Source of the DNA: Ktedonobacteraceae bacterium
Lineage (GTDB): Bacteria > Chloroflexota > Ktedonobacteria > Ktedonobacterales > Ktedonobacteraceae
Assembly: GCA_014896635.1 (NCBI GenBank)
Contig: JADBKA010000018.1
Coordinates: 1-33,658 of the forward strand
Length of the DNA stretch: 33,658 bases
Direction: 5' to 3'
Shown: positions 1 to 33,658 of the stretch, one piece after another
Layout of the letters: every line of letters begins with the position of its first letter
Numbering within the stretch: position 1 is the first letter of the stretch
Notes under the pieces: generated by a model
Told to the model about the DNA's origin: nothing
The model's database searches: none
Seen by the model: the letters and a program-made list of their open reading frames with translations, nothing else
Made by a program: the position numbers and the translations under genes

Positions 1-40
1 CCCGGCCCCCGCCAGGGGACGTGCCGTCCCCTGGACCCCC
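1..40. repeat. GC-rich intergenic repeat, copy A
   Basis: A perfect 9-bp stem, CCAGGGGAC (12-20) and GTCCCCTGG (26-34) with loop GTGCC, is followed by ACCCCC. The same CCAGGGG...CCCCTGGACCCCC layout recurs at 27947-27998 and, in variant form, at 19685-19735 and 22535-22612. The copy is cut by the window edge, so its full length is unknown. It could also act as a terminator for a gene outside the window. Confidence 0.7.
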
Positions 41-136
41 TTTTCTGCTAAGTTAACACCTATGGGAGACACCCTTCCCGCCACCAGAAATAGTCCCTAC
101 TCTCAATATAACCAGGGATGAGAAAAATAGTGATCA

Positions 137-148
137 GAAAACGTTTTC
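137..148. promoter_or_regulatory. 12-bp perfect palindrome, operator-like
   Basis: GAAAACGTTTTC reads the same on both strands and has a central ACGT. This resembles operators of LacI-family repressors, but no LacI-type gene lies in the window and no promoter is evident beside it. It sits in the 187-bp gene-free stretch between repeat copy A and the DinB-like remnant. It may be chance. Confidence 0.2.
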
Positions 149-227
149 GTTGCCAGATTACACGGTGGTTGATCGGTAAAGTCGTTCAAGTTTGATGGAA
201 AGGCAAAGCCCCCAGACCTTCTTTTTC

Positions 228-632
228 TTATGTTACCCGTATTACCGTTCCATTGGGGAGGCGGTGATCCTCGTAATGGTCAATAGCCTCAATATGCAGC
301 CAGCGACGAATCCACTCGTTCTCAAGAGCCGACTCAGGTAGATCGCGGATAAAGCGTTCGAGCGCACTCAGGGTGGTGGCAAATTTTTCTTCAATGACGG
401 CCTTTTCCCACGCCTGGTAGTGTGCCACTGCGCTGGCATTAAAATCGTCTATATCAATGTTTGCGTCAAGAACCGACTGGCCGTTGAGCAGCCGGGTTGA
501 TCTCTGCATGCTCCGTTCCCACCATGCAAAAATATGTACCAGTAGATCCTGAACGCGAGCAAAACCCTGCTTATGTGCGAAAAAGTGCCTGTTCTTCTTC
601 TGATGCCCCTGCGCACACTTCGCCCTTGCCTG
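228..632 (-). pseudogene. DinB/ClbS-like four-helix protein, 5' end missing
   Basis: The minus-strand frame is open from a TAA at 633-635 down to its stop at 228-230. Upstream of the first ATG (507-509) the reading frame still encodes DinB-like sequence: HFFAHKQGFARVQDLLVHIF, then AWWERSM. The family's 'lay down the helix, AWE' segment is therefore split by the apparent start. No ATG, GTG or TTG lies in frame between the TAA and that segment. The first helix and start codon are thus lost or frameshifted, and the 93-aa product from the ATG would lack helix 1. Family members are small metal-binding or thiol-transferase-like four-helix bundles of about 150-170 aa, mostly uncharacterised. A sequencing error upstream could also explain this. 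Confidence 0.5.
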
Positions 633-809
633 TTACCTGCTATGGCTAGCCAGCGTAACCCTCTCGATCAGACCATCGCCCGGCGCATTGGCATCAGATA
701 GCGGCCTCTCACGTTCTCTGCGTCCTTTCCTCTTGAGCCACGTCAATTTATAATAATAAAAAACAAACAGACAGGCACCACATCCCTGAGGGAAGGATGA
801 ACGGTAAGC

Positions 810-1385
810 ATGCAAACTTCAACGGAAACCGAACAGGTATGGCAGGCGCTACACGAGCCGCTGCGCGCCTTTATTCGCAAGCGTGTAGCGGACGACGAGA
901 GCGCCGAAGATCTCCTGCAAGAAGTCTTCCTGCGCGTCCATACGCACATTGATACGCTACATGATCGGCAAAAGCTGGAGAGCTGGATCTACCAGATTGC
1001 ACGTAATCTTATCATAGACCACTATCGACGTCGTAAGATAATGGTGACACTGGAAAATGCTACAGTGCAAGATATGCTACTCGAAGAAAAAATACCTGAA
1101 ATAACAGATGAAAATGTACGAGCGCGGATTGCATTTGCCGCTCTGGCAATGGCGACCTGCCTTACAGAGCCGTACCGTGAGGCGCTGCTGCTCACAGACT
1201 ACCAGGGTCTCTCACAGAAAGAGCTGGCGGAGCGCCTGGGCCTCTCATTTTCAGGGGCGAAATCGCGTGTCCAGCGAGCGCGTGAAAAGCTCAGGCAGTC
1301 GCTACTGGACTGCTGCCACTTCGAGTTCGACCGTCTGGGCAGAGTCATCGACTACCGGCCCAGATATCGCTGCTGTGTCGAATAA
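810..1385 (+). CDS. ECF RNA polymerase sigma factor, SigZ-like
   Basis: This 191-aa protein is a typical ECF-size sigma factor that would direct RNA polymerase to a small regulon. Region 2 covers about residues 10-76, with DLLQEVF (34-40) and SWIYQIARN (58-66), the core-binding and -10 recognition helices. Region 4 covers about 117-165, with the helix-turn-helix around GLSQKELAERLGLS and the SGAKSRVQRAREKLR helix. The tail CCHFEFDRLGRVIDYRP (168-184) is typical of the SigZ-like group and carries a vicinal Cys pair; a second pair (188-189) ends the protein. No anti-sigma factor lies next to it. arsM follows 111 bp downstream, which suggests arsenic control, possibly sensed by the Cys pairs; that part is inference. 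The ATG at 810 follows GGAAGGA at a somewhat long spacing. Confidence 0.9.
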   Translation: MQTSTETEQVWQALHEPLRAFIRKRVADDESAEDLLQEVFLRVHTHIDTLHDRQKLESWIYQIARNLIIDHYRRRKIMVTLENATVQDMLLEEKIPEITDENVRARIAFAALAMATCLTEPYREALLLTDYQGLSQKELAERLGLSFSGAKSRVQRAREKLRQSLLDCCHFEFDRLGRVIDYRPRYRCCVE

Positions 1386-1496
1386 GCCTGTCATGTGTGT
1401 GCCGCGCTGGTTGCGTCCTTCTGCCGTGCATTGCGTCTCTCAGAGCAGAGGTAGATGCGAACTACCTCGCTAAGATCAATGAGTAAGGAGAGAACC

Positions 1497-2384
1497 ATGA
1501 GTACGACCCCACAGAATGACGAACAGGTCCGCGCAGCAGTGCGCGAACGCTACACGCGGGCAGCACAGTCAGTGCTCCAGGGCCGGCAGAGCGCCGGTGC
1601 CGACTGCTGCACCAGCGCAACAACCGCCACAGCGGCGGAGAGCTGTTGTGGTTCCGACTGCTGTAGCACGGAGAACGAAGATCCCATCACCGCGAACATC
1701 TACCAGAGCGAAGAGCTGGCCGGGCTGCCTATCGCGGCGGCGCTGGCCTCGCGCGGCTGCGGCAACCCTACCGCGCTCGCCGAACTCAAAGCCGGTGAGC
1801 GCGTGCTCGACCTGGGCAGCGGTGGCGGCATCGACGTTCTGCTCTCAGCCAGGCGCGTCGGTCCGACCGGCTTCGCCTATGGCCTGGACATGACCGACGC
1901 CATGCTGGAGATAGCCGAGCGCAACCGCGCCGAAGCCGGCATCAGCAACGTCCAGTTCCTCAAGGGTCTGATTGAGGATATTCCCCTGCCTGCCGGCAGC
2001 GTCGATGTCGTCATCTCCAACTGTGTCATCAACCTGGCAGCGGACAAGAGCAAAGTCCTGCGCGAAGCCTATCGCGTGCTTGCCCCCGGTGGCCGGCTGG
2101 CGGTTTCTGATATCGTCTTCCTGGGCCACATGCCGCAGGCCATCCGCAGCGACCTCGAAGCCTGGGCCGGTTGCATCTCCGGTGCACTGGAAGAGAGCGT
2201 TTACCGCGACCTACTGGCGCAGGCGGGCTTCAGCGACATCGACATCGAAGTCACACGGCGCTACAGCGTGCAGGATGTTGCTGAGAGCGGCGGTACGGGC
2301 GCTATTGCAGCCCTCACAGAGGCCGAGCAGCGTGAGATCGAAGGGAAATTCGCCAGCGCCTTTATCCGCGCACGCAAGCCGTAG
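1497..2384 (+). CDS. arsM: Arsenite S-adenosylmethyltransferase ArsM
   Basis: This 295-aa enzyme would methylate As(III) with S-adenosylmethionine to methylated, partly volatile arsenicals in the cytoplasm. SAM motif I is VLDLGSGGG (103-111), followed by the acidic GLDMTD segment (129-134). The three cysteines that bind As(III) in characterised ArsM enzymes have clear counterparts: C88 in RGCGNP, C176 in SNCVINL and C226 in AGCISG. The N-terminus also has three vicinal Cys pairs (C37-C38, C50-C51, C55-C56), as in many bacterial ArsM proteins. I chose the ATG at 1497 because AAGGAGAG lies just upstream and the protein then begins MSTTPQNDEQVRAAVRERY, as family members do; an in-frame ATG at 1455 has no such site. 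It is probably cotranscribed with the sigma factor. No arsR, arsB or arsC is present here. Confidence 0.95.
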   Translation: MSTTPQNDEQVRAAVRERYTRAAQSVLQGRQSAGADCCTSATTATAAESCCGSDCCSTENEDPITANIYQSEELAGLPIAAALASRGCGNPTALAELKAGERVLDLGSGGGIDVLLSARRVGPTGFAYGLDMTDAMLEIAERNRAEAGISNVQFLKGLIEDIPLPAGSVDVVISNCVINLAADKSKVLREAYRVLAPGGRLAVSDIVFLGHMPQAIRSDLEAWAGCISGALEESVYRDLLAQAGFSDIDIEVTRRYSVQDVAESGGTGAIAALTEAEQREIEGKFASAFIRARKP

Positions 2385-2424
2385 CTGTCCGTAGCCGACC
2401 GCATAAGTAAGTTTTACTGCTTTC

Positions 2425-2453
2425 TTGCGTTTTGTCCCTGGCGGGCTTATACT
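2425..2453 (+). promoter_or_regulatory. Candidate sigma-70 promoter upstream of minC
   Basis: TTGCGT (2425-2430) and TATACT (2448-2453) are 17 bp apart. Transcription would begin near 2460 and leave an untranslated leader of about 245 nt before the minC start chosen here. The 2385-2705 stretch shows no convincing gene of its own. Confidence 0.45.
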
Positions 2454-2705
2454 GTATGACAAGGTGGCGCATAGATAGAGTTGGAATGATCTGTGAAGCC
2501 CGTCGGGGATTCCTGTGAAAGTCGCCTATTGTTGTCGGTTCTGCCAGCAGATGCTCGACTTTCATTTCCAATTCTGACACGAAGTGTCATGCCGCTTGAA
2601 ATGGGATTGGAATGAAAATAGACATACTTGTATACGCACCACCCCGGGCGATCTGGCAAGATTTATGATAACCTGCGTCGAGTGATCAATGGGATTTTTG
2701 CGAGA

Positions 2706-3485
2706 ATGGATGAGCATACACAATCAGGGAACGCGGGGGAACAAGAGGGAACGGACCGGCGCAGCGATGAGGAGAAGTCATCAGTGCAAGGATATATCGC
2801 TATTAAAGGGACGCGCAACGGCCTGCTGCTGACCCTGGAACCGGGGACACCTTTTAGCGATCTGCTCAAGGCGCTCTCTGAGCGGCTCGCGGAATCTCCC
2901 TCTTTCTTTCGCGGCGCCTCGCTGGCAGTCGATACCAGCCAGCGTACACTGCGCGTGAGCGAACGCATACAGCTTGAGAAGCTATTAGCCCGTTACCAGA
3001 TGTCCATTGCTTCTCCGGCTCTGGCGCAGGAGCGAGAAAAAGCGCCAGCAGAGACCAGGCCGATTACCTCGCCGCTTGAAGAGTATGGGCGAGAAACGAA
3101 AGAGATCGCCGAATCCGAGAGACGCGATCCACGTATTTTCGATGATACGCTCTACCTGCGCCGTACTGTGCGGTCGGGTCAGGCGATTCATCATCACAGC
3201 AACGTCGTGATTCTGGGCGACGTTAACCCCGGCGCGGAGATTATCGCGGGTGGGGACATTGTTGTCTGGGGAGTTTTGCGCGGCATGGTACACGCCGGCT
3301 ATCCCGATAACGATCAAGCCATCGTCTGCTCGCTCCAGCTCGCGCCGGTCCAGCTCCGCATTGCCCACCTGCTCTCCAGGCCGCCGGAAGGCTTTGAGGC
3401 CCAGGCGCGCCCGGAAGTAGCCTCCATCAGGCAGGGACAGATCGTCGTGGAAACGTGGGTCAGTGGCCGCGCCCCACGTCGATAG
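2706..3485 (+). CDS. minC: Septum site-determining protein MinC
   Basis: MinC, recruited by MinD to the membrane, blocks FtsZ polymerisation away from midcell. The 259-aa product has a variable acidic N-terminus (1-26) and a MinC N-domain (about 27-100, from VQGYIAIKG to LEKLLARYQ). A charged linker (105-145) follows, then the beta-helical C-domain that dimerises and binds MinD (148-255). The C-domain includes the family signature GDVNPGAEIIAGGDIVVWG (171-189). The ATG at 2706 was chosen. The frame is open upstream to a TTG at 2628 and a GTG at 2682, but neither has a clear ribosome-binding site, and this start's own site is weak too, so the N-terminus is uncertain by up to 26 residues. minD follows 272 bp downstream and minE after it, in the classical minCDE order. 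Confidence 0.93.
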   Translation: MDEHTQSGNAGEQEGTDRRSDEEKSSVQGYIAIKGTRNGLLLTLEPGTPFSDLLKALSERLAESPSFFRGASLAVDTSQRTLRVSERIQLEKLLARYQMSIASPALAQEREKAPAETRPITSPLEEYGRETKEIAESERRDPRIFDDTLYLRRTVRSGQAIHHHSNVVILGDVNPGAEIIAGGDIVVWGVLRGMVHAGYPDNDQAIVCSLQLAPVQLRIAHLLSRPPEGFEAQARPEVASIRQGQIVVETWVSGRAPRR

Positions 3486-3526
3486 ATTCAGGCACTGCGT
3501 TCTCCAAAAATCACATCGTCACGAGT

Positions 3527-3703
3527 TTAATTGAGATAGAAAGGGTGGTAGGGCTGTTCAGATTCGATTATTCGTGATATAGTTGCTAGCAATTCAGTGC
3601 GAAATTCTTCTAAATTTTCGATAGTCAACACAACAGTTGCGGGACGATCCTTGCGATTGTTAGTGAATGAGCAGGGTACCTCTCTCCAGGCGCGCTTATT
3701 CAA
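3527..3703 (-). CDS. Small unidentified ORF or remnant opposite the minC-minD gap
   Basis: The frame from a TTG at 3701-3703 to TAA at 3527-3529 gives 58 residues. It looks protein-like rather than random: a basic N-terminus, then RKDRPATVVLTIENLEEF and an amphipathic helix to a C-terminal QPYHPFYLN. There is no ATG, and the frame stays open upstream into the antisense of minD, so this may be the 3' remnant of a larger gene. No clear ribosome-binding site was seen. I do not recognise the family. It lies in the 272-bp gap that interrupts the min cluster. Confidence 0.3.
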   Translation of the reverse strand: MNKRAWREVPCSFTNNRKDRPATVVLTIENLEEFRTELLATISRIIESEQPYHPFYLN

Positions 3704-3757
3704 CGAGCGCCTGAGACCGAAACTGAGACTGCTCGCCAGTGAAGTGAGGAGTGCAGC

Positions 3758-4594
3758 ATGGATAGCCGGGTAATCACGATCACGTCAGGCAAGGGCGGCG
3801 TCGGGAAAACGACAACGACTGCCAATCTTGGCACTGCCCTGGCAATGGAAGGCAAGAAGGTCGCGGTCGTTGACGCGGACATCGGTCTGCGCAACCTTGA
3901 TGCTGTGCTGGGCCTGGAGAATCGCATCGTCTACGACCTGGTGGATGTGGTGGAAGGACAGTGCCGCCTGCGCCAGGCGCTGATTAAGGATAAACGCCTG
4001 CCAGAACTCTATTTATTGCCGGCAGCTCAGACCCGCGATAAGAACGCGGTGAACAGCATCCAGATGGAACAATTGTGCCAGCAACTGCGCCAGGAGTTCG
4101 ACTTTGTGGTCATCGACTCACCCGCCGGCATCGAACAGGGGTTCCGCAATGCTATTGTGGGAGCCGACGAAATCGTGATTGTCGCCAACCCGGAGATGGC
4201 CTCCGTGCGCGATGCCGACCGTATTATCGGCCTGGTTGAAGCAGCGGGCAAGCCGGAGCCGCGCTTGATTCTCAACCGCCTGCGCCCGGAGATGGTCAGG
4301 CGCGGGGATATGATGGACGTAGCCGATGTACTGGAAGTGCTGGGGATCGACCTGCTCGGCATCATACCGGAAGACGAAAATATCATTGTTGCGACCAATA
4401 AAGGCGAACCCATCGTCTACGAGAAACGCACGCGCGCCGGGCGAGCGTTCCTCAATGCAGCACAGCGTATCCTCGGACAGGACGTTCCCCTCAACGAGGT
4501 CGAAGAGGCTCCAACTCTCCTCGAACGCCTGCGCCGCCTGGTTGGCATCGGACCGGCCACGCCTGAGAGACGAGTACGTCCCCAGTCTTCATAG
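3758..4594 (+). CDS. minD: Septum site-determining ATPase MinD
   Basis: This membrane-cycling ATPase binds MinC when ATP-bound and is released by MinE. It has 278 aa. The deviant Walker A motif is GKGGVGKT (11-18), with signature K12 and catalytic K17. DADIGLRNLDAVLG (39-52) is the switch I/Walker A' region, and DSPAGIEQG (120-128) carries the Walker B/switch II residues. An amphipathic membrane-targeting helix, LLERLRRLV (about 254-262), lies near the C-terminus but is followed by a further tail of about 16 residues, whereas in well-studied MinD proteins the helix is essentially terminal. A good ribosome-binding site (GTGAGGAG) precedes the ATG. minE follows after 133 bp. Confidence 0.97.
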   Translation: MDSRVITITSGKGGVGKTTTTANLGTALAMEGKKVAVVDADIGLRNLDAVLGLENRIVYDLVDVVEGQCRLRQALIKDKRLPELYLLPAAQTRDKNAVNSIQMEQLCQQLRQEFDFVVIDSPAGIEQGFRNAIVGADEIVIVANPEMASVRDADRIIGLVEAAGKPEPRLILNRLRPEMVRRGDMMDVADVLEVLGIDLLGIIPEDENIIVATNKGEPIVYEKRTRAGRAFLNAAQRILGQDVPLNEVEEAPTLLERLRRLVGIGPATPERRVRPQSS

Positions 4595-4656
4595 TAGCCC
4601 ATACCGGTAGAGCCGCCGGCCACATCGCCGATCTGAAGCAGATCAGGTCAGGAACA

Positions 4657-4683
4657 ACCAGTGAAACCAGTGAAACCAGTGAA
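4657..4683. repeat. Three tandem copies of a 9-bp unit between minD and minE
   Basis: ACCAGTGAA is repeated three times without a mismatch (4657-4665, 4666-4674, 4675-4683), 45 bp before the minE start. A short hairpin, GATCTG-AAG-CAGATC (4630-4644), lies just upstream. The array is non-coding. It may alter mRNA spacing between minD and minE, but nothing in the sequence shows a function. Confidence 0.85.
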
Positions 4684-4727
4684 AATAGCAGAAGTTAAGA
4701 CAAATAGCGAAGAGAGAAGGTAGGGTT

Positions 4728-5075
4728 ATGGGTGTCTTTGAATTTCGAGTTGGCCGCAAAAAGCCGACGCCGGGCGAAATAGCAAAAGAACGACTGAAAG
4801 TCGTGCTGGTCCATGATCGCCTCAAACTCGATCCCGCTCTGCTAGAGGCCATCAAGAGCGAGATCCTCTCGGTGATCTCCCGCCGCCTGGAAGTCGATGA
4901 GGACCAGATGCAGGTTAGCCTGGCACGCGAGCATGGGATGGACGCGCTACAAACACACGTGCCTGTCAAACGCCAGAAGGTCACGTTCGAGTGGGACCCC
5001 CCCACCCACACGCCCTCGCCCAACGTTCTGCGCGGCAAAATACATGTAGAGGAAAGCGAAGAACAGAATCACTGA
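4728..5075 (+). CDS. minE: Cell division topological specificity factor MinE
   Basis: MinE stimulates the MinD ATPase and drives Min oscillation or displacement. The protein has 115 aa, longer than the roughly 88 aa of E. coli MinE. EIAKERLKVVLVHDRL (17-32) matches the MinD-binding, anti-MinCD segment. LDPALLEAIKSEILSVISRR (34-53), followed by the strand VDEDQMQVSLARE, matches the dimerisation and topological specificity domain. Residues after about 85 (TFEWDPPTHTPSPNVLRGK to EEQNH) form a Pro-rich, acidic tail not needed for the core fold. AGAAGG precedes the ATG. A weak inverted repeat (TGCCT 5081-5085, AGGCA 5095-5099) follows the stop. Confidence 0.94.
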   Translation: MGVFEFRVGRKKPTPGEIAKERLKVVLVHDRLKLDPALLEAIKSEILSVISRRLEVDEDQMQVSLAREHGMDALQTHVPVKRQKVTFEWDPPTHTPSPNVLRGKIHVEESEEQNH

Positions 5076-5726
5076 TAGCCTGCCTATATTTTACAGGCAA
5101 AACGAGCTTCCAGTGTACCGCATCAATGTTGTGCTATATTCATGTTATATCTGCATTACTGGATAAATCAATCAAAAAGTTAATTAATCCGTAACAGATT
5201 TACCGCGATCTTAACCTGTCCTCCACTACTTCTTCACCTGTAACAGACATCTCCAGACTATACTGTCGTTCAGCAGGAATCCAGAAGGAGCTTTCCGCCG
5301 GCGGTAGTGAAGTGCTGGTGCGAGGACTCAAGCAGGACCCGCAGCAGGGACGCTCGTAAAAGACGCCCTGGTTCGATCTGCAACAAACCACTGTGAGGAT
5401 GGTGGTGTGGTAGAGGAAGACGTTGGGAATACGGTGGTGAAGAAAGAGTTCCTCTGCCGGCGCTGGAGCAGGCTGGCCGGCGCTGCAACTGCTGTGCCTC
5501 GCGGCACAGTTCGCACAGTATGCCGCGCCAGCACTTCAGTGCCGCTGTAGATATTCTTCTCCTCTACTGTGGGATTGAGCGTGGTGATGGGATGAGTGGT
5601 GACAGTAGAGGCAGGCTCCAGCTTCTCGCGCGGCAGACAAGTAGCGTCAGCAGAGCGGCCTGGCCTGCCAGTATGCAACGTTGTATCTCAACAAATAAAG
5701 CGGCTCAAGGACGCAGGTTGATTATT
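5076..5726. other. Gene-poor 650-bp stretch after minE
   Basis: The first 150 bp are AT-rich, with TTAATTAA near 5179 and two copies of GTAACAGA (near 5191 and 5240). The rest is GC-rich. Open frames exist on both strands, including a 116-codon Ser/Thr/Pro-rich minus frame at 5328-5678. None has a ribosome-binding site, a recognisable domain or a convincing start. I see no gene here. Regulatory sites for the downstream membrane protein may lie in it. Confidence 0.5.
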
Positions 5727-6377
5727 ATGAAGGGATTGTGGTGGCCGAGCACTCAACCGGGTGCTCAAGAAGTTGAGGACTACAGAGAACAGGTTCAGTC
5801 TTCCCTGAATCAGACACAAATCGGCGTACACGCGCGCCGGCAACTCGTTACGGCTTTGCTGGCTGCCAGCATTGTCCTGGCGGTCTACGCGCTCTATCAG
5901 TGGTCGATGTCGCTGCTGCTAGTCGTCACTGGTATGGCCCTGTGTGCTATCGCGTTCCACCTGCTGGTCAGCAGTAATCGCGCGCTCCCGCTCATGAGCG
6001 ACCAGGAGCGCGCGATAACCGCGATAACGCATAACGCGGCTCCGGCATCTCTGGCTGAAAGCGGGAGCGAGCAGATGAGCAGTGATGCCAGGACAGAAAA
6101 TGGAGAAACGGCAAAAAGATCAGAAAACACAAAGAGTACAGAGAGGAGTGGAGAGACTACGCAGACAGGGGAGATTGAGCAGGCGTTGGCACTGGACTTC
6201 CCACAGACTCCTATGCCTTCCATGCCTTCCAGTCCACTCATTCGTGTTCTAGAAACCATAGACCTCTCTTCCAGCGACGTTGAGCACTTCATTAAAACTT
6301 CCGAAATGGAGCAGAAAATTTCGGAAGCGGCAGCAGAACAGGCGGCAAAGGAGGGTGTGCATGAAGACATGCCATGA
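5727..6377 (+). CDS. Two-helix membrane protein with a long acidic tail, unknown function
   Basis: I do not recognise the family. From the ATG at 5727 the product has 216 aa. A cytoplasmic-looking N-terminus (1-38) precedes two adjacent hydrophobic helices (about 39-58 and 61-81) joined by a two-residue turn, so both ends should face the same side. The remaining 135 residues are soluble, low in complexity and rich in Ser, Thr and Glu, ending in a predicted helix with SEMEQKISEAAAEQAAKEG. The frame is open upstream to 5520, but the 69 extra residues are Arg/Ser-rich and without a ribosome-binding site. The chosen start follows AAGGACGCAGG at long spacing. A 9-bp tandem duplication at 6213-6230 encodes MPSMPS. 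No partner gene is obvious. Confidence 0.6.
   Translation: MKGLWWPSTQPGAQEVEDYREQVQSSLNQTQIGVHARRQLVTALLAASIVLAVYALYQWSMSLLLVVTGMALCAIAFHLLVSSNRALPLMSDQERAITAITHNAAPASLAESGSEQMSSDARTENGETAKRSENTKSTERSGETTQTGEIEQALALDFPQTPMPSMPSSPLIRVLETIDLSSSDVEHFIKTSEMEQKISEAAAEQAAKEGVHEDMP
6213..6230 (+). repeat. In-frame 9-bp tandem duplication
   Basis: ATGCCTTCC occurs twice in a row (6213-6221, 6222-6230) and adds Met-Pro-Ser in the tail of the membrane protein. It matches the 9-bp unit size of four other tandem repeats in the window. Confidence 0.75.
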
Positions 6378-6399
6378 TACGGCTCCATTACAGACGTAT

Positions 6400-6448
6400 A
6401 TGACCTTCGGGTCATTCTATTGACCCCGGTAGCGGGTTCGCGTATGAT
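6400..6448 (+). promoter_or_regulatory. Promoter of the VOC gene with overlapping dyads
   Basis: TTGACC (6420-6425) and TATGAT (6443-6448) are 17 bp apart, so transcription would start near 6455. Two inverted repeats share a middle segment: ATGACC (6400-6405) with GGTCAT (6410-6415) around a TTCG loop, and GGGTCA (6409-6414) with TGACCC (6421-6426). The second covers the -35 box, as an operator would. The first may also act as a weak terminator of the preceding gene. Confidence 0.5.
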
Positions 6449-6531
6449 AGCATCAAATGATCAGGCACAGGAGTGCCGGGAGCAAAGTTTCCAGCCGGGT
6501 TTGCCGGGGATAGAGCAATAAGGAGCGGTTC

Positions 6532-7506
6532 ATGAGCAATCAGCAGATACAGAAAGTCAGGGTAAAACGGTTGGCGCACGTCGGATTATGGACGGCGGAT
6601 GTGCTCTCGCAAGCGCGCTTTTACCATCAGGTGTTAGGATTCGATCTGTGCGGCGCTATTGATCAGGATTTAGAGCTGGACGATGCCAATGCATTTCTTT
6701 CTGCGGGCAATGCCCGCTACTGCCTGGGATTGTTCAGCGATACGCGACCTCAACCTGCTAATGGGCGCCGGGCTACTCCTCGTACACCGCTGCATCACCT
6801 GGCCTTCGAGGTTGACACGGATGCAGAACTGGCGGCGCTGGCGGCCCGGCTCAAAATTGCCGGTGTTGAACTGACGCTGAGTCCCCGCGATGGCGACCCT
6901 GACCTGGGTGACACGCTCTGGTTCAACGACCCCGATGGCAACCGCATCGAGGTCCTGGTTGCCCCCGATGATCTGCTCGCGCCTTTCTCTGCTCCCGCTG
7001 CTCCCACGCGCAGGCAGCATTCTCCCTCGGCTCTGCCGAAGCCGTCCGCTATCCAGCATATTGCTCTGAGGACGGCCCACCTGGAAACGATCGTCGAGTT
7101 TTATACAGAGTCTCTCGGCTTCGATATCTCCGACTGGCTGCTGCGTGAATGCGCCTGGCTGCGCTGTAATAACAACCACCACACCATCGTTTTTATGCAG
7201 GGTGATTCTGGCATCGACCATGTGGGCTATAGCGTCTCAGATGGCGGCGCATTACTGAGCTGGGCCGATCGTCTGAGCCAGCACGATGTTCCCGTACTCT
7301 GGGGACCGGGGCGGCATGGAGCGGGCAATGATCTCTTCTTGCGCCTGGCTGATGCCGACGGCATTCATATCGAGCTTTCCACTGGCATGATGCAATATTT
7401 TGACCACGATGTAACCACTCCTCCACGCCTCTGGCACACACGCGCAATGGCCTTCAATCTCTGGGGACCCCTCCCCTCCTGGCTGCAAGAGGAAGTTCAC
7501 GTCTGA
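6532..7506 (+). CDS. Two-domain VOC protein, extradiol (catechol 2,3-) dioxygenase-like
   Basis: This 324-aa protein has two vicinal-oxygen-chelate modules (about 13-145 and 173-285), the size and plan of type I extradiol ring-cleaving dioxygenases. Domain 2 has the expected metal ligands: H176 (IQHIALR), H230 (GIDHVGYSV) and E281 (GIHIELST). A His pair (H216-H217) sits where the acid-base histidine should be. Domain 1 keeps H16, H88-H89 and E140 (PDGNRIEV), more than the degenerate N-domain of many ring-cleaving enzymes. The likely activity is Fe(II)-dependent ring cleavage, with substrate unknown; other VOC activities such as glyoxalase are possible. No other aromatic-degradation gene is nearby. 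AAGGAGCG precedes the ATG. The last 10 bp overlap the end of aroE on the other strand. Confidence 0.85.
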   Translation: MSNQQIQKVRVKRLAHVGLWTADVLSQARFYHQVLGFDLCGAIDQDLELDDANAFLSAGNARYCLGLFSDTRPQPANGRRATPRTPLHHLAFEVDTDAELAALAARLKIAGVELTLSPRDGDPDLGDTLWFNDPDGNRIEVLVAPDDLLAPFSAPAAPTRRQHSPSALPKPSAIQHIALRTAHLETIVEFYTESLGFDISDWLLRECAWLRCNNNHHTIVFMQGDSGIDHVGYSVSDGGALLSWADRLSQHDVPVLWGPGRHGAGNDLFLRLADADGIHIELSTGMMQYFDHDVTTPPRLWHTRAMAFNLWGPLPSWLQEEVHV

Positions 7507-8384
7507 ATCGCTGCTCTCATAATCTCCAGTGGAGCGGGCTGTCCCGTCCAGTATGTGAAGGCCAGCGCCCCTTGATGCAGCAGCATCGACAGGCCATTTG
7601 CTGCCCGCAGACCCATCGCCAGTGCCTGGCACAGCAGGCGTGTCTGCGATGGGTTATAGATCATATCGTAGACGAAAGTATCGGCATCGAAGCGTTCCAG
7701 TATCTCCGCCGGCAGCGGGCTGGCGTCCTCGTGCATTCCAAGTGAGGTGGCATTAATAATGATTGAGGACGAGTGAGGGAGCAGAAAAGAGGGATCGCTC
7801 AGACTGAAAACGGGCTTTTCATAGTAGTGTTGCACCTCAGCAGCCAGCACCTGCGCTCGTTCACGATGTCGATTGAGAATGATGAGCCGCTCAACTCCGG
7901 CGCCGGCCAGCGCGAAGGCAGCGCCCCGCGCGGCTCCTCCGGCTCCTAGCAGGACAGCAGTACGGCCACATAGCGAAATCTGTCCATCTGCCTGCAATTC
8001 GCCTATGCCGTGCTCATGCAGGGCACGCAGCAGTCCAGGCGCATCCGTATTGTAGCCATGCAAGTAATCGTCGCGGTGGACAATCGTATTGACGGCGCCG
8101 ATGCGCTCGGCCAGAGGATCAATCTTATCCAGGTACGGCAGCACTGCCGCTTTATGCGGGATGGTCACATTGGCTCCCAGGCAATCGTCATTGCACAGGG
8201 AGCGCACACGCTCCAGCAGTTGCTCTCCAGGCGTCGGCCACAATTCATAGTGCGCCGGGATGCCCAGCGCATCCAATGCCGCCTGGTGCATGCGCGGCGA
8301 GAGCGAATGCGCCACCGGATAGCCGATCAGCCCGATGCGCAGGTACGCTTTATCCCGTTCAGTGTGCTCTTCCCCGCTCGACAT
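7497..8384 (-). CDS. aroE: Shikimate dehydrogenase AroE
   Basis: AroE reduces 3-dehydroshikimate to shikimate with NADPH in aromatic amino acid synthesis. The 295-aa product has SLSP (27-30) for substrate binding, NVTIPHK (72-78) with catalytic K78, AVNT (97-100), and NTD (112-114) with the catalytic Asp D114. The glycine-rich nucleotide motif is GAGGAARG (147-154), and NRHRERA (171-177) is the NADP-binding segment. The C-terminal ANGLSMLLHQGALAFTYWTG is typical. I chose the ATG at 8384, with GCGAGGA upstream; an upstream in-frame TTG at 8420 would add 12 non-homologous residues. No other aro gene lies in the window. It converges on the VOC gene with a 10-bp overlap. Confidence 0.96.
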   Translation of the reverse strand: MSSGEEHTERDKAYLRIGLIGYPVAHSLSPRMHQAALDALGIPAHYELWPTPGEQLLERVRSLCNDDCLGANVTIPHKAAVLPYLDKIDPLAERIGAVNTIVHRDDYLHGYNTDAPGLLRALHEHGIGELQADGQISLCGRTAVLLGAGGAARGAAFALAGAGVERLIILNRHRERAQVLAAEVQHYYEKPVFSLSDPSFLLPHSSSIIINATSLGMHEDASPLPAEILERFDADTFVYDMIYNPSQTRLLCQALAMGLRAANGLSMLLHQGALAFTYWTGQPAPLEIMRAAIQT

Positions 8385-8460
8385 AGAAAACCCGGTTCCT
8401 CGCTCTGCCAGACCCGCCAATAAAAAAGGGAATCGGGGCTATCCCCACTCGATCTCCTGT

Positions 8461-8489
8461 AGTATAGCGCAAAGGCAGGACATCGGCAA
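8461..8489 (-). promoter_or_regulatory. Promoter of aroE
   Basis: Reading the minus strand, TTGCCG (8484-8489) and TATACT (8461-8466) are 17 bp apart, which would place the start near 8454, about 70 nt before the aroE ATG. Confidence 0.55.
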
Positions 8490-8587
8490 GCAGAAAACTG
8501 CGCCGTTCTCCCATCCTCATCCTCTGCTACTATGGTATTATTAAGGAAGTATTGCGTACAAAAACAAGCGGAGAGAGAGAAAAAGCT

Positions 8588-9406
8588 ATGGCCGTTCGTC
8601 CACGCCCGGCTGCAACCGTCATCCTCGTTCGTGATAATCTGTCCAGAAACACTGCTGACCAGCCAGATCTGGAAGTATTTATGGTCCGCCGCGCTGTGCA
8701 GAGCGAGTTCATGCCGGATGTTTACGTTTTTCCCGGCGGTTCTATCACTGACGATGATCGCCAGAGCGAACTGTGCGAGGAATTATGCCGTCCCCTGCCC
8801 TTGCTTGTAGAGAACGATCCGCAGGGACGTACAGCTCTCGGCACCGGCACACGTGCAGCAGCCATCCGTGAGCTATTTGAAGAGGCCAATGTGCTCCTCG
8901 CCTATCACCGGCAGCGCCTGCTGGCACTGCACGAACGGAATATTCCGCGCTTTAGCGCCTATCGCCAGGCATTTCATGAACGGCGTGGCTCGCTGGTCGA
9001 AATGGCCCGCGCTGAGCAGCTCGTCCTGGCAACCGACCTGCTCGTCTACTTCGCTCACTGGATCACACCCGAAGGCATGCCCCGGCGCTACGATACCCAC
9101 TTTTTCCTGGCTGCCGCGCCGGAAGGACAGCGGGCGGAGTTCGACCAGCTTGAAACGAGCGATGGCATCTGGATACAGCCGGCGGTGGCGCTGCGGCGCT
9201 TCCAGGATCACGCCTTTCCCATCGCCTTCCCGACATATCACCAGTTGCGCGACCTGGCCGCCTATACCAGGAGCCGGGCGCTCATAGATGCGGCTGCCGC
9301 CCGCCCGGTTCCCACACACCAGCCGTTGCTCAAACAGGTCGATGGCAGAACCTACGTCTATCTGCCGGATGACCCGCATAACGGCTGGCTCATTCAACAG
9401 GCATAG
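8588..9406 (+). CDS. Nudix hydrolase, NUDT19-like
   Basis: This 272-aa Nudix protein probably cleaves a nucleoside diphosphate derivative; NUDT19 relatives act on CoA and acyl-CoA. The N-terminal strand RPAATVILVRD (6-16) leads to VFPGG (47-51). The catalytic helix R94-E95-L96-F97-E98-E99-A100-N101-V102 then follows after an insert of about 40 residues. That split Nudix box is the mark of the NUDT19/RP2 group. A-N replaces the usual x-G at the end of the helix signature. The ATG at 8588 follows GGAGAGAGAG; an in-frame TTG at 8552 is less likely. The MBL gene starts 16 bp after the stop, so the two are almost surely one operon. Confidence 0.9.
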   Translation: MAVRPRPAATVILVRDNLSRNTADQPDLEVFMVRRAVQSEFMPDVYVFPGGSITDDDRQSELCEELCRPLPLLVENDPQGRTALGTGTRAAAIRELFEEANVLLAYHRQRLLALHERNIPRFSAYRQAFHERRGSLVEMARAEQLVLATDLLVYFAHWITPEGMPRRYDTHFFLAAAPEGQRAEFDQLETSDGIWIQPAVALRRFQDHAFPIAFPTYHQLRDLAAYTRSRALIDAAAARPVPTHQPLLKQVDGRTYVYLPDDPHNGWLIQQA

Positions 9407-9422
9407 CAGGAAAGGAGAGCGC

Positions 9423-10229
9423 ATGTCAGACGCATACACAATCATTCTGGCTCCCAATGCCTCGCTCATGACAGGACCCGGTACCAGCACGGTCATTCTG
9501 GGCGGTGGTAGCGAGGGCGCCAGTGTGATCGATCCGGCGGATGAGCATCCGGCTCACCTGGATGCCATTGTGCAAGCTGGTTCAGAACGTGGTGGCCTTC
9601 ACCGTATTCTGATCACACATGGACATCCCGATCACATCGGCGGAGCCGCTGCTCTGCGCGCGCGCCTGAGCATTCCCATCTATGCGCACAGCCGTGCAGG
9701 CACGCCCATTGCCGATGAGGAGATCGTCGATGGCATGACCTTCCCCGCCGGCGATGATCTCCTGCGCGCCGTCTATACGCCGGGCCATCGCTTCGATCAC
9801 TATTGTTTCCTGCTCGAACAAGAGCGCATCCTCTTCGCCGGTGACCTGCTGGCCGGCAGCGGTACCGTTGTTATCTCACCGCCCGAAGGCGATCTGCTGG
9901 ACTATCTCAACTCGCTCAAACGGCTTCAGACGCTGGACCTGCGCATCATTGTCCCCGCACATGGTCCTGTCATCAATGATGCTCACGCGAAAATCTCTGA
10001 GTACATCGCTCATCGTATGCAGCGCGAGCAGCAGGTTATTGACGCCTTGCGCGCTCTGCCGGACGGCGCTACCATCCCCACGCTTGTTGAGCACATCTAT
10101 ACCGACGTCGATCCTCGTCTTCACCCGGTGGCCGCGCACTCGATTGAAGCGCACCTGCTCAAACTTGAACGTGAGAACAGAGTGTCCGTAACAGGCGCTG
10201 AGTGGCGGCTCAAAGGAGATACTACCTGA
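9423..10229 (+). CDS. MBL-fold metallo-hydrolase, LACTB2-like
   Basis: This 268-aa protein is a two-zinc hydrolase. HGHPDH (66-71) is the HxHxDH metal motif. H122 (TPGHRFDH), D141 (FAGDLL) and H180 (VPAHGP) complete the binuclear site. The C-terminal part (about 195-265, with QVIDALRALP and HLLKLERENRV) is the winged-helix-like domain found in the LACTB2/glyoxalase-II-like subgroup. The substrate is unknown; human LACTB2 is an endoribonuclease, and others are thioesterases. AAAGGAGAG lies at good spacing before the ATG at 9423. Its operon partner is the Nudix hydrolase, and the pairing suggests joint action on a CoA- or nucleotide-linked compound (inference). It converges on the ABC1-kinase gene with only 7 bp between stops. 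Confidence 0.9.
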   Translation: MSDAYTIILAPNASLMTGPGTSTVILGGGSEGASVIDPADEHPAHLDAIVQAGSERGGLHRILITHGHPDHIGGAAALRARLSIPIYAHSRAGTPIADEEIVDGMTFPAGDDLLRAVYTPGHRFDHYCFLLEQERILFAGDLLAGSGTVVISPPEGDLLDYLNSLKRLQTLDLRIIVPAHGPVINDAHAKISEYIAHRMQREQQVIDALRALPDGATIPTLVEHIYTDVDPRLHPVAAHSIEAHLLKLERENRVSVTGAEWRLKGDTT

Positions 10230-10236
10230 ACAAACA

Positions 10237-11958
10237 CTATCGTTTAAAAATCATCGCCAGCGCCGTCACGCCGGCTATACCCAGGCAGAACCAGCCGGGC
10301 AGCGTCTCATGAATGCTGGAAAGAAAAATGCCTCCGCTCAGCGAAGCGGCAAAAGCAAAAGCCAGTGACAAACTCCCAACCGGCCTGTCGTTCACTGCTT
10401 CAACTGCGTTCCCGTTGCGGCGGCGTCCTCGCCTGCCGAAGCCACGCCTGCGCCTGCCGCCGTCAATTACGGGAGCAACTCGTACTTCCATCTGGCCGGC
10501 GTCAATCTTGTCAATCATACGCTCCAGCGCGCGCGGCAGCGCCAGCAACACTCGCCCGCTATCAAGCACCTGTGATAGAATTTGCTGTACGGTCTGTTCC
10601 ATGTTCCCTTCGTCCAGGCCCAGAAAACGCCGCGCATATGGTGTCGCCACCTCGATAAAATTGAAATCAGGCGCCAGGCCCGTCGTCACTCCTACCAGCG
10701 TACCAATAGCCCGTCCGGTAAAGGCAAACTGCGCCGGCACGCGGAAAGGCTGACCATAGATCAGATCTTCGATCTCGCTTGCCACTTCGGGCATATTCAA
10801 CTGGCGCACTTCGCCGAGCGTCATGCCGTAATACTGTTCCAGCATCAGCCCCAGCGCACGCGCAATCGCCTGGTGGTTCGCTCCCTCACCGAGAAAGCCG
10901 AGCCGCTCCAGCGCGTCTACCATCGCACGAGTATCGCGCGTGACAAAGCTGATAAACATATCGCGCATGGAACGCCTCATACTATTTGTCAGACGCCCCA
11001 CCATACCAAAATCCACGAACGCGATCACCGGCCCGTCAGGAGGAGAGCCGCGCTTCACAAAGATGTTGCCGGGGTGCGGATCGGCGTGAAAGACGCCTTC
11101 ATCGAAAAACTGGTGAAAATAGGCGCTGACCATACGTTTCGCGGCTTCCAGGCGATCAACGCCCGCCGCATCCAGCGCCGCATAGTCGTTAATTTTGATC
11201 CCTTCCACCCATTCCAGTACCAGCACGCGCCGCGCTACATACTCATCGTAAACACGCGGAACAAAAATCGTAGGATCGTCGCTGAACATCTCGCGGAACA
11301 TCGTCACGTTGGCCGCCTCGGTCACATAGTCAATCTCCTCAAAGACTGTACGCCTGAACTCACGGTAGATGCCCATTAAATCAATAAATTCGCCGGTATC
11401 GACGAGATGCGTGATCAGCCAGATCACGAAGTGTAGCGTGCTGAGGTCTGTACGCACCAGCCGCTCAATGTCAGGACGCTGGACCTTCACCGCCACCGTC
11501 TCACCCGTCTTTGCCAGCACACCCTTATGCACCTGGCCGAGCGAGGCGGCAGCCGTACAATTCTGCTCCAGCGAACTGAACACCTCATTGACTGGCCGGC
11601 CCAGTTCGCTCTCGATCACATATACGACGTGCTCAAAAGGTGCTGGCGGCACCTCGTCCTGCAACGAAGCCAGCACCTCCAGTGCGCGTTCCGGCAGGAG
11701 ATCGGCGCGCGAACTGAGAAACTGTCCAAGCTTGATCATCAGCACACCGAGCTTGATCGCCGTCGCGCGAAAAGCAGTCAATACTTTGATCAATACGTCG
11801 ATATCTGGCTTTACTTCATAGTTGCCACGCGCTCGCGCCCGCACAACGCGCTGCCGCTCGCGGTAAATAACCCATAAAGTCCAGAGCAGAAGCCGGGCTA
11901 CTTTGAAAAAGCGCACAATCTGTGATAATCTATTGACCCTGGGAGTCGCTATAGCCAT
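10237..11958 (-). CDS. ABC1/AarF/UbiB family atypical kinase
   Basis: The 573-aa protein belongs to the ABC1K/UbiB protein-kinase-like family, whose members support quinone or isoprenoid lipid metabolism and are membrane-associated. Landmarks in order: KLGQ (76-79) of the KxGQ helix, the Ala-rich loop AAASLGQVH (136-144) replacing the glycine-rich loop, VAVKVQRP (155-162) with K158, the ExD-like FEEIDY (206-211), HADPHPGN (291-298) as catalytic loop, and DFG (316-318). About 30 Arg/Gly-rich residues precede two hydrophobic C-terminal helices. The ATG at 11958 was chosen because GAAGAAGGA lies 8 nt upstream. The frame is open to 12123, but those residues translate the hairpin element at 12037-12165 and are not protein-like. 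Its 5' leader contains that element. Confidence 0.92.
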   Translation of the reverse strand: MAIATPRVNRLSQIVRFFKVARLLLWTLWVIYRERQRVVRARARGNYEVKPDIDVLIKVLTAFRATAIKLGVLMIKLGQFLSSRADLLPERALEVLASLQDEVPPAPFEHVVYVIESELGRPVNEVFSSLEQNCTAAASLGQVHKGVLAKTGETVAVKVQRPDIERLVRTDLSTLHFVIWLITHLVDTGEFIDLMGIYREFRRTVFEEIDYVTEAANVTMFREMFSDDPTIFVPRVYDEYVARRVLVLEWVEGIKINDYAALDAAGVDRLEAAKRMVSAYFHQFFDEGVFHADPHPGNIFVKRGSPPDGPVIAFVDFGMVGRLTNSMRRSMRDMFISFVTRDTRAMVDALERLGFLGEGANHQAIARALGLMLEQYYGMTLGEVRQLNMPEVASEIEDLIYGQPFRVPAQFAFTGRAIGTLVGVTTGLAPDFNFIEVATPYARRFLGLDEGNMEQTVQQILSQVLDSGRVLLALPRALERMIDKIDAGQMEVRVAPVIDGGRRRRGFGRRGRRRNGNAVEAVNDRPVGSLSLAFAFAASLSGGIFLSSIHETLPGWFCLGIAGVTALAMIFKR

Positions 11959-12036
11959 ACAAGAATCCTTCTTCCCTGTAGAAGTGAACCCCATTCGTGT
12001 GAATTTTAAGGGAGCTTTCTTTTTTTCCTCTTCCCT

Positions 12037-12165
12037 CTCATCCCATGTTGCTTCTCTGAAGCAACATGGGATGAAATCTTGATACTCGTTTGAGATCCGT
12101 CCCGCCACCAGCGGGACGGGCAAGATGCTTGCGCATCTTGCCTATCTGAACGCAAGGGAGTATCA
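12037..12165 (-). repeat. Paired-hairpin leader element, copy 1
   Basis: Three perfect stems lie here: CATCCCATGTTGCTTC/GAAGCAACATGGGATG (12039-12054 and 12058-12073), CCGTCCCGC/GCGGGACGG (12097-12105 and 12111-12119), and GGCAAGATGC/GCATCTTGCC (12119-12128 and 12133-12142). The element ends with CGCAAGGGAGTATCA. Its reverse complement aligns with 18776-18884, except for the middle stem, which is extra here. The outer stem differs by paired changes. On the minus strand it lies about 80-200 nt upstream of the ABC1-kinase start, inside its probable leader. Confidence 0.85.
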
Positions 12166-12209
12166 GAGGAAAAAAGTTTTTCGAGAGGACACCCCCTGGA
12201 CCTTCCCTT
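12166..12209. repeat. GC-rich intergenic repeat, copy E (partial)
   Basis: GAGGAAAAAAGTTTTTCGAG followed by AGGACACCCCCTGGACC matches the left and right parts of copy D (22535-22612) with the middle removed. It directly abuts the paired-hairpin element. The remaining stretch to 12476 holds no gene. A possible minus-strand promoter, TTGTCG (12290-12295) and TATAAT (12265-12270), has a long 19-bp spacer. Confidence 0.55.
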
Positions 12210-12476
12210 GTTTAGCGATATATCGTATGGTAATACGACGTAAAGGGAGAAAAGTTGTCCATCCATTATAGTAATGCCTCATGAGCTGGCGACAAGCAGA
12301 TTTGGCGGGACGAGTATACTGGAAAATAAGATGGGGAGTTGGCGTAGGGATCTGAGCGGAAGCGTAATCTTCCCGCCCCTGCCTGTTCTACCTCATTTTC
12401 GCTACTCCTTCTCGCTCTTTCTTCGAGGGGTGTGGTATGTGTGTGAGAAATTCGGGAAGAGAAAGGAAGCGGTCGC

Positions 12477-12782
12477 ATGAAGCATATCTTCTTGAGAGGC
12501 AAAGACGTAGCGGAGCAACTTGAGCAGAACGAAATCGAGTTGACAGAAGCCGAGATGGCGACCATCTCTGGTGCTCTGCAACCGGGGTTAAACCAGCCTG
12601 GACAAAGCGGGCAACCCGGCCAGTTCGATCAGCTCTCTCTCTACTACCAGCTTGACCGGGCCTATGACAATCAGGATTTTGGCACCCGTTCCGATAGAGT
12701 TGCGCTTTTGAGCTTCTCCCGTTCGAGTGTAGCTGGTCGCTCGCTCGAACTGCTGAAGGCGCTGCCCGTGCTCGGCGGGTAG
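12477..12782 (+). CDS. Small protein with a RiPP-leader-like N-terminus
   Basis: This unidentified protein has 101 aa and a strong ribosome-binding site (AGAAAGGAAG) before the ATG. The N-terminus is charged, and QNEIELTEAEMATISGA (17-33) resembles the ELSxEELxxISGG leader ends of several ribosomally made peptide families, including a Gly-Ala cleavage-like site at 32-33. The following stretch, LQPGLNQPGQSGQPGQFDQ (34-52), is Pro/Gly/Gln-rich. The rest has no Cys, so lanthionine or sactionine rings are unlikely, and the protein ends LPVLGG. No modification, protease or export gene is adjacent; the neighbours are an ABC1 kinase and an aminopeptidase. The gene is short and isolated, so the leader match may be chance. 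A strong hairpin follows the stop. Confidence 0.6.
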   Translation: MKHIFLRGKDVAEQLEQNEIELTEAEMATISGALQPGLNQPGQSGQPGQFDQLSLYYQLDRAYDNQDFGTRSDRVALLSFSRSSVAGRSLELLKALPVLGG

Positions 12783-12795
12783 GTGTAGAGATACG

Positions 12796-12836
12796 CTGGC
12801 CTGGTGATGCAGGAAACATTCGCAACACCAGGCCAG
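12796..12836. terminator. Bidirectional terminator-like hairpin
   Basis: CTGGCCTGGTG (12796-12806) and CACCAGGCCAG (12826-12836) form a perfect 11-bp stem with a 19-nt loop. It lies between two convergent genes (stops at 12782 and 12852). There is no T-run on either side, so it may act with Rho or as a 3'-end stabiliser. Confidence 0.5.
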
Positions 12837-12851
12837 TCCTACATCAGACTA

Positions 12852-15533
12852 TTACTTCACACGCGCTTCTAGCGCATTTAACTGCTCGCGTAGTTTGCGA
12901 TTCTCCTCACGCACTTCGTCCAGATCTTTGCGTAACTGCTTGATTTGCTCCTCGCTTTTATCGCTCTGGCGTAGCGTGTGGGCGGCGAGGCGCATCACAC
13001 GCTGCACTCCTGACTCCAGTTCCTCGCTTGCCAGTCGCTCAAGCAGGTCGGCGGGCCGTCTTTCGCCGAGCGCCATCAGCGCGCGGGCTGCGGCGGCGCG
13101 CACTGGTTCCCAGGTGTCATGGGCAACGATCTCGCTCAGCGCCGTCACGGCTCGCTGGCGCGCCTGCTCGCTATAGAGATGGCGTTCATTGCCAGCGCTT
13201 CTCAGACCGAGCACAGCCCCCCGGCGCAATGTGGGATGATAACGGTTGTTATCGAGGTAGCCAGCAATGATGTCAACGATACGATCCTCTCCTGTTGCGC
13301 CCAGTCCTCTGAAGATGCCGCTCTGGACAAAGTCCATCCAGGATGGCCGCTCAAGCAGTCCAGTCAGGAAATCGACCACACCCTCGGTGCGCGTTTTGCC
13401 CAGAGCCTCGGCTGCGGCTGCCTCTACCTGGTAGCTGATGTCGCCCTTCTCCAGCACCGCCCGTAGCGCATCGGCTGAGCGACGCGCCAGTTCGCGCTGT
13501 GCCGGCGCCTGGAAGTTGCCGAGCGCCTGCGCGACAGCCGCCCGCGCGCGCGAGAACTGTTGTGGATCCAATTCCCGCAATGCCTGAATTAAAGCTAAAT
13601 GAGCCTGTTGATTGCCGATATTACCAAGTGCTTCGGCTGCGGCAGCGCGCACACCCCAGAAGGCATCGCTGCGTAAAGCTGTGATCAGCGCCTCGATACT
13701 CTCCGTATCTTTTTTCTCACCGAGTGTCTCTGCTGCCTCAATACGTCCCAGAACATCAGGATCATATGCAAGCTGGTAACGCAACATTTTTGTTGAACGC
13801 TCGAATTTGAGCGTTTTAAGTAACCAGCCATCGGGATCAACGCGAATCATGAGTGGCTCGCGTTCCAGTGAAAAGAAGAAGCTCTGCTCAATCTGTCCAT
13901 CTTCCCCGATCACGATGCGGGCAGGGATCGTGATTGTCCGCATCGTCTGCTCATCACGCGCCGCCTCGTCAGAGGCTGGCAGCGTAAAGGCCAGGTCAAC
14001 GGGCGTGACAAAGCAGGGGGTCAGATCATCAACCTTCTGTGCCTGTTTGATCTTGAGCTTGAGCAGTTTGTGCTCTCCATCCCAGCTATGGCTCACTTCG
14101 AGTTCTGGATGCCCGCCGCTATAGACCCACTGCTGGAAGAACTGCGCCAGGCTGCGACCTGTGACTTCTTCCAGCGTGCGTTCGAGGTCGGCGGTGATGA
14201 CCTCTCGTTGCCGGTTGCGTTGGAGATAGGATTTGATGCCGCGTCTGAAGTTCGCCTCGCCGAGCTGGTGACGCAGCATGTGCAGCACCCAGGCGCCTTT
14301 GTTGTAGAGATGGCGGTCGAACAACTCGAAGCCGTCCTGGTAGTAGACGTTGTAGACTATCGGGCGGCGGTACTGCCTATCTTCGTCCAGGTAGCCGTTT
14401 TTCTCCTGGAGCATAAACCACTTGAATTCGTCGCTGCCTCGGTCGTGCTCATTCCACAACTCCTCAAAGTAGGTGGCGAAACCTTCGTTAAGCCAGCCGT
14501 TGGGCCAGTCGCGGCAGGTCACGAGGTCGCCGAACCACTGGTGAGCCAGCTCGTGCGCCACCACCGGCACCAGGTCTATATCAAGTGATGCGCGTTTATC
14601 AGGTACCAGCATAAACGAGTGAGTCGTTGCAGAAGTATGCTCCATTGCGCCAGTATAAAGCTCAACGATTGTCTGATCATAATTATCGTATGGATATTCG
14701 ACGCCAGTGTATTCTGAGAAGAAGCGCATCATCTGCGGTGTCTTGCCCAGGTAAAGCGGAGCATCTTCTTTGCGATCTTTGCGGATATAGTAGCGCACAG
14801 GCTTGCCGTTATAGCTATCCTCAATCACTGCGAAGTCGCCTACCACCAGCGAGACCAGATAGGCCGCGTGTGGCACATCGTGGCGCCAGTGATGCGTTCT
14901 GGTAGCGCCGTTGTCGGTGATGCCAAGTAGATTGCCGTTAGAGATGGTAATGAACTGCGCGGGAACGGTAGCGATGATCTCTGTTGTCGCGCGGTCATTA
15001 GGTGCGTCGTGGCAGGGATACCAGTAGCGGCTATAGCGCGGCTGTCCGAAAGTGAAAGCCTGTACCGGGCGCGCGGGATCTTCCGGCGCCGGTTTGACGA
15101 AATGCAGACCAGTGCGCGGCTTCGCGTGGTAGCGCACGCCGATGGTGAAGACCTCGCCGTAATGATACGGACGGTCCAGCGTCACGATTAACTGCTGGTC
15201 AGTGGTGGTGTACGCTAGCCTGGGACCGTTTTCCAGAGCCACTTCTTCAATGTGCAGTTCGACAGCATCGAACGCAATTGTGCGTATTTCCTCATAGAGC
15301 GTGGAGAAGGTGGTGTAGGCAGTTCCACTGATTGTTTCCTGCTCAAAATCGAGGGTGATAACCAGTTTGAGATGCTGGATATCGGCAGGTCGATCCGGCG
15401 CGTACTGCAAGCGGTCGCCGGGTAACTCAAACGTGCGGGCCTTTGGTGCCGGTAGAGCTGCTAAGGAAGAACAACAGTTCAGGCTCTGCTGTATGCCGCT
15501 TTCGAGCATCTGAGCGCGTTGACAGTGTGACAA
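12852..15533 (-). CDS. M1 family aminopeptidase with C-terminal HEAT repeats
   Basis: This 893-aa zinc aminopeptidase would trim N-terminal residues from peptides. The N-terminal beta domain (about 35-235) is followed by GAMEH (295-299) in place of the classical GAMEN exopeptidase motif. The zinc site is HELAH (327-331) with E350 (NEGFATYFEE). After the catalytic and beta domains, about residues 600-850 form HEAT-like repeats with recurring EAAETLG, RAAAAEALG and QVEAAAAEALG units. The last 30 residues are a heptad-patterned coiled coil (EQIKQLRKDLDEVREENRKL). I kept the TTG start at 15533 because AAGGAG sits 8 nt upstream; the next in-frame ATG (15509) has no such site. HEAT and coiled-coil tails suggest oligomerisation or partner binding (inference). 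No signal peptide is clear. Confidence 0.93.
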   Translation of the reverse strand: MSHCQRAQMLESGIQQSLNCCSSLAALPAPKARTFELPGDRLQYAPDRPADIQHLKLVITLDFEQETISGTAYTTFSTLYEEIRTIAFDAVELHIEEVALENGPRLAYTTTDQQLIVTLDRPYHYGEVFTIGVRYHAKPRTGLHFVKPAPEDPARPVQAFTFGQPRYSRYWYPCHDAPNDRATTEIIATVPAQFITISNGNLLGITDNGATRTHHWRHDVPHAAYLVSLVVGDFAVIEDSYNGKPVRYYIRKDRKEDAPLYLGKTPQMMRFFSEYTGVEYPYDNYDQTIVELYTGAMEHTSATTHSFMLVPDKRASLDIDLVPVVAHELAHQWFGDLVTCRDWPNGWLNEGFATYFEELWNEHDRGSDEFKWFMLQEKNGYLDEDRQYRRPIVYNVYYQDGFELFDRHLYNKGAWVLHMLRHQLGEANFRRGIKSYLQRNRQREVITADLERTLEEVTGRSLAQFFQQWVYSGGHPELEVSHSWDGEHKLLKLKIKQAQKVDDLTPCFVTPVDLAFTLPASDEAARDEQTMRTITIPARIVIGEDGQIEQSFFFSLEREPLMIRVDPDGWLLKTLKFERSTKMLRYQLAYDPDVLGRIEAAETLGEKKDTESIEALITALRSDAFWGVRAAAAEALGNIGNQQAHLALIQALRELDPQQFSRARAAVAQALGNFQAPAQRELARRSADALRAVLEKGDISYQVEAAAAEALGKTRTEGVVDFLTGLLERPSWMDFVQSGIFRGLGATGEDRIVDIIAGYLDNNRYHPTLRRGAVLGLRSAGNERHLYSEQARQRAVTALSEIVAHDTWEPVRAAAARALMALGERRPADLLERLASEELESGVQRVMRLAAHTLRQSDKSEEQIKQLRKDLDEVREENRKLREQLNALEARVK

Positions 15534-15584
15534 AATACGTCTCCTTCTTTGCGTTTTCTTTCCAGGCGTTTACGATCTGTCCTT

Positions 15585-15614
15585 GTTATAACAGATTTCT
15601 CAGTTTCTGGACAA
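15585..15614 (-). promoter_or_regulatory. Candidate promoter of the M1 aminopeptidase
   Basis: On the minus strand TTGTCC (15609-15614) and TATAAC (15585-15590) are separated by 18 bp. This predicts a start near 15578, about 45 nt before the TTG start codon. Confidence 0.45.
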
Positions 15615-15771
15615 CCCTGTTTGTACCGGCTTTTTTCGTTTCTGCGCAACAATCTGGCCCTCTGCTTCGTCTGATATTATAGAAATATGCGCAGTTTTAT
15701 CTATTATTGATATGCCATGTCAATAGATGAATTGAAGGTTTTCGGGGATAACCGTTCTGCGATGGTGAGGA

Positions 15772-18702
15772 ATGCACGTGTTACACATCAAAGAGCAGAG
15801 TGGCAGCGTCGCTACAGAAGTGCCGCGTCCTTATGATATTTCTTCGTGGCCGGACGTAGAAATCAGCACACTGAAGCCGAAAGCGTGGAAACGCTTCTAT
15901 CGGCGCAAAGCCGCAATCACAGCTTACCTGACCAGCACGGCTCCGGTTGAGAAAATAGCGGCCAGGTATGGCCTCTCGCCGCGCTTGCTACTGAACCTGA
16001 CCGCCGCCTGTCTGATATCACAGAAAGATGGTACTCCTCTGGGATTCCGCGCGCTGCTCCCCGGCGCATTGCCGGCTCACCACCCCGCAATAGTTGCGGC
16101 TCCCGCTGCCGGAGTCCCTGGTGAAGTGCAGGCAGCCGGGGACGACGACATTACACAGAAGTGTGCCTCGCTCGCTAGACCTGTCCCGGCCAGTGTAGAA
16201 GCGCTGCAATCTGCACCTGGCGACTCTCCTGCCACACAGTCTGTTCAGTCCGAACAGCTCACAGAACCTCAAGAACAAACTGGCGAAGCACAGGAAGAGG
16301 AGACGTCTCAGGAACAGCTTGATGAACTGCAAACAGAAGATGTACTACAGAAAACAGGTAGCGAAGCGCAAATGCAGAGTGCGCCCCGGGGCAGCGTTGA
16401 TACGGTGCCGGCGTTATCGCCGCTCCCCCCGGCGCGAGAGCGCAGATCCGGCAATTTACAGCAAAGCAAACGGCAGCGACGGCTGGTTCGCCAGCGCATT
16501 GAGCGCATCGACAGAGCGAAAAAACGACACACTCGCATTCGCTACCTCGTCACGCTCGCTCTGCTAACATCTCTGCTTCTCGGCCTGTTGCTGCCCCTGG
16601 GTATCGCCTGGCAGGCGTACAATTTCTATAACGATGTCCTGGCAACCGCTCGCGATGGCATCAGCCAGCTCACAGCGGTCAAAGATCTGCTCGGCGCAGC
16701 CAGGAGCGATCCGTTCTCCGCCCTCGACAGGGCGAAACTGGAGCGGGCCAGGGACTCCTTTAAAAGAGCGGAAGCTGACTTCGTGCAGTTACAGCAACTG
16801 GTGGAACGCGCAGATGTGCAGAATCTGGTGAACCAGGTCTCGCCTGACTATGGTCGTAAGCTTGTTTCAGTCAGAAATCTCATTCGCGTGGCGCTAGATG
16901 TTTCGCGCATGGGCCAGGAACTGGTTGAGCCAGGTTTACTTGCCACGAACATTATTCATGGCTCACCGCTGGCCGGCGATTCGTCAAAACCGCTCGTCAG
17001 CGTGGACGACCAGGCAACTATCCTCGGCGCCATGACGCATACGCTCTATTATCTGGATGATATCCAGTTGACCATGAACCAGGTCCGGTTGCAGGATCTT
17101 CCTCTCAGCGTCGCACAGAAGGCGCAAATCACGAGCCTGATGGTGGAATTGCCAAAGATACGCACGCTGATCGTGCAGAATCAAAGCCTGGTCGGCGCGG
17201 CCTTCTGGCTGCTTGGCGTGGGGCATGAGCGCCGCTTCCTGGTGCAGACGATGGATCGCGCGGAACTGCGCCCCGGCGGCGGATTCACCGGCCAGTACGG
17301 CATCCTCTCGCTCAAAGACGGGCGCATGACCACTCCTTTTACGCTGCGCGACGTGGCTCTGCTCGACTACGCCGGTAATGGCATGGAACTGGGCCGACAG
17401 GCGCCACCAGAGTATCGTACCTGGATGAATTTCGGTAACTGGGGGCTGCGCGACTCCAATCTTTCAGCCGATTATCCCACGACTGCGCGCCTGAATATGC
17501 AGGTTTTCCAGGAAGAAGGTGGCGGCCCGGTCGATGGCAATATCGCCTTCACAACCACTTTCATCAGCCATATCCTTGATGTCACCGGACCCATCCACGT
17601 CGGCGAAGGCTTCGATGAAACCATCACCGCGCAAAACCTGGAAGATCGCCTGCACTACTACCAGCAGGACTACAGCGCCATCGCCAGGCAGCGACAGATC
17701 ACGGGCGATACCAGTCATCAGGCGCGAAAAGCTTTTACCTCGCTCGTCGGCAAACTACTGCTTGATAAAGTGCGTCATCTGCCTACAAAGCAACTCCTCG
17801 CGCTGATAAAAAATGCCACGAAAGACCTGGAATCGCATGATCTCCAGATCTACTTCACCAATCCTATTGCGCAGCAATGGCTGGTCAATCATGGTTACAG
17901 CGGTTCCATCGACACCTTCACAAAGCAGGATGGCTTTGTCGTCAACCAGGCTAACGTCAGTATCAGCAAGGCCAGCCAGTATGTGCATACGACCGAGCAC
18001 GATGATATTGTGCTGGATAGCCAGGGGGGCGCGACGCACACCCTGACGATCACGCTTGACTACAGGCCAATGGGACCGATCTACGGCTTCGATACATATG
18101 AAAACTACCTGCGTGTTTATGCTCCGCCATCATCCCGCCTGCTCTATGGCTACGGCTTCGACAGTGGCATACCCCTCTGCAAGCCGGCACCGACGCCTCA
18201 GCCCGGTTCGCCGGGCGGTGGCGCCGGTGGCACCGGCGGCAATCCGCCGGGCAATACAAACGGTGGTGATAACAGCGGCAATAAAGACAACAATAACGAT
18301 TGCAGCAAATATAATACGTTTTTCCCCAGCGATGCCCGCTATTGCCCGAATGGAGTGTACAAGCTTGGGGATCGCAGGATGATCGGCCATCCCTGGCCCA
18401 TAAACAGCCTGAGCGGGCCAACGGCCAGCACCAGCGATCTGCCGGGCCGCGCCATGTGGGGTGGCACGACCGTCACACCAAAAAACTGCATCTCCACCAT
18501 CACTCTCTCCTGGTACGTCCCCAACGCCGTCAAACGCGACAGCCAGGGCCATCCCGTCTACAATCTGCTGGTGCAGAAGCAGAGCGGCTCTATCCCGACG
18601 CTTGAAATCAACATTGATGCGAAAGCGATCAAGGGTGCCAGGTCACTGAACGTCAAAGAGGATTTGAAAAAAGATACGCTCTATAGCCTGCCGCTAAGCT
18701 GA
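15772..18702 (+). CDS. DUF4012 membrane-anchored protein with N-terminal helix-turn-helix
   Basis: The protein has 976 aa. Residues about 33-90 (KAWKRFYRRKAAITAYL, then VEKIAARYGLSPRLLLNL) form a helix-turn-helix unit like the DNA-binding front of some transposase/integrase proteins, including a GFRALLPG close. A 150-residue Gln/Glu-rich linker leads to a basic patch (KRQRRLVRQRIERIDRAKKR) and one transmembrane helix (about 258-278). The remainder is presumably outside: DUF4012 with RPGGGFTGQYGILSL, then a Gly/Asn-rich linker (about 808-843) and a C-terminal domain. DUF4012 proteins have no proven function and are common in Actinobacteria and Chloroflexota near cell-surface genes. The HTH would be cytoplasmic, so a one-component signalling or nucleoid-tethering role is conceivable (inference). 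GGTGAGGA precedes the ATG closely. Confidence 0.85.
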   Translation: MHVLHIKEQSGSVATEVPRPYDISSWPDVEISTLKPKAWKRFYRRKAAITAYLTSTAPVEKIAARYGLSPRLLLNLTAACLISQKDGTPLGFRALLPGALPAHHPAIVAAPAAGVPGEVQAAGDDDITQKCASLARPVPASVEALQSAPGDSPATQSVQSEQLTEPQEQTGEAQEEETSQEQLDELQTEDVLQKTGSEAQMQSAPRGSVDTVPALSPLPPARERRSGNLQQSKRQRRLVRQRIERIDRAKKRHTRIRYLVTLALLTSLLLGLLLPLGIAWQAYNFYNDVLATARDGISQLTAVKDLLGAARSDPFSALDRAKLERARDSFKRAEADFVQLQQLVERADVQNLVNQVSPDYGRKLVSVRNLIRVALDVSRMGQELVEPGLLATNIIHGSPLAGDSSKPLVSVDDQATILGAMTHTLYYLDDIQLTMNQVRLQDLPLSVAQKAQITSLMVELPKIRTLIVQNQSLVGAAFWLLGVGHERRFLVQTMDRAELRPGGGFTGQYGILSLKDGRMTTPFTLRDVALLDYAGNGMELGRQAPPEYRTWMNFGNWGLRDSNLSADYPTTARLNMQVFQEEGGGPVDGNIAFTTTFISHILDVTGPIHVGEGFDETITAQNLEDRLHYYQQDYSAIARQRQITGDTSHQARKAFTSLVGKLLLDKVRHLPTKQLLALIKNATKDLESHDLQIYFTNPIAQQWLVNHGYSGSIDTFTKQDGFVVNQANVSISKASQYVHTTEHDDIVLDSQGGATHTLTITLDYRPMGPIYGFDTYENYLRVYAPPSSRLLYGYGFDSGIPLCKPAPTPQPGSPGGGAGGTGGNPPGNTNGGDNSGNKDNNNDCSKYNTFFPSDARYCPNGVYKLGDRRMIGHPWPINSLSGPTASTSDLPGRAMWGGTTVTPKNCISTITLSWYVPNAVKRDSQGHPVYNLLVQKQSGSIPTLEINIDAKAIKGARSLNVKEDLKKDTLYSLPLS

Positions 18703-18756
18703 AACGCCTGGGGAGCCTTCTTTCCCAGGTGATATACTGGGAGTTATAACAGACGA

Positions 18757-18777
18757 GCAGGCAAGCGCCTGCCTTTT
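18757..18777 (+). terminator. Intrinsic terminator after the DUF4012 gene
   Basis: GCAGGC (18757-18762) and GCCTGC (18767-18772) form a 6-bp stem with loop AAGC, followed by CTTTT. A second hairpin lies upstream (CCTGGG 18707-18712, CCCAGG 18724-18729). The paired-hairpin element begins at once after it. Confidence 0.55.
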
Positions 18778-18884
18778 GATACTCCCTTGCGTTCAGATGG
18801 GCAAGATGCGCCAGCATCTTGCCCATCTGAACGGCTATCAAGATTTCATACCAAGTTGCTTCCAGAGAAGCAACTTGGTATGAA
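18776..18884 (+). repeat. Paired-hairpin leader element, copy 2
   Basis: Two long perfect hairpins lie in tandem. The first is GTTCAGATGGGCAAGATGC (18791-18809) with GCATCTTGCCCATCTGAAC (18814-18832), a 19-bp stem with a 4-nt loop. The second is TTCATACCAAGTTGCTTC (18845-18862) with GAAGCAACTTGGTATGAA (18867-18884), an 18-bp stem with a 4-nt loop. The element starts with GATACTCCCTTGCG. It ends 19 bp before the sugar isomerase ATG, so it forms most of that gene's leader. Copy 1 at 12037-12165 has the same order relative to its downstream gene. Confidence 0.9.
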
Positions 18885-18903
18885 TAGAAACAGAGGATCT
18901 TTT

Positions 18904-19656
18904 ATGGCAAACCAGTTAGTAGGGTTACAGTTGTACACGGTGCGCGATCAAACTGCGCAGGACTTCAAGCGAACTTTGCAGTCTGTCGGCGAGATAGGTT
19001 ATGACGGTGTGGAGTTTGCTGGCTACGGCGGTATTTCGTCAAAGGAGATGGCGGCCTGCCTGGCCGACTTTAACCTGCGCGCACTCGGCGCACACGTAGG
19101 ACTGCCTGCCCTCGAAGCAGATATTGAGCGCGAACTTAACTACTGCCTTGATATCGGTTGTACGCATCTCATCATCCCTTCGCTGGAGCGGAAGTGGTGT
19201 AGTGCCGAAGGATTTCGTGCAATAGCGCCGCGCCTCAACGAGGTCGGACGGCGATGTCAGGAACGCGGCATCACGCTCTGCTACCATAACCACGATTTTG
19301 AATTTGCCCGTGAGGATGGGAAGTATTTGCTCGATATCCTGCTGGATGCTACTGATGCAGCACTTGTCAGGCTGGAATTAGATGTATACTGGGCGGCTTA
19401 TGCCGGAGCCGATCCTGTCGCTTATCTACGCAGGCACGCCGAGCGCGTTTCCTTTATCCACGTCAAGGATATGACGGCCAGTCGCACCTTCACCGAAGTG
19501 GGGGATGGTATTCTCGATATTGCCGGCTACTGTGCGGCAGCGGCAGAAAGCGGGACACGATTCCTGATCGTGGAAAATGATCTGCCACAGATTCCCTCGC
19601 TAGAGAGCGCGCGCCGCTCTCATGAGAATTTGCGGCGCATTCTGAAACAGGCTTGA
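18904..19656 (+). CDS. Sugar phosphate isomerase/epimerase (AP endonuclease 2 superfamily TIM barrel)
   Basis: This 250-aa protein belongs to the xylose-isomerase-like TIM-barrel family that isomerises or epimerises sugars with a divalent metal. Landmarks: LQLYTVRD (8-15), GVEFAGYGG (35-43), YHNHDFEF (127-134), LELDVYWAAYAG (157-168), FIHVKDM (184-190), EVGDGILD (198-205) and VEND (223-226), which supply the usual Glu, Asp, His and Glu metal ligands. The substrate is not predictable; no sugar kinase, transporter or dehydrogenase is adjacent. The ATG at 18904 follows AGAGG; an earlier in-frame ATG (18880) lies inside the hairpin element and would add non-homologous residues. Confidence 0.9.
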   Translation: MANQLVGLQLYTVRDQTAQDFKRTLQSVGEIGYDGVEFAGYGGISSKEMAACLADFNLRALGAHVGLPALEADIERELNYCLDIGCTHLIIPSLERKWCSAEGFRAIAPRLNEVGRRCQERGITLCYHNHDFEFAREDGKYLLDILLDATDAALVRLELDVYWAAYAGADPVAYLRRHAERVSFIHVKDMTASRTFTEVGDGILDIAGYCAAAAESGTRFLIVENDLPQIPSLESARRSHENLRRILKQA

Positions 19657-19684
19657 TAGCAAATCTTTGTAAAAAGGAAGAATT

Positions 19685-19735
19685 GGGGACTCCTCTATCC
19701 CCGCCAGGGGGGCAAAGCCCCCTGGCTCCCCTGCT
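19685..19735. repeat. GC-rich intergenic repeat, copy B (terminator-like)
   Basis: GCCAGGGGGGC (19703-19713) pairs with GCCCCCTGGC (19717-19726) across an AAA loop, giving a 10-bp stem with one extra G. The flanks GGGGACTCC and TCCCC fit the family seen at 27947-27998. It fills most of the gap between two convergent genes and could terminate both. Confidence 0.7.
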
Positions 19736-19741
19736 CGATGT

Positions 19742-20890
19742 TCACTGCTGAAAGAGTTGAGCGAGCGCCCGTACACGCGGCTCTGATCCCCACAGGGCCA
19801 GCAGGTGTTCATAGAGTGCGTAAACCTCGCTGAGAGCCAGCTCGCTGTTAATGCTCTGCGCGGCTCTGGCCGCTGCTTCGAGGTAGATACAGCTCTGCAC
19901 CATATTGCCGAGCACGCAGGAGGTATAGGTTTTCTGTTTGAGAAACTCCGCGCGTATGCGTTCAGGTGGCAGTGGTCGCAAATCATCGACCTGTGCGAAG
20001 GCATCCCAGGCCAGTTTAGGCTGGCCCAGGTGCAGGAAAACCAGTCCCTCATAGAGAAAGAGCAGCGAGCGGTCGCATCTGGCGTAGGAGTAGCAAGGAT
20101 CGGAGAGGGGGTCAGACGGAAACAGAGCAACGGCAAGGCGTAGAAACTGGAGCGCGTCCTGTTCTCTGCCCATCATCGCCTGGATTTCACCCAGGCCGGC
20201 GAAGACCCAGCTTTGCAGTATAGGGGAGATGGTATCCGGTCCTGCATTCACACGCCGCAGGGCATCGTTGTAAGCACTCAAGGCGGAGCCGACACGTTTG
20301 CGTGCCATAAAAATGCTTGCCAGGCGTAGTTGAGAAGCGATGTAGATATTCCAGTCTCTGGAGAGCTGGCTATAGACGAGGGCCTGAGTGCCGGCTGACT
20401 GGGCTGCGACAAAATCACCATGCTGGAGTTCGGCCAGGGCTATCAACTGATAGACCTGGGCCATGAGGCGAGCGGCGGTCAGTTGCTCCGGTCCCGGCTT
20501 GAGAGTTGGCTGTGTGAGTCCGGCAAGATAAGTAGGAAGCAGCCGTTCCAGTTCCGTCTGTCCGCCGATCATGTAGAGGTGCCAGCAAGAATCGATGCCC
20601 ATCGTCCAGAGCGCCAGGGCCTCGGCAAGCGGGCGCTGTTCCTGTTCCTGGTGTAGGACACTGTCAGCAATGTGCCTCTTCCTGCTGCGCCTGTTCTCTT
20701 TCTCTTCTGTGACAGTGAAGCCTAACTCTTCAGGAGACATTTCAAAGATCTGGCATAGTGTGTGAATTGATGTATGGCGTGGATGCTGTGCGCCCGATTC
20801 CCAGCGCCTGTAGGTTTCGAGACTGACGCCCACTTTGCTACTGACAAACTCGGCGGTCCAGCGTTTTTTGAGCCGGGCATTCTTTAACAT
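19742..20890 (-). CDS. Helix-turn-helix regulator with TPR-like repeats
   Basis: This 382-aa protein begins with an XRE-type helix-turn-helix (about 4-58): TAEFVSSKVGVSLETYRRWE is the recognition unit, followed by the family's short C-terminal helix (MSPEELGF). From about 100 on, the chain is a string of helical pairs with TPR-like spacing (AEALALWTMGIDSCWHLY; AQVYQLIALAELQHGDF; LQSWVFAGLGEIQAMMG). TPR domains of such regulators often bind peptides or partner proteins; no ligand can be named. I prefer the ATG at 20890, after GTGAGGA, over the upstream GTG at 20932, but both suit the promoter. Its target genes are unknown. Confidence 0.87.
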   Translation of the reverse strand: MLKNARLKKRWTAEFVSSKVGVSLETYRRWESGAQHPRHTSIHTLCQIFEMSPEELGFTVTEEKENRRSRKRHIADSVLHQEQEQRPLAEALALWTMGIDSCWHLYMIGGQTELERLLPTYLAGLTQPTLKPGPEQLTAARLMAQVYQLIALAELQHGDFVAAQSAGTQALVYSQLSRDWNIYIASQLRLASIFMARKRVGSALSAYNDALRRVNAGPDTISPILQSWVFAGLGEIQAMMGREQDALQFLRLAVALFPSDPLSDPCYSYARCDRSLLFLYEGLVFLHLGQPKLAWDAFAQVDDLRPLPPERIRAEFLKQKTYTSCVLGNMVQSCIYLEAAARAAQSINSELALSEVYALYEHLLALWGSEPRVRALAQLFQQ

Positions 20891-20950
20891 CGAATTATTT
20901 TTCCTCACAAAGCGGTTTCCCCCTGCGACCACGCATGTATTTTCCCTGCT

Positions 20951-20979
20951 GTTATAAAGCCTTTTCAGGTATTCGTCAA
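20951..20979 (-). promoter_or_regulatory. Promoter of the HTH/TPR regulator
   Basis: On the minus strand TTGACG (20974-20979) and TATAAC (20951-20956) are exactly 17 bp apart. The predicted start, near 20944, leaves about 12 nt before the GTG at 20932 or 54 nt before the ATG at 20890. Confidence 0.6.
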
Positions 20980-21025
20980 GTGCTGGAACGGCAAAATAAG
21001 GCGTTAGTAATGTTGGGGATCGCGG

Positions 21026-21058
21026 AAAAAAAGCCAGGAAGGCGTGATGCTCCCTGGC
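21026..21058 (-). terminator. Intrinsic terminator of the M16 peptidase gene
   Basis: Read on the minus strand, GCCAGG (21053-21058) pairs with CCTGGC (21033-21038) and is followed at once by a run of seven T (21026-21032). It lies 37 bp past the stop. Confidence 0.85.
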
Positions 21059-21094
21059 AGAGTTAAAGAGAGTATGCCAGATTGTCCGGCGCTA

Positions 21095-22366
21095 TCAGGC
21101 CAGCAATTCAGCCTCGTCGAGCGGTCCGAGCGCGGTGAGCACCTGCTTCTCGCGTATAGGGAAGCGATGCAGAGCGCGCATCACATCGGTGGCAGTCACC
21201 TTTTCGATGCGCTCGATTTCTTCCTCGACGCTGACCAGGCGGCCCTCTGTCACCCAGTCGCTGGCGAGCGAGCGCATGCGAGAAAAAGTTGACTCGCTGT
21301 TGAGCACGACATTGCTGATCCACTTATCTTTGGCACGGCGCAGTTCGTCTTCATGAACGCCATCATTGAGCAGGCTTTCCAGCTCGGCGCGTAGCAGCTT
21401 GAGCACGCGCGGGGCTTCCTGCGGCGTCGAGTTAGCTTCCATCAGCAGAACACCGGTGCCTTCCATTGCCCAGATGCCGGCACTGGCCGACTCGGCCAGT
21501 CCGCGCTGGTAGATGTTCCAGTAGAGGCGCGAGCCATCGCTGTCACCCAGAATGCTGCCGCCGAGCGTCGCTGCGTAGTAGTCAGGATCTTTAATATCGA
21601 CGGCGGGCATGGCGAGAATCATGATCTGCTGCTTCAGTTTTTTGTCAACCATGATATTATTGATGGGTTGATCTGGCTCGTAATGCGCAGTGTCGCGCCC
21701 GGCCTCGCCTGTGCGCCAGTTGTGGCAGTAGCGTTCAGCCAGTTCCACGACGTGGTTCCAGTCAAAGTTGCCGGCGATGGAGAGCACAATATTGTTGGCA
21801 CTGTAGCGGCGCTGCCAGTAGTCGCGCATCTGTTCGATGCGCATGCCGCGTATGCTTTCTCGTGTACCGAGCACGTCATGGCCGAGCGGATGGCTGCCGA
21901 AGTAGGTCTGCATCATACGGCGGTAGGCCAGGCTGTAGGGCTGGTCCTCAGAGCGCGCGATCTCATTGACGATCACCTCTTTCTCCGTCTCGAAATCGCT
22001 CTCGGCCAGGCGCGGATACATCATATCGCTCAGTAGCGCCAGTGCGCGATCCAGGTATTCGCCGAGCACACGGGCATAGTAGACGGTTGCTTCATGAGAG
22101 GTGAAGGCGTTGAGTTCGGCGCCGATCTTGTTAAAAGCCAGCGTGATTTCCTGCCAGTCGAGCGTCTGTGTACCTTTGAAGACCATATGTTCCAGGAAGT
22201 GAGAGACGCCTGCAATCGCAGGATCATATTCATCGCGCGAACCGGTGCGCACGAAATACGAGACCGCGACCGATTCAAAGTCGGGCATGGGCTGACCGAC
22301 GATTTGCAAGCCATTGCCGAGTGTGTGTGTATGAAACACAGTGCCATTGGCTGTGGTTTCTGTCAT
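21095..22366 (-). CDS. M16 family zinc peptidase (processing-protease-like)
   Basis: This 423-aa protein is of the size of the bacterial MPP/PqqL-like M16B group. The inverted zinc motif HFLEH (56-60) is present, and the third zinc ligand is a Glu in EKEVIVNEI (128-136). YSLAYR and the second-domain motif RLYWNIYQRGLAESASA (contributing the R/Y pair that holds substrate) follow, so it is likely an active full-length subunit rather than an inactive partner. M16B peptidases act on short unstructured peptides, often in dimers. The ATG at 22366 directly follows AAAGGAG at ideal spacing. No second M16 gene is adjacent, so it would be a homodimer. A clear terminator follows. Confidence 0.94.
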   Translation of the reverse strand: MTETTANGTVFHTHTLGNGLQIVGQPMPDFESVAVSYFVRTGSRDEYDPAIAGVSHFLEHMVFKGTQTLDWQEITLAFNKIGAELNAFTSHEATVYYARVLGEYLDRALALLSDMMYPRLAESDFETEKEVIVNEIARSEDQPYSLAYRRMMQTYFGSHPLGHDVLGTRESIRGMRIEQMRDYWQRRYSANNIVLSIAGNFDWNHVVELAERYCHNWRTGEAGRDTAHYEPDQPINNIMVDKKLKQQIMILAMPAVDIKDPDYYAATLGGSILGDSDGSRLYWNIYQRGLAESASAGIWAMEGTGVLLMEANSTPQEAPRVLKLLRAELESLLNDGVHEDELRRAKDKWISNVVLNSESTFSRMRSLASDWVTEGRLVSVEEEIERIEKVTATDVMRALHRFPIREKQVLTALGPLDEAELLA

Positions 22367-22534
22367 CAAAATCTCCTTTAAAAATAAGGGAAAATGACCT
22401 GCCGATAGTCCCTTACAGGCATCCGTGTGGTGCTACTATGATAGCCCGGCGGCCCCGGCGTTGTCAAATGCTTTTAATCTCACAGCCGGGCTTTTTTTCA
22501 GTTTTCCTTTCTCCTATTTCTCTCGGAAGAGAAA

Positions 22535-22612
22535 AAGAGGAAAAAGGGTTTTTCGGGTGACACCCCCGTTCCCTTCTGGGAACCCCGTCCCCTGGACTCC
22601 CGCTTTTTTAAA
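22535..22612. repeat. GC-rich intergenic repeat, copy D
   Basis: GAGGAAAAAGGGTTTTTCGG is followed by GTGACACCCCC, a hairpin GTTCCC-TTCT-GGGAAC (22568-22583), and then CCCCTGGACTCCCG with a T-run. The left part matches copy E at 12166-12209 and the right part matches copies A and C. It lies between the divergent M16 and ctaA genes, so it is not only a terminator. Confidence 0.65.
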
Positions 22613-22720
22613 AACTGAAAAGCTCTGCTCCCCGGGGCAAAAACAAGACAACCGCCCTCCTTTTTGCTATGATTATGATAGTATTTACTGTGTTTGGGAA
22701 AGGTAGGGAAAAAGGACATC

Positions 22721-23710
22721 GTGCTTACGAACCGTCTCATGAAAATTCTGGCGATTATCACAACCTTTGGGGCCTATGTGATGATCGTGCTCGGCGTACT
22801 CGTCACTACAACCGGCTCCGGCAAAGGCTGTGGTAATAGCTGGCCCTTTTGTCACGGCGAAATTATCCCCGGCACCCTCACGATCCAGGGAGTGACCGAA
22901 TACAGCCATCGTATTATGTCAAGCGCGGATGGTTTTCTGGTGCTGGTTTTGACCGTCTGGTCCTGGCTGGCTTACCGCAAAGACCGCCTCATCAAGCTCT
23001 ATGCATTTCTGAGCCTGTTCTTTGTGATCGCGCAGGGGGCGCTGGGTGCGCTGACTGTGATCTATGAAGGGACCTTCTTGCTGAACTGGCTGCTCTCGAT
23101 TCACTTTGGCCTCTCGCTGATTGCCTTTGCCAGCGTCGTTCTCCTGACCGCACGTCTCTTTGAGCTGGGCAGAAGCAGGCTGGTGAAAGCTCCGCTTCCT
23201 ATTAGCAAAGGACTCCAGTTCTCGCTCTGGGGCCTGACCATCTATACCTACCTGGTGGTCTATACTGGCGCCTATGTGCAGCACACGGGAGCCGTTGGGG
23301 GCTGCGGCTATCAGTTCCCCGGTTGCGGCTCGACCTACCTGCCGAGTTTCACCCAGCTAGCTGGTATCCAGGTTCTGCACCGCTATGCTGCGGGACTGCT
23401 CTGGGTCTGGACGCTACTCTTGCTGATCGTGGTGCTGCGCCGCTATCGGACTCAGCGCGTGCTGGTCGCGGGCCTCTGGTGGTCTCTGGCGCTGGTGACG
23501 TTGCAGGCGATCAGCGGCATCACGAATGTATTGACGATGGGGCAGATGGTGCTGGCGCTGATTCACGCCACGCTGGTCTCGCTCTATTTCTCGGTACTCA
23601 GCTATCTCTGCGCCCAGGTCGGGCGTCCCGGTCGTCACATGCAGGCAGAACAAGAGCAACCGGTAGCTGGTCAACCGGGCAGCCCTGCCATCGCTTCCCG
23701 GCATGGCTGA
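22721..23710 (+). CDS. ctaA: Heme A synthase, CtaA/COX15 family
   Basis: CtaA oxidises heme O to heme A for aa3-type cytochrome oxidases in the membrane. The 329-aa product has eight hydrophobic helices in two four-helix halves. The four heme-binding histidines are visible: H63 (EYSHR), H128 (SIHFG), H220 (VLHRYA) and H282 (LIHAT). E60 precedes the first, as in Bacillus. Each half has an extracellular Cys pair (C37/C44 and C195/C201), the redox loop type. The GTG at 22721 follows AAAAAGGA; TTG 22694 and ATG 22739 are alternatives. No ctaB or oxidase subunit gene is in the window, so it must act with distant genes. Confidence 0.95.
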   Translation: MLTNRLMKILAIITTFGAYVMIVLGVLVTTTGSGKGCGNSWPFCHGEIIPGTLTIQGVTEYSHRIMSSADGFLVLVLTVWSWLAYRKDRLIKLYAFLSLFFVIAQGALGALTVIYEGTFLLNWLLSIHFGLSLIAFASVVLLTARLFELGRSRLVKAPLPISKGLQFSLWGLTIYTYLVVYTGAYVQHTGAVGGCGYQFPGCGSTYLPSFTQLAGIQVLHRYAAGLLWVWTLLLLIVVLRRYRTQRVLVAGLWWSLALVTLQAISGITNVLTMGQMVLALIHATLVSLYFSVLSYLCAQVGRPGRHMQAEQEQPVAGQPGSPAIASRHG

Positions 23711-23731
23711 GTCAGCACTTGTTATGTCAAC

Positions 23732-23764
23732 ACTCATGCGCGTGTTGCAAGCGCGCGCATGAGT
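23732..23764. terminator. Bidirectional hairpin between ctaA and the methyltransferase
   Basis: ACTCATGCGCG (23732-23742) and CGCGCATGAGT (23754-23764) form a perfect 11-bp stem between convergent genes. A weak T-rich tail (CCCCTTTTCC) follows on the plus strand only. Confidence 0.55.
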
Positions 23765-23791
23765 CATACACCCCTTTTCCCTTCTACCGCT

Positions 23792-24595
23792 TTATCGCTT
23801 GCGTCCCACGACAATCTGCCGTGTTCCCTTACCAAACGGCTTCCAGTCATAGCCTCCGTAAATGGCCTCGATGCTAAAGCCGCTCGCCAGGAAGAGCAGT
23901 TGCAGTTCACGTGGGAAGAAGACATGCATATCGAGCGTTGTCAGGTAACGCTCGTTCTCGCCGGTTTGGAGGAACTTTTCGTGTGTCCAGATGATATGTT
24001 GCGTCTGTTCAAACGGATCGTACTTGCGGCTGCTGTACACGAGCATAGTAAATTCGTCGTCCGGTCCGCTGAGTTCGTCTTCCAGGTATACGTGTGAAGG
24101 GCGGTTTAGAGCGTCGCTGAGATAGTCGATATCGGGAAGAAAGGCATCAACGACGAAGCGACCGGCGGGAGCGAGATGGTCATAGGTGTTTTTAAAGGCA
24201 GCGAGTTGCTGCTCGATCTCATAGAGATGGGAAACGGAGTTAAAGGGCAAAAAGATTAGATCAAAACTGCCTTTATTAGGAAGATCATAGTTGCACATAT
24301 CGCCTTCGTGCAGCGTCACGCGCTGCTGATGCTGCTCAGGCTCGCGGGTCAGTTTGCGCCGGTAGGCCGCAAGCATTTCCGGGGCGATATCCAGACCTTC
24401 CAGTTGAAAATTACCGGGGCCATGCAGCAATTCAATGCCAATGCGCCCGCTGCCGCAGGCCAGTTCCAGTACCCGCTGAGGCGTATAGCGCATCACCAGT
24501 TCGAGCCAGAAAGGGATATCCTGTTCTGACTGGCTCTGATATTCCAGGTCATAGTCATTGACCCGCTCGTAGAATTCTCCTACTGCGTAGGGCAT
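23792..24595 (-). CDS. Class I SAM-dependent methyltransferase
   Basis: This 267-aa protein carries the Rossmann methyltransferase core. VLELACGSGRIGIEL (42-56) is motif I, LEGLDIAPEML acidic motif II, and HEGDMCNYDL the adenine-binding turn. FDLIFLPFNSVSHL is motif IV, where the NPPY-type tetrapeptide of nucleic-acid methylases is absent, so a small-molecule target is likelier. The N-terminus, YAVGEFYERVNDYDLEY, and the C-terminal beta region are typical of this uncharacterised family. AAGGAA lies upstream of the ATG. No biosynthetic neighbour hints at the substrate. Confidence 0.88.
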   Translation of the reverse strand: MPYAVGEFYERVNDYDLEYQSQSEQDIPFWLELVMRYTPQRVLELACGSGRIGIELLHGPGNFQLEGLDIAPEMLAAYRRKLTREPEQHQQRVTLHEGDMCNYDLPNKGSFDLIFLPFNSVSHLYEIEQQLAAFKNTYDHLAPAGRFVVDAFLPDIDYLSDALNRPSHVYLEDELSGPDDEFTMLVYSSRKYDPFEQTQHIIWTHEKFLQTGENERYLTTLDMHVFFPRELQLLFLASGFSIEAIYGGYDWKPFGKGTRQIVVGRKR

Positions 24596-24689
24596 AGCGT
24601 AGTGTTTCCTTATAAAGTCAGGGCGAAAATTGCTTCTCAGAATTATTTTTTATAGCAGGGGAACCGGAGTATGCGGGGTTTCCAGGTGA

Positions 24690-24985
24690 TTCCCGATGCT
24701 CCCGGCTTGTCACCGTAGAGCTTATCGTGACGACTCCCGAAGGCTTTCGCCGAGGGCTTCTCGCAAAGCCGAACGGAATATACCCGCTTGCGGCAGTTTC
24801 ACGAAGGCTCCGTCCGAGCCTCTGTTCGTTGCAATCTCGATGGAAGGTGGTGAACGCTCTCCATGTCAACGATTGGCACACCGAACGGTTTGGTTCACTA
24901 GTGCTTTTACCCGAGGGAGCTTACCTCGGAACCGGCAAACACTATTGGGTTGTCAGTGCGCGAAGAACAGTTGTATTCTAGCAGA
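24690..24985. other. Hairpin-rich non-coding tract, possible structured RNA or decayed transposon end
   Basis: No convincing coding sequence is present, although short frames exist on both strands. Several exact local stems occur: GTCAC/GTGAC (24709-24713, 24727-24731), GGCTTT/AAAGCC (24742-24747, 24775-24780), GGCTC/GAGCC (24806-24810, 24816-24820) and CCGAGG/CCTCGG (24911-24916, 24924-24929). The density is higher than in other gaps here. The next gene's promoter begins at its end. It could be an RNA gene, a long leader or the remnant of an IS200/IS605-like element with its guide-RNA region; none can be proven from the sequence alone. Confidence 0.35.
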
Positions 24986-25014
24986 TTGACAGGGAGATGT
25001 CAAGATGGTATGCT
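24986..25014 (+). promoter_or_regulatory. Consensus promoter with overlapping dyad, leaderless
   Basis: TTGACA (24986-24991) and TATGCT (25009-25014) are 17 bp apart. The -35 box is the left half of a perfect dyad, TTGACA-GGGAGA-TGTCAA (24986-25003). Transcription is expected within about a base of the ATG at 25021, so the mRNA would be leaderless. The dyad is placed as an operator and would suit autorepression by the small DNA-binding-like product. Confidence 0.65.
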
Positions 25015-25020
25015 TTAGCC

Positions 25021-25182
25021 ATGCAAAAAGCGAAAACGATCCGCTTATCGGAACAAGACAAACAAGCAATTGCGACTATCAGAGCTTACTATGGGCTTAC
25101 CTCAGACAACGAGGCAATTCGTTTTGCCCTCTCAAAGGTCTTCAGGGAGATACAGCAAGCCTCCCAACCCAAACCCCGATAA
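25021..25182 (+). CDS. 53-aa ribbon-helix-helix-like small protein
   Basis: From the ATG at 25021 the product is 53 aa and begins with a basic strand-like segment, KAKTIRLSEQDKQAIATIR. It continues with YYGLTSDNEAIRFALSKVF and ends in a polar tail. A short strand followed by two helices with the GLTSDNEAIRFAL pattern resembles CopG/Arc-type ribbon-helix-helix repressors, which bind DNA as dimers. I cannot name the family. An in-frame start at 24997 lies inside the promoter dyad and is unlikely. No toxin-like gene follows, so an antitoxin role is unsupported; the amidase begins 110 bp downstream after a terminator. Related small proteins may accompany IS605-type elements, but that is recollection rather than evidence. 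Confidence 0.6.
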   Translation: MQKAKTIRLSEQDKQAIATIRAYYGLTSDNEAIRFALSKVFREIQQASQPKPR

Positions 25183-25206
25183 CCCGATAAGGAACGGCGC
25201 TACTCT

Positions 25207-25232
25207 CCCTATCGCTAAAGCGAAGGGTTTTA
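25207..25232 (+). terminator. Terminator after the 53-aa gene
   Basis: CCCTATCGCT (25207-25216) pairs with AGCGAAGGG (25219-25227) through a 2-nt loop, with one bulged A, and TTTTA follows. The loop is short, so the top pair probably opens. Hairpins with CGCTTTAGCG cores are also seen at ends of some IS200/IS605 elements. Confidence 0.55.
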
Positions 25233-25292
25233 CGCGCCGGTTTGATAAACAAATAGCCCAGTCGCTAAAATGTGAGAAGAGAGATATGACTC

Positions 25293-26714
25293 ATGCCTTA
25301 TGATTCGATACGCCAGGCAGCAGAAGAGATCCGGGCGGGTCTGGTTACGCCCACAGAGCTGGTTGAAGAGACGTTTGAGCGCATTACACAACTGGATGGT
25401 GAGATCCAGGCTTTTGTGACACTGATGTGCGAACAGGCATTGCAAGATGCAGAGCAAGCCGAACATGAATTACGTGTTGGCCTGTACCGGGGGCCGCTGC
25501 ATGGTATCCCGGTCGCAATAAAAGATCTGATAGCCGTCAAAGGAGTACGCACAACGGCAGGTTCGCGTGTGCTGGCCGATTATATATCTCAGGAAGACGC
25601 GACGGTAGTTGAACTCCTGCGCAAGGCCGGGGCTATTATTGTGGGCAAAACGAACACGTTTGAGTTTGCTTATGGTCCTTACGCGCCGCCGACGCGCAAC
25701 CCCTGGGATTACAGCCGCACCAGCGGGGGGTCCAGTGGCGGCTCGGCGGCGGCGGTAGCTGCCGGTATGTGTCTGGCGGCTATCGGTACGGATACCGGCG
25801 GTTCCATCCGTATTCCCTCGGCCTGCTGTGGAATCACCGGCTTTAAGCCGACCTATGGCCGCGTCAGTTGTTATGGGGTTATCCCGTTGAGCTGGTCTCT
25901 TGATCATGTGGGACCGATGGCGCGCAGTGCAGAGGACTGCGCTATTCTCTTCGATGCCATTGCCGGCTATGATCCGCGCGATCCCAACAGCGTTTCAGGT
26001 CCGCCGCTGGCGCCGGGACGCTCTGCCGCGACGTTGATAGGTGGCATGGAAAGCCGTGGGCAGCTCTCACTCCAGGGCCTCAAAATAGGTGTGCCACAGG
26101 AAAGCTTTGTCGCGCCACTCGATCCAGAGGTGCGTGCAGCCTGGCAGGGCGCGTTGCGCGTGTTGCAGGAAGAAGGAGCGGCAGTCGTCCGTGTAGAACT
26201 GCCATGCCCGACAATGGATCAGTACCGTACGATTCAAAAACCGGAAGCCTCGCTGGCGCATAGGCAGAAGGGCTGGTTTCCCGCGCGTGAAGCCCTGTAC
26301 AGCGACCTGGTACGCGAGCGACTCGCAGAAGGGCAGGCAATCACCGCCGTTGCGTATCTTCAGGCGCTGGATGACCGCCGCGCTTTCGCCAGCAGCCTGC
26401 GTGCGATTATGCGACAGGTTGATCTCTTTGTGCTGCCAACCCTGCCGCTAGCAGCTCCCCCGGTCGAGCGCATGCACCAGCAGGTTGAGATTGACGGCAC
26501 ACTCGCAGAGACGACCACGTCCCTCTTGCGCCTGACAATGCCATTTAATCTTTCAGGGCTTCCTGCCGTCTCATTTCCCTGTGGCTTTACGGCTGAAGGA
26601 CTGCCGGTAGGCTTGCAGGTAGCAGGCAAGCCGTTTGAGGACGCAACAGTTTTGCGCGTCGCGCATGCCTACCAGCAATTGACTGACTGGCACAGGCGGC
26701 AGGCGTTAACTTAA
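25293..26714 (+). CDS. Amidase signature family hydrolase (GatA-like)
   Basis: The 473-aa protein has the complete Ser-cisSer-Lys triad of amidase-signature enzymes: K77 in GIPVAIKDL, the cis-Ser S147 in GGSSGGS (145-151), and the nucleophile S171 in DTGGSIRIPS (167-176). The following CGITGFKPTYGRVS matches the conserved structural stretch. GatA itself works with gatB and gatC, which are not here, and the C-terminal half is closer to stand-alone amidases. Substrates of this family range from aryl amides to allophanate and cannot be fixed. The ATG at 25293 has only a weak purine-rich site (GAAGAGAG). A short stem with T-run follows the stop. Confidence 0.9.
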   Translation: MPYDSIRQAAEEIRAGLVTPTELVEETFERITQLDGEIQAFVTLMCEQALQDAEQAEHELRVGLYRGPLHGIPVAIKDLIAVKGVRTTAGSRVLADYISQEDATVVELLRKAGAIIVGKTNTFEFAYGPYAPPTRNPWDYSRTSGGSSGGSAAAVAAGMCLAAIGTDTGGSIRIPSACCGITGFKPTYGRVSCYGVIPLSWSLDHVGPMARSAEDCAILFDAIAGYDPRDPNSVSGPPLAPGRSAATLIGGMESRGQLSLQGLKIGVPQESFVAPLDPEVRAAWQGALRVLQEEGAAVVRVELPCPTMDQYRTIQKPEASLAHRQKGWFPAREALYSDLVRERLAEGQAITAVAYLQALDDRRAFASSLRAIMRQVDLFVLPTLPLAAPPVERMHQQVEIDGTLAETTTSLLRLTMPFNLSGLPAVSFPCGFTAEGLPVGLQVAGKPFEDATVLRVAHAYQQLTDWHRRQALT

Positions 26715-26716
26715 CA

Positions 26717-26781
26717 GAAAAAGGGGAAGTCCAGGAGGGCCTGCGCTCTCCGGTGGGATCAAAAGGGAGTCCCTTCTTTTT
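26717..26781. repeat. Repeat-like hairpin (copy G) with amidase terminator
   Basis: AAAAAGGGGAAGTCCAGGAG leads into a stem GGAGGGC/GCTCTCC (26734-26740, 26745-26751, one G-T pair, loop CTGC). AAGGG-AGT-CCCTT (26763-26775) followed by CTTTTT is a short intrinsic terminator. The layout, a flanked C/G hairpin, resembles the other GC-rich repeats, but the sequence is the most diverged, so membership is tentative. Confidence 0.4.
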
Positions 26782-26832
26782 ATCGGAAGAGGACTTTGAA
26801 GAAGTTGTCAGGAAAGAAGAAAGAGGCAAACC

Positions 26833-27690
26833 ATGCAGAGAAGAGAAGATTTAGCGACGAACAAAGAATTCCTGCGCTCCATTGCAGACAACGACTATGA
26901 AATCCCGGCAGGAATCGACCACTTCACCTTTGCAAAGGCGCTTCTGGAGAACCTTGCTTCGGTCGATAGCGAACTGCGCGACGAGTTGAGCTACATGATC
27001 CTCGCCAGTGGCATCATCGACCGGCAGAAACTGACAATCCCGCAACTGGAGAAGCTGCTGGAGAGCACGCTGGACGAAAACCATCTCTTCTACCGTATTG
27101 GCGAGGCCGGCGCGGATTCGGTCTTCATGCGCAGTTTCTCGAACCTGATCGTCGCAGCGATACTCTACACTGACACCAGAAATCCCCAGCTACCTGAAGA
27201 TGCTGTGCATAAAGTGAAAATCGCCCTGTTCGATTACGCGCGGCGAGAGAAGGACTGGCGGGGGTATGTCAGTGGAAAGGGATGGGGACACGCGATGGCG
27301 CACCTGGCCGACGCGTTGGACCAGCTTGCGCAGCATCCGGCAGCGTCGCAGGCGGAACGCGAAGAGGTCATGATGCTAGTGAGTGAACTGGCGAAGATGC
27401 CCGTTCCACTGTATAACGAAGAGGATGTGCGCCTGGCGACCATCGCCTACCATATCATTCTGGGGAAGCAGGTGGCCGAGGAGTTCCTGGAAAGCTGGCT
27501 GCAAGCGTGTTTTGTGGCGCGAGACGCCGACGTGGCATCCTGGACGAGCGCGACCAATAGCAAGAATTTTTTGCGTAGCCTGTACTTTCTGCTGCTGTGG
27601 GATAACATGGCGCTCGTGCTGGTCGAGAAAATCAGTGATCTGCTCAGGCGGCAGGACGCGGTTTACCTGGAGAAGGGTGGGGAGCAGTAA
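26833..27690 (+). CDS. DUF2785 domain protein
   Basis: This 285-aa, mostly helical protein matches the DUF2785 pattern: an N-terminal acidic helix region (FLRSIADNDYEIP), then DELSYMILASGII. The most conserved block is DWRGYVSGKGWGHAMAHLAD (140-159), with Trp, His and Asp residues that suggest a ligand or metal pocket. VRLATIAYHIIL and RSLYFLLLWDN close the fold. No biochemical function is known for the family, which occurs mainly in Firmicutes and Chloroflexota. AAAGAGGC precedes the ATG. A 9-bp tandem array starts immediately after the stop codon. Confidence 0.85.
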   Translation: MQRREDLATNKEFLRSIADNDYEIPAGIDHFTFAKALLENLASVDSELRDELSYMILASGIIDRQKLTIPQLEKLLESTLDENHLFYRIGEAGADSVFMRSFSNLIVAAILYTDTRNPQLPEDAVHKVKIALFDYARREKDWRGYVSGKGWGHAMAHLADALDQLAQHPAASQAEREEVMMLVSELAKMPVPLYNEEDVRLATIAYHIILGKQVAEEFLESWLQACFVARDADVASWTSATNSKNFLRSLYFLLLWDNMALVLVEKISDLLRRQDAVYLEKGGEQ

Positions 27691-27726
27691 GGTCGGTGAG
27701 GTCGGTGAGGTCGGTGAGGTCGGTGG
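27691..27726. repeat. Four tandem copies of a 9-bp unit after the DUF2785 stop
   Basis: GGTCGGTGA is present three times exactly (27691-27717) and a fourth time with one change (GGTCGGTGG, 27718-27726). The array begins at the first base after the TAA stop and ends 19 bp before the tRNA promoter. Confidence 0.9.
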
Positions 27727-27745
27727 GGATAGTGAGGAGAATTGC

Positions 27746-27774
27746 TTGACAGTGCTGGCTGGTGACGGTATAAT
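27746..27774 (+). promoter_or_regulatory. Perfect consensus promoter of the tRNA gene
   Basis: TTGACA (27746-27751) and TATAAT (27769-27774) are separated by 17 bp, the full sigma-70 consensus. Transcription should start near 27781, about 9 nt before the mature tRNA. Confidence 0.9.
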
Positions 27775-27789
27775 CACTTACGTCAGCAA

Positions 27790-27861
27790 GCCGGTGTAGC
27801 TCAGTGGCAGAGCAGCGGTTTTGTAAACCGCTGGCCGTCGGTTCGAATCCGACCACCGGCT
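27790..27861 (+). tRNA. tRNA-Thr (anticodon UGU)
   Basis: All four arms fold. The acceptor is GCCGGTG (27790-27796) with CACCGGC (27854-27860). The D-arm is GCTC/GAGC. The anticodon stem GCGGT/ACCGC carries loop TTTGTAA, whose positions 34-36 are TGT. A 5-nt variable loop TGGCC follows, and the T-arm is GTCGG-TTCGAAT-CCGAC. The gene is 72 nt including the discriminator T; CCA is not encoded. A run of seven T starts at the discriminator position and would terminate transcription directly after the gene, giving a monocistronic tRNA. Confidence 0.96.
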
Positions 27862-27946
27862 TTTTTTATTAGAGTTCATAATTTCTTGTCTAATTCGCTA
27901 CTACTTCCCTATTTTATATCAAATCTTTTTAAAGAGTGATTGATGT

Positions 27947-27998
27947 GGGGGGACACCCCAGACCCCGCCAGGGGGCCGGCACGGCCCCCTGGACCCCC
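27947..27998. repeat. GC-rich intergenic repeat, copy C (most complete)
   Basis: GGGGGGACACCCCAGACCCC leads to a perfect 11-bp stem CCAGGGGGCCG/CGGCCCCCTGG (27968-27978, 27982-27992, loop GCA), then ACCCCC. This copy shows all modules of the family: a GGGGACACCCC mini-palindrome, the long stem, and the closing CCCCTGGACCCCC. It lies between the tRNA and the convergent nucleotidyltransferase gene. Confidence 0.8.
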
Positions 27999-28115
27999 AC
28001 GCTAATGATCACTATTTAACCGGATCTGATATTATACGATTTTCGTTACTCAAGTATAATGGAAGTTACCACAGCTTCTGCTCTACTCGCTGGCATCACT
28101 GTGATTCCCGATTCC

Positions 28116-29351
28116 CTATGGCTGCAAGTGCTGGCGGATGGCCTGGTAGCGCGTGAGGAAGGCGTTGGGATTAAGCCGTTTGTAATGGCCTTTCCCCATC
28201 TGAGCTGCGACTTCCTGGGCGGCCTGGTCCAGTTCTTGAAGCGTGATGACCTGCTTCTGGAGCAGCAGCACCACATCCTGGAGATCGCGGGTGTTGGCGC
28301 GCTCGATTTTGGAGAGTGCGATGCTGTAGAAGTCGAAGTAGAAGACATCAATGTTCCCGTAGCGTCCGACAAAGCGCGACAGGCCCTGCCAGTTATAAGG
28401 GAGAGGAATAAAATCGGCAGGAGATGCAAACTCGATATTGATCTGAAGTTGTTGTTTCAGCTGGTGGATAGTCTGGTACATGTCGCCGCTGGCCACTTCG
28501 ACGTCAATGTCCTGTGTCGTCGCAGAAGCTGCGGGACGTATGCCGGCGTGGACAAGCGCGGCTCCCCCTACGAGATACAATCTACCGGCCTGGCGGAAGC
28601 GGCGTCCTAACTCGACCAGAAATTGCTCAATGCGCTGGCGATCTACATTCGGTCGCATGCTCATATCCGTCTCCTCCTCTATATTTTTTTCGGAAGCTGT
28701 CTCTTCGTTTATTGCTGTCAGCAGGTGTAGCGGCGATGTCTGATGAAGCCTGGCCTCTTCCTGGAAGAAGAGATGTCGTAGCTGGTTCTGCCAATCCCCA
28801 CTAAAAGTTAGAGGCAGACCACAGCGGTCCTGTTCTCGTCGTTCGAGGGCGAGGAGTCCCCATCTGCCGCCGAACGCGGAGGGAGGCGGTAAATGTCGCG
28901 TGCGCCAGAGTGAGGCAAAAGGCGCTTCAGGAAAGGCAGGTGGCCGGCCTAGAGCCAGTGTGAGACGATACCACCAGGTGCGCTGAAGATAGAGGGTTGC
29001 CAGCGTTAGCACCGAGATCTGCTCGGCTTCAGCCGGCGAACTCTGACGCAGCGCGATCTGCACGGCTTCCGCCAGTTCCGGGTGCAACAGTAGCAGAGCG
29101 ATGGTAGCGTCACGCACGCGCGCATTGGAAGCGCGCGCCAGGCGTCGTAGAAACGCGGCAGCGTCCTCCTGACTCACGGGCGATGCGGCAGGTATGCGAG
29201 CCGGCAGACCGCCCGTCAGATAGGAAATGCCCCATGCCCGCAGGTGTGAGATGAGCGCGGCCTCTTCGTCTTCCCCCTGGGAATGGAAGATTGGAACGCT
29301 GGCCGGATGCTGAGCATGCTGTGCCTGAGAGATATCTTTTTGCAAGTCCAT
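28116..29351 (-). CDS. Nucleotidyltransferase-fold protein with unknown N-terminal half
   Basis: The full frame is 411 aa. The C-terminal part (from about 232) has the nucleotidyltransferase signature: LYLVGGAALVHAG (258-270) followed by TQDIDVEV (279-286), with D281 and D283 as the metal-binding pair. This resembles the DUF6036/AbiEii-like group, some of which are toxins of toxin-antitoxin pairs. The N-terminal 225 residues are helical and unrecognised (DATIALLLLHPELAEAVQIA; LATLYLQRTWWYRL). An internal ATG (28664, M230) has a near-perfect ribosome-binding site, better than the main start at 29351, so a separate 182-aa nucleotidyltransferase is likely made from the same frame. Whether the long form is a real fusion is open. 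Confidence 0.75.
   Translation of the reverse strand: MDLQKDISQAQHAQHPASVPIFHSQGEDEEAALISHLRAWGISYLTGGLPARIPAASPVSQEDAAAFLRRLARASNARVRDATIALLLLHPELAEAVQIALRQSSPAEAEQISVLTLATLYLQRTWWYRLTLALGRPPAFPEAPFASLWRTRHLPPPSAFGGRWGLLALERREQDRCGLPLTFSGDWQNQLRHLFFQEEARLHQTSPLHLLTAINEETASEKNIEEETDMSMRPNVDRQRIEQFLVELGRRFRQAGRLYLVGGAALVHAGIRPAASATTQDIDVEVASGDMYQTIHQLKQQLQINIEFASPADFIPLPYNWQGLSRFVGRYGNIDVFYFDFYSIALSKIERANTRDLQDVVLLLQKQVITLQELDQAAQEVAAQMGKGHYKRLNPNAFLTRYQAIRQHLQP
28662..28680 (-). promoter_or_regulatory. Internal ribosome-binding site and ATG inside the nucleotidyltransferase gene
   Basis: On the minus strand GAGGAGGAG is followed by ACGGAT and ATG (28662-28664), an ideal spacing of 6 nt. A second ATG lies two codons further on. 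It sits exactly at the border between the unknown N-terminal half and the nucleotidyltransferase domain. Confidence 0.65.
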
Positions 29352-29509
29352 TGTTTTTGCCTGGTGACCGGTGAGCCACTATTATCGCAATCCGACAGTG
29401 ATTCTATCACGCTTAAAAAAGGGGCAACAGTCCAACAGTTTTCGAGAGATCAGGCAGGAAAGACAGGACTGGTTACAGGATGCATAAGAGATTCTAACAA
29501 GAGAATGAG

Positions 29510-29577
29510 CAATGGGGCGTGATAACGGAGAACTGCGCAGGACTGAGCGCAGGGAAGTTCGTTGTCAAGCCCCATTG
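29510..29577. promoter_or_regulatory. Nested palindrome between rho and the nucleotidyltransferase gene
   Basis: An outer 9-bp pair, CAATGGGGC (29510-29518) and GCCCCATTG (29569-29577), encloses an inner hairpin CTGCGC/GCGCAG (29533-29538, 29547-29552). It begins 19 bp past the rho stop on the minus strand. It may terminate rho or regulate the next gene. No T-run follows on the minus strand. Confidence 0.4.
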
Positions 29578-29596
29578 GCTCGACACAACTGGGATA

Positions 29597-30865
29597 TTAT
29601 AGAATGTTCTTGTTGAGGGTTGCCAGGAACTCCATATTGTTGCTTGTTTTGGACATGTGCTGCAACAAAGCCTCCATCGCCTCCAATGAACTGCGTCCCG
29701 GCTGATCGGCGAGGGTAGAGAACATGCGGCGCATAACGACAACGGCCCGCAGGGTCTTGTCGTCGAGCAGCAGTTCTTCGCGGCGGGTGCTGGAGAGAGA
29801 GATGTCGATGGCGGGGAAGACGCGGCGTTCGGCGAGCTTGCGGTTGAGAACCAGTTCCATGTTGCCGGTCCCTTTGAACTCTTCGTAAATCACATCATCC
29901 ATACGGCTACCCGTGTCGATCAGCGCGGTGGCGATGATCGTCAGGCTGCCTCCCTCTTCGATTTTGCGAGCGGCGCCGAAGAAGCGTTTGGGGGGGAAGA
30001 GCGCACTGGGGTCAAGACCGCCGGAGAGCGTGCGACCACTGGGCTGAACGGCCAGATTATAGGCGCGGGAGAGGCGGGTGATACTATCCAGCAGCACCAC
30101 GACGTCGCGGCCACCTTCGACCAGGCGCTTCGCACGGTCCAGCACCATCTCGGCGACGCGCGTATGGGCCTCGGTCGGCTCGTCGAATGTCGAACTGATG
30201 ACCTCCGCCTTGACCGAGCGTTTCATGTCGGTCACTTCTTCTGGGCGCTCACCGATCAGGGCGATCATCAGGTGAACATCGTCGTAGTTTGTGGTGATGG
30301 AATTGGCAATGGACTTGAGCAGCATGGTCTTGCCGGCTTTCGGGGGCGAGACGATCAGGCCGCGCTGCCCGCGCCCGATGGGAGCAACCAGGTTGATGAT
30401 GCGACCGGAGATGTTGGATGAATCGGTTTCCAGATTGAACATCTCGCGGGGAGAGATAGGCGTAAGGATATCAAAATGGGGACGGCGCTTGGCAATTTCG
30501 GGGTCCATGCCGTTGATCGCCTCAACGCGCAACAGGCCGTAATACTTCTCATTATCCTTCGGGGGGCGAATCTGCCCTGAGATCATATCGCCGTTGCGCA
30601 TCCCGAAGCGCCTGATCTGCGATTGAGAGACATAGACATCCATATTGCCTGGCAGATAGCGTTCCTGGCGCAGGAAGCCATAGCCATCTTCCACAATTTC
30701 CAGCACACCGGCACTGAAGATATTGCCCTGCTGCTCCGTGTTGATCTGGAGCAGCCTGAAGACAAGATCCTGTTTTCTCAGAGTGCTGTAGCCGGTGAGG
30801 TCGAGGTCGCGCGCGAGATCGCGCAACTCCGTTATGGTTTTGTGTTCTAGCTCAGCTATATTCAC
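29597..30865 (-). CDS. rho: Transcription termination factor Rho
   Basis: Rho is the hexameric RNA helicase that ends transcription of untranslated RNA. The 422-aa product has the N-terminal helix domain (1-48, [18 protein letters not shown]), the RNA-binding cold-shock-like domain (50-120) with GYGFLR (61-66), and the ATPase core. Core motifs are Walker A PPKAGKT (174-180), Walker B VVVLLD (255-260), the Q-loop region in [19 protein letters not shown] (283-301), and the R-loop [16 protein letters not shown] (332-347). The length matches the compact Rho type without the inserted N-terminal domain of Actinobacteria. The start is GTG at 30865, the first possible codon after an in-frame TAG, with no adjacent ribosome-binding site. 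Translation may depend on the leader structures described separately. Confidence 0.97.
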
Positions 30866-30933
30866 GTTCTGTGGGGCGACGCACTATTTGAGGATGACGC
30901 CCCTTCTCCTTTCTGCATTGAACCTGAATCCAT
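30862..30933 (-). CDS. Possible leader peptide coupled to rho
   Basis: A short frame from ATG 30931-30933 (or the internal ATG 30916-30918) gives 23 (or 18) residues, the shorter one reading [18 protein letters not shown]. Its TGA stop (30862-30864) overlaps the rho GTG as GTGA, the arrangement seen in translational coupling. Its own ribosome-binding site is weak (CAGG near the internal ATG). It may be a real leader peptide or a chance frame. Confidence 0.3.
   Translation of the reverse strand: MDSGSMQKGEGASSSNSASPHRT
30873..30912 (-). promoter_or_regulatory. rho leader hairpin with displaced Shine-Dalgarno sequence
   Basis: On the minus strand AAAGGAG (30906-30912) lies 40 nt before the GTG, too far to act directly. 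Between them a stem GGGGCG/CGCCCC (30898-30903, 30873-30878) would loop out 31 nt and leave 9 nt between the site and the start codon. This would make translation depend on folding. Confidence 0.35.
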
Positions 30934-31682
30934 ATACAGCTATTGAGGGAATTACACTCAGGGGGAACGTTCTCCCCTGCTTGAAAAACTTGTGGCGACA
31001 GGTTGTCTGATGAATGGTAAGAGGTGCCGGCCAGTGTACCAGAGACATTGTACAATACAAATCCCACTTTGGGAAGCTGTAAAACCTTCTGCACAGCGTG
31101 TGTGTGCCTTCAGAGTTTCAGAGTCAGGAAGAACGGCTTTCCGAAACCGCAGCAGGCTCATCAGACCAGCCTCTATCGACAATCGCAGTGAGCTGCCTCT
31201 CTCTGACGCTTGCACCTCCTTATGAGAGATGCAACTATCGTAGGGAATATTCGATTGCGAAGTACACCCCCACTACTGCCCAGAAGATACCGTAAACCGC
31301 GAGAGATGCCTACATGCTGCTATCGTTCCTGAAGCCACCTCAAGAGTACCACAAGCAGAAGAAGGCTGTCAAGTGATCGACTGAAATACCCGCATAGCCC
31401 TGTTCAGTCAGGGTATCTGCCGTCTATCATAAAGCGAATAGCCGGGTTTGTCAATCTCTGTGGTGCAATGGACGGAAACATCGCTTGCCTTTTTCCGTTA
31501 AGTTCATGTTTGAAGGGAAATAAATGGCACAATTGAGTCGTTATTTTATATATAACCGTGAAAACTATGAAGTATGCTACGGGCGAAAAGCCTTTTCGGA
31601 CCTGCACGGGTTAGGATGAATCGTGTACAATAGAGATAGCGATAGATAGAGAAGAAATACATTGAGGGAGAGAGGAATCAGC
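30934..31682. other. Gene-free stretch of about 750 bp upstream of rho
   Basis: This region separates divergent rho and the FtsB-like gene. Short frames on both strands lack ribosome-binding sites and recognisable domains. It should hold both promoters; ATTGTACAAT near 31046 and TACAAT near 31626 are possible -10 regions but without good -35 partners. An AT-rich patch (31510-31560) is present. Confidence 0.5.
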
Positions 31683-32186
31683 GTGCAGGATAATGCAGGG
31701 ACAGGGACAGGGATGTCACGGATGTCACGGCATACACCGCGTTCGGCCAGCAGCAGTGCAAGTATCACCGCGGCTGTCGGTATGGGCGAGACCGCCGGAC
31801 GCTTGCGAGCCAGGCGCCACTCATTTGTGACGCAAACGATCCTCTGGATCACCGGCCTTGTGTGTATAGCCTTTCTCATCGCATCGCTCGCGCAGGCCTG
31901 GTCCAACAGCCAGTTGATGCAACAGGTCCAGGCGGAACAACAGAAGTTGCAGCAGAAACAGGACCAGAACAAACAACTGGCGCTGGCCGCGAATTACTAC
32001 AGGCAGCCGGCGGTCATCGAGAAAGAAGCCCGGCAAAAGTTTGGCTATATTCGTCCAGGTGAACAGCCCGTTGTGATCGTTGGGGGCAGCAGCCAGCAAC
32101 CACCCAACGCCCAGCAGCGCCAGCAGAACAGACACTCACAGGGATTCTGGCTGGAATGGTGGAAAGTCTTTTTTGGTGACTGGTGA
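31683..32186 (+). CDS. FtsB/DivIC-like septum formation protein
   Basis: This 167-aa protein is a bitopic division protein of the FtsB/DivIC/FtsL type, which holds the septal peptidoglycan machinery together. The cytoplasmic N-terminus (1-50) is Ser/Arg-rich. One transmembrane helix (about 52-71) is followed by a Gln-rich coiled coil (74-103, with LMQQVQAEQQKLQQKQDQ) and the family close EKEARQKFGYIRPGE (113-127). The tail is Gln/Pro-rich. The GTG at 31683 was chosen: GGGAGAGAGG sits 7 nt before it, whereas the earlier TTG at 31662 overlaps that site. A 9-bp duplication (31712-31729) encodes MSRMSR. It is the window's second division function besides minCDE, but far from them. Confidence 0.85.
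   Translation: MQDNAGTGTGMSRMSRHTPRSASSSASITAAVGMGETAGRLRARRHSFVTQTILWITGLVCIAFLIASLAQAWSNSQLMQQVQAEQQKLQQKQDQNKQLALAANYYRQPAVIEKEARQKFGYIRPGEQPVVIVGGSSQQPPNAQQRQQNRHSQGFWLEWWKVFFGDW
31712..31729 (+). repeat. In-frame 9-bp tandem duplication in the FtsB-like gene
   Basis: GATGTCACG occurs twice (31712-31720, 31721-31729), giving the repeated Met-Ser-Arg in the cytoplasmic tail. Two copies of GGACAG lie just before it. Confidence 0.8.
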
Positions 32187-32206
32187 ACACAAAAAGTCCC
32201 TGGTAC

Positions 32207-32257
32207 TTGACAACATTTCTTGAGCAATGTATAACGTCTTTAAAAGAAACGTTATAC
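32207..32257 (+). promoter_or_regulatory. Promoter with 9-bp dyad upstream of a 48-aa membrane protein
   Basis: TTGACA (32207-32212) and TATAAC (32230-32235) are 17 bp apart. GTATAACGT (32229-32237) and ACGTTATAC (32249-32257) are perfect inverted repeats that cover the -10 box and the expected start near 32242. This is a typical place for a repressor operator. In RNA, only the part after the start would remain, so a DNA operator is likelier than a hairpin. Confidence 0.6.
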
Positions 32258-32287
32258 GCAAAGCCAACAATTGAACAGGAAGTGGCG

Positions 32288-32434
32288 ATGGCACAGCGGC
32301 GTCTTATCTGTACAATGCATACTCTCATGATTACCCGGCTCCAGCGCTGGCTGGAGCTTGCCGGTTTTGTTTGCCTTATGGGCTATATGCTTGTACTTAT
32401 GCTTACAGGCGCGCGCGTTTCGCAGAGTAGTTGA
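32288..32434 (+). CDS. 48-aa single-helix membrane protein
   Basis: This small protein has no recognised family. From the ATG at 32288, after AGGAAG, it has a basic N-terminus (RRLICTMHTLMITRLQRWLE) and one hydrophobic helix (about 24-40, ELAGFVCLMGYMLVLMLTG). A short polar tail follows, ending VSQSS, so the N-terminus should stay inside. The frame is open upstream to a GTG at 32183 that overlaps the FtsB-like stop, but the dedicated promoter lies between, so the short form is favoured. It is framed by its own promoter and a strong terminator, which argues that it is a real gene. Small proteins of this shape include stress peptides and type I toxins, but nothing here decides between them. Confidence 0.55.
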   Translation: MAQRRLICTMHTLMITRLQRWLELAGFVCLMGYMLVLMLTGARVSQSS

Positions 32435-32451
32435 TTAAATGCATTTATCCG

Positions 32452-32484
32452 GCGGGACGCGAAAACAGGCGTTCCGCTTTTTTT
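32452..32484 (+). terminator. Strong intrinsic terminator
   Basis: GCGGGACGC (32452-32460) pairs with GCGTTCCGC (32469-32477), 9 bp with one G-T pair, followed by seven T. It ends the 48-aa gene's transcript. Confidence 0.9.
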
Positions 32485-32571
32485 ATTATTCCAGAAAAAG
32501 GGATAGACAGTCTGATAATACAGGTCTGTTCCTGATCAAATCATTTTTATCGTTTGAAGGAGTAACTGGTA

Positions 32572-33351
32572 ATGCGTCCATTAATCGGAATCCCCTGTCA
32601 TGCAGGGTTACGTGCTCAGACAGATCGGCCCATCTATTACAACAATAGATCATACACGCACGCTGTGGAAAAAGCCGGTGGTGTTCCTATCTTGATTCCC
32701 GTGCTGGAAGATCTCAGGGCGCTGGAGGCGCTGTTGCCCCGCCTGGATGGCCTGCTGCTCTCTGGTGGCATCGACGTCGATCCACGCTATTACCAGGAAG
32801 AACCTCACCCGCTGCTGGGTGAGACAAATCCGCATCTTGATGCATTAGAATTAGCACTGGCAAAATGGGCTTTCAAAAATGATATTCCAACGCTGGGTAT
32901 TTGTCGCGGTATGCAATTATTGAATGTGGCGCTGGGCGGAAAACTCTACCAGGATCTGAGTGCTGAACAGGCAGCCAGTTTGCGCCATGCCAACTGGGAT
33001 TTGCCGCGCAATAAGCTGATTCATCACCTGTACCTCAAGGCGAGTTGCCGCCTGGAAAAAATCCTCGGCACGCGCAAAATTGCGGTCAACAGCCTGCATC
33101 ATCAGGCCGTGAAGGAGATTGGGCATGGGGTGGCGATCTGCGGGACTGCCGAGGATGGTGTGGCCGAGGCATTGGAGGTTCCTGCACACCGCTTTATGCT
33201 GGCTGTGCAGTGCCATCCCGAAGAGCTTTACACTGAACATCCCGCCTGGCTGAATCTTTTCAAAGCTCTCGTTGAGGCCAGCGTAGCACGCAGGGAGGAG
33301 GAGCGTCAACTGGAGACTATGCAGCCCATGCTTTCGGTCGCCAGCCTCTAG
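32572..33351 (+). CDS. Class I glutamine amidotransferase-like gamma-glutamyl hydrolase (PuuD-like)
   Basis: This 259-aa protein belongs to the peptidase C26 / gamma-glutamyl-GABA hydrolase family, which cleaves gamma-glutamyl conjugates such as those of polyamine breakdown. The catalytic nucleophile is C111 in LGICRGMQLLN (108-118), and the partners are H215 and E217 in VQCHPEE. SGGIDVDPRYY (64-74) and NSLHHQAV (173-180) are family marks. GAAGGAG sits 9 nt before the ATG. No other polyamine gene (puuA, puuB, puuC) is nearby, so the exact substrate is uncertain. A 9-bp duplication (33343-33360) straddles its stop codon. Confidence 0.92.
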   Translation: MRPLIGIPCHAGLRAQTDRPIYYNNRSYTHAVEKAGGVPILIPVLEDLRALEALLPRLDGLLLSGGIDVDPRYYQEEPHPLLGETNPHLDALELALAKWAFKNDIPTLGICRGMQLLNVALGGKLYQDLSAEQAASLRHANWDLPRNKLIHHLYLKASCRLEKILGTRKIAVNSLHHQAVKEIGHGVAICGTAEDGVAEALEVPAHRFMLAVQCHPEELYTEHPAWLNLFKALVEASVARREEERQLETMQPMLSVASL

Positions 33352-33360
33352 AGCCTCTAG
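33343..33360. repeat. 9-bp tandem duplication across a stop codon
   Basis: AGCCTCTAG occurs twice in a row (33343-33351, 33352-33360). The first copy contains the TAG stop of the preceding gene, and the second repeats it just downstream in the same frame. Confidence 0.85.
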
Positions 33361-33413
33361 CCGGCAAACCAGGACTCATCCCTTCCTTCTCCTCTCCGCT
33401 CGTGAGGAAATAG

Positions 33414-33658
33414 ATGGCTAAAGGACCACGCACTCAGGCAATGCGTGCGCTTGATGCGCTCAAAATTCCTTATAAAGTTCATACCTTTCCTGGTTCTTTT
33501 TGTTGTAGAACAAAAGTGGCCTGGTGTTTTCTCCCCATACCTTTCGGGGAAAAAACGGGTTTTCGGAGGCCCCCCGAAATCTATCAGGTCTCTTGCTTCT
33601 ACACTAAGGAGGTGGACCTTAGAATTGAGAAAAAGGGGGAAATGGGGACACCCCATGC
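33414..33658 (+). pseudogene. YbaK/prolyl-tRNA deacylase-like gene start interrupted by repeat DNA
   Basis: A good ribosome-binding site (GTGAGGAAA) and ATG begin a frame whose first 27 residues, with RTQAMRALDALKIPYKVHTF, match the N-terminus of YbaK-type Cys-tRNA(Pro) deacylases, which hydrolyse mischarged tRNA. After the codons ending near 33494 the match stops. The frame then reads through GC-rich repeat sequence (Cys/Arg/Pro-rich and unlike any deacylase) to the window end without a stop. The conserved Lys and Gly motifs of the catalytic domain are not reached. The rest of ybaK may continue beyond the repeat outside the window. Confidence 0.6.
33500..33658. repeat. GC-rich repeat, copy F, extending past the window
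   Basis: TTTCGGGG (33542-33549) and CCCCGAAA (33572-33579) form an 8-bp pair around an AACGGGTTTTCGGAGGCC core that resembles copies D and E. The window ends with GGGGACACCCC, the family's mini-palindrome, preceded by an A/G-rich lead (GAGAAAAAGGGGGAAAT). At about 160 bp or more this is the longest copy seen, and it lies inside ybaK. Confidence 0.6.

Follow-up and report, generated by a model that had tools for sequence, protein, structure and literature searches.

The window, the whole stretch of 33,658 nucleotides analysed, contains two diverged copies of one folded element, at 12037-12165 (-) and 18777-18884 (+). Copy 1 precedes a gene for an ABC1 kinase-like protein, and copy 2 precedes a gene for a xylose-isomerase-like TIM barrel protein. 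An earlier note on this DNA had called these genes ABC1 kinase and sugar isomerase, and both names agree with the Pfam matches (ABC1 and AP_endonuc_2). It had also placed each copy in the leader of its gene and in the sense of that gene, which is correct. The gap from copy 2 to its start codon (ATG 18904) is 19 nt, as it had given. The gap from copy 1 to ATG 11958 is 78 nt, not 80. The features are listed below, with P1 for the closing stem and P2 and P3 for the two arms.

10237-11958 (-): gene downstream of copy 1, ABC1 kinase-like protein (Pfam PF03109, ABC1, E 9.8e-78)
12036-12076 (-): copy 1 hairpin 2, 19 bp with a loop of 3
12079-12165 (-): Y-shaped part of copy 1, left end TGATACTCCCTTGC, right end GAGTATCAA, folding into a three-way form in which P1 is weakened
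12098-12118 (-): additional, P3-like arm of copy 1, CGTCCCGC-TGGTG-GCGGGACG, missing in copy 2
12119-12142 (-): copy 1 hairpin 1, P2-like arm, GGCAAGATGC-GCAA-GCATCTTGCC
18777-18842 (+): copy 2, reduced single-hairpin element, left end TGATACTCCCTTGC, right end GGCTATCAAG
18790-18833 (+): copy 2 hairpin 1, 20 bp with the loop GCCA
18845-18884 (+): copy 2 hairpin 2, 18 bp with a loop of 4
18904-19656 (+): gene downstream of copy 2, xylose-isomerase-like TIM barrel protein (Pfam PF01261, AP_endonuc_2, E 2.4e-18)

The reverse complement of 12037-12165 pairs with copy 2 over its full length, as first reported, with a mean column identity of 87% in the alignment. The start of copy 2 moves from 18776 to 18777. 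Inverted pair I1 spans 51 nt with 94% complementarity and I2 spans 33 nt with 88%; judged from the best 25 of the window's 52 inverted pairs, they are the longest two. Each copy contains two hairpins. Hairpin 1 is common to both and reads GGCAAGATGC-(GCAA or GCCA)-GCATCTTGCC. Hairpin 2, first described with 16-18 bp, has a stem of 18-19 bp at most. It contains the two compensated differences that had drawn attention to it, one C-G to A-T and one T-A to A-T. There are no uncompensated changes inside this stem, one T-G/T-A change at its foot and a difference of one base in the loop. The extra stem reported for copy 1 is a 22-nt insertion in hairpin 1 that pairs as 8-9 bp. This insertion makes an additional arm, so copy 1 can fold as a Y while copy 2 is a single hairpin. 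Folding with RNA parameters gave z scores of -10.9 and -13.8 for the two copies against dinucleotide shuffles, and DNA parameters gave -9.6 and -13.7. In both cases 0 of 200 shuffles were equally stable.

The window contains other repeats. A terminator-like hairpin (GCAGGC-AAGC-GCCTGC, then CTTTT) is located at 18757-18772, between the end of a DUF4012 gene (18702) and copy 2, and may mark a transcription end ahead of that copy. The 9-mer AGGTCGGTG occurs four times in perfect tandem at 27690-27725, some 60 bases ahead of a gene for tRNA-Thr(TGT) (27789-27862). Another 9-mer, AACCAGTGA, is present in 3.2 perfect tandem copies at 4656-4684.

Relatives of the element were sought by pattern, by blastn and by covariance model. 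Exact patterns of 19 and 21 bases had no match in viral contigs or genome contigs. Starting from a relative of the ABC1 protein, the search reached a Ktedonobacteraceae MAG and, through it, a set of 47 genomes of the class Ktedonobacteria. Copy 2 had no blastn match in these 47 genomes (E<=0.01) or in plasmids (E<=1). A covariance model built from the two window copies alone (R1) gave three weak matches in relatives. One of these, in genome G036, had an E value of 0.38. On its 5' side 23 of 25 bases agree with copy 1, and it also closes into a three-way fold. R1 matches L047 (without a Y fold) and L046 (a separate long palindrome) were dropped, and L048 was kept. A pattern made from copy 1 and the G036 match retrieved one further Y (G027) and one chance match from 400 Chloroflexota genomes, and its backward control retrieved none. 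At up to three mismatches a few chance matches are expected of this pattern, and match L051 is accepted on its fold. The chance match (L050), with two mismatches, was dropped as it falls inside an ORF. The ORF downstream of the G027 Y presumably encodes an FtsH-like protein, and another ORF among the relatives is one that we take to be isocitrate dehydrogenase.

A second model (R2) was built from three sequences, namely copy 1, the G036 match and the G027 Y. It matched at least 13 of 30 genomes at E<=1, with at most 150 candidates scored per genome. The matches share the plan P1-TGA-P2-TA-P3-GTT-P1'. The core pattern of the commonest subfamily was found 77 times (68 distinct) in 6 of 12 genomes, and its controls gave none. 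A third model (R3) was built from 65 matches with the window sequence excluded. At E<=0.001 it matched at least 12 of the 301 Chloroflexota genomes, a lower bound since 17 candidates were scored per genome and the known carriers G032 to G035 are not among the matches listed. Those 12 genomes all come from the Ktedonobacteria set. A strict scan for the junction plan, without a model and requiring at least six perfect P1 pairs, retrieved 96 elements with 42 distinct P1 arms from 964 kb, which is the length of loci fetched for holding matches and gives no genome density. The same scan retrieved no elements from the reversed sequence. A very long near-perfect palindrome on CTTCGCTGCGCTCAGAATGGCAGGATGC is located at about 1495-1569 of locus L059 (G021). 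This is a different repeat, possibly from a separate family. In open-licence PMC papers we found no description of these Ktedonobacterial Y elements.

Copy 2 resembles the family directly. It has CCTTGC...CAGATG...GCGCCAGCA...TCTGA.CGG...CTATCAAG in common with elements from G020, which covers the left end, P1, the loop and the right end. Its score against the 96 elements was 36, a value reached by 0 of 200 dinucleotide-type shuffles and 0 of 200 structure-preserving shuffles. It was also the top window match of R3 (E 3.9e-4). Y elements have a CCTTGC-like left end, a complementary P1 and a right end like YATCAA/TTTCAA- or ATAAG, and copy 2 has all three. Copy 1 has the same ends as copy 2, with P1 weakened. 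Taken alone against the 96 elements, its score was reached by 16 and 7 of 200 shuffles of the two kinds, and its R3 match was not significant (E 1.6). R2 matched copy 1 at 12085-12158, and copy 1 is itself part of R2. What ties copy 1 to the family is that it matches copy 2 over its full length, together with the G036 match. The common junction letters TGA, TA and GTT are not found in the window copies, which read CAGATA/GGG and have no TA or GTT. For this reason we count them as members that are divergent or reduced. Some of these letters are also missing from the intermediates in G036 and G027. No relative of hairpin 2 was recognised among the elements found. By analogy with tandem arrays in G032 such as L071, our guess is that hairpin 2 is the reduced second unit of a tandem pair, so that the copied unit would include it. 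That Ktedonobacteria have a family of miniature mobile DNA with a conserved structure is well supported. The evidence that it includes copy 2 is good, and for copy 1 it is indirect.

The fold of these elements is kept while the letters change. An alignment of 65 matches was fitted to the R2 structure; a few of the matches are palindromic copies read from the reverse strand. In this alignment 89.2% of the cells pair, and both sides change in 24 of the 25 pairs. Double changes occupy 216 cells, where shuffles gave 61.9 and slid controls no more than 51. In the commonest subfamily, 34 of the 68 distinct elements have a further six perfect P1 pairs, and 2,000 shuffles gave a mean of 17.4 and a maximum of 27. 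At two sites (L080 and L138), close genomes have similar ends but extended, different or missing arms. Arms can be exchanged whole, which is the same sort of difference as that between copy 1 and copy 2. The earlier note had read its two compensated changes as the mark of a folded form, and this is borne out, as the stems of the relatives vary with pairing. It had added that a passive repeat would remain if other copies lay in random orientation or at gene ends and their stems varied without pairing. The orientation is random, but the pairing is kept, so this is not the passive repeat that it described.

The loops point to DNA. Of 88 elements, all with P1 pairing as a prerequisite of the count, 76 have a GNA or GNNA loop in P2 and 76 have one in P3; the remaining 12 per arm have other loops. 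P2 contains GNA triloops in 51 of 88, with all four bases found in the middle, and tetraloops of the types GNRA (13) and GNYA (12). P3 contains 43 GNRA, 31 GNYA and 2 GNA loops. Counted by distinct arm sequence, P2 has 6 GNYA and 5 GNRA loops, and P3 has 16 GNYA and 15 GNRA. The loop-closing pair is C-G in all but three. Other hairpins of the same loci served as a control, and GNA made up 23 of their 167 triloops and GNNA 6 of their 124 tetraloops. Eight P2 arms consist of GCGAAGC or GCGTAGC, with two base pairs only. The hairpin-1 loops of the window, GCAA and GCCA, are both GNNA but not both GNRA. In RNA, GNRA is favoured over GNYA. The GNA/GNNA bias, with GNYA as common as GNRA, makes folded single-stranded DNA a likelier selected form than RNA, as inferred from loops of related copies of shared descent. 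PMC4686876 describes unusually stable DNA mini-hairpins in which a G-C stem carries a GNA or GNNA loop, whatever base N is, and GCGAAGC melts at 78 C. The proportion of GNYA to GNRA, together with GNA triloops, is proposed as a simple check to separate DNA folds from RNA folds in genome scans.

The elements are dispersed, multi-copy and extragenic. Among the 96, located relative to mechanically called ORFs and with P1 pairing again required, 27 are sense and 28 antisense between co-directional genes, 18 are between divergent genes and 12 between convergent genes. Six are inside an ORF call and five are unplaced for want of a neighbour. Five further elements near locus ends were left out of this count, and only copies whose 30-base flanks were identical were removed as duplicates, which means that an orthologous pair may be in the count twice. 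The core pattern gave 74 gene contexts, drawn from its 77 matches. A smaller set had suggested an avoidance of convergent gene pairs (19 divergent and 3 convergent), but this vanished in the wider set.

The elements also come and go between genomes. Twelve were compared across three close genomes by their 110-base flanks, which were mostly 94-99% identical. Seven (L143, L100, L107, L096, L095, L092 and L109) are absent from both other genomes, where the flanks meet within a few bases. All three genomes have L112, and all three also have L072 and L080, though in changed form. One (L057) is present in one other genome, and the L138 site contains other variants. The duplication read from the empty sites is TA, TAA(G), a 7-nt repeat or none at all, and the ends are not uniform. 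The L109 site is compatible with a duplication of TAA or TAAG. G027 contains six 74-nt units that are identical base for base and have unrelated flanks. The longest BLAST alignment among twelve such loci, each with about 3 kb per side, was at most 84 bases. Of 13 G027 units, retrieved with a pattern that required TA, 11 have TTA at both ends, one has ATA at both ends and one has ATA and TTA. One element in G020 is nested between the arms of another, as judged against L067, and G032 contains tandem copies with 70- and 72-nt spacing. At L246 (G033:C6:893400-896800), G033 has a long single-hairpin variant where G034 has a Y element. The variant is followed by about 2.7 kb with ORFs that we take to be pieces of TnpB.

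The fold is kept by paired changes, the elements are present or absent at orthologous sites, they occur as identical, tandem and nested copies, and they are mostly intergenic in random orientation. A hairpin mobile element with a preferred target had been one suggestion. Its mobile part is supported by the empty orthologous sites and by identical copies in unrelated flanks, and no preference for leaders was found. The two window copies are most likely mobile folded DNA pieces rather than gene switches, judging by movement in the sequences of their relatives. We think it probable that both are members of one family of small mobile DNA elements, non-coding and non-autonomous, with units of about 60-75 nt and with recognition by the fold. 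One strand would fold into a three-way junction closed by P1, with P2 and P3 as arms with GNA/GNNA caps and with TGA, TA and GTT unpaired. Loss of an arm would leave a single hairpin, as in copy 2. The form recognised in movement would be folded single-stranded DNA, read by its junction bases, loops and ends and not by its stem letters. The mobilising enzyme would be supplied in trans. Stem letters could then drift freely while pairing holds, perhaps aided by arm-copying in replication, and this would give the compensated changes noted earlier. In a bolder version, plausible but less likely than not, these would be a class of mobile DNA recognised by shape. The identity of an element would lie in eight unpaired junction bases, the GNA/GNNA caps and short ends, with the stem letters free while they pair and an enzyme other than a Y1 (HUH) transposase at work.

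A conventional MITE is a considerably less likely account. Here the element would have terminal inverted repeats, a DDE transposase with TA or TTA/TAA duplications would move it in double-stranded form, and the fold would be a by-product of the repeats. The TTA borders in G027 and the TAA or TAAG at the L109 site are a hint of such an enzyme, and the absence of Y1 domains from G032 and G034 also fits. But the would-be inverted repeats are nearly free in their letters (42 distinct P1 arms among 96), which speaks against reading by sequence, while the unpaired junction letters and loops recur. The duplications at other empty sites are imprecise or absent.

Movement by a Y1 tyrosine transposase (RAYT, TnpA-REP), as for REP/REPIN-type elements, is improbable. 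The elements share the size class, folded palindromes, compensatory changes and tandem or clustered copies that PMC3116915 gives for REPINs. The Y1 domain (PF01797) has 20 matches in G033 and 42 in G035 but none in G032 and G034, two of the four genomes richest in element matches. None of 30 Y1 loci, from 91 matches, contains an R3 element match at E<=0.5. The GTAG/GTGG tag was found within 14 nt of the P1 left end in only 4 of 96 elements. These three results make a RAYT unlikely. Separately, the three close genomes G033, G034 and G035, with 20, 0 and 42 Y1 domain matches, are in sharp contrast in their IS200/IS605-type load.

Template switching, in which one arm is copied from the other and passive palindromes arise with no selected fold or mobility function, is very improbable. 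It fits the arms replaced or extended between close genomes at L080 and L138, as well as the existence of tandem copies. It leaves the identical copies at unrelated places, the recurring junction letters and the loop bias unexplained.

The earlier note had also offered a regulatory RNA leader, a reading that fails on the orientation check which the note had itself proposed. Both window copies are sense in leaders, their RNA fold is strong, and some relatives have AAGGAGG as their right end immediately ahead of a start codon. A Shine-Dalgarno switch (CCTC opposite AAGGAGG) was considered and dropped because element orientation is random. Across 31 loci with the best ABC1 or isomerase homologues, some cut by contig ends, R2 gave one truncated match (E 0.19) at a locus end. 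Rfam matched only tRNA at gathering score in the window. Among the 15 Rfam matches listed at E<=1 for the loci of 19 relatives, none reaches its gathering score. The sense placement of both window copies is weak evidence for leader function, since orientation is random and the homologous loci are nearly empty; the leader positions would be chance among intergenic landing sites. An ordinary regulatory leader is unlikely for the window copies, and a cis-regulatory RNA leader (riboswitch, thermometer or attenuator) is highly unlikely given the near-equal sense and antisense counts, the empty orthologous sites and the GNA and GNYA loops.

As folded mobile DNA, the Y elements can be set beside known systems. 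REPINs, as described in PMC3116915, are likewise short, non-coding, extragenic and dispersed, fold as a single strand, and have compensatory stem changes, tandem arrays and apparent excision. Y elements differ from them in their three-way junction with TGA/TA/GTT letters, their nearly free P1 letters, the rarity of the GTAG tag and the lack of a Y1 gene in two rich genomes. GTAG- and CGTC-tagged REPs, as PMC3733652 describes them, are also dispersed intergenic palindromes that differ between strains. The same paper reports GTAG REPs from Chloroflexi and CGTC REPs without a known dedicated transposase. It describes REPs as 20-40-bp single stem-loops, mostly between unidirectional and convergent genes. 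Y elements, in contrast, are 60-75 nt, branched and without such a gene-pair bias. By these defining features they are not a known REP.

MITEs moved by DDE enzymes are likewise short and non-coding, with complementary ends, and the G027 elements have similar TA/TTA borders. The ends of a MITE are what its enzyme reads, and their sequence is conserved for that reason, whereas in Y elements the stem letters vary and the unpaired letters are kept. In integron attC sites the recognised form is folded single-stranded DNA, and the stem letters vary freely. An attC site consists of a single imperfect hairpin joined to a gene cassette, whereas the branched Y element is itself the mobile unit. Covariation within the DNA between genes is commonly taken as a sign of structured RNA, yet the Y elements covary strongly and behave as mobile DNA with DNA-type loops. 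If the fold is what the enzyme reads, they would add a naturally occurring, branched substrate of single-stranded DNA to REPs, the ends of IS200/IS605 and attC sites.
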